From: Anaerostipes hominis (ex Lee et al. 2021)
Lineage (GTDB): Bacteria; Bacillota; Clostridia; Lachnospirales; Lachnospiraceae
NCBI RefSeq assembly: GCF_002270485.1
Contig: NZ_NQOG01000023.1
Location: forward strand, 1 to 40,049
Direction: 5' to 3'
Length of the DNA stretch: 40,049 bases
Shown here: positions 1 through 40,049 of the stretch, in pieces
Layout of the letters: each line of letters opens with the position of its first letter
Numbering within the stretch: the first letter of the stretch is position 1
Notes under the pieces: generated by a model
Databases searched by the model: none
Told to the model about the DNA's origin: nothing
Seen by the model: only the letters and a program-made list of their open reading frames with translations
Position numbers and translations under genes: made by a program

Positions 1-806
1 AGAGAATAAGCGATGGGAATGGTTCCTTTCCCGATCTCTACACCGAGGAGTACACCTACCACCTGTGCGATCACCGCACCGGGTCCAAGGACCGGGGACA
101 GGAACGGAATGGCACAGAAAACGGACAACCCCAGAAGGCCTGGAAGACTTCCGGCCAATGGTTTGATGGCATTTGCCAGGAGATCGCCGATGCCGGTATA
201 GTTGATGATACCAACCATGATGCTGACGAAGATCATGAACGGCAAAATGTTTTTCAGGACAATATCCAGAGTGTCCCGGCCGGCCTGATAAAATACATTC
301 ACAATACTTCCAATGCCGCGGCCCATGCTGGTAATAAAGTTAAAAAATTGATTTCCTCCAGGGGCGGGGGAGGATTCTTTTATCTCAGCCGGTTCTGGGA
401 CAGCCTGCCCGGATACTTCAGGTTCAGATGGAACAGCCTCACCGCTTTGGGTAATACAGTCCAGTGTAGTGCCAGAGACAAAATTATCTTCTTTGATATA
501 TTTGCTGAGCGGCCCGGACGGGGAGATGGGGTGGATATCGATGGTCTTTACTCCCATTTTCGGATAAACACCGCACCGGAGTGTCCCGCCGCAGTCTACC
601 ACTGCGATGATGATGGTGTCGGGTTCCACTTTATTGTTAAAGGCATCCACTACCGGGACACCAAGCAGCGACGCAATTTTTTCAGCCAGAGGATGAATGG
701 AGCCTCCGGTGACAGAAGCGACGACTTTCCTGGTTTCTGTTTCATAGACAGTCAATGGTCCGCCCCATCCGCTGGAGCCCTTTGTGATCGTTACAGATGG
801 TTTCAT
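1..806 (-). CDS. srlE: PTS glucitol/sorbitol-specific transporter subunit IIBC (partial)
   Basis: This is the membrane IIB-IIC component that phosphorylates D-glucitol (sorbitol) during uptake. The gene reads leftwards and leaves the window after 268 codons, so the C-terminus is missing. The N-terminal IIB domain carries the cysteine motif VDCGGTLRCGVYP (C72 and C78), where the phosphocysteine of this family lies. A Pro/Glu-rich linker (about residues 125-150) leads into the hydrophobic IIC part, which starts near residue 155. The start ATG at 806 overlaps the srlA stop as ATGA and has a GGAGG site 8-12 bases upstream, so it is translationally coupled to srlA. Family assignment is firm; substrate is inferred from the family and the gutM-srlA-srlE order. 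Confidence 0.93.
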   Translation of the reverse strand, partial: MKPSVTITKGSSGWGGPLTVYETETRKVVASVTGGSIHPLAEKIASLLGVPVVDAFNNKVEPDTIIIAVVDCGGTLRCGVYPKMGVKTIDIHPISPSGPLSKYIKEDNFVSGTTLDCITQSGEAVPSEPEVSGQAVPEPAEIKESSPAPGGNQFFNFITSMGRGIGSIVNVFYQAGRDTLDIVLKNILPFMIFVSIMVGIINYTGIGDLLANAIKPLAGSLPGLLGLSVFCAIPFLSPVLGPGAVIAQVVGVLLGVEIGKGTIPIAYS

Positions 807-1336
807 TTTGCTGCACCTCCTTTATTTTTTGCCATGATCTTTTTCGTGAGGAATTCAGTGGCATTTCCACGAATAAAGATAACGATGACGCCGGCCAGCA
901 GGTAACGCACGGCCAAAGGCATAGTGGAGTAGCCGAGCTTTGTAATGCCGGCTGCGATACCGGTCCAAACAAACAGTTCTCCGGCATTTCCGTGTGGAAA
1001 CAGGCCGGTGATAGGGTGCGCAAAGGAGAAACAGGCATCGATAAAGGCAGGTTTCTGGTCTTCCTCCACGAACCGTCCCATAGTATAGCACATGGGATTG
1101 GTCAAAAAGAAAAGGGAGATTACAGGCAGCAGGGTGTAACGGAGCAGGCGGAACCGGGTCAGTTTTTTAGAGAAATTCATGACCCTGTCCTCTCCTACCA
1201 GAGTGATGATGGCATTGATACAGGTGAGCAGGATCAGAAGATTGGGAAGAATTCCGGTGATCAGGCCCATCAGGTTTTCTCCTCCTGCGGATATGATCCC
1301 GGTAAATCCTTCGGCTAGTTTTACAAATACATTCAT
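803..1336 (-). CDS. srlA: PTS glucitol/sorbitol-specific transporter subunit IIC
   Basis: Integral membrane IIC2 subunit of the glucitol PTS, 177 residues, normal for SrlA/GutA. It forms the sugar channel together with the IIBC protein encoded next. Several hydrophobic segments are visible (about residues 15-45, 68-88, 110-135 and 145-165), and the sequence around FLTNPMCYTMGRFVEEDQKP is characteristic of the family. An upstream in-frame ATG exists, but the start chosen at 1336 has a perfect AAGGAGGA site seven bases before it. The stop overlaps the srlE start by four bases. It lies 13 bases downstream of gutM and is read from the same promoter at 1819-1847. Confidence 0.94.
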   Translation of the reverse strand: MNVFVKLAEGFTGIISAGGENLMGLITGILPNLLILLTCINAIITLVGEDRVMNFSKKLTRFRLLRYTLLPVISLFFLTNPMCYTMGRFVEEDQKPAFIDACFSFAHPITGLFPHGNAGELFVWTGIAAGITKLGYSTMPLAVRYLLAGVIVIFIRGNATEFLTKKIMAKNKGGAAK

Positions 1337-1349
1337 AAATATATCCTCC

Positions 1350-1748
1350 TTAACATGGACAGACAGCAGTTTTCCGTTTACCGGCAATTTGTTCTAAGGC
1401 TGAGGCAAAAGCGGCCTTATCATTTTTCCGTTTCATCAGGGCAGTGACAGAGCAGGCAGGACATCCGATATAGTCATTTTTTTGATTGAATCTGGAAAAT
1501 ACAGTCCGTCCCTTCATTTCATAGTAATCTACAATCTCATCTGATTCATTGACCACGACCAGCACGATAACGCCCGGGCGGAAGGTCAGGCCGGATTTGG
1601 CAGTTCCGATGGCCAGAAGATTCGGTGTATGGCGGTAGGCCTTCTTCAGGTCTTCAATGGACTGGTACATTCGTTTGATCTGAAACCAGCCGAAGGCGGC
1701 CTGAGCTGCCATTGTGACCATCAGAATCCCAAGAACATAAGTAAGCAT
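1350..1748 (-). CDS. gutM: Glucitol operon activator protein GutM
   Basis: GutM-family protein of 132 residues, first gene of the glucitol operon. It has one N-terminal hydrophobic segment (about residues 1-17) followed by a soluble domain with two cysteine pairs: GCPACS in the C-terminal third and a terminal CPC. GutM proteins are known as activators of glucitol operons in enterobacteria and clostridia; how they act is not well defined. The start at 1748 is preceded by AAGGAGG at a rather long 13-base spacing; in-frame codons further upstream have no better site. The order gutM-srlA-srlE matches clostridial and bacillar glucitol operons, which supports the call. Confidence 0.9.
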   Translation of the reverse strand: MLTYVLGILMVTMAAQAAFGWFQIKRMYQSIEDLKKAYRHTPNLLAIGTAKSGLTFRPGVIVLVVVNESDEIVDYYEMKGRTVFSRFNQKNDYIGCPACSVTALMKRKNDKAAFASALEQIAGKRKTAVCPC

Positions 1749-1792
1749 AAAGCGGTTAGCACCTCCTTGATATGAATAGATTGACAAGAAGT

Positions 1793-1802
1793 TTCACGTG
1801 AA
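1793..1802. promoter_or_regulatory. Palindrome TTCACGTGAA in the gutM leader
   Basis: A perfect 10-base palindrome lies 10-20 bases downstream of the predicted gutM transcription start, a typical place for a repressor operator. The binding protein is unknown; the SorC-type regulator at 4197 is one candidate. Confidence 0.35.
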
Positions 1803-1818
1803 CTCTTAACATGTGTTG

Positions 1819-1847
1819 ATACTATCCTGCCCTCAAAATGAAGTCAA
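1819..1847 (-). promoter_or_regulatory. Sigma-A promoter of the gutM-srlA-srlE operon
   Basis: On the minus strand TTGACT (1842-1847) and TAGTAT (1819-1824) are separated by exactly 17 bases. Transcription would start near 1812 and give a leader of about 60 bases before gutM. Confidence 0.7.
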
Positions 1848-1863
1848 TTCATCTGATTGTTTT

Positions 1864-1929
1864 GGAACATATTTTACGATTGCACAAAAATAAATACAAA
1901 AAACCAGAGTGTTCCGTAACATTTGTTCC
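1864..1929. promoter_or_regulatory. Possible operator repeats upstream of the sorE-like operon
   Basis: GGAACA at 1864-1869 is matched by TGTTCC at 1910-1915 and again at 1924-1929. The second copy sits in the imperfect palindrome TGTTCCGTAACA (1910-1921). This lies between the two divergent promoters, where a SorC-type regulator would bind. No clear -35/-10 pair for the plus-strand operon is visible, which would fit activator dependence. Confidence 0.35.
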
Positions 1930-2024
1930 ATGTATTCACTTTTGATTGACGAAGGTAAAGGAAGGTAATTATGATGGGGTTGAATTTCAATACAAACCTG
2001 AATTATAAGAAAGAGGTGCTAACT

Positions 2025-3290
2025 ATGCAAACACGAGCGATCAGACTTTATGGAAAAGAGGACCTGAGGCTGGATACATTTGAACTGCCGCCTATAAAGG
2101 AAGATGAGATTTTGGTAAAGATCATTTCTGACAGCGTCTGTATGTCCACTTATAAGCTGTCTAAGCAGGGGGCAGCCCACAAGAGAGCCAGGCCGGATCT
2201 TAAAGAGAGGCCTTCGGTCATCGGGCATGAGATGTCAGGAGTCATCATAGAAACAGGCGCGAAATGGAAAGACCTATACCAGGAGGGCCAGAAGTTTACG
2301 GTGCTGCCCACGGTCACTGAAAACGGCCGGATGAAAACAGCGGGTTACTACTACGAGACTTATGGGGGAGACTGCACCTACTGTATTCTTCCCCGGGAAG
2401 TTATGGAGCACGGCTGTCTGATCCCATTTAATGGAGACTCCTTTTTTGAAGCTTCCTTATCGGAGCCCACGGCCTGTATCATTGCCGGGTATCGGAGAAT
2501 GTACCACACATCGGAGGAAGACCATGAACACCGTATGGGAGTGAAACCCCAGGGAAGTCTTGTGATCTTCGGAGCGTGCGGACCCATGGGACTGGAGTGT
2601 ATTGACTATGCCTTACAGCTGGAAAACGGGCCTTCTAAGATTGTCGCCGTCGATATGTCCAAAGAACGGCTTAACAGAGCAGAAAAAATGCTGGTTCCTG
2701 ATCCGGAAAGCGGAAAAGAGCTGTATTTTGTGAACGCAAATGAATGCCGGGATATGGCAGAGGAACTGAAAGATCTGAACGGTGGCAGAGGATATGATGA
2801 TGTGTTTGTCTATGCTCCGGTGGAAGCCTTGATCGAGCAGGCGGACCGGGTGCTGGGAAAAGACGGGTGCATGAATTTCTTTGCTGGCCCTGTGGATCAA
2901 TCGCTTTCAGCCAGGATCAATATGTACAATGTGCATTATTCATACACCCATCTGGTGGGATTTACCGGAAGCACCAATGAAGATCTCCATGACGCCCTGA
3001 AGTTGATGGAACAAAAAAGGATCCGCCCTACGGTGATGGTAACACATATCGGAGGCTTAAGCAGTGCCATTGAGACTACTCTGCATGTTCCGGAGATCCC
3101 GGGCGGGAAAAAAATGATCTATACACAGATCGATCTGCCGCTGACAGCTATTGAAGATTTTGCGGAGCTTGGCAGGGAGAATCCACTGTTTGAAAAGCTG
3201 GCAGTATCATGTGAGGCCCACAACGGATGCTGGAATGCGGAGGCTGAAAAGATTTTGCTGGATGAATATAATGTGGATTTGACACGATAG
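2025..3290 (+). CDS. L-sorbose-1-phosphate reductase-like zinc alcohol dehydrogenase
   Basis: Medium-chain zinc-dependent dehydrogenase of 421 residues, resembling SorE, which interconverts L-sorbose 1-phosphate and D-glucitol 6-phosphate with NAD(P)H. Seen in the sequence: the N-terminal opening RAIRLYGKEDLRLDTFELP, C39 and the H68-E69 pair in the GroES-like catalytic domain, SEPTACIIAGY, and a Rossmann nucleotide loop VIFGACGPMGLECID at about residues 181-195. The ATG at 2025 is preferred over an in-frame ATG at 1971 because it has GAGGTG just upstream and matches the family N-terminus. It sits divergently from a glucitol PTS, whose product is glucitol 6-phosphate, which fits the proposed reaction. 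Exact substrate is inferred. Confidence 0.85.
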   Translation: MQTRAIRLYGKEDLRLDTFELPPIKEDEILVKIISDSVCMSTYKLSKQGAAHKRARPDLKERPSVIGHEMSGVIIETGAKWKDLYQEGQKFTVLPTVTENGRMKTAGYYYETYGGDCTYCILPREVMEHGCLIPFNGDSFFEASLSEPTACIIAGYRRMYHTSEEDHEHRMGVKPQGSLVIFGACGPMGLECIDYALQLENGPSKIVAVDMSKERLNRAEKMLVPDPESGKELYFVNANECRDMAEELKDLNGGRGYDDVFVYAPVEALIEQADRVLGKDGCMNFFAGPVDQSLSARINMYNVHYSYTHLVGFTGSTNEDLHDALKLMEQKRIRPTVMVTHIGGLSSAIETTLHVPEIPGGKKMIYTQIDLPLTAIEDFAELGRENPLFEKLAVSCEAHNGCWNAEAEKILLDEYNVDLTR

Positions 3291-3301
3291 GGAGGAAGGG
3301 A

Positions 3302-4138
3302 ATGTTAGTTACTTTAAAGGGATTATTAGAAGATGCTAAGAACAAAAAACAGGCGGTTGGGGCATTCAACGGAACCACATTGGAAGGAATCCGTGCCATA
3401 ATCGGTGCAGCTGAGGAGCTTCAGAGGCCGGTGATCCTCCAGCATGCCCAGAGTCATGATACGATCATAGATTTAAATGAGATTGCCCCGCTGATGCTGC
3501 ACTATGCAAGGAGTGCCTCTGTGCCGGTGGCAGTGCATCTGGACCACGGAAGCACCTTCAAACGGTGCATGGAGGCAATACGGGCAGGGTTTACTTCTGT
3601 TATGTATGACGCGTCTGCCAGGCCGTTTGAGCAGAATCTCATGGAGACGGCAGAGATTGTTAAAGCTGCCCACAGTGTGGGAGTATCTGTGGAAGCAGAA
3701 CTTGGGCATGTGGCAAATGTCAATGAGGATCCCGGGGAGGACAACATTTATACGGATCCTGCTCTGGCTGAGGAGTTTGTGAAGCGCACTGGAGTGGACT
3801 GCCTGGCTGTTGCCTTTGGCACAGTGCATGGTCTTTATGTAAAGCAGCCAAGGCTGGATCTTTCCATTGTAACTCAGATCAGTGAAAAAACCGGCATTCC
3901 CCTGGTCATGCACGGGGGCTCTGGGGTATCCGGAGACAATTACCGCAGAGCCATAAAAGAGGGAATCTGTAAGATTAACTATTATACATATATGAATACA
4001 GCGGGAGGGAACGCGGCTAGAAGCTTTGTAAAACAGTCCGGAGAACATCTGGCCTATGACTGTCTCACACTGGCGGCGACGGAAGCTATGAAGCAGGATG
4101 TGATGGCTGCCATGAGAATATTTGGAATGGATGAGTGA
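3302..4138 (+). CDS. Class II fructose/tagatose-bisphosphate aldolase family protein
   Basis: Zinc-dependent class II aldolase of 278 residues, normal length. It would cleave a ketose 1,6-bisphosphate (fructose or tagatose type) to dihydroxyacetone phosphate and an aldehyde phosphate. Catalytic Asp and metal-binding His lie in HLDHGS (D81, H82). Further metal ligands are H176 in FGTVHG and H204 in VMHGGSG, and the phosphate loop follows. A GGAGG site ends a few bases before the ATG. It follows the sorE-like gene by 11 bases in one operon, so it probably processes the ketose phosphate made by that enzyme after a second phosphorylation; no 1-phosphofructokinase-like gene is in the window. Fructose versus tagatose specificity cannot be read from the sequence. 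Confidence 0.9.
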   Translation: MLVTLKGLLEDAKNKKQAVGAFNGTTLEGIRAIIGAAEELQRPVILQHAQSHDTIIDLNEIAPLMLHYARSASVPVAVHLDHGSTFKRCMEAIRAGFTSVMYDASARPFEQNLMETAEIVKAAHSVGVSVEAELGHVANVNEDPGEDNIYTDPALAEEFVKRTGVDCLAVAFGTVHGLYVKQPRLDLSIVTQISEKTGIPLVMHGGSGVSGDNYRRAIKEGICKINYYTYMNTAGGNAARSFVKQSGEHLAYDCLTLAATEAMKQDVMAAMRIFGMDE

Positions 4139-4196
4139 CCTGCAGATCTGCTATAATCGTGTCAGCAGAGGGAATACAGTCAGTGTGGGAGGGAGA

Positions 4197-5174
4197 ATGA
4201 TGGCAGATGCAGAGGAAGTCAGGATGCTTGCTGAGATCACCAGGCTTTATTATGAGGAGGAATGGACCCAGCAGAGGATCGCTAAAAAGTTTAATATGAG
4301 CCGGTCCCTGGTCTCGAAGCTGCTTTCTAAAGCGAGGAAGCTCGGGATTGTAGAGATCATTATCCATGACGAGGAGTTTCACCCGTACAGGAAGCTGGAG
4401 GAGGAGCTTAAGAAACGGTTTCAGATCAGAGAGGCAGTGTGCGTCAGTGTGGAAAACAGTGAAAATCCGGTAAAAACAGTGGGTGCGGCAGCAGCAAAAT
4501 ATGTGGCGAGAAAGCTGTCCACTGTGAAGTATGTGGCAATGACGGCGGGAACTACCACCCGCCAGATCGCTGAGAGCTTTTCATCGGGTGTGCCCTTTGA
4601 CCATGTGACATTTGTACCTATGTCGGGAGGATTGGGGGAAGAACGGTGGGAGATCCAGGCCAATGTGGTGTGTGAGCGGATGGCAAAGAACAGCGGGGGG
4701 AACAGCCTTCAGCTGCATGCCCCCATTGTTTTAGATTCCTATGAGGCAAAGGAAATGCTTTTAAAGCAGCACTTTATTAAAAGTGTCATGGAAAAAGCCA
4801 GAAATGCGGAACTGGCTGTGGTGGGACTCGGCAGCTCACCTCAGTATTTTGAGCTGACCGAATCTTATCTGCACGGGATCAACCGGGAGAAGGATGACAT
4901 CAGCAGACGCCTGGTCGGTGACATTTCTTATAATTATTTTGACAAAGAGGGAGAACTGATAGACTGTAAATGGAACAGGCAGCTCATCTCTTTAAATATT
5001 GAAGAGATCAAACGGATTCCGGAAGTGATTGCTGTGACAGAGGGGACAGAGAAAGCGGCAAGTCTGTATGCGGCTTTGAAGCATAAGATCGTGGACGGCC
5101 TGGTGACCGATGTTCATTCCGCCAGAGAGCTGATCGAGATGGATCGGAGAAGGCTTATGGGAAAGGAAAATTAA
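4197..5174 (+). CDS. SorC/DeoR-type sugar-binding transcriptional regulator
   Basis: Regulator of about 325 residues with an N-terminal helix-turn-helix (residues 23-45, around WTQQRIAKKFNMSRSLVSKL) and a C-terminal sugar-phosphate-sensing domain of the SorC/CggR type, with motifs MTAGTTTRQIAE and VVGLGSS. The start at 4197 (or the next codon, 4200) follows GGGAGGGAGA and gives the usual family length; a longer frame from 4122 would overlap the aldolase. It is the last gene of the sorE-like operon and is the natural candidate to control that operon and perhaps the divergent glucitol PTS, sensing a sugar phosphate. Whether it activates or represses is unknown. Confidence 0.9.
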   Translation: MMADAEEVRMLAEITRLYYEEEWTQQRIAKKFNMSRSLVSKLLSKARKLGIVEIIIHDEEFHPYRKLEEELKKRFQIREAVCVSVENSENPVKTVGAAAAKYVARKLSTVKYVAMTAGTTTRQIAESFSSGVPFDHVTFVPMSGGLGEERWEIQANVVCERMAKNSGGNSLQLHAPIVLDSYEAKEMLLKQHFIKSVMEKARNAELAVVGLGSSPQYFELTESYLHGINREKDDISRRLVGDISYNYFDKEGELIDCKWNRQLISLNIEEIKRIPEVIAVTEGTEKAASLYAALKHKIVDGLVTDVHSARELIEMDRRRLMGKEN

Positions 5175-5178
5175 TTTT

Positions 5179-5228
5179 AAAATAGACTGTTTGGAAAATC
5201 GAAAATGATTTTCCAAACAGTCTATTTT
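5179..5228. terminator. Bidirectional rho-independent terminator
   Basis: Two perfectly complementary 22-base arms (5179-5200 and 5207-5228) flank a 6-base loop. Each arm ends in A4/T4, so it can stop both the SorC-type operon from the left and the VanZ operon from the right. The genes on its two sides converge. Confidence 0.9.
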
Positions 5229-5242
5229 ACATTTAAATTCCA

Positions 5243-6091
5243 TTACAGATAGGTTTGCATAAGATTTAGGATTATTTTAATTATAAAGTATAGAATAGCA
5301 GTGTATGATATGAATTTGCCGGTCTTAGCTCCAAGATCACCGGGATGTCTCATAGCTAAAAGAAGTCCCAGAAGGCTTAATATCAAATAGAGAAATAAAC
5401 TATAATGCAGTCCGTCCAGCGAAATGATTCCATTTTGATTGCCTGACCAGATCGGAATTCCAAATCGCGCAAGAATCATATCTCCATAGCAGGTCATAGG
5501 TGGAAAAGTAAAACCAAAAAACAGAGTGATGACACTGAGGACAATGGAATAAGTTCCAAGGCCAGATCTTCTGCCACTATTATATCGGTTGACCAGACAA
5601 GCTGAAACCTTAAAAAAAGTATAACCCAAAAGTCCTCCAAGGGTATTTGCAATCAGATCATCAATGTCTGCCAGCCTTCCCACGAAGAAAAACTGAATGC
5701 ATTCGATGAAAAGTGACAAAAGCAATATAAATAGCACTGTTTTTTTCAGACTTCGTTTTTCAGTGTGCTGCATTAAGGGGACAAATACTCCCATGGGCAG
5801 GAACAACAGGATATTTAATATGATGTAAGAAAGGTTTTCACCGATAAAAGGAATCAGATTATAGTTATGGGCTCCATTGAGACTCCAGGCAACAAAAGCA
5901 AACATGCCCGTGACAATACCAACAAAAACAAGATATACAGTAAAGAGGTACTGCAAAAACCAATCGCCGTTTTTAAAAGCTTTTGTCTTTCCCATTACTT
6001 TTAATACAATTGCAATTAATGCATAAATAATCAATCCAGCGATAAGAGCCTGGGCAAGCAGTATAGCGCCTTTAGAAAAATTTTCTCTCAT
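5243..6091 (-). CDS. VanZ-like family membrane protein
   Basis: Membrane protein of 282 residues with about seven hydrophobic segments. The VanZ-like core is visible: NLIPF near residue 80, LLFLPMGVF, then an E-Q-F motif and GRLADIDDLIANTLGGLLGY. VanZ domains are known from glycopeptide-resistance accessory proteins; most family members have no known job. The start at 6091 follows AGAGGATTG and lies two bases after the stop of the upstream gene, so the pair is coupled. It is the last gene of the small operon headed by the lactococcin-972-like peptide, which suggests a role in immunity or envelope protection, but this is inference from position only. Confidence 0.82.
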   Translation of the reverse strand: MRENFSKGAILLAQALIAGLIIYALIAIVLKVMGKTKAFKNGDWFLQYLFTVYLVFVGIVTGMFAFVAWSLNGAHNYNLIPFIGENLSYIILNILLFLPMGVFVPLMQHTEKRSLKKTVLFILLLSLFIECIQFFFVGRLADIDDLIANTLGGLLGYTFFKVSACLVNRYNSGRRSGLGTYSIVLSVITLFFGFTFPPMTCYGDMILARFGIPIWSGNQNGIISLDGLHYSLFLYLILSLLGLLLAMRHPGDLGAKTGKFISYTAILYFIIKIILNLMQTYL

Positions 6092-6093
6092 GA

Positions 6094-6990
6094 TCAATCC
6101 TCTTTCTTCCATCGGAGCACAGACAATAATGTCAGGTAACAGCCAACCGCCAGGAAAAACAGCCCCTTTTCTGTTTTAATGATATGATCTCGGTATAATT
6201 TCCTGATAACCAACAGAAAAGCTAAAGCAGATGAAAGAAAAATCAGAAAAGTTTGTGCAACAACCTGATGATACTCATTTTTATTATCATAATGTAGATA
6301 CCCTTCACACTTGTCAGATAAAAGAATCTGTTTAAAATCCAGAGTATCCTGAATTTCTTCATCCACATTGACATTTGTTTTTTTGTCTAGAAAACCTATT
6401 ATTTTACAGCGGATATTTTTAGTTGCCAGATATGAGTTTTCAACAATAGAATTCAGCTTAAAAATATGTTTATAATTTGCACCCGCCACAACAGGAACGA
6501 TCTGATTAGAAGTTTTTTTATATGCAGATCGTTTAAAAAATTCTCCAGTTTGTACTCTTTGATCGAGATTTTGTCTTTTTGCATAGAGCTCTGAAACCTG
6601 CATAGATTTCAGAGGTGAGATCAGCATATCATCAATTTTTTGGTTTCCTTTACCATTAATGAAACTCTTGCTGCCTCGAAACTTTTTCGTATAAATAAAA
6701 TCTTGGTTTGATATTTCATAATAATCAATATTTTTTATATTCATAAGCTGTTGATACACCTGTTTTAAAATCTTTAAAGAATCCTTTTTTCTTAGAAAGT
6801 TTTCATAACGGTAGCCTTTTCTGTCGTAATTGTCAGCCAGCAGCCAATCTCCTTGGCTGCTATTTTGAGAAATTGAAGAATTATTTCTTTCGACAAATAA
6901 GGCATAAGAATAGACAGATGATCCAAAGACAAATATGATTATAATGGTCACGAAAACCAGATAATGTTTCAGCCTGTTATTAAAATCCAT
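6094..6990 (-). CDS. Membrane protein with large extracytoplasmic domain, bacteriocin-operon associated
   Basis: Unrecognised protein of 298 residues. One hydrophobic segment near the N-terminus (about residues 10-30) and two near the C-terminus (about 245-265 and 273-290) frame a region of about 210 mostly polar residues that should lie outside the cell. This layout resembles half of the integral membrane proteins that accompany lactococcin-972-type peptides, which are related to MacB/FtsX permeases, but no ABC ATPase is present here. The ATG at 6990 overlaps the end of the peptide gene by 11 bases, indicating translational coupling; an in-frame TTG at 7017 is an alternative with no better site. 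It may serve immunity or export. Confidence is high that it is a gene, low for function. Confidence 0.7.
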   Translation of the reverse strand: MDFNNRLKHYLVFVTIIIIFVFGSSVYSYALFVERNNSSISQNSSQGDWLLADNYDRKGYRYENFLRKKDSLKILKQVYQQLMNIKNIDYYEISNQDFIYTKKFRGSKSFINGKGNQKIDDMLISPLKSMQVSELYAKRQNLDQRVQTGEFFKRSAYKKTSNQIVPVVAGANYKHIFKLNSIVENSYLATKNIRCKIIGFLDKKTNVNVDEEIQDTLDFKQILLSDKCEGYLHYDNKNEYHQVVAQTFLIFLSSALAFLLVIRKLYRDHIIKTEKGLFFLAVGCYLTLLSVLRWKKED

Positions 6991-7366
6991 AATACACACT
7001 TGAAGAATACAAATCAATCAGACAGCAATTTTTTGTGGCCCATCCGGTACTATTCTCCACTTTGCCTTTTCCCCATATTCTTTTTGAAGTTTTCCAACAT
7101 CCTGTTGAATAGTCTGCCCACAATTTGACTGTAACATAATGCTTCTGGTTTGCCGTTACATACCCCTTGCCGTTTCCTTTAAGATAACCTTTTTTCCAGT
7201 TCTTGTTTGCTTTTGCTTCTTTAGCCGTGATTTCCTTAGTCGAAACCCAATGTTTTGATGCCTTGACTCTTTTATCCATGGCGAAGGCAGAAGTAGATGA
7301 GGAAAATATAGTTGTTGTGATTAATAAACCAATTAAAAGTCTTTTCCTGTCAATACCTTTTTTTAA
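6980..7366 (-). CDS. Lactococcin-972-like secreted peptide, start codon uncertain
   Basis: The first ATG in frame is at 7279 and gives 99 residues. Reading upstream in the same frame, however, gives a convincing signal peptide: a basic DRKR, a hydrophobic stretch LLIGLLITTTIF, then SSSTSAFA before that ATG. The frame is open back to a stop at 7370-7372 yet contains no ATG, GTG or TTG. A TTA codon at 7364-7366, ten bases after GGAAG (7377-7381), sits where the start should be. The mature part is Trp/Gly/Lys/Tyr-rich, with HYVTVKLW and the ending SSSVYYGF, like the lactococcin 972 family of cell-wall-active bacteriocins. It is followed directly by two membrane proteins. Either a start codon was lost, a rare start is used, or there is a sequence error. 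Confidence 0.55.
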   Translation of the reverse strand, partial: LKKGIDRKRLLIGLLITTTIFSSSTSAFAMDKRVKASKHWVSTKEITAKEAKANKNWKKGYLKGNGKGYVTANQKHYVTVKLWADYSTGCWKTSKRIWGKGKVENSTGWATKNCCLIDLYSSSVYYGF

Positions 7367-7405
7367 ATATTAATAGCTTCCATTATATGTATATAATCTT
7401 TGTAC

Positions 7406-7443
7406 ACTATACCATTGATGAATCTTTTAGTCAAGACTAAAAG
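7406..7443 (-). promoter_or_regulatory. Promoter and operator of the bacteriocin-like operon
   Basis: On the minus strand TTGACT (7429-7434) and TATAGT (7406-7411) are spaced by exactly 17 bases. A nearly perfect inverted repeat, CTTTTAGTC-2-GACTAAAAG (7424-7443), covers the -35 box, so a bound regulator would block RNA polymerase. No gene for that regulator is adjacent. Confidence 0.72.
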
Positions 7444-7457
7444 AAACGTTAAGTTGT

Positions 7458-7781
7458 TTACATTTTATGAATACTATTATTAAGTACTTCTTTTATCTGG
7501 TTGTTTTCCAGACGATCATAATGGATTCCGCATTGGATACAGACGGGTTCATGCAGGCTTTCCCAGAGGGCATTGTCCCGGCGTGTACTCACATATCCGT
7601 CCTTATGTCCCGGAAACCGTAGGGTTTGAATATTTCCATTATACCCCATAAAGCTCACCACGCCAATATGAGTGCGGCTTCCACCTGCGATAAGAACCTG
7701 GATGCCCTCATCGAGACGGGTTACATGGGCACAGATCTCATACCGGAACAATTCTGTCTTCAGCAAAGTCTGCTTTATCAT
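7458..7781 (-). CDS. LpdD-like prenylated-flavin chaperone domain protein
   Basis: Small protein of 107 residues resembling LpdD, the accessory protein of gallate (tannin-type) decarboxylase loci, thought to help place prenylated FMN in the UbiD-type enzyme. The middle has VLIAGGSRTHIGVVSFMG and the Arg/Asp-rich RFPGHKDGYVSTRRDN. The start at 7781 is chosen because GGAAGG lies eight bases upstream, one base after the stop of the UbiX-like frame. The reading frame looks complete, but its partner genes upstream are truncated, so it is probably an orphan. Function comes from the family name and from the gene order UbiD-UbiX-LpdD. Confidence 0.72.
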   Translation of the reverse strand: MIKQTLLKTELFRYEICAHVTRLDEGIQVLIAGGSRTHIGVVSFMGYNGNIQTLRFPGHKDGYVSTRRDNALWESLHEPVCIQCGIHYDRLENNQIKEVLNNSIHKM

Positions 7782-7782
7782 T

Positions 7783-8250
7783 TCATTTTCCTTCCCATCG
7801 CTGAAATCCTTCAAATTCTACTCCGAACTGATCTAAAATCTTGCCGGCCACGTGTCTTGTCATATCCTCCACAGACTGAGGATGATTGTAATAACTCAGT
7901 ACAGGGGGCAGGATGACGGCGCCAGCCTGGGAAACTTCATACATATTTCTCAGGTGGATGTTGCTAAGAGGACACTCCCTGGCCACAAGCACAAGCTTCC
8001 GGCGTTCCTTCAAGGTCACGTCGGCGGCCCGTAGAAGCAGGCTGTCACTGTATCCGCTGTGAATCCCCGCTAAGGTTTTCATACTGCATGGAACAATGAT
8101 CATACCGTCCATGGGACAACTGCCGCTGGCTGGAGCGGCACCGATATTGCGGTTATCATAGACTGTATGGGAAAGGCCCTGGAGATCCTCTAAGGTTAAA
8201 TTGGTTTCCAGTGAGAGGGTTCTTGCGGCACTGTCTGTCCAGACATCCAC
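7783..8250 (-). pseudogene. UbiX-like flavin prenyltransferase, 5'-truncated
   Basis: UbiX/Pad1-type enzyme that would make prenylated FMN for a UbiD decarboxylase. The remaining frame (155 residues from a GTG) starts inside the family sequence at WTDSAARTLSLETN. The first 30-35 residues, including the GASGA flavin-binding loop, are missing. The rest is well kept: MIIVPCSMKTLAGI, RAADVTLKERRKLVLVARE, and the C-terminal PPVLSYYNHPQSVED. The missing start and the direct run-on from the UbiD remnant in another frame point to a deletion near 8250. It is unlikely to be active without the N-terminal loop. Confidence 0.8.
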
Positions 8251-8890
8251 GGGCTGGGATCAACGTCTAAAAGCTGTGCTCTTTGGAACTGCTCTTTTAA
8301 TGAAAAAGGAACAGTACAGTCAAAAATGGTCTTGCAGGCGATCCCATGATCCCGGATACTCGGTGAAAAGTCAGGATCATTGGACGGATCCAGCGGATGA
8401 CAGCGGACACCGGGGATGGTGATGATATCCGCATCACCCTGGAACCTGGTGTTCATAGCCCATAACACATCATTCATATCAAAACAGTCCACATCTTCAT
8501 CAACGAGGAATATGTGCTTCAGTTCGCTAAAGGCAGAAAATGCCAGAAGAGCAGCCTGTCTCTGGCGTCCCTCATCGCTGGCTGTTTTTTTGCAGAATTG
8601 CAGGACCGCCATATATTTGCCTCCCCCGGCAGAACAGCAGTATACATTCTGAAGACGTCCGGGCATGGCCTTTTCGATCATTCCGATAATGCTGGCTTCT
8701 GTGGTGATACCTGCCATGGATACATGTTCTTCGCTGGGACCGATGCAGGTTTGTAAAATAGGATCTTTCCGGTGTGTCACAGCCGTCACCTTGATCATCC
8801 GGCACTGTGCTTTTCCATGGATCACCACTGTCTCTATGGGATGTCCGGCACATTCAAACAGCTTCCATCCAAGCTTCTCAGGAGAACAAT
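8196..8890 (-). pseudogene. UbiD/LpdC-type gallate or protocatechuate decarboxylase remnant, both ends lost
   Basis: Reads leftwards and matches the C-terminal half of the UbiD family as in LpdC: IKVTAVTHRKDP, GPSEEHVSMAGITTEASI, AALLAFSAFSELK, VDEDVDCFDMNDVLWAMNTR and TVPFSLKEQFQRAQ. About 230 of roughly 490 residues remain. The N-terminal half, with the prFMN and metal sites, is absent: upstream of about 8890 the sequence becomes antisense to a LysR gene. The last few residues of the enzyme are also replaced where the UbiX remnant begins. The open frame continues upstream to 8990, but that part is not UbiD. Non-oxidative hydroxybenzoate decarboxylation would have been the ancestral role. 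Confidence 0.82.
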
Positions 8891-9141
8891 CCGCAGGCAT
8901 CACACCTGAGGTTGTCCGGACCGGAAGAGTAGAATCCATTATCAGCGGCGTTGCAGTGGGTGAAGGTATCAGCCTGCTGGCAAAAAGCAACTTCCGGATC
9001 TTTCAGGCCGGCCAGGTGAAGGTTGTACCGCTGGATCCGCCTACGAAATTATCTGTTGTCCTTGCAAAGCTTGCGGGAACGGCGCAGACAGATGCCATGA
9101 GGATCTTTGCGGACTATATGTGCAAAGGGTGTGAGGTATAA
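8890..9141 (+). pseudogene. C-terminal remnant of a LysR-family regulator
   Basis: On the plus strand about 83 residues in one frame resemble the end of a LysR substrate-binding domain: GITPEVVRTGRVESIISGVA, then VGEGISLLAK, then VVPLDPPTKLSVVLAK and a short amphipathic C-terminal helix before a TAA. No helix-turn-helix or start is present; to the left the DNA is UbiD in the opposite direction. LysR genes are commonly divergent from decarboxylase operons, so one deletion removing both 5' ends and the shared promoter explains the junction. The left boundary is approximate. Confidence 0.6.
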
Positions 9142-9175
9142 TACTATCATCACACCATCCGCTGCCTTTATTCTT

Positions 9176-10225
9176 TTATAGTTTTCTGATCTGTAGTGCC
9201 ATTTCCATAATACAATCTTTTGTCTGCTGGCAAAATCCCAGGCGGTCATAAAAACCGTGATCCATACCCTGGTAACGGATCACCTCACACGGTATACCAG
9301 AATCCCACAATTTTTCAGCAAATAAATCGTTGGATAAGCGGAAATAGTCAAATTCGGCTTCGATGATTACTGCTTTTTTTAGGTTGGACAAATCATTTGC
9401 ATAAAGCGGAGAAATCGAAGGATCCTTCACGTCTTCTCCGTTGGCTGCGTACAAATCATGAATGGTATTGTTTAAAATCCGAAAGCGGTTGAGTCTTGTC
9501 ATTGCATGATTGTAGTGTTCCGGGATGACTTCATATTTATGATAGTCCCAGTAGTCCGTATCTTCGGCATAAGATAAATCCAGTGCACCGTACACAGGCA
9601 TGGTCAGCGCCACTTTTTTTCCTGTTTCAGAAAGGGAGCATGAAACAGCAAGGTTGCCGCCGGCACTTTCGCCGGCAGCAGTGATTTCGTTTCTGTCCAA
9701 ATTCCATTCTCCCGCATGGTCCCAGATCCAAGAGATAACCTCTTTGCAGTCATTGAGGGCTGCGGGAAAAGGATTTTCGGGAATCAGCCGGTAATCCACA
9801 GAAATGACAGTGGCTTTAGATTGTTCTGCCAGAAATCTGCATTGATGTTCAAGGACCTTCGTACTTCCCCCGAGGAAGCCTCCGCCGTGGAAGAAAATCA
9901 CCGGTTTCTGCATTTGCCCGTTTGGAAGACGAAAAAAGGTAACAGGGATAAAGCGGTCAGAAAGTCTGATCAAAAAGGGTATCTGTTCTACAGTTTCATC
10001 TGTAATGTCCACATTGTTGGAGCCCATTTCAAGCCTCAGGGAAGAAAGATCCATAAAAGGTGTGAAGGGAGCTTTCTCATAGTCTGTCAGAAAAACTCCG
10101 GACTTTTCCACCTTCCCGATCACAGAAGGATCGAGAAGGTGGTCCCTGTTACAGCCGGGAATTTGTTTCAGTCTGCAGCAATCATTACTTCCAGCATAAA
10201 AAGGGATCATTTTTTCTTTAAACAT
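9176..10225 (-). CDS. Alpha/beta hydrolase (HSL/GDXG-type esterase)
   Basis: Esterase-type hydrolase of 349 residues. The oxyanion motif HGGGF begins at H113, the nucleophile elbow is GESAGG with S187, and the acid and base are likely D293 (EAEFDYF) and H323 (GMDHGF). These are the marks of the hormone-sensitive-lipase family, which acts on small acyl or acetyl esters. The start at 10225 has AAGGAGA six bases upstream; an in-frame ATG at 10249 lies inside the PTS gene and has no such site. It follows the PTS gene by ten bases and is probably cotranscribed, so it may remove acetyl or acyl groups from the imported glycoside. That link is inference. No signal peptide, so cytoplasmic. Confidence 0.85.
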   Translation of the reverse strand: MFKEKMIPFYAGSNDCCRLKQIPGCNRDHLLDPSVIGKVEKSGVFLTDYEKAPFTPFMDLSSLRLEMGSNNVDITDETVEQIPFLIRLSDRFIPVTFFRLPNGQMQKPVIFFHGGGFLGGSTKVLEHQCRFLAEQSKATVISVDYRLIPENPFPAALNDCKEVISWIWDHAGEWNLDRNEITAAGESAGGNLAVSCSLSETGKKVALTMPVYGALDLSYAEDTDYWDYHKYEVIPEHYNHAMTRLNRFRILNNTIHDLYAANGEDVKDPSISPLYANDLSNLKKAVIIEAEFDYFRLSNDLFAEKLWDSGIPCEVIRYQGMDHGFYDRLGFCQQTKDCIMEMALQIRKL

Positions 10226-10235
10226 ATAGATCTCC

Positions 10236-12110
10236 TTATAATGATTCAATGAGCAGCAGATCTTCCTGGGAAGAGACGGATCCCTCCCGGAGTAAGGTCA
10301 TTTTTCTCTCGGAGCCGCCTGATGTATCAACAATGATGACCGTAGGGTCAAACCCTGCTTTTTTAATCTCATCTATTTCAATGGCAGCAATTAATTCTCC
10401 AGGCATGACAATATCACCAGTCTTTACATGAGACTTAAAGTATTTCCCATCTAATTTTACCGTGTCGATTCCGATATGTATTAAAAATTCTTCCTGGTTT
10501 TCACTTACAATGCCATATGCGTGCAGGGTCGGATAAACGGCGGCCACAGTTCCAGCAACAGGCGCTGTAATTTTTCCATTTTCGGGAATGACGGCAATAC
10601 CTTTTCCAAGTGCCTCAGAGGAAAATGCAGGATCCTTTACTTTGTTCAAAGGGAGAACTGTACCGTCAGCAGGCGCATGTACTTTGATTGCTACAGCTTT
10701 GGATGTGGATGTACTGAGCTCTGTATGATCTGCCGTGACATTTACATCAGCCCGTTCTGATTCCGGTATCATAGAATCATTAAAACCGAAAAGATAAGTA
10801 AGAACAGCGGAAATCAGGAAAGCACCAAAATAGGCGATTACAAACCCGGTAAATCCGGCACCGAAGTAAGCAGGGAAGGTTGGAACGGCAGCGACGGCTA
10901 CAGCCATAGCCCTGGCACCGCAGGCTCCTGCAACGGCACCACCGATACCTCCTCCGATGATAGCAGCCGCAAATGCTCTGCGATATTTTATTGTAATTCC
11001 ATAAATCGCGGGTTCAGAGATTCCGAAAAATCCCATGAGAGCCGCAGGGGCCGCGATCTGTTTCAGCCGTTGATCTTTTGTTTTCAGCCATACACCGAAA
11101 GCAGCGCCTGACTGGGCGATAATGCTGGGACCAAATACAGCCAGGATGGTATCAAAACCAAACTTTTCAATGTTGGAGAAAATGATCGGGAATAATCCCC
11201 AATGAATTCCGAAAATAACAAGCACCTGAGCAATGGCGCCGATGAAACCTCCCGCAATCATAGGGTTAAATCCATACAGGTTCATGTAAAATCCTGCTAT
11301 CGTATTACTGAGCATAGAGCCAAGAGGTCCAAAGACGGTTATCGTCACAGGAACTACAATTAGGAGAGAGAAAAATGGAGCAATTCGGCTTCTGATCTTC
11401 TCAGGAAGCAGTTTTGCGAGGCCTTTTTCTACATATGAGAGCAGTAAGATCGCAAATATAATTGGAAATACGCTGCTCTTAAATGTGGTCAGCTGTACAG
11501 GAATACCTAAAAAGCTGATAGCCTTTCCGGCATCATAAAGAGCCGTCAGATTCGGATATAATAATGCTCCGGCAATTGTTACGGACACAAACATATTTGT
11601 CTTAAAGCGTTTGGCGCAAGTGATCGCCAGCACCACTGGAAGAAAATAATATAGACTGTCCGCAGCTGCATTTAAAATCTGATAGGTTCCGCTGGCGTCC
11701 GTCAAAATACCGGATGCAGTGAGGATGCTCAAAAGTCCCTTTAAAATACCAGCGCCGATCAGAACGTCAATGAGGGGAGTAAACAGGCTGGAGATGATCT
11801 CCAGAGCTGACCCTAAAAACCCTTTCTTTTTCTGACTGCCGGCCTCCGAAGAAGCAGAAGAACTCTGCGGAAAGATCCCCTGGAGTTCTTCATAAATGTA
11901 CTGGACCTGGGGACCGAGTACAATCTGGGTCTGTCCTGCCACATCCATCACAGATAGAATACCATCCAGCTTATCAAGACTATCCCGGTCGATTTTGCCG
12001 GAATCTTTCAGGTCAAGGCGAAGCCTTGTGGAGCAATGGGAATAAGAAATCACATTCCGCTTCCCGCCTACTTTTTGCAGAATTTCTTCTGCCATTTGTC
12101 TGTTTGTCAT
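10236..12110 (-). CDS. Beta-glucoside-type PTS transporter subunit IIBCA
   Basis: Single-chain PTS permease of 624 residues in the order IIB-IIC-IIA. IIB: phosphocysteine C26 in SHCSTRLRL. IIC: about ten membrane segments between residues 100 and 460, including FGISEPAIYG. IIA: residues 475-624 with the phospho-histidine H545 in FLIHIGIDTVKLDG. Length and order match BglF/BglP. A strong AAGGAGG site precedes the ATG at 12110. It lies downstream of licT behind a RAT antiterminator site, so it should be induced by its own substrate through LicT. No phospho-beta-glucosidase is in the window, so the exact sugar (aryl-beta-glucoside, cellobiose-like or other) is open. Confidence 0.92.
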   Translation of the reverse strand: MTNRQMAEEILQKVGGKRNVISYSHCSTRLRLDLKDSGKIDRDSLDKLDGILSVMDVAGQTQIVLGPQVQYIYEELQGIFPQSSSASSEAGSQKKKGFLGSALEIISSLFTPLIDVLIGAGILKGLLSILTASGILTDASGTYQILNAAADSLYYFLPVVLAITCAKRFKTNMFVSVTIAGALLYPNLTALYDAGKAISFLGIPVQLTTFKSSVFPIIFAILLLSYVEKGLAKLLPEKIRSRIAPFFSLLIVVPVTITVFGPLGSMLSNTIAGFYMNLYGFNPMIAGGFIGAIAQVLVIFGIHWGLFPIIFSNIEKFGFDTILAVFGPSIIAQSGAAFGVWLKTKDQRLKQIAAPAALMGFFGISEPAIYGITIKYRRAFAAAIIGGGIGGAVAGACGARAMAVAVAAVPTFPAYFGAGFTGFVIAYFGAFLISAVLTYLFGFNDSMIPESERADVNVTADHTELSTSTSKAVAIKVHAPADGTVLPLNKVKDPAFSSEALGKGIAVIPENGKITAPVAGTVAAVYPTLHAYGIVSENQEEFLIHIGIDTVKLDGKYFKSHVKTGDIVMPGELIAAIEIDEIKKAGFDPTVIIVDTSGGSERKMTLLREGSVSSQEDLLLIESL

Positions 12111-12121
12111 GTTGTTTCCTC

Positions 12122-12148
12122 CTTAAGATTGAAATAATTTATCTTAAG
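12122..12148 (-). promoter_or_regulatory. Hairpin overlapping the ribosome binding site of the PTS gene
   Basis: CTTAAGAT (12122-12129) and ATCTTAAG (12141-12148) are perfect complements around a 11-base loop. In the mRNA the second arm contains part of the AAGGAGG site (12118-12124) of the PTS gene. The first arm is shared with the RAT site, so the two folds exclude each other. There is no U-tract, so this is not a normal terminator. Confidence 0.6.
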
Positions 12149-12177
12149 TCTTGCCTGCCCGAAGCAGTCACAATCTT
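12144..12177 (-). promoter_or_regulatory. Second RAT antiterminator site between licT and the PTS gene
   Basis: Read on the minus strand, the element has the RAT order GATTGTGACTG, then CGGGCAGGCAAGAC, then TTAAG. This matches the ribonucleic antiterminator recognised by LicT/SacY proteins. It lies in the 80-base licT-PTS gap. Confidence 0.75.
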
Positions 12178-12190
12178 AGCAACTTATGAT

Positions 12191-13051
12191 TTACAGCTTT
12201 CTGCTCTCTGACAGCAGCCGTTCAATGTGAATGGTCAGATAGACCTGTTCACTTTTCGTAATGGTGTAGTTATAGCTTTTTTGTATATATAAAGCGATCT
12301 TCCGGGAACATTGAAATGCTTCCGGCATGTTTTCCTGAACCTGAGGGTATAAAAAGGATGCTTCTTCTGCCGGAGGCTCATTCATCATAAGCCGCTGGGA
12401 AAAGAATTTTAAATGCAGTATGAACCTTGTATAGTTTAAGGAATTTTCATCAAAATCTATTTTAAACTCATATTGTACAATGCTGCAGATTCCTTTGATC
12501 AGCCTTGTCATATCGATGACTGACTGGATTTCGTGACCGTTAAGTTCTGCATTAATAATATGCAGGGCAACAAAACTGGCTTCATCTTCCGGAAGCTTTA
12601 CATTGAGAGTGGAATTCATCAGTTTGATCGCTTCCAACGCAATCTGATATTCCTTAGGGTAGAACCGTTTGATTTCCCACATCAACTGATTTTGGAACAA
12701 AAGTCCTTGTTTAAAACGTTCTACTGCATAATACATATGGTCACATAGAGTCACATAGATATTCTGATTTAATTCCTTAGAAAGCTTTTGTTCTGCATGC
12801 TGTTTAATCTGATCCGCCAGATAAAAGTAGTCAATAGGAATCTGTTTTAACAGCTCCGAAAGTCTGTTTCCTGTGGCTTCTTCTTTCAGTATAAAAATTC
12901 GTTCAATTTTTTCTGCCTCCACCGGATCCCCTTTTCTCTTCTGAAAACCCAGTCCAAGGCCTGTGAGAATAATGTCCTGTCCCTCTTGGTTTTTTGAAAA
13001 TATGACATTATTGTTTAAGACCTTTTTAACATGAAAGCACTCCTGCTCCAT
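12191..13051 (-). CDS. licT: BglG/LicT-family transcription antiterminator
   Basis: RNA-binding antiterminator of 286 residues, normal length. The N-terminal co-antiterminator domain (1-55) is followed by two PTS regulation domains. The likely phosphorylated histidines are H105 and H164 in PRD1 and H213 and H275 in PRD2. When the cognate sugar is absent, the PTS permease phosphorylates PRD1 and switches it off; HPr phosphorylation of PRD2 activates. GGGAGGG precedes the ATG at 13051. It is preceded by its own RAT/terminator leader and followed by a second RAT site and the IIBCA gene, the standard arrangement. The symbol follows the family; bglG would be equally acceptable. Confidence 0.93.
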   Translation of the reverse strand: MEQECFHVKKVLNNNVIFSKNQEGQDIILTGLGLGFQKRKGDPVEAEKIERIFILKEEATGNRLSELLKQIPIDYFYLADQIKQHAEQKLSKELNQNIYVTLCDHMYYAVERFKQGLLFQNQLMWEIKRFYPKEYQIALEAIKLMNSTLNVKLPEDEASFVALHIINAELNGHEIQSVIDMTRLIKGICSIVQYEFKIDFDENSLNYTRFILHLKFFSQRLMMNEPPAEEASFLYPQVQENMPEAFQCSRKIALYIQKSYNYTITKSEQVYLTIHIERLLSESRKL

Positions 13052-13071
13052 TTTTATCCCTCCCCCAAATA

Positions 13072-13130
13072 TAAAAAGAGACCTAAATTATAATAAGACA
13101 TAACTCATGCCTTATTATAATTCAGGTCTC
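13072..13130 (-). terminator. Conditional terminator in the licT leader
   Basis: On the minus strand a 20-base arm (13111-13130) pairs with 13078-13097 with one mismatch around a 13-base loop, followed by five U (13073-13077). Its 5' arm overlaps the RAT site at 13121-13155, so LicT binding would prevent the fold. Confidence 0.88.
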
Positions 13131-13155
13131 GCCTATTCTATAATAGTCACGATCC
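13121..13155 (-). promoter_or_regulatory. RAT antiterminator site in the licT leader
   Basis: Minus-strand sequence GGATCGTGACT followed by TAGGCGAGACCTGAA matches the RAT consensus bound by LicT. It lies about 20 bases after the -10 box and overlaps the terminator stem. Confidence 0.83.
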
Positions 13156-13174
13156 CTATCGAATTGTTGATACA

Positions 13175-13203
13175 AATTTATCACAGCTGCCGTAAACTGT
13201 CAA
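13175..13203 (-). promoter_or_regulatory. Promoter of the licT-PTS-esterase operon
   Basis: Consensus TTGACA at 13198-13203 and TAAATT at 13175-13180 on the minus strand, spaced by exactly 17 bases, directly upstream of the RAT/terminator leader. Confidence 0.75.
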
Positions 13204-13261
13204 CTGGATGTTGAGAATTTGTATAAATGTGATAAAAACAAAAACAAACTTTGGTCAGATA

Positions 13262-15661
13262 TTACAACATGATAACCGTAACACCCATATCTCCCTCACC
13301 GAATTCTCCGTCGCGGTATCCAGAGATCCGTTTTTGTTTTTTCAGAGTCTTTAAGTAGTTATGGATTCCTTTTCTCAGGGCTCCTGTTCCCTTTCCGTGA
13401 ATGACGGTAATCTGTCCAAGGTTTGCCAGACAGGCATCATCAATGAACTTATCAAGCTGGGAGACGGCTTCATCCACTGTCATACCAAGGACGTTGATTT
13501 CAGGACGGATACTGGAAGACTTATTGATCGCAGTCCGCCCACTGTTTCTGGCTTCATTTCTTGCATTTTCCCGTTTCACCTGTTTCACACTCTTAGTGAT
13601 CTCCAGGTCTTTGACATTGACTTTGGAGCGCATCATTCCCATCTGTACATACAAGTCTCCTTTGGAGTTGGGAAGTGTCTGGACTGTGCCGCTCAGGGAA
13701 AGGCTGGTCACATAAACCTCATCTCCAACCTGAAAATCTCCAGGTTCATGTTTTTTGGACGCTCTGTTTTTAGAACGATATGCCATATCTTTTTCCAGTC
13801 TGGACATTTTGCCGCGAAGATCACTTCGCATATGCTCCATTTTCCTGTTTGCATCTTTGCCTGACTGCTTCTTTAAATTGTTATATTCCTTGATCGTCTC
13901 ATCGGCAGTTTCCTTTGCCTCGGAAATAATCCGGTAGGCTTCCTCACGGGCCTCGCGGAGAAGTTTCTCACGCTTTTCTTTTATATTTTCCTGGCGTTCC
14001 TTCAGACTCTTTCTCAGGTTTTCGATCTCTTTCCGGTATTCAAAGATTTCTTCCTGTTCCTGCTCAATCGTCTGCTTGCTCTTTTCCAGATCAGCCAGTA
14101 TGGTCTCAAAATCTTTTACTGATTCATCAATCTGATCCGATGCATGCACAATAATATGGTTATCGAGTCCCAGCTTCCGTGAAATCGCAAATGCATTACT
14201 TTTTCCGGGAATGCCGATCATCAGCCGATAGGTCGGGGATAATGTCTCTACATCAAATTCACAGGAAGCATTTTCAACTCCGTCCGTTGAGAGCGCAAAC
14301 ATTTTCAGTTCGCTGTAATGAGTCGTCGCCATAGTTTTTACGCCCCGGTCATGCAGGTCCGTCAGAATGGATATAGCCAGGGCAGCGCCTTCCACCGGAT
14401 CGGTTCCGCCGCACAGCTCATCCAGCAGCACCAGAGAGTGACGATGGGCATTCTGAATGATAGAGACAATATTGGTCATGTGGGAGGAGAAAGTACTCAG
14501 GTTCTGTTCAATACTCTGTTCATCTCCGATATCCGCGAATACCTCTTCATAAATTCCCAGACTGGAACCCTGGAATGCAGGAATATGAAGGCCTGCCTGC
14601 CCCATCAGTGTAAATAAGCCCACGGTCTTTAATGAAACGGTTTTACCCCCTGTATTTGGCCCGGTAATGACCAGCATAGAAAATGCATCGCCGAGAGAGA
14701 CGTTAATCGGAACCACTTTTTTAGGGTCAAGCAGAGGGTGGCGCCCCTGTTTGATATTGATCACGCCGTCTTCTCTGAAAATCGGTTTGCTGCCGTTATA
14801 GTCTTTGGCATATTTAGCCTTTGCAAAAATAAAATCAAGCAGAACCAGAAGCTTTTGGTTCTGTGCCAGACCATCCATATCGTAGGAAGCCTGTTCACTT
14901 AAAAGCGATAATATACGCTCGATCTCTGTCTGTTCCTGTCCCTCCAGCTCTTTTAACTGATTGTTCAGAGTCACCACCGCCATCGGCTCGATAAACAGAG
15001 TAGAACCGCTGGAAGACTGGTCATGTATCATTCCTTTAAACTGTCCGCGGTACTCCTGTTTTACCGGAATACAATAGCGTCCGTTTCTCATGGTCACAAG
15101 GGCATCCTGAAGCATGTCTTTGTTGGAGGAAGAACTGACCATAGCCGTGAGCTGGCTGTGGATCTTCTGATTGGTCAGTTTCATATTTCTGCGGATGTCT
15201 TTTAAGGCGGAGGAGGCATCATCACTGATCTCTTGCGGTGAAATAATACAGTGTCTGATATCCTTTAACAGGCCGTCCATCGGTACCAGAGACTCAAATA
15301 CAGAATCCAGAGAATCGGCATCCGCCATATCATCCCGCTGTGCACCGTAGGCCAGTGCATTTTTTACTGCCTCCAAAAGACCGGCAATCTCCAGAAGTTC
15401 TCCGGCACTCAAAGTCCCTTTCATTTTCAGGCGTTTCAGAGAAGCCCCCAGATCATGTACTCCAAAAAATGAAATACTTCCCTGTTTATAAAGTCTGGTC
15501 AGGGCATCCTGTGTCTGTTCCTGGGCCAGGGATATTTCCGGTTCATCCGTCATCGGCTCTAATTTTTCACAGGCGGCTTTTCCAAGCTCTGTGGTGGCAT
15601 ACGCTTTAAGCCTTTCGATGACCTTGTCATATTCTAATGTATTTAAAACTTTTTGATTCAT
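13262..15661 (-). CDS. mutS2: Endonuclease MutS2
   Basis: MutS2/RqcU-type protein of 799 residues, near the usual 785-800. It lacks the mismatch-recognition N-domain of MutS. Seen: a core and clamp region, the Walker A loop GPNTGGKT (334-341), Walker B LVLLDELCGGTDPVEG, a long charged coiled coil (about 510-640), a KOW-like segment, and the C-terminal Smr nuclease domain from about residue 720 with HGKGTGALRKGI. Such proteins suppress recombination and in Bacillus split collided ribosomes. The start at 15661 follows GAGGG and is close to a good promoter. It is a core gene, read away from yhaM. Confidence 0.96.
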   Translation of the reverse strand: MNQKVLNTLEYDKVIERLKAYATTELGKAACEKLEPMTDEPEISLAQEQTQDALTRLYKQGSISFFGVHDLGASLKRLKMKGTLSAGELLEIAGLLEAVKNALAYGAQRDDMADADSLDSVFESLVPMDGLLKDIRHCIISPQEISDDASSALKDIRRNMKLTNQKIHSQLTAMVSSSSNKDMLQDALVTMRNGRYCIPVKQEYRGQFKGMIHDQSSSGSTLFIEPMAVVTLNNQLKELEGQEQTEIERILSLLSEQASYDMDGLAQNQKLLVLLDFIFAKAKYAKDYNGSKPIFREDGVINIKQGRHPLLDPKKVVPINVSLGDAFSMLVITGPNTGGKTVSLKTVGLFTLMGQAGLHIPAFQGSSLGIYEEVFADIGDEQSIEQNLSTFSSHMTNIVSIIQNAHRHSLVLLDELCGGTDPVEGAALAISILTDLHDRGVKTMATTHYSELKMFALSTDGVENASCEFDVETLSPTYRLMIGIPGKSNAFAISRKLGLDNHIIVHASDQIDESVKDFETILADLEKSKQTIEQEQEEIFEYRKEIENLRKSLKERQENIKEKREKLLREAREEAYRIISEAKETADETIKEYNNLKKQSGKDANRKMEHMRSDLRGKMSRLEKDMAYRSKNRASKKHEPGDFQVGDEVYVTSLSLSGTVQTLPNSKGDLYVQMGMMRSKVNVKDLEITKSVKQVKRENARNEARNSGRTAINKSSSIRPEINVLGMTVDEAVSQLDKFIDDACLANLGQITVIHGKGTGALRKGIHNYLKTLKKQKRISGYRDGEFGEGDMGVTVIML

Positions 15662-15726
15662 ATTTTTCCCTCAGATTATTCAAAAACCATTATTTATAGA
15701 AGGTTTTCTTTTTTAGATTTAGAAAA

Positions 15727-15755
15727 AGTGTAGCATAAAATATGTGGCATGTAAA
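15727..15755 (-). promoter_or_regulatory. Promoter of mutS2
   Basis: Minus-strand TTTACA (15750-15755) and TACACT (15727-15732) with a 17-base spacer, 65 bases before the mutS2 start. The plus-strand promoter of yhaM in the same gap is less clear; TGTAATAAT at about 15800 could be its extended -10. Confidence 0.6.
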
Positions 15756-15859
15756 CGAGCCAAACGGCAATTTTCCAGTGGATTTTCGGGACAGTTTATG
15801 TAATAATAGGGAAAGTAAAAGAGGTGCGGGCTCTAAGGCGGCCCTAGAAAGGTTAAATT

Positions 15860-16801
15860 ATGAGATATATAAGTGAGCTGCATGAAGGAGATATGGTTTC
15901 GGAGGTATTTTTGTGCAAGACAAAGACATCCGGCACATCAAAATTTGGAAAGACCTATTATTCTCTTTCGCTCCAGGACAAAACCGGAATGATCGACGGA
16001 AAAGTATGGGAACTTAACAATGCCATCGGACATTTTGAGGCCATGGATTATATCATGGTGAAAGGGAAGGTCACAAACTTCCAGGGAAATAATCAGCTGA
16101 ATATTGAAATGATCCGGAAGGCAGATGAAGGAGAATACCAGATTTCCGATTATATGCCATCCACAAAAAAAGATATCGATGAAATGTTTGATGAGCTTTT
16201 AACAATGATCCAGAGAATTCAGAACCCGTATTTAAAAGAACTTGCCATGAAGGTTTTCGTAGAAGATAAAGAGTTTGTAAAGAAGTTTAAGATTCATTCT
16301 GCTGCAAAAAGTGTACATCACGGATACATCGGCGGCCTGCTGGAGCACTCTGTCAGCGTGGCAAAGTTATGTGAACAGTATGCAGTTCTGTATCCGCAGT
16401 TAAACAGAGACCTGCTCGTCACAACGGCACTGTTCCATGATATCGGAAAGGCAGAGGAGCTCTCAGCATTTCCTGAAAATGATTATACAGACGAAGGCCA
16501 GTTAGTGGGACATATTGTCATGGGAACGATCAAGCTTTCCAAACTCATGGATGAGATCCCGGGATTCCCTGTAAAGCTTGCCAACGAAGTGAAACACTGT
16601 ATTCTGTCCCATCACGGGGAACTGGAATTCGGTTCACCGAAAAAACCTGCATTGGCAGAAGCACTTGCACTGAGCCAGGCTGATAATCTGGATGCTAAGA
16701 TGGAGACATTTGCAGAGGTGATCGAGAAGAAGCAGGAAGGCCAGGAATGGTCCGGTTTCCAGCGTTTGTTTGACACAAAGATCAGAGAATCATCCATTTA
16801 A
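15860..16801 (+). CDS. yhaM: 3'-5' exoribonuclease YhaM family protein
   Basis: Protein of 313 residues with an N-terminal OB-fold nucleic-acid-binding domain (about 1-90, VFLCKTKTSGTSKFGKTYYS) and an HD metal-dependent phosphohydrolase domain (HHGYIGGLLEHS with H163, and ALFHDIGKAE with H193-D194). YhaM is a 3'-5' exonuclease that trims RNA 3' ends in Gram-positive bacteria. Length is normal. The start at 15860 has AAAGG seven bases upstream. It is followed after 34 bases by the rlmD-like gene, a pairing that suggests cotranscription. Confidence 0.93.
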   Translation: MRYISELHEGDMVSEVFLCKTKTSGTSKFGKTYYSLSLQDKTGMIDGKVWELNNAIGHFEAMDYIMVKGKVTNFQGNNQLNIEMIRKADEGEYQISDYMPSTKKDIDEMFDELLTMIQRIQNPYLKELAMKVFVEDKEFVKKFKIHSAAKSVHHGYIGGLLEHSVSVAKLCEQYAVLYPQLNRDLLVTTALFHDIGKAEELSAFPENDYTDEGQLVGHIVMGTIKLSKLMDEIPGFPVKLANEVKHCILSHHGELEFGSPKKPALAEALALSQADNLDAKMETFAEVIEKKQEGQEWSGFQRLFDTKIRESSI

Positions 16802-16835
16802 TTTTCATTCATGGATGATGAAATAAGAGGTGCCT

Positions 16836-18197
16836 ATGGAATTTAAAAAGAATCAATTAGTGGAAGTGGAAATTGATGATATGGGCAATGAAGGAGAGGG
16901 CATCGGCCATGCAGACGGCTATGCCCTCTTTTTAAAAGATGCCGTCGCGGGGGACAAAGTCCTTGCCCGCATCATCAAGATAAAGAAAAATTATGGATTT
17001 GCAAGAGTAGAAAAACTGCTTGTCCCGTCTCCTGACCGTGTGGAGCCCAAATGTCCTTCCGCACGTCCGTGCGGTGGATGTACTCTCCAGCATCTGTCTT
17101 ATGAAAAGCAGCTGGAGTATAAATTTAATAAGGTAAAAAACTGTCTGGAACGAATCGGCGGGATTGAAAATGCAGGCTCTTTCATGGAACCGATTTATGG
17201 AATGGACGAGCCGTATTATTATCGGAACAAAGCCCAGTTTCCTGTGGGACGGAACAAGGATGGAAAACTGATCACCGGGTTTTATGCGGGACGGACTCAT
17301 TCTATTATTGACTGTACCCACTGTTCAATTCAGCATCCGGTCAATGAGGAGATTCTTAAAAAGGTTCTTGATTACATGGAGAGGAACCATGTGGAGCCTT
17401 ATGACGAAAAAAATCATAGAGGATTGGTGCGCCATATCATGACCCGGGCTGGGTTTGTCACAGGGGAAATCATGGTATGTCTCGTGGTGAACGGCAGGAA
17501 GAAGGATCTTCCGAATCTTTCTAAACTGGTGGAGTCTTTAAAAGAGGTTGAGGGTATGACCAGCATTTGTGTCAACAGCAACCGGGAGAGGACAAACCGG
17601 ATTATGGGAAGTAAGGTAGAAGAGGTTTATGGACCTGCTTATATTTATGACTATATTGGGAATGTGAAGTATCAAATCGGGCCGCTGTCATTCTTTCAGG
17701 TGAATCCAAGGCAGACGAAGGTTCTGTATGAGAAGGCCTTGGAGTATGCCGAGCTCTGCGGGGATGAAACTGTGTGGGATCTTTACTGTGGGATCGGAAC
17801 GATTTCTCTGTTCCTGGCACAGAAGGCAAAGCAGGTCTATGGGGTTGAGATTGTGAAGGAAGCCATTGAAGATGCCAGATTGAATGTCAGGATGAACCGT
17901 ATGGATAATGTGAAGTTCTTTGTGGGGAAGGCGGAGGAAGTACTGCCACGAGAGTATGAGAAGAATGGGGTTTATGCGGATGTGATCGTTGTTGACCCGC
18001 CCCGGAAAGGGTGCGATAAGGCATTGCTCGATACTATGGTTAAGATGGGGCCGGAGAGGATTGTGTATGTCAGCTGTGATCCTGGGACATTGGCTCGGGA
18101 TTTGAAGGTGCTGGGGGAGAAGGATATGAAGTTCGGAAAGTGGCGGTTGTGGATCAGTTTGGGCATACGGGGCATGTGGAGACCGTGGCACTATTGA
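16836..18197 (+). CDS. 23S rRNA uracil-C5-methyltransferase (RlmD/RlmCD family), frameshifted near the 3' end
   Basis: TrmA/RlmD-type enzyme using SAM to methylate C5 of a uridine in 23S rRNA. Seen: TRAM domain (1-60); four cysteines for a 4Fe-4S cluster, C73, C79 and C82 in CPSARPCGGC plus C160; SAM-binding DLYCGIGTISLFLA (315-328); VVDPPRKGC; and catalytic C414 in YVSCDPGTLARDL. ATG 16836 is preferred to the GTG at 16830, which lies in the ribosome site. After residue about 429 the reading frame departs from the family. Adding one base at about 18122 restores GYEVRKVAVVDQFGHTGHVE and a stop at 18212-18214. So a single G seems to be lost, truly or by sequencing error. The misread tail is about 24 residues. 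Confidence 0.9.
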   Translation: MEFKKNQLVEVEIDDMGNEGEGIGHADGYALFLKDAVAGDKVLARIIKIKKNYGFARVEKLLVPSPDRVEPKCPSARPCGGCTLQHLSYEKQLEYKFNKVKNCLERIGGIENAGSFMEPIYGMDEPYYYRNKAQFPVGRNKDGKLITGFYAGRTHSIIDCTHCSIQHPVNEEILKKVLDYMERNHVEPYDEKNHRGLVRHIMTRAGFVTGEIMVCLVVNGRKKDLPNLSKLVESLKEVEGMTSICVNSNRERTNRIMGSKVEEVYGPAYIYDYIGNVKYQIGPLSFFQVNPRQTKVLYEKALEYAELCGDETVWDLYCGIGTISLFLAQKAKQVYGVEIVKEAIEDARLNVRMNRMDNVKFFVGKAEEVLPREYEKNGVYADVIVVDPPRKGCDKALLDTMVKMGPERIVYVSCDPGTLARDLKVLGEKDMKFGKWRLWISLGIRGMWRPWHY

Positions 18198-18298
18198 AGA
18201 GGAAAGGGCAGTAGAGTTTTCCGCCAGAAAATTGATTCGTCATTGGACGGTAGACATGCCTGGGAACTCCAGTGTTTTAGAGGAGAAGAAAATCTATT

Positions 18299-18677
18299 AT
18301 GAAAGAACTAAAAGAATTAAATATTAAAAGCATAGAAGAAATCAAATCATTATTTGCAGAGATTTTTACAAAGGAGCCCTGGAATGATGATTGGAGTGAC
18401 TTGGCACAACTGCATGAATATATTATGGATTTAATAGGAAACAGGAATTCTTTAACATTGGGTCTGTTTAAAAATGATGAACTCATTGGCCTTTCAATGG
18501 GAAGCATCATGCATTGGTACGGACTTTTTACAAGCCGTTGAACAATATGCCAAAAGCAAACAGGTAACGCATATTTTTTTACAGACAGAGAGAACTGTTC
18601 CCGCTTTTAATTTTTATAAGAAAAATGGTTTTATTGAATTAAAAGACCATATTTCACTCTATAAAGAATTTAATTAA
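18299..18677 (+). pseudogene. GNAT acetyltransferase with internal deletion
   Basis: The first 74 codons (MKELKELNIKSIEEIK to SMGSIMHWY) are a GNAT N-terminus, and the frame stops at 18541. Two bases out of frame, from about 18519, the same gene resumes as DFLQAVEQYAKSK, LQTERTVPAFNFYKKNGF and a stop at 18677. The segment between, about 26 codons, would hold the acetyl-CoA loop (Q/RxxGxG/A) and is missing. A deletion of about 80 bases therefore removed the active core. It would not be functional. Confidence 0.8.
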
Positions 18678-18688
18678 AGGAGAGTGCC

Positions 18689-19174
18689 ATGGAATATAAG
18701 ATCAGACAAATGTATCCAAATGAATACCCTTATCTAAAAAAGTTTTTATATGAGGCAATTTTTCAAAAAGACACGGAAACTCTTCTGCCAAAGGAAATCA
18801 TCGATGAACCAGACTTAAATATATACATAGAGAACTTTGGAAAAGAACACGATCATTGTCTCTGCGCCGAAGCAAACGGAAGAATCATAGGAGCAGTCTG
18901 GACACGGATCATATCCGGATATGGGAATATAGATGACGTGACTCCCGAATTTGCAATTTCCCTTTACAAAAAGTATAGAGGAAAAGGAATCGGTACAAAA
19001 ATGATGCAGGAGATGCTGTCTCTTTTAAAATCAAAAGGATACAAAAAGGCTTCTCTGTCAGTACAGAAAGAAAATTATGCATTTAAAATGTATCAGAATC
19101 TCGGCTTTAAAATTATCGATGAGACAGAGGAAGAGTTTATTATGATGTATGATTTGACAAAAACAGTTATTTAG
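18689..19174 (+). CDS. GNAT family N-acetyltransferase
   Basis: Acetyl-CoA-dependent N-acetyltransferase of 161 residues, complete. The pyrophosphate-binding loop is RGKGIGT (97-103) and the C-terminal motif B is NYAFKMYQNLGFK. AAAGGAGAG precedes the ATG at 18689. Substrate cannot be read. It starts 11 bases after the broken GNAT gene and is part of a run of GNAT-type genes to 20640. Confidence 0.9.
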   Translation: MEYKIRQMYPNEYPYLKKFLYEAIFQKDTETLLPKEIIDEPDLNIYIENFGKEHDHCLCAEANGRIIGAVWTRIISGYGNIDDVTPEFAISLYKKYRGKGIGTKMMQEMLSLLKSKGYKKASLSVQKENYAFKMYQNLGFKIIDETEEEFIMMYDLTKTVI

Positions 19175-19201
19175 CCGCTAGTGTAAGGAGGAATCAGGTT
19201 G

Positions 19202-19474
19202 ATGAGAGAAGAAAAAACATCTCCAAAAGAAGCTATCAACGAACTATCACTGCTTTTAATGTATCTAACAAGATTCAGCCACCAGGATAGATTTTCATTA
19301 GAAAAAAACAAAGCCTGGAAAGGGTATCCCTTTCATGCCTTGGATGATCTTGAGGAAGAAGGGCTGATTGATCAGGGAAGCCATCGCTCTAAATCTGTAC
19401 ATATTTACGAAGAAGGATTGGAGAAAGCAAAAGAATTACTCGTCAAATATAATATAAAAGACTGGGATGAATGA
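19202..19474 (+). CDS. DUF6429 family protein
   Basis: Small protein of 90 residues that looks like the DUF6429 family: LLLMYLTRFSH, then AWKGYPFHALDDLEEEGLI and KSVHIYEEGLEKAKELL. The C-terminal part reads like a winged-helix wing (GLID..S..KSV), so a nucleic-acid-binding role is possible but not shown. AAGGAGG lies upstream; TTG at 19199 and ATG at 19202 are both possible starts. The stop overlaps an in-frame ATG of the next gene. Confidence 0.75.
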   Translation: MREEKTSPKEAINELSLLLMYLTRFSHQDRFSLEKNKAWKGYPFHALDDLEEEGLIDQGSHRSKSVHIYEEGLEKAKELLVKYNIKDWDE

Positions 19475-19515
19475 GCAGACAACAAGCAATATTTAAGAAG
19501 AGAAAGGATTATGGC

Positions 19516-20283
19516 ATGCCTGTCAAATTGGAAGACACAACAAAAGCGAGAAAACTGTTCGGAGAATGGAAGGAAACTTTAATCTGGTCCTGTCTTCAAA
19601 AGGTCATGGGAGACATCTATGTGGACAATACTTCAGATCCACAGTCCGCTATGGCTGTTCTTGGTGATTTCTGTTTTTTTGCCGGAAATGCAGAGGAAGA
19701 TTTAGTCTCTTATAAACCGGAAAACTGTTTCCAGGACTTTATTATTATGGTGCCGCAGTCTGAGGAATGGGCAGAACTGATCGTCAAAAAGTATGGAGAC
19801 AGAGCAAAACCAGTAACACGTTATGCCATAAAAAAAGAACAGAATATTTTTGATAAAGATACTTTAAGGCCTGCCGTCAATTCGTTAAAGCCGGGATATA
19901 CCCTGCGAATGATTGATGCAGACCTTTTTGCGCTATGCAGATCAAGTGCATGGTGTCAGGATCTGGTCTCACAGTTTGAGGACTATGAGACATATAAAAA
20001 GCTCGGCATAGGAATTGCCGTATTAAAAGGAGAATCGCTCGCAGCAGGAGCTTCTTCTTATGCAAGATACAGAGAAGGAATTGAAATACAGATTGACACG
20101 AAGGAAGAGTTCCGGCGAAATGGACTGGCTTATGCTTGTGGAGCAAAGCTGATACTGGAATGTCTGAACAAAGGTCTGTATCCGAGCTGGGATGCCCAAA
20201 ATCAAGCATCCGCTGCACTTGCAGAGAAATTAGGATATCATTTTGACCATGAATACAAAGCATTTGAAATATGGGGATATTAA
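19516..20283 (+). CDS. GNAT family acetyltransferase (PF12746/ZmaR-like)
   Basis: Protein of 255 residues whose N-terminal half (ETLIWSCLQKVMGDIYVD, AVLGDFCFFAG) and C-terminal GNAT half (EIQIDTKEEFRRNGLAYACG, LYPSWDAQNQASAALAEKLG) match the GNAT_acetyltran group that includes zwittermicin-resistance ZmaR. The start at 19516 has AAAGGA upstream and matches the family N-terminus. An ATG at 19471 overlapping the preceding stop would add 15 residues. Substrate unknown; acetylation of a toxic amino compound is a guess based on the family. Confidence 0.85.
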   Translation: MPVKLEDTTKARKLFGEWKETLIWSCLQKVMGDIYVDNTSDPQSAMAVLGDFCFFAGNAEEDLVSYKPENCFQDFIIMVPQSEEWAELIVKKYGDRAKPVTRYAIKKEQNIFDKDTLRPAVNSLKPGYTLRMIDADLFALCRSSAWCQDLVSQFEDYETYKKLGIGIAVLKGESLAAGASSYARYREGIEIQIDTKEEFRRNGLAYACGAKLILECLNKGLYPSWDAQNQASAALAEKLGYHFDHEYKAFEIWGY

Positions 20284-21384
20284 ATGGAGATCAGGTTATT
20301 AAACGAGGAAGATGACATCGATGCAGTCTGTGGTATCTATGCGGCCAGTTGGAAAAGTACATATAGAGGCATCATCCCTCAGGAGTTTCTGGATAACATT
20401 GATAAAGAAAAATGGCGTGAGGGAATTCAAAATTCTGAATTGATTTCATTAGTCATGATGAATGGTGAAAAGATGATCGGCACGGCCTCCTACTGTGCTT
20501 CCAGATTCATCAGTCTTAAGGGGTTTGGGGAAATCGTCTCGCTCTATTTGCTTCCGGATTACTATGGAAATGGATATGGCAGACAGCTTTTGCAGGCGGC
20601 GGTTGACGGACTGTCTGAGATGGGATTTTCAGAAAAAGTAAAGGAAGAAGCAAAGAGAAAATCAGATTTCAGGTGTGTCATCTGTCAGGAACCGTTTGTT
20701 GAAGTACATCATATCATTCCTCAGAATGAGGGAGATGAAGATACGATTGAGAATGCTGCGCCCCTTTGCTCCAGATGTCACGATCTATATGGAGACAACC
20801 CTGCAAAAAGAAAACAGATCCCTCAGATGAGAGACTATTGGTTTGAAGTCATGGAGAAGAGAAATAAAGAAGGTTTGGATGCGTTAGTACCGATCGCGTC
20901 CGATCCCGACAGAGTGAATGCCCTGCGGGACAAGGGGATAGCCATCCAGCATACTGTTTTTGCAGAGAGTAAAGGTATTAAGGAATTTATTCTTTTATTT
21001 ACGATTTCTTTCTTTTTTCTCACACAATACATTTCTATTTATCTTACAGCAAATTTCCATAACAGCAAATTCATAATGGATCAAAGGGCTGAGAAAAGCC
21101 CGCTTTTAGTAAACGCAGCTGCGGCAGGGGTCATTGGCCCGGCGACCGAGGAACTTTTATTCCGCAGATTTCTGTACAAAGGATTAAAATCGATGGGGAA
21201 AGAAAAGTCGTCTCTGATTTCCAGTGTTATTTTCGGGCTGTGTCACAGACATGTGATCCAGGGGATCTATGCAGCATTGTGGGGGAAAGAAGCATCACAG
21301 CTTAAAAGCACCTTTTTCAGCTCATATGATCAGCAATCTGCTGTCCTTTTTACCGATCCTTTGGATCAGCCTGAATCATTGTGA
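20284..21384 (+). CDS. Chimeric frame: truncated GNAT, HNH domain and CPBP protease remnant
   Basis: One open frame of 366 residues made of three unrelated pieces. Residues 1-118 are a GNAT N-terminus with VSLYLLPDYYGNGYGRQLLQ, ending before motif B. Residues about 119-192 are an HNH nuclease segment (C131, C134, HH142-143, C162, C165, H166). Residues about 229-335 are a CPBP-type membrane protease with EE289-290, R294 and a TM segment, then a frameshifted end. No natural protein of this order is known to me, and each piece is incomplete, so this is best read as remnants joined by deletions that happen to stay in frame. It begins at the base after the preceding stop codon. Confidence 0.7.
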   Translation: MEIRLLNEEDDIDAVCGIYAASWKSTYRGIIPQEFLDNIDKEKWREGIQNSELISLVMMNGEKMIGTASYCASRFISLKGFGEIVSLYLLPDYYGNGYGRQLLQAAVDGLSEMGFSEKVKEEAKRKSDFRCVICQEPFVEVHHIIPQNEGDEDTIENAAPLCSRCHDLYGDNPAKRKQIPQMRDYWFEVMEKRNKEGLDALVPIASDPDRVNALRDKGIAIQHTVFAESKGIKEFILLFTISFFFLTQYISIYLTANFHNSKFIMDQRAEKSPLLVNAAAAGVIGPATEELLFRRFLYKGLKSMGKEKSSLISSVIFGLCHRHVIQGIYAALWGKEASQLKSTFFSSYDQQSAVLFTDPLDQPESL

Positions 21385-21396
21385 AAAAGAGGTATA
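20968..21396 (+). pseudogene. CPBP intramembrane metalloprotease remnant
   Basis: The end of the chimeric frame reads as a CPBP/CAAX-protease family protein: GPATEELLFRRFLYKGL with the EExxxR motif, then SSVIFGLCH and QGIYAALWG. The next stretch is out of frame: KAPFSAHMISNLLSFLPILW and a stop at 21394-21396 continue the family in the other frame. A short deletion (about 20-25 bases) between about 21285 and 21305 explains the shift. The first membrane segments are also missing, so it is broken at both ends. Confidence 0.72.
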
Positions 21397-21439
21397 AGGG
21401 ATGCATTCTTCCTGTCTTATTTATGCCCGTATCTGTAAA

Positions 21440-23218
21440 TCACTTCTTTAACATTCGCCAAAGCGTACTCCGGCTGATTCCAAGCCTCTTAGCGGCTCGT
21501 TCTTTATTTCCGGCTTCCTCCGTAAGCACCATATGGATGATCTGGTCATTGATCTCATTTAGTGTGCCGGTAAGATCCAGACCGGAAATATCAGCAGAAG
21601 GATCGGCGGAGGGTTCGTTGTCCAAAATTTCTTTTACGTTTTCATAAGTAATATATGGAGTGCGGGTTATAACCACCAATTCTTTGATTATATGGTGCAA
21701 TTGATCGAGGTTGTTAGGCCATGAAAAAGCAGTCATCAAATCCATAGCTTCCGCCTCAAAGCCGATAATCTGCTTGCCGGTAGCGACATTCATACGATGA
21801 ATATAAAGCGTGGCAATGCTCGATAGATCCTGAATGCGATCTCGAAGCGGCAAAAGCTTCAAAGTCATGCAGGATAATTTGTTCTCGAGATAATTTCGAC
21901 ATATTTCCGTCTGATCCTTTTCTGAGGAATTCAGGATCAGCGAAAAAATCAGCCGGTTCCTTCTGGCGAGCTCTGAATTATCAATATAAGAAAAAAGCTT
22001 GTCCAATTGATTTTTCGAAAGCGCTCCCGGATTTTTGATATAGATGTTTGTATTCACATTTGCGAATGGCGAATCTGAATTATTGATCAGGGCATTCCAT
22101 TTTCGTTCCCCCATAAGTTCACAATTGATGATATATAAAGGGGAAGAATTCCCGGAGCTGTTGGAATATAAAAGCTTTGCAACTTTATCTTTCCCTGTTC
22201 CGGATTCTCCTATAATCAGTACCGGCTGTGTGCTCTTTGCATACGCTTCGATAATATCGGCCGTACGTCCCACTTGGTGAGAGCCGTTGTATTCATCGGC
22301 GAAATCTTCTGAGTTCGAATCCAAATGATTGTAAATAGTAATTACTGAGTCTTCTTCGGAAAAAACGGCATGTTTCTGTTGGATGGTTATTGCTGTATAT
22401 TTCTGGTCTTCATAGAATAAATGCCGGTTTGTAAGGATGAAGATTTTATCGCGGATCTGTCTGGTAACTGTCTGACCCGAAACTTTCAAAAAAGCCCGAA
22501 GATAAGTCTGTACAAGATTCATAAGGACTGTATTGCTGTCGTTATTTGGAAGACTGGAAAACCATAAGGCTCCGGCTGGATTAAAAATCAGAAATTCCCG
22601 GTCTTCATTGGTCAGAAGAGCCTGAAACAGATCTTTCTGTTTGTGAACATGAGCAGAAGACGCCACGAGTTTGACGGCTTCATCAATTGCAGAAGTGATA
22701 CTTTCGCTTCCGGAAGAAAGAAGGATAGAATTCATCCCCAGCTTCCTGGCTGCATTTAAACCTGTCATATCACAAAGAGCCAATGTACAGCCGTTCTGCT
22801 GCGCCTTCCTGATTGCCGGCAGAGCATCCGATTCGTTGGTAAACGTTACAATATCAATATCATACTGCAGTAGGTCGCAGAGCACTTTGGCGCAGTTTGT
22901 GATCGAAGAAAATCCGGCGATTATAAACTTGCCGGAATAGCTTTCCACAAGTTTAATTGTGCGGAGCACATCATACACGGAAATCGGGATATCGATTACC
23001 GGGAGCTCGACGTTAGAACGTATCAATTCGGCAGTTCCGCCTCTTGAAATAATAACGTCATAATTATTATGTGCCAGTTCGAGGGCGATTTTTTTGCCGT
23101 TATCCAAATCGCCTGTCTGTACCGTCATGCGGATATCATCTCTTGTCTGTGCGATTGCAGATATGGCATCCGCCATTCCTTCATAAGGAGCTACTGCAAG
23201 TATCTTGGTTTTCTGCAT
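21440..23218 (-). CDS. PrpR_N-domain regulator with degenerate AAA+ domain
   Basis: Regulator of 592 residues. Residues 1-190 are a propionate-catabolism-activator (PrpR_N) sensor with YDVIISRGGTAELIR. A linking region (195-310) is followed by an AAA+ domain with Walker A GESGTGKD (337-344) and WPNNLDQL at 500-507. A Fis-type helix-turn-helix (570-590, ERAAKRLGISRSTLWRML) closes the protein. The GAFTGA loop needed to contact sigma-54 is not seen where expected (about 370-400), and Walker B is poor. It is divergent from the acid-sugar operon at 23453 and is its likely regulator. The start at 23218 follows GGGGAAA. It probably does not act as a classical sigma-54 activator. Confidence 0.85.
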   Translation of the reverse strand: MQKTKILAVAPYEGMADAISAIAQTRDDIRMTVQTGDLDNGKKIALELAHNNYDVIISRGGTAELIRSNVELPVIDIPISVYDVLRTIKLVESYSGKFIIAGFSSITNCAKVLCDLLQYDIDIVTFTNESDALPAIRKAQQNGCTLALCDMTGLNAARKLGMNSILLSSGSESITSAIDEAVKLVASSAHVHKQKDLFQALLTNEDREFLIFNPAGALWFSSLPNNDSNTVLMNLVQTYLRAFLKVSGQTVTRQIRDKIFILTNRHLFYEDQKYTAITIQQKHAVFSEEDSVITIYNHLDSNSEDFADEYNGSHQVGRTADIIEAYAKSTQPVLIIGESGTGKDKVAKLLYSNSSGNSSPLYIINCELMGERKWNALINNSDSPFANVNTNIYIKNPGALSKNQLDKLFSYIDNSELARRNRLIFSLILNSSEKDQTEICRNYLENKLSCMTLKLLPLRDRIQDLSSIATLYIHRMNVATGKQIIGFEAEAMDLMTAFSWPNNLDQLHHIIKELVVITRTPYITYENVKEILDNEPSADPSADISGLDLTGTLNEINDQIIHMVLTEEAGNKERAAKRLGISRSTLWRMLKK

Positions 23219-23246
23219 ATGGATTTCCCCTTTGTAAAAAATGAAT

Positions 23247-23349
23247 TTTTATCGTTGAGATATTCGCTTTCATATAGATTTATTATATACTTGAACGTAT
23301 CAAAATGCAACAAAAATTAAGCTGGATGTTTCAAAATAAAACGATAAAA
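23247..23349. promoter_or_regulatory. Repeats in the divergent control region of the acid-sugar operon
   Basis: TCAAAATgcAAC (23300-23311) recurs as TCAAAATaaAAC (23331-23342), exactly 31 bases or three helix turns apart. In addition TTTTATCGTT (23247-23256) is the exact inverse of AACGATAAAA (23340-23349). No good sigma-A promoter or -24/-12 element is seen for the operon at 23453, so it may need an activator bound here. Confidence 0.4.
23282..23310 (-). promoter_or_regulatory. Promoter of the PrpR_N regulator gene
   Basis: Minus-strand TTGCAT (23305-23310) and consensus TATAAT (23282-23287) with exactly 17 bases between. The leader is about 60 bases. The repeat TCAAAATGCAAC overlaps the -35 box, which suggests autoregulation. 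Confidence 0.65.
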
Positions 23350-23452
23350 TGAAATTGTGCAATTGAATAACGAGGTTTTAAGAAGTAATATGTTAAACAA
23401 GAAAAGCAAAGAAACACAAAATATTTCAAAACGAATCAAAGGAGGAAAGAAA

Positions 23453-24607
23453 ATGAGTTATCAGATTAAAATTCCGTCATATATCTGCGGAGGGGAGGGA
23501 TGCATTGAAAATGTAGCTGCAATCATCGAAAAAGAACATGCAAAGAAGATTATTGTATTTACAGATAAAGGCATCAGACTTACAGGACTTTTGGATATAC
23601 TGACGAAAATACTTCATAAAACAACGGCCGAATATCAAGTATTTGACAATTTGACTCCGGAACCGGCATATCAGGATGTAGAAAGAGTCATGGATGAGGT
23701 CGCGTGCTACAATGGTGATTTTATTATCGCGATTGGCGGCGGAAGCGTTATGGATGCGGCAAAGCTCTGCAGTATATTAAAAGACGCTCCTTATACGATA
23801 AAAGATCTTCTGAGAGATCCTGCAATTGCTGAGAAACAGATTAAGACCCTGATGATTCCTACTACTTGCGGAACCGGATCGGAGGCAACATGCAACGCTA
23901 TCGTAGCCATTCCGGAAGAGCAGTCAAAGAAAGGAATTGTGAACGATAACATGATTCCGGATTACGTATTTCTGGATCCGCAGATGATCAGAAAGCTTCC
24001 AAAATCTATCATTGCAGCAACGGGCGTGGATGCGCTTGCCCATGTAGTAGAGTGCTTTACCTCAAAAAAAGCGACTTCGTTTTCCGATACGTATGCAATG
24101 GCCGGTGCAAAACTGATCTTTCATAATATCAGAGAAGCTTACAATGATGCAGATCATATGAAAGCAAAGGGTAATATGATGCTTGGCGCGTTCTATGGCG
24201 GAGTCGCTATCACAGGAAGCGGTACAACGGCTGTACATGCGCTGTCATATCCATTGGGCGGAAAATACCATATTGCGCATGGCGTATCCAATGCAATCCT
24301 TTTTGCACATGTAATGGAATTCAACAAAGACGCCTGCAGGGAAAGACTTGCGGAATTGTGCGACGGAGTGTTCCCGGAGCTTTTCGAAAAAAATGTGGAT
24401 GAAAAGGCGGACTATATGATCGAACAGATTGTAGACATTGTAAGAGTGACAAACATTCCAACAGACCTGAATGAATTCGGAGTAAAAATGGAAGACCTTG
24501 ATTTCCTTGTAAAGGCAGGAAGCGATCAAAAAAGACTTTTGGTAAATAACATGAAAGAATTATCACTGGATGATATCAGGGGTATTTACCTGAGAGTTCT
24601 GAAATAA
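23453..24607 (+). CDS. Iron-containing (group III) alcohol dehydrogenase
   Basis: NAD(P)-dependent metal alcohol dehydrogenase of 384 residues, normal length. Nucleotide loop GGGS at 95-98, family motif TTCGTGSEAT near 137-146, and metal ligands D193, H197, H262 and H276. It would reduce an aldehyde or oxidise an alcohol. AAAGGAGG lies upstream of ATG 23453; a longer frame from 23357 lacks this. First gene of the operon that holds acid-sugar kinase, PdxA and aldolase, so it may reduce the aldehyde released by the aldolase or oxidise a hydroxy acid before it enters the pathway. The substrate is open. Confidence 0.9.
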   Translation: MSYQIKIPSYICGGEGCIENVAAIIEKEHAKKIIVFTDKGIRLTGLLDILTKILHKTTAEYQVFDNLTPEPAYQDVERVMDEVACYNGDFIIAIGGGSVMDAAKLCSILKDAPYTIKDLLRDPAIAEKQIKTLMIPTTCGTGSEATCNAIVAIPEEQSKKGIVNDNMIPDYVFLDPQMIRKLPKSIIAATGVDALAHVVECFTSKKATSFSDTYAMAGAKLIFHNIREAYNDADHMKAKGNMMLGAFYGGVAITGSGTTAVHALSYPLGGKYHIAHGVSNAILFAHVMEFNKDACRERLAELCDGVFPELFEKNVDEKADYMIEQIVDIVRVTNIPTDLNEFGVKMEDLDFLVKAGSDQKRLLVNNMKELSLDDIRGIYLRVLK

Positions 24608-24635
24608 AACAATTATCAAAGAAAGGGCAGGAGAA

Positions 24636-25676
24636 ATGGAAAAGAAACCAATTATCGGAATTACAATGGGAGATCCCTCGGGAAATGGATCTGAAATCTC
24701 CGTAAAAGCACTTTCAGACCCGGCTGTGTACGAAAGATGTAAGCCAATCATTATTGGAGATGCGAATTGCATGAAAAACGCAGTGGAGTTTCTTGGGAAA
24801 GACAATGAAATCCGGATCCATGCTGTAGAAAATGTAAAAGATGCGGTATTCCAACACGGAACGATCGACGTCTATGATATGAAACTGGTCGATATGAAAA
24901 AGCATATATACGGTAAAGTTTCAAAAATGTGTGGGGAAGCCGCATTCCAGTATGTTGTGAAGGTGATCGAGCTTGCAATGAAAAACGAGATTGATGCAAC
25001 TGTAACTAATGCGATCTGCAAAGAAGCCATTAACATGGCAGGGCATCATTACTCCGGACATACAGAGATTTACGCAGATTATACAGATACCGGCAAATAC
25101 ACCATGATGCTCGCCCATGGCGATCTGAGAGTTGTACATGTGTCCACGCATGTTTCTCTTCGTCAGGCATGCGAGAGGGTAAAAAAAGAACGCGTGCTGG
25201 AGTGCATCAGAATTGCCAACGATGCATGTAAAGCGATCAGAATTAAAGAGCCGAAGATTGGCGTGGCAGGTCTGAATCCGCACTGCGGGGAGAACGGAAT
25301 GTTTGGTACGGAAGAGATTGAAGAGATTCAGCCGGCTATTGATGCGGCGCTGGAAGAAGGGATTCATATTCCGGAGAAGAAGCCGACGCCTCCGGATTCC
25401 ATTTTCTCTAAAGCAATCGGGGGCTGGTATGATATTGTCGTTGCAATGTATCACGATCAGGGACATATACCGCTTAAGGTAGAAGGATTCAAATACAATA
25501 AGGAGCAAAAGAAATGGGACGCCGTATCCGGCGTCAATGTAACGCTTGGCATTCCAATCATACGCGTATCTGTAGATCATGGAACCGGATTTGATCTTGC
25601 AGGAACAGGAAAATGTAACGAATTAAGCCTTGTAAATTCTATTGATTATGCGATCCGCCTTGCAGAAAACAAATAA
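24636..25676 (+). CDS. PdxA-family 4-phospho-acid dehydrogenase (PdxA2-like)
   Basis: Member of the 4-hydroxythreonine-4-phosphate dehydrogenase family, 346 residues. Family signatures: GITMGDPSGNG at the N-terminus, SGHTE (140-144), the metal histidines H172 (STHVSL), H216 (NPHCGENG) and H273 (MYHDQGH). Next to a DUF1537 kinase it is much more likely PdxA2, which oxidises and decarboxylates 4-phospho-threonate or -erythronate to dihydroxyacetone phosphate and CO2, than the vitamin B6 enzyme; no other pdx genes are near. GCAGGAG precedes the ATG. It lies 28 bases after the alcohol dehydrogenase and 18 before the kinase. Confidence 0.9.
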   Translation: MEKKPIIGITMGDPSGNGSEISVKALSDPAVYERCKPIIIGDANCMKNAVEFLGKDNEIRIHAVENVKDAVFQHGTIDVYDMKLVDMKKHIYGKVSKMCGEAAFQYVVKVIELAMKNEIDATVTNAICKEAINMAGHHYSGHTEIYADYTDTGKYTMMLAHGDLRVVHVSTHVSLRQACERVKKERVLECIRIANDACKAIRIKEPKIGVAGLNPHCGENGMFGTEEIEEIQPAIDAALEEGIHIPEKKPTPPDSIFSKAIGGWYDIVVAMYHDQGHIPLKVEGFKYNKEQKKWDAVSGVNVTLGIPIIRVSVDHGTGFDLAGTGKCNELSLVNSIDYAIRLAENK

Positions 25677-25694
25677 TAGCGGGAGGAAAACGAC

Positions 25695-27884
25695 GTGGTA
25701 AAACTGTTGATTATAGCCGATGATTTTACTGGTGCTTTGGATACAGGAATCCAGTTTAAAAAACGTGGCATCAGCACACAGGTTTTCACAAAAACAAAGT
25801 TGGAGAATAGTGAAATCAGACCAGACACAGAGGTTCTTGTGATCGACAGTGAATCAAGGCCAATGCAGAAAGAAGACGCGTATCTGAAAGTAAAAAAGAT
25901 TACAGAGTGGGCGATTGCCCGCGAAGTACAGATTATTTTCAAAAAAACAGATTCTGCGCTCAGGGGAAACATAGGGGCCGAGGTAAAAGCTGTCGCCGAT
26001 GCAGCGGGAAACGGCAAAGTGTTCTTCCTTCCCGGTTATCCGGAAATTCACAGAGTTACAAAGAACGGGACTCATTATATAGACGGTGAATTGCTGGAAA
26101 ACAGTGTATTTGGAAAGGATCCATTTGAACCGGTAAATATGTCGTACATACCGGATATCATCAAAAAAGAGAGCGATGTTGCCGTAGAGGTATTAAAGAG
26201 AAGCGAGAAGATTCCTGAACTGGCAAAAGACCAACCGGAGATTATCGTATGTGATACGGTCAGTACAGAAGACATTGATAACCGACTGGACGAGCTGATT
26301 GAGAAGAACGCTCTCGGGCTGTTGGCGGGGTGCGCAGGACTGGCAGATCGTCTGGTAGAAAAAATATCTTTCAACCGGCAAGGAGAGATGGCATTTCACA
26401 AGACTGACGGGATGTATGTAGCATGCGGAAGTCTGAACAAGATTACAGAACAGCAGGTTTCGTATGCGGAAAAGAACGGCGGATTTACAAGAATCCATCT
26501 GACAATGCATCAGAAACTGATGCCGGAATATTATGGGACGGCGCAGGGAAGATCATTTACACGCGAAATAGCGGGACTCTGCCAGCGCAGGAAGAAAGTG
26601 ATTGTTGATACATTTGATTCGGATGACAGCAAAGAACAATTTCTGAAAGACCACAAGATAGAACAGGAATCTGTCAGATTCAGAATCTCAGATTCGCATG
26701 GCTGCATTGTCAACGAACTGGTAAACCAGGGGCTGGATCTTACGATCCTGATGACGGGCGGGGATACGCTGATGGGATATATGAAGCAAATCGGATGTAC
26801 GCAGATCGAACCAATATGCGAAATTGAACAAGGCGTTGTTGTATCAAAAATTAAATGCGGAGGCCATTCCATACAGGTAATATCAAAATCAGGTGGATTC
26901 GGAACAGTCGATATCCTGTGCCGAATCGCAGAGAAAGTGCTTCATAAAAATTCAAAATTGAAAGGAGAACGCATCATGAAAAAAGTTGAACTGAAGGGAA
27001 TTATCACACCAATTTTAACACCGATGAAAGCGGATGAAAGTATGAATACAGAGGAACTCCGCGCACAGATTGAACGTCTGATTGACGGCGGTGTGCATGG
27101 TATTTTCCCGTTTGGAACCAACGGGGAAGGTTATATCTTAAGCGAGAATGAGAAGGTTGAAGTGCTTGAAGCAACGATCGATCAGGTAAAAGGACGTGTA
27201 CCTGTATATGCAGGCTCCGGATGCATTTCCACAGCAGATACCATCCGTATGAGCAGGAAAGCGGAGGAGCTTGGGGCAGACGTGCTTTCCATTATTACGC
27301 CAAGTTTTGCGGTCGCATCTCAGAAAGAACTGTATGACCATTATGTAGAAGTTGCAAAACATGTGGACACGCCGATTGTACTTTATAACATTCCGGCACG
27401 CACAGGCAACAAACTTCTTCCGCAGACGGTCGCCAGGCTCGCCAGAGACGTAGATATTATTGTCGGGGCAAAGGATTCCAGCGGGGACTGGGAGAACCTG
27501 AAAGCATACATTCATCAGACTCAGGATCTTGACAAAGATTTCTTTGTATTATCAGGAAATGATTCCCTGATCCTTCCGGCATTAAAAGAAGGGGGAACTG
27601 GCGGGATCGCCGGATGCTCCAATGTATATCCTCATGTACTTTCTTCTATTTACAATCTTTTCAAAGAAGGGAAACTGGAAGATGCGCAGGCGGCGCAGGA
27701 TTCTATCGCAAGTTTCCGCGCAGTGTTCAAATATGGGAATCCGAACACAGTAGTTAAGAAGGCCGTTGCGATGCTTGGATATCCGGTAGGAGAATGCAGA
27801 AGGCCATTCAACTATCTGTGCGATGAAGGCGTAGAAGCGCTTAAGAGGGTTTTAAAAGAGAACGCTGATAAGGGTATGAACTAA
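25695..27884 (+). CDS. Four-carbon acid sugar kinase (DUF1537) fused in frame to DapA-family aldolase
   Basis: One continuous frame of 729 residues from GTG 25695 (GGGAGG upstream). Residues 1 to about 420 are a DUF1537 kinase: DDFTGALD (9-16), KKTDSALRG (83-91) and a C-terminal ATP site with MTGGDT and KSGGFG. This family phosphorylates D-threonate, D-erythronate and similar acids at the terminal hydroxyl. From residue 428 (M, base 26976) a complete DapA/NAL-family aldolase follows. No stop codon separates them, and both halves have full family length. Such kinases are usually separate proteins. A real bifunctional enzyme, partial internal initiation, or loss of a stop codon are all possible. 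Confidence 0.85.
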   Translation: MVKLLIIADDFTGALDTGIQFKKRGISTQVFTKTKLENSEIRPDTEVLVIDSESRPMQKEDAYLKVKKITEWAIAREVQIIFKKTDSALRGNIGAEVKAVADAAGNGKVFFLPGYPEIHRVTKNGTHYIDGELLENSVFGKDPFEPVNMSYIPDIIKKESDVAVEVLKRSEKIPELAKDQPEIIVCDTVSTEDIDNRLDELIEKNALGLLAGCAGLADRLVEKISFNRQGEMAFHKTDGMYVACGSLNKITEQQVSYAEKNGGFTRIHLTMHQKLMPEYYGTAQGRSFTREIAGLCQRRKKVIVDTFDSDDSKEQFLKDHKIEQESVRFRISDSHGCIVNELVNQGLDLTILMTGGDTLMGYMKQIGCTQIEPICEIEQGVVVSKIKCGGHSIQVISKSGGFGTVDILCRIAEKVLHKNSKLKGERIMKKVELKGIITPILTPMKADESMNTEELRAQIERLIDGGVHGIFPFGTNGEGYILSENEKVEVLEATIDQVKGRVPVYAGSGCISTADTIRMSRKAEELGADVLSIITPSFAVASQKELYDHYVEVAKHVDTPIVLYNIPARTGNKLLPQTVARLARDVDIIVGAKDSSGDWENLKAYIHQTQDLDKDFFVLSGNDSLILPALKEGGTGGIAGCSNVYPHVLSSIYNLFKEGKLEDAQAAQDSIASFRAVFKYGNPNTVVKKAVAMLGYPVGECRRPFNYLCDEGVEALKRVLKENADKGMN
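26976..27884 (+). CDS. DapA/N-acetylneuraminate-lyase family aldolase (internal start)
   Basis: Full-length 302-residue Schiff-base aldolase starting at an internal ATG preceded by AAAGGAG at eight bases, a strong ribosome site inside the long fused frame. Catalytic elements: GTNGEG (47-52, here Asn in place of the usual second Thr), Y137 in VLYNIPARTG and the Schiff-base lysine K166 in GAKDSSGD. The family condenses or cleaves pyruvate with an aldehyde, as in 4-hydroxy-tetrahydrodipicolinate synthase, KDG aldolase and related enzymes. In this catabolic operon retro-aldol cleavage of a 2-keto-3-deoxy or 4-hydroxy-2-keto acid is more likely than lysine synthesis. It may be made both alone and as the C-terminal half of the kinase fusion. 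Confidence 0.85.
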   Translation: MKKVELKGIITPILTPMKADESMNTEELRAQIERLIDGGVHGIFPFGTNGEGYILSENEKVEVLEATIDQVKGRVPVYAGSGCISTADTIRMSRKAEELGADVLSIITPSFAVASQKELYDHYVEVAKHVDTPIVLYNIPARTGNKLLPQTVARLARDVDIIVGAKDSSGDWENLKAYIHQTQDLDKDFFVLSGNDSLILPALKEGGTGGIAGCSNVYPHVLSSIYNLFKEGKLEDAQAAQDSIASFRAVFKYGNPNTVVKKAVAMLGYPVGECRRPFNYLCDEGVEALKRVLKENADKGMN

Positions 27885-27916
27885 ATAAAAGATTAGAAAG
27901 AAGCGAGGAATAGAAG

Positions 27917-28906
27917 ATGAAATTTGTAATGACACAGGCCGTGTGCCCGGAAGGGCTTCAGATGCTGGACGGAATCGCGGATGTTTATGTTGCAGATAAT
28001 CAGGATCCAAACAATTATCTGGATGAAATGAAGAATGCAGACGCTCTGATCGTAAGGATTGCAAAATGTGACGGACATGCCATCGAGAACAGCCCGAATC
28101 TGAAGGTTATCGGGCGTACAGGCGTAGGATATGATTCCGTAGATGTGAAGACAGCTACAGCGCATGGGATCCCTGTAGTTATCACACCGGGAGCCAATAA
28201 CAGAAGCGTTGCAGAGCATGCGGTGGCGATGATGTTCGCACTTTCCAAAAATCTGGTGGAAGCTCAGACGGAAATGTGTAAAGGCAACTGGGAAATCCGT
28301 GGAGCTAAAAAAGCATTTGAGCTGGAAGGTAAGAACGTTGGGATTCTTGGACTTGGGGCAATCGGACGTGAAACTGCAAAGATCTGTAAAGGATGTGGAA
28401 TGAAAATAGCAGCCTATGATCCGTTTTTGTCAAAAGAACAGGTAGAAGGTTACGGCGCAGAGTACTATGAGAACTATGAAGAGCTTTTGAAAATCAGTGA
28501 CGTAGTATCCATTCATGTGCCTCTCACCGAGGAAACCAGAAATATGATTTCCAGAAAGCAGCTCTCAGAAATGAAGAAAACGGCACTGATCATTAACTGC
28601 AGCCGCGGCGGAATCATCAACGAAGCAGATCTGACAGAGGCATTGAAAGCAGGTGAAATTGCAGGGGCAGCAACGGACGTATTCTGCAATGAACCTCCAA
28701 AGACAGATGATCCGCTTTTGAATTGCCCAAATCTGATTGTAAGCCCTCATTCGGCGGCACAGACAAGAGAAGCGGTCATTAAAATGGCTCAAATGTGTGT
28801 GAAAGGCTGTCTGGCAGTAGCAGAGGGAAAGAAATGGCCATTCGTAGCAGACAGGTCGGTATATGATCATCCGAAGTGGAAAGACACGGAGTATGCAGAA
28901 GTATAA
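27917..28906 (+). CDS. D-2-hydroxyacid dehydrogenase (phosphoglycerate dehydrogenase-like)
   Basis: NAD-dependent 2-hydroxyacid dehydrogenase of 329 residues without the ACT regulatory domain of serine-pathway SerA. Dinucleotide loop GLGAIG (145-150) with D168 at the end of beta-2, which favours NAD over NADP. Catalytic R230 (NCSRGG), E259 and H278 (SPHSAAQ). It would oxidise a 2-hydroxy acid to the keto acid, or the reverse. GCGAGGA precedes the ATG. It follows the aldolase by 32 bases. In this operon it could form the 2-keto acid that the aldolase cleaves. Confidence 0.9.
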   Translation: MKFVMTQAVCPEGLQMLDGIADVYVADNQDPNNYLDEMKNADALIVRIAKCDGHAIENSPNLKVIGRTGVGYDSVDVKTATAHGIPVVITPGANNRSVAEHAVAMMFALSKNLVEAQTEMCKGNWEIRGAKKAFELEGKNVGILGLGAIGRETAKICKGCGMKIAAYDPFLSKEQVEGYGAEYYENYEELLKISDVVSIHVPLTEETRNMISRKQLSEMKKTALIINCSRGGIINEADLTEALKAGEIAGAATDVFCNEPPKTDDPLLNCPNLIVSPHSAAQTREAVIKMAQMCVKGCLAVAEGKKWPFVADRSVYDHPKWKDTEYAEV

Positions 28907-28994
28907 GAAGCCATAATAAAGGGCTGAACTCTTATATTTGAGTGTATAAAGTTAAGTTACAAGAAAAACTATGTGGGGAAACGGAGAAAAAACT

Positions 28995-30323
28995 ATGAGT
29001 TCAAGTATTATAGCAATTATAATTGCAGCAATTACAATTGTACTGTTCATGTGGAATAAATTGCCAATGAGCGTTGTGGCTATGGGAAGTTCCGTAGCAA
29101 TGGGAATTCTGATTCCGCAGATGGAACTTTCGGAAGTATATGCCGGATTCAGCGCTCCTGGCTGGGCAATGGTCGTCGGGATGTGTATCGTAAGCGCGGC
29201 GCTCTTTGAGACCGGCATGGCTCAGAAAATCGGCGACAGAATTGGAAATTCATTTTTAGCAAAGACGGAACGCAGATTTATCGTAACAGCAAGCGCTGTA
29301 TGCTGTTTGATGTCAGCGTTTATGAGCAATAACGGAACAGTAGCTATCTGGATGCCTCTGATCGCTGTTGTAGCGGCTGGATCAAACGGACGGATCCGAT
29401 CTAAGATGGTTATTTTCCCGGCGGGAACTGCAGCAATCATTGGGGGGGCATGTACGCTGGTCGGGTCTACATCACAGCTTGCGGCGAACGCGGTGCTTCA
29501 GGGATATGACGGATATAAAGATGGACTTGGAATGTTTGATATGACAAAAATCATGCTTCCGGCAGCTATCGTGCAGGTTGTCTTCTGGGGGACGATCGGA
29601 TATACTTTGCTGAAGAAAGTTCTGAAACCGGAAAGTCCGGACTTCAATGTGGGAAACATGTATGCAGATGCCCCGGCAGTTGAAGAAAAAAGCACAAATG
29701 ATCCGGCGGATGGCAAGAAAGGAGCTATTTCAGTATTTACAATGCTTCTGTGCATTTTCTTATTCGTGGCGAGTGGATTTGAACCATTTAAAAGCCATTT
29801 TACAATCGGCGTTATCGGTATGTTAGGTGCAGTTATCGTTCTTGGAACAAAATGTATTCCGGTCAAGAAAGCTTATGAAGAGCTTCCTTGGGATGTACTG
29901 ATTACAATCGGCGGTATCGGCGGACTTGGAGCGGGACTTGATAAATCAGGCGGCGGAGCTTTGATCGCAAACGCAGTACTGAATCTTTTCGGAGGGAAAA
30001 ACGCTTCCGTAGTAGTTCTTACAATTGTAATTGCAGTTTTAACAAGCGTACTGACGAATTTTATGTCGAACAATGCAACGGCGGCTATGATCAGCCCAAT
30101 TGCTATCGCAATGGCGCTTGGTCTTGGAATCAGTCCGGTTCCGTGGGTTATCGTAATTGCGGCGTGTTCGAATCTGGCAATTGCAACATCTTACGGAACA
30201 GCTGTCAACATGCAGATTTTACCGGCCGGATATAAATTCTCCGACTTTGTCAAGATTGGCGGGCCATTGCTGATCATATTGATCGCAGTAGTTACTGTAA
30301 GTTCAGTAGCATTCCTCTTCTAA
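28995..30323 (+). CDS. SLC13/DASS-like (ion transporter superfamily) permease
   Basis: Membrane permease of 442 residues with about 11-12 hydrophobic segments in two inverted halves. Each half has the substrate/sodium loop SNN-T: MSNNGTVAIWMP (SNN 111-113) and FMSNNATAAMISP (SNN 358-360). A hydrophilic loop (about 210-243) separates the halves. The superfamily (DASS, CitMHS, ArsB) imports carboxylates with sodium or protons. ATG 28995 follows CGGAG; an ATG at 28971 is possible but poorer. As the last gene of the operon it most likely imports the acid substrate degraded by the enzymes before it. Confidence 0.88.
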   Translation: MSSSIIAIIIAAITIVLFMWNKLPMSVVAMGSSVAMGILIPQMELSEVYAGFSAPGWAMVVGMCIVSAALFETGMAQKIGDRIGNSFLAKTERRFIVTASAVCCLMSAFMSNNGTVAIWMPLIAVVAAGSNGRIRSKMVIFPAGTAAIIGGACTLVGSTSQLAANAVLQGYDGYKDGLGMFDMTKIMLPAAIVQVVFWGTIGYTLLKKVLKPESPDFNVGNMYADAPAVEEKSTNDPADGKKGAISVFTMLLCIFLFVASGFEPFKSHFTIGVIGMLGAVIVLGTKCIPVKKAYEELPWDVLITIGGIGGLGAGLDKSGGGALIANAVLNLFGGKNASVVVLTIVIAVLTSVLTNFMSNNATAAMISPIAIAMALGLGISPVPWVIVIAACSNLAIATSYGTAVNMQILPAGYKFSDFVKIGGPLLIILIAVVTVSSVAFLF

Positions 30324-30346
30324 AGTTAAAAAATAAACCGCATAGT

Positions 30347-30396
30347 AGGAAGTATAGTGGAATTATAGCAGATGTTATAATGAAACTGTACTTCCT
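30347..30396 (+). terminator. Possible terminator of the acid-sugar operon
   Basis: A 12-base arm (30347-30358, AGGAAGTATAGT) pairs with 30385-30396 with one G-U pair around a 26-base loop. The following bases are only moderately T-rich, so termination is uncertain. The position 24 bases after the permease stop supports it. Confidence 0.45.
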
Positions 30397-30450
30397 GTTG
30401 TGCATTGTTTTCGCGAACAGTACATCATACAAATATACTTGAAGATTATA

Positions 30451-30499
30451 CGGCTGCAGACCACCCCACGGGTCTTCGGCTTGTGCCGGCCAGCAGCCG
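30451..30499 (+). ncRNA. Compact three-way-junction RNA element upstream of the MBL gene
   Basis: CGGCTGC (30451-30457) pairs perfectly with GCAGCCG (30493-30499). Enclosed are AGACC/GGTCT (30458-30462 with 30471-30475) and CGGC-TTGT-GCCG (30477-30488). The first two helices abut directly, with one base between P2 and P3 and four before P1 closes. GC-rich in an AT-rich gap and 18 bases before the ribosome site, it could be a leader element. I cannot match it to a known riboswitch class. Confidence 0.45.
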
Positions 30500-30529
30500 A
30501 TGGAATTTATATCAGGAAGGAACAGTAAA

Positions 30530-31039
30530 ATGTCAATAAAATCAGATTATAAGGATTATGAGGAGCATCGGAACAGAATTGCAGGTAAAAAGACAGGAAA
30601 ATTTTTTATTAATCAGGAATTGCGCTATGTAAAACCATTTCAAATTTATGGAAATTTATACTATGTTGGTGATAGCTGGGTCTGCGGGCATATTGTGGAC
30701 ACGGGAGAAGGTCTTCTTATGTTTGATGCTGGGAATTGTGGAGCGCAGGCAGTGCTGATACAGTCAATTTGGGAAATGGGTTTTAATCCGGCAGACGTAA
30801 AATGGATTATTTTATCGCATGGCCATGTTGATCACTTTGGCGCTGTAAATTTTTTTAAAAACATGTTCGGAACCAAAATCTACATGGGTGAACCGGATGT
30901 AAAAATGTTTCGGGAACATCCGGTTACGCCGATGCCAAGTCTTGTGAATGGATATGCCGAGATCACGGAAGAATATTTGCAGAAGATGAAGGAGCAAGAG
31001 TATTTGAGAAATTCGATCAAGAGAGATGTCTCGGAATAG
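30530..31039 (+). CDS. Short MBL-fold metallo-hydrolase, probably 3'-truncated
   Basis: Protein of 169 residues with the first half of a metallo-beta-lactamase fold: GNLYYVGDSWVCGHIVDTGE, LLMFDAGN, then the metal motif SHGHVDH near residues 96-102. The expected third metal histidine in a PGHTxG motif and the remaining half of the fold are absent; family members are usually 250-300 residues. From about residue 145 the sequence turns into a charged helix (EEYLQKMKEQEYLRNSIK) not typical of the fold. AGGAAGGAAC precedes ATG 30530. It is probably a truncated, inactive gene, although the frame itself is clean. Confidence 0.65.
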   Translation: MSIKSDYKDYEEHRNRIAGKKTGKFFINQELRYVKPFQIYGNLYYVGDSWVCGHIVDTGEGLLMFDAGNCGAQAVLIQSIWEMGFNPADVKWIILSHGHVDHFGAVNFFKNMFGTKIYMGEPDVKMFREHPVTPMPSLVNGYAEITEEYLQKMKEQEYLRNSIKRDVSE

Positions 31040-31338
31040 AGAAAATGAGCTGTAATAACAGGGCCTTGAGCATCGGATAAAGAAGATGTTTACGAGGTCT
31101 GCTGGTAGCAGCGTGAGAATGAGAACAATCGGTAAAAATATCTGCCAAAGAAAGCTGTTTGTATGTTATCATATAGGTGCAACTTCTTTTTTGGTGATAT
31201 TGCTAATTGTTATTTGACATCTCAATTTTACCATAAATCATTGAGGAGTTGTTTTGTAGCAAAAAGAATGCCGTATTTATGCGGATTCCGGCGTTTCGCA
31301 AATGCCTATTTGTTATAATAGAAATAGAGGAGTACAAT
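31040..31338. other. Intergenic stretch without recognisable gene
   Basis: About 300 bases between the short MBL frame and endonuclease III. I see no convincing coding frame. TTGACA at about 31215 and TATAAT at about 31314 are isolated promoter-like hexamers, not correctly spaced to one another. It may hold the decayed end of the MBL gene, but no family sequence could be recognised. Confidence 0.4.
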
Positions 31339-31974
31339 ATGACAAAAGACAAATTAGCGTTGGAGATCATAGAGAGGCTGAAAAAGGAGTATCCTGATGT
31401 AGGGTGTACTTTGGATTATGACCAGGCATGGAAACTGCTGGTGAGCGTGCGTCTGGCGGCACAGTGTACAGATGCCAGAGTCAATGTGGTTGTTCAGGAT
31501 TTATATGAAAAATATCCGGATGTGAATGCTCTGGCAGAAGCAGATCCGGCGGACATAGAGGCGATCGTCAGGCCGTGTGGGCTTGGACGAAGTAAGGCGA
31601 GAGATATCAGTGCCTGTATGAAAATATTGAGAGACGAATACGGCGGCGGAATTCCGGATAACTTTAAGGCTCTGATGAAACTTCCGGGGGTAGGACGTAA
31701 GAGCGCCAACCTTGTGATGGGCGATGTTTTCGGAGAACCTGCAATCGTCACGGATACTCACTGCATCCGGCTGGTGAACCGCATGGGACTGGTGGATCAG
31801 ATCAAAGATCCAAAAAAAGTAGAGATGGCACTCTGGGAGATCATACCTCCCGAAGAAGGAAGCGACTTCTGCCACAGGCTGGTATTTCTCGGAAGGGATA
31901 TCTGTACTGCAAGGACAAAGCCACACTGTGAGGTATGCTGTCTGAAGGATATATGCCCCAAAGAAGGGTTATAG
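31339..31974 (+). CDS. nth: Endonuclease III
   Basis: DNA glycosylase/AP lyase of base-excision repair, 211 residues, normal length. Helix-hairpin-helix LPGVGRKSANLVMG with the catalytic lysine K121, and catalytic D139 in VTDTHCIRL. The 4Fe-4S cluster cysteines are C189, C197, C200 and C206; the first spacing is seven residues rather than the usual six. GAGGAG precedes ATG 31339, while an in-frame TTG at 31249 has no such site and adds an unrelated N-terminus. It removes oxidised pyrimidines. Confidence 0.95.
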   Translation: MTKDKLALEIIERLKKEYPDVGCTLDYDQAWKLLVSVRLAAQCTDARVNVVVQDLYEKYPDVNALAEADPADIEAIVRPCGLGRSKARDISACMKILRDEYGGGIPDNFKALMKLPGVGRKSANLVMGDVFGEPAIVTDTHCIRLVNRMGLVDQIKDPKKVEMALWEIIPPEEGSDFCHRLVFLGRDICTARTKPHCEVCCLKDICPKEGL

Positions 31975-32007
31975 TGTCGGGACAGAGGACTGGGAGGAGG
32001 AGCCGGC

Positions 32008-32323
32008 ATGAAGAAACAAAAGTTATTCAAAACCAATGCTGCAGAAAGGTGCATCGGGAAGGTCTTGTCAAAAAATCAGGTTGCCATGTATGCCTTTTTC
32101 CTGTTGGATATTGATAACTTTAAGCAGGCCAACGGCCGGTTCGGCCATGTGTTTAGGGATATGGCTATTAAAGAGTTTATAACAGTTATACGAGGGCATA
32201 TCCGTGAAAATGATATTCTGGGGCGGAACAGACTTTGTCTCGCTGTATAATCATGCGGATGCGGCTCTCTACAAGACAAAGCAGAGAGGAAAAAACGGAT
32301 ATACAATTTCTGGCCGATCATAA
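32008..32323 (+). pseudogene. GGDEF diguanylate cyclase remnant with the active site deleted
   Basis: The first part (from ATG 32008, AGGAGGAG upstream) reads NAAERCIGKVLSKNQ, then FFLLDIDNFKQANGRFGHV and IRENDILGR, the GGDEF-domain start including the LDIDNFK segment, and stops at 32250. In another frame from about 32228 the domain end follows: TDFVSLYNHADAALYKTKQR and GKNGY, stop at 32321-32323. The 70-80 codons between, with the GGDEF motif itself, are missing. The remaining sequence cannot make cyclic di-GMP. Confidence 0.85.
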
Positions 32324-32336
32324 ACTGTATGGAGAA

Positions 32337-32372
32337 GGGAGTAAATCGTACTGTGATTTACTCCCTTATTTT
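32337..32372 (+). terminator. Rho-independent terminator after the GGDEF remnant
   Basis: Perfect 11-base stem GGGAGTAAATC (32337-32347) with GATTTACTCCC (32355-32365), 7-base loop, followed by TTATTTT. Confidence 0.85.
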
Positions 32373-34518
32373 AATGCTTTCTTTTGCTCAGAAGAGAAAG
32401 AGGAAATCGTTTCCTGAAAAGGGGAAGGGACTTTAACCCCACGGGTTCTGGTTTCCATCTGGCATAGAGCGTGTAATGCTCCGTGCTTCCGTGGGGGATC
32501 ATATTTATCTGTTTTCCGCCGAATGGATCGTCATACCATCCGAGGAAGGCAAGGCCCGGAAGTTCTTCCGGAGGATTCAGGATGAGATCAGGTGAATCTG
32601 TCGTATAAAAAACTGGGTTGGTGTTTGAGGATTCCAACAGGTTCTCATAGCGTATCCTGAAACGGACGGGAGCCAGCAGGACAAAAGTTCGGTCAGGATT
32701 TAGACGAAATTCCCAGCCGTTAAACCTGTGGGATGGCATCCGAAATTTTTCGGCGTCCGAAGGCTGAAGACCGAAATATTCGGATAAAGGGGCACAGATG
32801 ACGATTGGATTTCCTTCCTTGTTTGGAGAAATATATTCGGAATTCTCAAGACGGATACATGCATTGGGATGGAGGGTGTTCTGCAGGTAGAGATGAGTAT
32901 CAGCATCTTTGAGGAAAAAGCCGTCATATAAATTTGGTCCTTCCTCAAGAATAAGAGAACTGCCGCATTCAAGAGAGATACCGACTCCTGCTTTCTTGGC
33001 AAGGTTTTGTGAAAGCCGTGTGGTGCCTCTTAAACTTACAATATTGCCAAAGCCATGGGACAGGATACCGCCGCCGCACCCAAAACGAGCCGTATTGTCC
33101 TCGATGATACAGTCATATAGGTTTGCATCCGCAGCGCCTTCTTTGGAATCAAGAAAGATTCCTCCGCCTGATCCTGCCTGATTTTTGATAAACTCTGACG
33201 ATGTCAGGGAGAGATTTTTTGCTTTAGATGAAGACTCAGACAGAAAGGCCAGCCCGCCGCCGGATTTTTTTGCGGTGTTTCTGGAAAATGAAGTCTGTGA
33301 CACATTGACAATGCCGCTGCCGGATGAACTCATGGCAATACCGCCGCCGTCAGAAGAAGAAATATTTTCAAAAATCCTGCTGTCTGTAAGGTGAAAGGAA
33401 AATTCTCCGCTGCCTGCACTAAAAACAATGCCTCCGCCGCAGGAAGCCGCCCGGTTTCCCTTTATATCAGAATTCATCAGTGCCAGGCGGACAGATTTTT
33501 TTGAAGAACGATTAGTGAGTGAAATGCCTCCGCCCTGTCCATCGGCTTTGTTTTTGGAAATAGAACATTCATTTACTGTAACTGAGGCACCTGTTTGGGA
33601 AACCAGGCAGAGACCTCCCCCGTTTTCTTTTGCACTGTTTTCAGAGAGGACAGAGTCCTTTTCGATATCCAGCTGATCTTCCTCACTGCAGCCGAAGAAG
33701 TAAATACCTCCCCCGTAAGCAGAGGCATTTCCGGAGATCCTCACATTACCTGACACTGTGAGGGAAGAAGGTATTTCAGCATCTTCACGGAAGCCTGAGA
33801 AATTGATGCCGCCACCGCATCCCAGGGCAATGTTATCAGTTATGGCTGACGAGTCAGAAACGGTGAGGATGCTTCCCGCCCGCTTTTCAAAAGAGCGAAG
33901 ATAGATCCCGGCGCCGTGGGCCGCAGTATTGTGGGTGATCAAAGCGCGTCCCAGGATTGAAAGTTTATCATCGGGATGTTTGACAGCGGCCATAACAGCT
34001 CCTCCGCAGAGTCTGGAGGAGCAACCCGAAATCTGCGAATCTTCGGTCATCAGGAAATTGTTTGGAAGGGAAGCGATGCCTGAAAAATAAACGCCTCCCC
34101 CTTCTGTATAGGAATGGTTGTTTCGGAGAACTGTACCGTGTTTCAGAATGAGCGTACCGCCCGAAATCAATATTAAGGAACGGTTCATAGGATCTCTGCC
34201 TGAATGGAGTTCCTTTTGACCGTCTAACACAATGTTTTGAAGGGTGAGGCTGCCTCCTTCTAAAACATGAAACATAGAAGAGGGAAAGGAAGCATCCTTA
34301 TAAAGGGAGACCGGACATTCATCGGAACAGCCAGTGAGTGTCAGGGAACAGCGGACAGTGATCTGTTTGGAGACTGTGAAATCTGAGACTGCCTGAATGT
34401 GAGTTTCTTTGGAAGCCACAGCGTTCAGAAGCTCAGTTTGATTGGAGACTGGAGTCAAAATATCACCTGCTTTTTTCAGTTCAATCTTATATTTAGTATA
34501 TGCAGAAATAACAGGCAA
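32371..34518 (-). CDS. Pmp-like beta-helix repeat protein with InlB-type C-terminal repeat
   Basis: Protein of up to 715 residues starting at a TTG. From about residue 140 to 480 there are some 13 repeats of 25-35 residues built around GGGI/GGGL-x-hydrophobic, each preceded by an N-x-A or similar turn (for example SGNASAYGGGIYFFG). This is the pattern of polymorphic-membrane-protein-like parallel beta-helices. Near the C-terminus GWYDDPFGG and TLYARWKPE form a Listeria/Bacteroides (Flg_new, InlB B-type) repeat. No signal peptide or LPXTG anchor is visible. A truncated surface gene faces away from its 5' end at 34517, so the true N-terminus may be lost. Adhesion is the usual guess for such proteins. 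Confidence 0.72.
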   Translation of the reverse strand: MPVISAYTKYKIELKKAGDILTPVSNQTELLNAVASKETHIQAVSDFTVSKQITVRCSLTLTGCSDECPVSLYKDASFPSSMFHVLEGGSLTLQNIVLDGQKELHSGRDPMNRSLILISGGTLILKHGTVLRNNHSYTEGGGVYFSGIASLPNNFLMTEDSQISGCSSRLCGGAVMAAVKHPDDKLSILGRALITHNTAAHGAGIYLRSFEKRAGSILTVSDSSAITDNIALGCGGGINFSGFREDAEIPSSLTVSGNVRISGNASAYGGGIYFFGCSEEDQLDIEKDSVLSENSAKENGGGLCLVSQTGASVTVNECSISKNKADGQGGGISLTNRSSKKSVRLALMNSDIKGNRAASCGGGIVFSAGSGEFSFHLTDSRIFENISSSDGGGIAMSSSGSGIVNVSQTSFSRNTAKKSGGGLAFLSESSSKAKNLSLTSSEFIKNQAGSGGGIFLDSKEGAADANLYDCIIEDNTARFGCGGGILSHGFGNIVSLRGTTRLSQNLAKKAGVGISLECGSSLILEEGPNLYDGFFLKDADTHLYLQNTLHPNACIRLENSEYISPNKEGNPIVICAPLSEYFGLQPSDAEKFRMPSHRFNGWEFRLNPDRTFVLLAPVRFRIRYENLLESSNTNPVFYTTDSPDLILNPPEELPGLAFLGWYDDPFGGKQINMIPHGSTEHYTLYARWKPEPVGLKSLPLFRKRFPLSLLSKRKH

Positions 34519-35033
34519 GGGGAATGGTCAAACTCGCCCAAATTTTCAGGTAAATATACTTTTAATATTCCAATTTCATCTAAGGCCCCTTCAGGAGCAT
34601 ATGAGATATCTGGTGTAAGGATTGCTGATCAGGCCGGTGATTTAAATCAAAAATGTGTCATAAACAATGGAAATAATAGAATAGACATAAAAGATGAGTT
34701 TGATGTTGACTTTCAATATTTCATTAACAATCCAAACATTGTATCTAAACTGAAATCCATGCAGACAGGAAAAGTTGCCATGATCAATTTCCCCAACAGC
34801 AGCTATACCGCAAAGAAGGCTTTCTTTGATGCAATCAAAGGAAAGGATAAAACTATTGTTTTTTCAAATGATGGTATCCTATCCAGCAGGCTGAATCTCT
34901 ATTATCCATTGAAGAAACTGAAGGCAAAAAAAGATATTATGTAAAAGTCCGCGCATTGAAAAATATAAAGAAAAATGGTGTGCATAGGAAATGGCCATGC
35001 ATGTACATGACCATTTCCGGCACTTTATTTTAG
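34517..35033 (+). pseudogene. Truncated and frameshifted surface/secreted protein
   Basis: A plus-strand frame without start runs in from the junction at about 34517: GEWSNSPKFSGKYTFNIPIS, then GVRIADQAGD (bacterial Ig-like) and MINFPNSSYTAKKAFFDAIK. It stops at 34944. One base inserted in the A7 run at 34925-34931 would continue it as KKRYYVKVRALKNIKKNG, a fibronectin type III-like end, with a stop at 35031-35033. The piece between VFSNDGI and the Fn3 part also looks shortened. It is the remains of a large secreted or wall protein whose 5' part is absent. Confidence 0.65.
34987..35018 (+). terminator. Hairpin terminator after the surface-protein remnant
   Basis: GGAAATGG-c-CATG pairs with CATG-a-CCATTTCC around a 6-base loop, followed by a T-rich tail ending in TTTATTTT. 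It overlaps the end of the restored Fn3 frame. Confidence 0.6.
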
Positions 35034-35107
35034 ATATTTCATCTGTCTACTTGACAAGGGGCTGATCACAAACCTAATATTTTGGATGCCGCCTTAAATA
35101 AATTTAC

Positions 35108-35368
35108 TTAAAACATTTTATCCTGTGGGAACAGAGATTTTACATGATCTATTTCTTCCTGAGTGGCAGGTGCTGCAGGAACATAATACTCACGTTCTCT
35201 GGCAAGCTTATAAATCTCTTCCTGAGACATTTCACACTGGTTCCTCATCTGTTTTAATGTCTGCTTTAATTCCTGGTTTTCCGACTGGGCGATCATTCCG
35301 CCGTACCTTGTCAGCTCTCCGTTTACGCCGGCAAGCGTATCGGCTACCATTGTCTTATCATCTAACAT
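35108..35368 (-). CDS. Spore coat protein (CotF-like)
   Basis: Coat-F-domain protein of 86 residues: DDKTMVADTLAGVNGELTRY, then NQELKQTLKQMRNQCE and SQEEIYKLAREREYYVPA. Such proteins form a four-helix fold and belong to the spore coat of Bacilli and Clostridia. AAGGAGGAAG precedes the ATG. It lies 12 bases downstream of a smaller coat-like gene and is read from the same sporulation-type promoter at 35618-35644. This is the best marker that the organism makes endospores. Confidence 0.88.
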   Translation of the reverse strand: MLDDKTMVADTLAGVNGELTRYGGMIAQSENQELKQTLKQMRNQCEMSQEEIYKLAREREYYVPAAPATQEEIDHVKSLFPQDKMF

Positions 35369-35380
35369 TTTGCTTCCTCC

Positions 35381-35566
35381 TTACTTAAGAAACTGCATTA
35401 ATTTTTGTTTACTGTCCATTGCTGACTGAGCGGATTGCTGAAAGAATTTTTTCAGAGCGGGATCTGTCGCCTGGTCTGCATAAGCCTGCATTTTGCAGTG
35501 TGTGGTGTCAAAACCGCCGATTAAGTGACGAAGGTTCTGTAAATCTAACATAGATATATTTGCCAT
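35381..35566 (-). CDS. Small spore-coat-associated protein (CotF-like partner)
   Basis: A 61-residue protein, helical throughout, with MLDLQNLRHLIGGFDTTHCK and ALKKFFQQSAQSAMDSKQK. Short proteins of this kind are found next to CotF-domain genes in clostridia, and the helical pattern resembles half of a coat-F domain. AAAGGAGG lies seven bases before the ATG. Most likely a coat or inter-coat protein made in the mother cell; evidence is position and similarity of pattern. Confidence 0.78.
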   Translation of the reverse strand: MANISMLDLQNLRHLIGGFDTTHCKMQAYADQATDPALKKFFQQSAQSAMDSKQKLMQFLK

Positions 35567-35617
35567 TGTAATGCCTCCTTTAAAATTTATTACCTCTTTA
35601 GTATCCCAAACAATTTT

Positions 35618-35644
35618 TATAGTATGCGAAATGAAAACAGCTGT
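35618..35644 (-). promoter_or_regulatory. Sigma-K-like sporulation promoter of the coat genes
   Basis: Minus-strand CATACTATA (35618-35626) fits the sigma-K -10 consensus CATAnnnTA exactly, with AC at 35643-35644, 16 bases upstream, fitting the -35. A sigma-E reading is possible but weaker. Confidence 0.6.
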
Positions 35645-35712
35645 ATAAATTTGATTGATTTTGTAATAAAATTTAATTAAAAAATGAATGAATTTTTTAT
35701 GGAGGTTTTATT

Positions 35713-36246
35713 TTGAGGCATATCTATCAATGGGAAAAGGCAGAAGCAGAAAAATTTTCAAAAATTTATAAACTGATGACAGAGGCTTTTCCGCCAAGTG
35801 AAATAAGGAATGAAGAAGGTCAGAGAAACCTTCTCGGCCGTTCGGCGTATCAGCTTTATACAGTGAAACAAGAAAGCGAAATCCATGGCCTTCTCGCCGT
35901 GTGGGAGTTTGACACATTCGTTTTTATAGAGCATTTTGCGGTTGATGCATCCTTAAGGGGAAATGGAATCGGGGGAATGCTCCTGAATGATTTTTTGAAT
36001 AATACGGAAAAAACAGTGTTTTTGGAAGTAGAAGAGCCGGGAACAGACTTGGCAAGGAGAAGGATAGGATTTTACGAAAGAGCCGGGTTCTGCCTCAATG
36101 ATTTTGATTATATACAGCCGGATCTCCAGCAGGGACAATCCTCTCTGCTGCTGAAAAATATGACATATCCAAAGAAGTCATCGAAAGAAGATTTTGAACG
36201 GATGAAACAGCAGATTTTTGAGACAGTGTATGAGATACAAGCTTAA
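35713..36246 (+). CDS. GNAT family N-acetyltransferase
   Basis: N-acetyltransferase of 177 residues, complete. Acetyl-CoA loop RGNGIGG (82-88) after FIEHFAVDAS, then ETVFLEVE-type strand and IGFYERAGFC. Starts with TTG at 35713, seven bases after a GGAGG site; no ATG fits the family N-terminus better. The end (EDFERMKQQIFETVYEI) is a helical extension. Substrate unknown. It is divergent from the spore coat pair. Confidence 0.88.
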   Translation: MRHIYQWEKAEAEKFSKIYKLMTEAFPPSEIRNEEGQRNLLGRSAYQLYTVKQESEIHGLLAVWEFDTFVFIEHFAVDASLRGNGIGGMLLNDFLNNTEKTVFLEVEEPGTDLARRRIGFYERAGFCLNDFDYIQPDLQQGQSSLLLKNMTYPKKSSKEDFERMKQQIFETVYEIQA

Positions 36247-36349
36247 AGATCCCCACAGGGCACACCCTCCGAGTATAAGATTGATTCTTTCTTGTGATAC
36301 TTTATAGGAGTAGATTTTTAACCTACAGTATATAGGGGGGAATGAATTT

Positions 36350-36530
36350 ATGGAATCAGGAAAACATCGTGTGTTTGGATATGTTAGAGTGTCTGCCAAA
36401 GACCAGAATATTGACCGGCAGATGGTGGTCATGGAAAAGCTGAAAATACTCAAAAAAAGTCTGCTTTAATCACCAGGCGTTCTTTACGGACAAAAGTACA
36501 GGGAGATACAGAGAATGGGAGGATATAGAA
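36350..36530 (+). pseudogene. Serine recombinase (resolvase) N-terminal remnant
   Basis: ATG 36350, after GGGGGG, opens a resolvase N-terminus with VFGYVRVSAKDQNIDRQM, including the catalytic-serine motif YVRVS. The frame stops at 36469. Removing one base from the A7 run at 36452-36458 continues it as VCFNHQAFFTDKSTG, the next family motif, after which similarity ends. The catalytic core and DNA-binding domain are missing, so this is a relic of a mobile element. Confidence 0.8.
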
Positions 36531-36531
36531 G

Positions 36532-36780
36532 ATGGCAGATCAGGGACTGTTGGATTTTTTGGAAGAGAAAAGCAGATGTGCATATCTTTCGGAACTCAGA
36601 GACAGGCAGAAAGACAGAGAAATAAGCCGGATTTTGAATAAAATTGATGCGGAAAGCTTCAGTACAAAGGACTGGCAGGATGCATTGGAATATTTTACAT
36701 ATGTCAAAAAAGAGATTCAGGATAAAAAAAGTGCAAAAGCGTATTTGGAAGAATATTTTTCAGGAAAATACAGTAAATAA
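36532..36780 (+). CDS. Small charged helical protein of unknown function
   Basis: An 82-residue protein I do not recognise. It is rich in Glu, Lys, Asp and Tyr, apparently all helical, without membrane segment or signal peptide. GGGAGGA stands nine bases before the ATG at 36532. It overlaps the last bases of the resolvase remnant in another frame and lies 53 bases before the next gene. The good ribosome site and clean protein composition argue for a real gene. Confidence 0.6.
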   Translation: MADQGLLDFLEEKSRCAYLSELRDRQKDREISRILNKIDAESFSTKDWQDALEYFTYVKKEIQDKKSAKAYLEEYFSGKYSK

Positions 36781-36833
36781 CTTCACAAAATTATATTTCT
36801 GCATAATATAAAAGAAAAAGGAACTGTATAAGC

Positions 36834-37412
36834 ATGAGCTTTTGTGAAAATATATGGGATTCGGATCAGGGAGAAACAATCAATATCCAGGGCGGGACCA
36901 TTGAAAATATCATGCATTCGGGTGACGCAGATTACGTCAAAACAGTGTGCAGACTTCAGAAAGACAGCAGAATTCAGTCCGTCGTTGTAATGATTGTGGA
37001 TGAGCATACATTGATCCACTGCAGCGACGGGAAAAGAATTACTTCCAGGGATCTGAAGGAAGGCATGACGGTCGATGCCTGGATCTCAAAGGCTATGACA
37101 AAAAGTATTCCGCCCCAGGCCAGGGCATACAGGATCATTGTGAAAAGCAATCCCTGCGGGACAGCGGTTACCGACGGGAGAGTGGCAGGGGTTGATCTGC
37201 ACAACGGTTTCCTGTACACAGGAATACCCGGAAAACCGGAAAGCCAGATCCGTTTTGTAGTCACAGAGAATACTCCGATTCTGGACCGCCAGGGAAGCAG
37301 AATACGGCTTAGGGACTTAAAACAGGGCGACCGGGTACGGGTAGAACATGCTGATTTTATGACCGCAAGCATTCCGCCTCAGACGACCGCATTTACGATA
37401 AAAAAATATTAG
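36834..37412 (+). CDS. Unknown protein with two tandem copies of a beta-rich domain
   Basis: A 192-residue protein of no family I recognise. It contains an internal duplication: residues about 50-100 (VVMIVDEHTLIHCSDGKRI, DLKEGMTVDAW, KSIPPQARAYRI) and about 140-190 (FVVTENTPILDRQGSRI, DLKQGDRVRVE, ASIPPQTTAFTI). Each unit ends with the same SIPPQ-x-x-A sequence and reads as an OB-like or small beta-barrel. No signal peptide, no membrane segment. The ribosome site is weak (AAAGGAACTG). A terminator follows directly, so it ends a transcript. Confidence 0.7.
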   Translation: MSFCENIWDSDQGETINIQGGTIENIMHSGDADYVKTVCRLQKDSRIQSVVVMIVDEHTLIHCSDGKRITSRDLKEGMTVDAWISKAMTKSIPPQARAYRIIVKSNPCGTAVTDGRVAGVDLHNGFLYTGIPGKPESQIRFVVTENTPILDRQGSRIRLRDLKQGDRVRVEHADFMTASIPPQTTAFTIKKY

Positions 37413-37420
37413 CAAATATT

Positions 37421-37460
37421 AAGAAGCAGACAGCATTTTTCTGTCTGTTTCTTCTTTTTC
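37421..37460 (+). terminator. Rho-independent terminator after the duplicated-domain gene
   Basis: AAGAAGCAGACAG (37421-37433) pairs with CTGTCTGTTTCTT (37441-37453), one G-U pair, 7-base loop, followed by CTTTTTC. T-rich on both sides. Confidence 0.8.
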
Positions 37461-37519
37461 CGGGCAAAAATCAAGAATCAGTGTTATAATAAAAAGGCTA
37501 TAGAAAGGAGGCCCGGGGT

Positions 37520-37867
37520 ATGAGAACAAGAAAAGAAGTGATTGAATTCTGCATGTCACTGAAGCAGGTTTATGAAGACTATCCGTTTCATGACAGCAAC
37601 TGGACACTCATGAGACATGAGATGAATAAAAAGACATTTGCTTTTATTTTTGAACGAAACGGACATATCTGGGTTAATATAAAGTGTGATCCGGAGTGGA
37701 TCTTGGTATGGAGAGAGACTTATGATTCTGTTGTGCCGGCCTTTCATATGAACAAAAAATATTGGAATTCCATCATTCTTGACGGTTCAGTGCCGGATGA
37801 GGATATCAAACGCATGATCGGGGAGAGCTACGATTTGATTCAAGCAGGCATAAGGAGGCAGAAATGA
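37520..37867 (+). CDS. MmcQ/YjbR family DNA-binding protein
   Basis: A 115-residue protein of the MmcQ/YjbR family (double-stranded DNA-binding-like fold): YPFHDSNWTLMRHEMNKKTF, then INVKCDPE-type strand (here VNIKCDPEW) and FHMNKKYWNSIILDGSVPD. The fold is known, the physiological role is not. AAAGGAGG precedes the ATG at 37520. Its stop overlaps the next start as ATGA, so it is coupled to the nitroreductase. Confidence 0.88.
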   Translation: MRTRKEVIEFCMSLKQVYEDYPFHDSNWTLMRHEMNKKTFAFIFERNGHIWVNIKCDPEWILVWRETYDSVVPAFHMNKKYWNSIILDGSVPDEDIKRMIGESYDLIQAGIRRQK

Positions 37868-38586
37868 ATACGAGAGAAGCAATCAACATAAGATGTTCCA
37901 GAAGGACGTACCTTCCGGAATATATAAGGGAAAAAGATGCAAAGCCGTTGTTTCAGATGATCCGGGAAATCAATAAGGAACAGGGGCTCCATCTGCAGCT
38001 CATCACAGATGAGGGCAACATTTCCAAGATTAAAATGAGCTACGGCATGTTTAAAAATGTGCATGGATTCATTGCAATGGCGGGCAGAAAAGACGATCCC
38101 GATTTAAAAGAAAAGCTGGGCTATTACGGTGAAAAGCTGGTCCTTTTGGCTGCTGCTACCGGACTCGGCACATGCTGGGTGGGCAGTACATATAAGAAGG
38201 ACAGCTGTGTGTGCGATTTAGAACAGGGAGAGAGCCTTGAGGCGGTCATTACGGTTGGATATGTAGAGGCGGATAAGAGGACGAAAGAAAAGATGATCTC
38301 TTCTTTTGTAAAGAAAAAAGGGAAAAAAGCAGATCAGATGCTCAAGACAGAAGAAAAGATTCCGGACTGGATCATGCAGGGGATGGAAGCAGTTGAGAAG
38401 GCCCCGTCTGCCCTGAATGCACAGCCGGTGGAATTTCGGTGGAAGGATGGAAAGTTTACAGCCCATGTGAAGGTCAAAAATGGATTTGAAGAGATTGATA
38501 TGGGGATCGCAAAGCTTCATTTTGAGCTGGGAACGGAAAAAACAGGATACTGGGAATTAGGAAACGGAGCAGAATTCCGTTATTGA
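37864..38586 (+). CDS. Nitroreductase family protein (putative TM nitroreductase type)
   Basis: FMN-dependent oxidoreductase fold of 240 residues. The N-terminus has the FMN-binding REAINIRCSRRTYLPEYI and the middle YYGEKLVLLAAATGLGTCWVG. The second part (AVEKAPSALNAQPVEFRW) resembles a second nitroreductase half that contacts the flavin, as in the PF14512 group. It probably reduces a quinone, nitro compound or flavin with NAD(P)H; the substrate is unknown. GGAGGCAG lies before the ATG, which overlaps the previous stop by four bases. Confidence 0.87.
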   Translation: MNTREAINIRCSRRTYLPEYIREKDAKPLFQMIREINKEQGLHLQLITDEGNISKIKMSYGMFKNVHGFIAMAGRKDDPDLKEKLGYYGEKLVLLAAATGLGTCWVGSTYKKDSCVCDLEQGESLEAVITVGYVEADKRTKEKMISSFVKKKGKKADQMLKTEEKIPDWIMQGMEAVEKAPSALNAQPVEFRWKDGKFTAHVKVKNGFEEIDMGIAKLHFELGTEKTGYWELGNGAEFRY

Positions 38587-38614
38587 CAGAGAATAAAAAC
38601 AGGATGGATGATCG

Positions 38615-39634
38615 ATGAGCAAGACAAAATTTTCAACGCTGTGTTATATAGAAAAAGATGAGAAATATTTAATGCTTCACCGGACCGTGAAAAAACACGA
38701 TGTTAATAAGGACAAGTGGATCGGCGTGGGAGGACATTTTGAATACGGAGAAAGCCCGGAGGACTGCCTGTTAAGAGAGGTAAAAGAAGAGACGGGGCTT
38801 CATCTTACGTCATGGAAGTTTAGAGGTATTCTTACGTTTCTCTGTGACGACTGGCCGATGGAATACATCAGCCTTTTTACGGCAGACGGATTTAAGGGGG
38901 AGTTGACCGCCTGCAATGAAGGGGTCTTAGAATGGGTGGATAAGAAGGATATTTTGGACCTGAACCTTTGGGAGGGGGACAAGATCTTTTTTAAGCTGCT
39001 GGCTGAGAATGGACCTTTCTTTTCGCTGAAGCTTGTCTATCAGGGGGACTGCCTTAGACAGGCTTGTCTAAACGGCGAAGATATGGAACTTTTTGATATA
39101 TTGACTTCGGACGGGAAACCTACAGGGATCGTAAAGGAAAGATCAATTGTGCACACGGGCGGTGATCTCCATGGAACTTCCCATATCTGGCTGGTGCGCA
39201 GAAAACAAAACGGATTTGATGTCCTGCTGCAAAAGCGCAGCAAAGAAAAGGACGCATTTCCTGGGTATTATGATGTGTCATCAGCAGGCCACATGGCGGC
39301 AGGGGATGATTATCTGAACACTGCGGTGCGGGAACTTTCCGAAGAACTGGGAGTAACGACAGAGCCGGAAGAATTTAAGTTTATAGGAATGAGAGATTCC
39401 GTCGTAAAGGATATCTTTCACGGAAAGCCGTTTCATAACCATGAGCTGAGTGCAGTTTACGTATATGAGACAGATCTTGCGGAAGAACAGTTCCGGCTGC
39501 AGAAGGAAGAAGTGGATTCTGTTCTCTGGATGGACTTCGGAGAATTTGAAGAAAAAGCCCGGAACGGCGAGATCAGACACTGTATTTTCGCGGATGAGAT
39601 CAAGATGCTCGGAGAGTTCATGGGGTGTAAATAA
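38615..39634 (+). CDS. Double Nudix hydrolase
   Basis: A 339-residue protein with two Nudix domains. The first (1-140) is MutT-like with an intact box from G40 to about L62, REVKEETG with E55, E58 and E59, suggesting a (oxo)-dGTP or nucleotide diphosphatase. The second (155-339) resembles the IPP-isomerase-like/YfcD group (VKERSIVHTGGDLHGTSHIWL); its box runs from G225 to V247 with RELSEELG but has Asp (D231) in place of the first Glu. The ribosome site is GGATGG. It is followed by an IS256-type element. The two domains may act on different substrates. Confidence 0.88.
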   Translation: MSKTKFSTLCYIEKDEKYLMLHRTVKKHDVNKDKWIGVGGHFEYGESPEDCLLREVKEETGLHLTSWKFRGILTFLCDDWPMEYISLFTADGFKGELTACNEGVLEWVDKKDILDLNLWEGDKIFFKLLAENGPFFSLKLVYQGDCLRQACLNGEDMELFDILTSDGKPTGIVKERSIVHTGGDLHGTSHIWLVRRKQNGFDVLLQKRSKEKDAFPGYYDVSSAGHMAAGDDYLNTAVRELSEELGVTTEPEEFKFIGMRDSVVKDIFHGKPFHNHELSAVYVYETDLAEEQFRLQKEEVDSVLWMDFGEFEEKARNGEIRHCIFADEIKMLGEFMGCK

Positions 39635-39660
39635 TAAGAGGAGCGATACTGACAATGGAT

Positions 39661-40049
39661 GAGAGTGTGTGAAACTTTTTCTGTAAAATAGAACTTAGAA
39701 GGTTCTTCTATGATAAAATAAAAATCATAGGAGGGCCTTTTATTATGGCAAGAGAAAAGAAACCAGTGCACAAAGTACAAATGACAGAAGGGAAACGCAA
39801 CATCATCCATCAGCTCCTGGAGGAATACCATATCCAAACAGCACAAGATATTCAAGATGCCCTGAAAGATCTCCTTGGCGGAACCATCAAGGAAATGATG
39901 GAAGCGGAACTGGATGATCATCTGGGATATGCAAAATCAGAACGCTCCGACAATGAGAATTACCGGAATGGATACAAACCAAAACAGGTAAATAGCAGTT
40001 ATGGTTCTATGCAGATCCCTGTGCCACAAGATCGGAAATCTACTTTCGA
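39661..40049 (+). mobile_element. IS256-family insertion sequence, left end
   Basis: Terminal sequence begins at about 39661 (GAGAGTGTGTGAAACTTTTT), typical of IS256-family inverted repeats, followed by an 85-base leader and the transposase start. The right end is outside the window, so the terminal repeat cannot be confirmed. An inverted repeat CTATGAT/ATCATAG (39708-39730) sits directly before the transposase ribosome site. Confidence 0.8.
39745..40049 (+). CDS. IS256-family transposase (partial)
   Basis: The first 101 codons of a mutator-type DDE transposase. MTEGKRNIIHQLLEEYHI, then DIQDALKDLLGGTIKEMMEA and ELDDHLGYAKSERSD, then NYRNGYKPKQVNSSYG, match the conserved IS256 N-terminus. GGAGGG precedes the ATG. 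The catalytic DDE region is beyond the window. It lies about 110 bases after the Nudix gene, same strand. Confidence 0.93.
   Translation, partial: MAREKKPVHKVQMTEGKRNIIHQLLEEYHIQTAQDIQDALKDLLGGTIKEMMEAELDDHLGYAKSERSDNENYRNGYKPKQVNSSYGSMQIPVPQDRKSTF

Follow-up and report, generated by a model that had tools for sequence, protein, structure and literature searches.

Conservation and gene content of the locus

Which acid is degraded by a locus that encodes, beside a kinase and a PdxA family dehydrogenase of the type used for D-threonate, a pyruvate aldolase and two further dehydrogenases? In the window, by which we mean the whole 40,049-nucleotide stretch of DNA analyzed here from Anaerostipes hominis, a gut-type bacterium, Pfam searches recovered all six frames that an earlier note had described, with domain assignments that agree with it. 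On the forward strand these are an iron-containing alcohol dehydrogenase (Fe-ADH; 23453-24607; PF00465/PF25137), a PdxA family dehydrogenase (24636-25676; PF04166, 332 bits), a 729-aa frame (25695-27884) with SBD_N, NBD_C and DHDPS domains, a D-2-hydroxyacid dehydrogenase (HADH; 27917-28906; PF02826/PF00389) and a DASS/SLC13-CitMHS permease (28995-30323; CitMHS, 166 bits, and also Na_sulph_symp). The 729-aa frame joins a DUF1537 four-carbon acid sugar kinase part (25695 to approximately 26950; SBD_N (PF07005), 169 bits, and NBD_C (PF17042), 58 bits) to a DapA-superfamily aldolase (ALD; 26976-27884; DHDPS, 239 bits). Divergent from them, on the reverse strand, lies a regulator with PrpR_N, AAA+-like and Fis-type HTH domains (21440-23218; PF06506, 174 bits, PF14532 and PF02954). 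The Fe-ADH most likely starts at the ATG at 23453, which stands behind a GGAGG, rather than at the GTG at 23357. The permease, which scores 122 bits against the DASS model TIGR00785 (cut-off 198.6), probably starts, judging from its N-terminus, at the Met at 28995 rather than at the first possible start at 28971, in agreement with the upper gap of 88 bases given earlier.

The aldolase served to recover 80 loci, which as best matches to one protein are related, so that Fisher values overstate their independence; orthologs in them were counted at fixed score thresholds. The kinase, Fe-ADH, ALD and PdxA occur together in 70 of the 80, and together with the PrpR_N regulator in 61. Gene by gene, the ALD is present in 80 by construction, the Fe-ADH in 77, PdxA in 75 and the kinase in 72. 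Among 299 genomes of Lachnospiraceae, the family of the window, a DUF1537 kinase match was found in all 26 with the ALD versus 46 of the 273 without it. This four-enzyme gene set is far beyond chance. HADH (18/80) and the permease type of the window (4/80) are optional parts of the module. Members of the ALD group occur in Lachnospiraceae, in Oscillospiraceae, in Clostridia of the rumen and in a few streptococci. In one locus (L108), on a contig that ends shortly afterwards, ALD and HADH are encoded but kinase, PdxA and Fe-ADH are not.

The joining of kinase and aldolase in the window is a true open frame, in which a Shine-Dalgarno-like AAAGGAG (26961-26967, forward strand) still precedes the ATG at 26976. 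In all 12 nearest relatives examined (L034-L044 and L115) the two are separate genes, with a stop codon ahead of the ALD start in 11 and, in L044, with differing frames that overlap by a few bases. We therefore reject the fusion as a functional novelty: what had been reported is real as a reading frame and, as a trait, peculiar to the window, looks incidental, and may be an assembly or strain peculiarity. A similar one-off joining, of kinase and alcohol dehydrogenase, is seen in L024.

Affinities of the kinase and PdxA

The D-threonate pathway of DUF1537 kinases, in which DtnK acts with PdxA2, was reportedly described by Zhang et al. 2016 in PNAS. The present module has in common with it a kinase of the same family and a PdxA protein encoded side by side, and presumably the end products DHAP and CO2; it differs in being tied to a DapA-type aldolase and an Fe-ADH, in its PrpR_N regulator, in its optional HADH/LarA or sialidase-fold/VOC genes and in missing the curated D-threonate cut-offs. 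The kinase, with its motifs KKTDSALRGN and TGGDT, scores best with the NCBIfam D-threonate kinase model (NF047819; 202 bits, cut-off 450) and reaches 93 bits, likewise below cut-off, with the 3-oxo-tetronate kinase model; its nearest solved structures are titled only 'Uncharacterized protein'. PdxA misses the cut-off of the D-threonate 4-phosphate dehydrogenase model (NF002891; 299 bits versus 583). Its best solved relatives are 4jqp (271 bits), 2hi1 ('dehydrogenase 2', 257 bits) and 6e85 ('D-threonate 4-phosphate dehydrogenase', 250 bits), versus about 151 bits with 1ps7/1ptm. These scores suggest that it is nearest to the PdxA2-type enzymes, a placement that goes together with a pass of the general pdxA model (TIGR00557; 315.5 bits, cut-off 290.35). 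A role in vitamin B6 synthesis, with which that model score alone would be compatible, is set aside on the nearest solved relatives and the operon context.

These affinities, the best match of the kinase to the D-threonate model and the closeness of PdxA to 6e85, could also be explained by an ordinary D-threonate/D-erythronate operon, in which kinase and PdxA suffice and ALD, Fe-ADH and HADH are side activities (e.g. reducing-power sinks) or act on separate substrates. According to the available text of PMC10079672, a D-threonate kinase and a 4-phosphate dehydrogenase with an added permease enabled E. coli to use D-threonate. Further, in six of the 29 genomes with the next-best kinases a search for ALD at E 1e-80 gave no match: five Lachnospiraceae (L025, L026, L027, L029 and L030) have PdxA beside the kinase and no ALD nearby or genome-wide at that threshold, and L006 has Fe-ADH, PdxA and the kinase. 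Against this, the Fe-ADH is as constant a member of the ALD loci as the kinase and PdxA, and the ALD is the best conserved enzyme of all, with a median identity to the window of 74%, compared to 70% for PdxA, 53% for the alcohol dehydrogenase and 39% for the kinase. A side enzyme is not expected to be the most constrained; the high conservation of the ALD is what one would expect if it handles the defining substrate. We hence consider the ordinary tetronate operon unlikely, and the presence of ALD and Fe-ADH in the constant core supports the earlier view that the operon does more than use plain D-threonate or erythronate.

Predicted reactions of the aldolase and the Fe-ADH

The ALD is akin to pyruvate aldolases of the DapA superfamily (4-hydroxy-tetrahydrodipicolinate synthase, N-acetylneuraminate lyase and 2-keto-3-deoxy acid aldolases) in family, Schiff-base lysine and tyrosine, and shares with DapA specifically the arginine of the C4-semialdehyde pocket. 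It differs from them in having Phe at the Tyr107 position, Asn46 and a KDSSG motif, and in nearly always occurring with a tetronate kinase and PdxA. In an alignment restricted to rows of at least 400 bits, the Schiff-base Lys, the Arg of the DapA R138 type, Asn46 and Phe108 are present in all 85 sequences, and the position of DapA Tyr107, which we take to be the catalytic tyrosine, is Phe in all 85. Two rows below 400 bits that were inspected (L033, 284 bits, and a second copy in L036, 371 bits) keep the Asn, Phe and Arg. The ALD passes the general dapA model (TIGR00674; 212.9 bits on the fused frame, cut-off 206.15), and its best solved relative is a DapA (165 bits). A role in lysine biosynthesis, which the model score alone would allow, is set aside on the Phe108/KDSSG signature and on a second DapA-like gene elsewhere in the source genome, which has a TT/YY/KEASG pattern and keeps TPYY.

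In DapA, Arg138 presumably binds aspartate semialdehyde, itself a C4 semialdehyde acid, by its carboxylate, and the invariant arginine of this type in the ALD argues for a carboxylated aldehyde as product. The earlier proposals that the aldolase releases pyruvate and an aldehyde, and that the Fe-ADH reduces this aldehyde, are both supported as probable. The putative metal ligands of the Fe-ADH, a role that we assume for D194, H198, H263 and H277 (alignment numbering), show a conservation of 95% or more across 74 rows. Its nearest NCBIfam model, that of lactaldehyde reductase (247 bits, cut-off 523), would also be in keeping with cleavage by the ALD of some other 2-keto-3-deoxy acid (C5, C6 or C8, e.g. 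from an aldarate via a galactarate-type dehydratase) to a carboxylate-free aldehyde such as glycolaldehyde, lactaldehyde or arabinose, which the Fe-ADH would reduce to an alcohol while kinase and PdxA take an independent dietary tetronate. In L112, ALD and alcohol dehydrogenase have no kinase or PdxA within 18.9 kb, and the ALD is clustered with a gene of the galactarate/altronate-dehydratase family (TIGR03248; 312 bits, cut-off 731). However, genes of that family occur in only 3 of the 80 loci, the near-constant linkage of the four enzymes argues for a single pathway, and the invariant arginine again speaks for a carboxylated aldehyde; we regard this possibility as a minor one, if a shade better than the ordinary tetronate operon.

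In a further alternative the kinase acts first: the DUF1537 protein phosphorylates a longer acid, PdxA oxidizes it and the ALD cleaves the phosphorylated keto acid. The window-type order ADH-PdxA-KIN-ALD would permit this, and we infer that the sequences set no C4 limit on either family in principle. Yet DapA-type aldolases as a rule take unphosphorylated keto acids, and the PdxA resembles PdxA2. The characterized DUF1537 kinases, in the available text of PMC10971088, have C4 acids as substrates, and a kinase-first route appears highly improbable.

A proposed route to the D-threonate exit

The earlier note had the aldolase release pyruvate and an aldehyde for the Fe-ADH, with kinase and PdxA handling a four-carbon part. 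We keep these enzyme roles as probable; what we would give up is the aldehyde and the four-carbon part as separate entities side by side. On the simplest reading they are one molecule, a C4 semialdehyde acid that is reduced to the tetronate used by kinase and PdxA. Gene content, conserved residues and stereochemistry worked out by hand suggest the following reactions. 1) The acid would enter by SLC13/CitMHS, TRAP or TctABC carriers and be brought to its 2-keto form in one of two ways (see below). 2) The ALD would split a C7 2-keto-3-deoxy diacid (heptulosarate) into pyruvate and threuronate (OHC-CHOH-CHOH-COOH). 3) The Fe-ADH would reduce threuronate to D-threonate. 4) The DUF1537 kinase would convert this to D-threonate 4-phosphate. 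5) PdxA would oxidize and decarboxylate the latter to DHAP and CO2. The route would be redox-neutral, with the NADH spent at step 3 regained at step 5. We give this core, steps 2-5, an even chance of being correct.

Two versions of the proposed entry and the candidate substrate

The ALD loci fall into versions by their additional genes. A sialidase-fold gene is found in 52 of the 80 (a partial piece of 146 bits at the contig edge of L094 was left out of the count): 51 loci have it without HADH, 17 have HADH without it, one has both and 11 neither. This near exclusion fits alternative entries to one intermediate. In version A the sialidase-fold enzyme, often with a small VOC-like protein (in 37 of 80 loci, of which 35 also have a sialidase-fold gene), would free the 2-keto form, with the net conversion of one acid and ATP to pyruvate, DHAP and CO2. 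In version B, that of the window, where neither a sialidase-fold nor a VOC gene adjoins the operon, HADH would oxidize a 2-hydroxy acid to the 2-keto acid, and some loci add a LarA-type epimerase (group 22 nickel-pincer).

The predicted model of the sialidase-fold protein (pLDDT 86.8) has as its best Foldseek match 6mrv, of the GH33-type sialidases (E 1.7e-18, TMq 0.72); its identity to solved sialidases is 13-20% among the matches listed. Its alignment contains many positions at which an arginine, a tyrosine or an acidic residue never varies, and no clear signal peptide was evident by eye in 12 N-termini. Compared with the GH33 sialidases and with RG-II degradation by Bacteroides, reportedly described by Ndeh et al. 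2017, version A puts a sialidase-fold protein beside a pyruvate aldolase; unlike GH33 sialidases, the protein has low identity and no clear signal peptide, and its gene is missing beside the window operon. Homologs of the VOC-like protein in Lachnospiraceae lie within frames of 320-381 aa in 21 of 24 matches, and a KDPG/KHG aldolase domain opens all three such frames scanned. The companions of version A hence point to ulosonic acids.

We tentatively propose that the substrate is Dha, the 3-deoxy-D-lyxo-heptulosarate of pectin RG-II, with the sialidase-fold and VOC-like proteins, or HADH and the group 22 nickel-pincer epimerase, as interchangeable entries; we hold this to be possible, and clearly less probable than the core route. 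By hand stereochemistry, C4-C7 of D-lyxo-heptulosarate, cleaved and reduced, equal D-threonate. Kdo is set lower, as its aldol cleavage yields D-arabinose, which is not an acid. To our knowledge 3-deoxy-heptarate, the would-be substrate of HADH, is not a natural product. According to the available text of PMC12168206, RG-II is the only known source of Dha in plants, and Dha is a relative of sialic acid.

Pectin GH28 genes are found in 12 of the 26 Lachnospiraceae genomes with ALD versus 59 of the 273 others (Fisher p 0.008, with independence overstated by relatedness); once the four lowest-scoring aldolases (275-341 bits) are set aside, the excess shrinks to 9/22 versus 62/277 (p 0.07), and because of this recount we slightly lowered our confidence in Dha. 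The link could reflect genome size, and xylanase GH10 is not enriched (2/26 versus 39/273). GH106, which we take to be an RG-II-linked family, is not clearly enriched (4/26 versus 18/273, p 0.11), and neither GH28 nor GH106 had a match in the source genome at the thresholds used.

The divergent regulator

The regulator has the PrpR_N sensor, AAA+-like domain and Fis-type HTH in common with PrpR-type sigma-54 activators, and differs from them in lacking a GAFTGA-like motif, which is absent from all 62 aligned regulators (rows of at least 200 bits, window included), and in its unusual Walker B region. A Walker-A-like pattern is present in 55 of the 62, and in the 25 rows inspected the Walker B region departs from its usual form. 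Because the GAFTGA motif is missing, it is probably not a sigma-54 activator; the source genome has three RpoN-type matches. A plus-strand pattern scan of 23101-23500 gave no match to a -24/-12 promoter, and scans for sigma-70 promoters and for terminators gave about as many hits as chance would (16 versus 17.7 and 6 versus 6.5). The terms pdxA, dihydrodipicolinate, DUF1537 and threonate are absent from the available main text of a Clostridiales sigma-54 survey (PMC6615313) and of a C. difficile SigL paper (PMC9130780). Given this silence in the two papers and the missing motif, we reject membership in a sigma-54 regulon of the PrpR kind as improbable.

Implications

No prior assignment of this gene set was found in the open-licence papers searched, where absence is not absence from print, and in that literature we likewise found no catabolic pathway or published fate of Dha. 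Enzymes that free the sugars of RG-II are known (cited in PMC12168206), and we know of no earlier catabolic route for Dha. The novelty would lie in new steps placed ahead of the D-threonate pathway already described. If the proposal is right, a gap in pectin use would be closed and Dha would gain a fate, and a widespread DapA-type aldolase group would be assigned its substrate. It would further account for the frequent company of a pyruvate aldolase with genes for tetronate kinase and PdxA, and would offer a candidate substrate to the sialidase-like proteins and the nickel-pincer epimerase group, for neither of which was one found in the literature searched. A widely conserved gene set is predicted to split an unusual sugar acid of plants into two common metabolites of energy metabolism.

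Operon layout and the kinase-aldolase fusion

Coordinates and domain models from the window sequence confirm the five plus-strand frames described in the earlier note: an iron-containing alcohol dehydrogenase (Fe-ADH, 23453-24607), a PdxA-family protein (24636-25676), a 729-aa frame combining a DUF1537 kinase with a DapA-like aldolase (25695-27884), a D-2-hydroxyacid dehydrogenase (HADH, 27917-28906) and a DASS/CitMHS permease (about 28995-30323), all divergent from a PrpR_N regulator on the minus strand (21440-23218). The source genome spans 3.3 Mb in 85 contigs; in the one other genome of the genus searched, the kinase had no match at E 0.001 and the aldolase none at E 1e-80.

Separate kinase and aldolase genes were found in all 12 relatives compared, namely eleven full-length cases on named contigs (L034-L044) and L115, the closest genome in the window's family. 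The kinase stop precedes the aldolase start in 11 of these, and in L044 it lies a few bases past the aldolase start in a different frame. Because the relatives keep two genes, the joined frame in the window reflects either a stop codon lost locally or faulty assembly. Within the fused frame an AAAGGAG (26961-26967) stands upstream of an ATG at 26976, and a free aldolase may still be produced. A second one-off in-frame joining inside the module unites kinase and Fe-ADH in an 818-aa frame at another locus (L024:295-2748, minus strand).

The regulator and 61 relatives possess an AAA+-like domain, with an altered Walker B region in the 25 sequences displayed, and GAFTGA occurs in 0 of the 62; the motifs suggest a possible sigma-54-independent branch of PrpR_N regulators. 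Among other frames in the window, that at 20284-21384 (366 aa) appears by eye to join a GNAT acetyltransferase-like start to an HNH motif and to an end that is CPBP-like, and is possibly a chimera of gene remnants. A 179-aa metallo-beta-lactamase-fold frame (30500-31039) covers the first half of its domain and is apparently truncated, and a repetitive Gly/Ser-rich frame of 715 aa (32371-34518, minus strand) resembles by eye a parallel beta-helix surface protein.

Distribution and conservation of the gene set

A scan of named genome contigs yielded 94 relatives. We retained the 80 best loci and mapped the window proteins and recurrent neighbours onto them, counting orthologues at set score thresholds. 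The aldolase is present in 80 loci (by construction), Fe-ADH in 77, PdxA in 75, the kinase in 72 and the regulator in 64. The earlier note had proposed searching for a conserved set that included the HADH and an SLC13 permease. PdxA, the DUF1537 kinase, the DapA-type aldolase and Fe-ADH occur together in 70 of the 80 loci, and in 61 with the regulator; the HADH occurs in 18 and the carriers vary. Seven of the ten incomplete loci are truncated near a contig end (L044, L073, L081, L092, L094, L105 and L107); in L098 PdxA is present only as a fragment, and genes are missing from L108 and L112, the L108 contig stopping shortly beyond the LarA-type gene. Among the hosts are Lacrimispora, Extibacter, Anaerobium, Caloramator, Proteiniclasticum, Faecalibacterium, Oscillibacter and two streptococci. 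Identity to the window proteins is 66-91% for the aldolase (median 74; 84 sequences), 62-87% for PdxA (median 70; 73), 48-88% for Fe-ADH (median 53; 73) and 34-76% for the kinase (median 39; 72). The gene set is real and widespread, and as far as could be searched we found no published assignment for it.

Within the window's family (Lachnospiraceae) 26 of 299 genomes have the aldolase (E no higher than 1e-80), and a DUF1537 kinase match (E 0.001) accompanies it in 26/26, versus 46/273 of the rest. The converse is looser: among the 29 genomes whose kinases score next best, the aldolase is present in 23 and missing from six, five of the latter with PdxA adjoining the kinase and one (L006) with PdxA and Fe-ADH. 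The kinase-PdxA pairs of aldolase-less genomes (L025, L026, L027, L029 and L030) may, like L006, be plain tetronate operons.

Two versions of the module

A sialidase-fold BNR_2 protein is encoded in 52 of the 80 loci (version A) and the HADH in 18 (version B, to which the window belongs), with both in one (L111) and neither in 11; the Fisher p of 3e-9 is no true probability, the loci being related. All ten loci with a LarA-type gene also carry the HADH. Five LarA-type proteins were scanned, and each best matched the NCBIfam model 'nickel pincer cofactor-dependent isomerase, group 22', four above its cut-off and the fifth, an imprecisely delimited stretch, just below (377.6 vs 400); the accessible parts of two LarA papers (PMC7583248, PMC11770544) name no substrate for this group. 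The predicted model of the sialidase-fold protein (pLDDT 86.8) is structurally closest to GH33-type sialidases (E 1.7e-18, TMq 0.72): 47 of the 50 matches listed belong to sialidases, neuraminidases or Nan proteins, and the remaining three are 4j9t (by its title a designed metalloprotein) and two 5hx0 chains (unknown function). A small VOC-like protein, matching only Pfam Glyoxalase_4 below its cut-off, is found in 37 loci, 35 of them with the sialidase-fold gene. Homologues of this protein were sought in 80 Lachnospiraceae genomes: of the 24 matches, 21 lie inside frames of 320-381 aa, and the three of these frames that were scanned all start with a KDPG/KHG aldolase domain. The carriers recognised (CitMHS, TRAP-TAXI, TRAP-DctPM or TctABC, by locus) are all of carboxylate-type families.

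Six version B loci (L072, L077, L081, L095, L100 and L110) encode a protein of about 240 aa between the HADH and LarA-type genes; the L112 copy, which sits elsewhere in its cluster, matched nothing in Pfam or NCBIfam. Esterase-like proteins recur beside the module (L065, L086, L101, L105, L106, L107, L109 and L110), the L065 copy with a weak PHB-depolymerase match, and possibly strip ester groups off the substrate.

Proposed pathway and substrate

With aldolase numbering that begins at fused-frame residue 431, the Schiff-base Lys163, together with Tyr134, Arg139, Thr45, Asn46 and Phe108, is invariant in 85/85 sequences (the 80 named loci, four family genomes and the window). Arg139 is the counterpart of the DapA arginine that binds the aspartate semialdehyde carboxylate, and Phe108 occupies the position of a catalytic tyrosine in DapA. 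The same genome encodes one DapA-like paralogue with the standard pattern and a second with another.

We infer a linear route, redox-neutral overall: 1) a pyruvate aldolase keeping the pocket for a C4 semialdehyde acid would split a C7 2-keto-3-deoxy diacid into pyruvate and threuronate; 2) a reductase would convert threuronate and NADH to threonate; 3) a tetronate kinase would form threonate 4-phosphate with ATP; and 4) a PdxA-type oxidative decarboxylase would yield DHAP and CO2 with NAD. The version A companions resemble families handling 2-keto-3-deoxy (ulosonic) acids, and those of version B would be suited to producing a keto acid of this kind from a 2-hydroxy acid. We give this core route an even chance.

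To our knowledge, 3-deoxy-D-lyxo-heptulosarate (Dha) alone among ulosonic acids has seven carbons and two carboxylates. In a Fischer projection drawn by hand, its D-lyxo configuration at C4-C6 leaves C5 and C6 D-threo, and reduction at C4 then yields D-threonate, on which the closest kinase and dehydrogenase families of characterised function act. In plants Dha occurs only in the pectin rhamnogalacturonan II and is a structural relative of sialic acid, according to the accessible part of a review (PMC12168206). Dha is the most plausible single substrate, at odds well below even.

Against the route, the window's enzymes miss the cut-offs of the curated D-threonate kinase and dehydrogenase models; the window proteins reach those of the general pdxA and dapA models. 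A variant cluster (L112:13060-18387) comprises an amidohydrolase, HADH, group 22 LarA, a galactarate/altronate-dehydratase-family gene and a second aldolase, with kinase and PdxA absent from the 18.9 kb stretch examined; related aldolases may therefore take other keto acids. The module is most readily understood as extending the D-threonate pathway upstream, to a heptulosaric acid. This reading supports the earlier suggestion of an acid beyond plain threonate or erythronate and leaves the HADH a part of the minority version only.

A weak link to pectin

GH28 pectinases are commoner in family genomes with the aldolase (12/26 vs 59/273, p 0.008), and less clearly so after removal of the four weakest aldolases (9/22 vs 62/277, p 0.07); GH106 enrichment is not clear (4/26 vs 18/273, p 0.11) and GH10 xylanases are not enriched (2/26 vs 39/273, p 0.55). 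The link is weak, and genome size may be its cause. In the window genome neither GH28 nor GH106 was matched at the cut-offs applied, so its host would scavenge acids that have already been freed.
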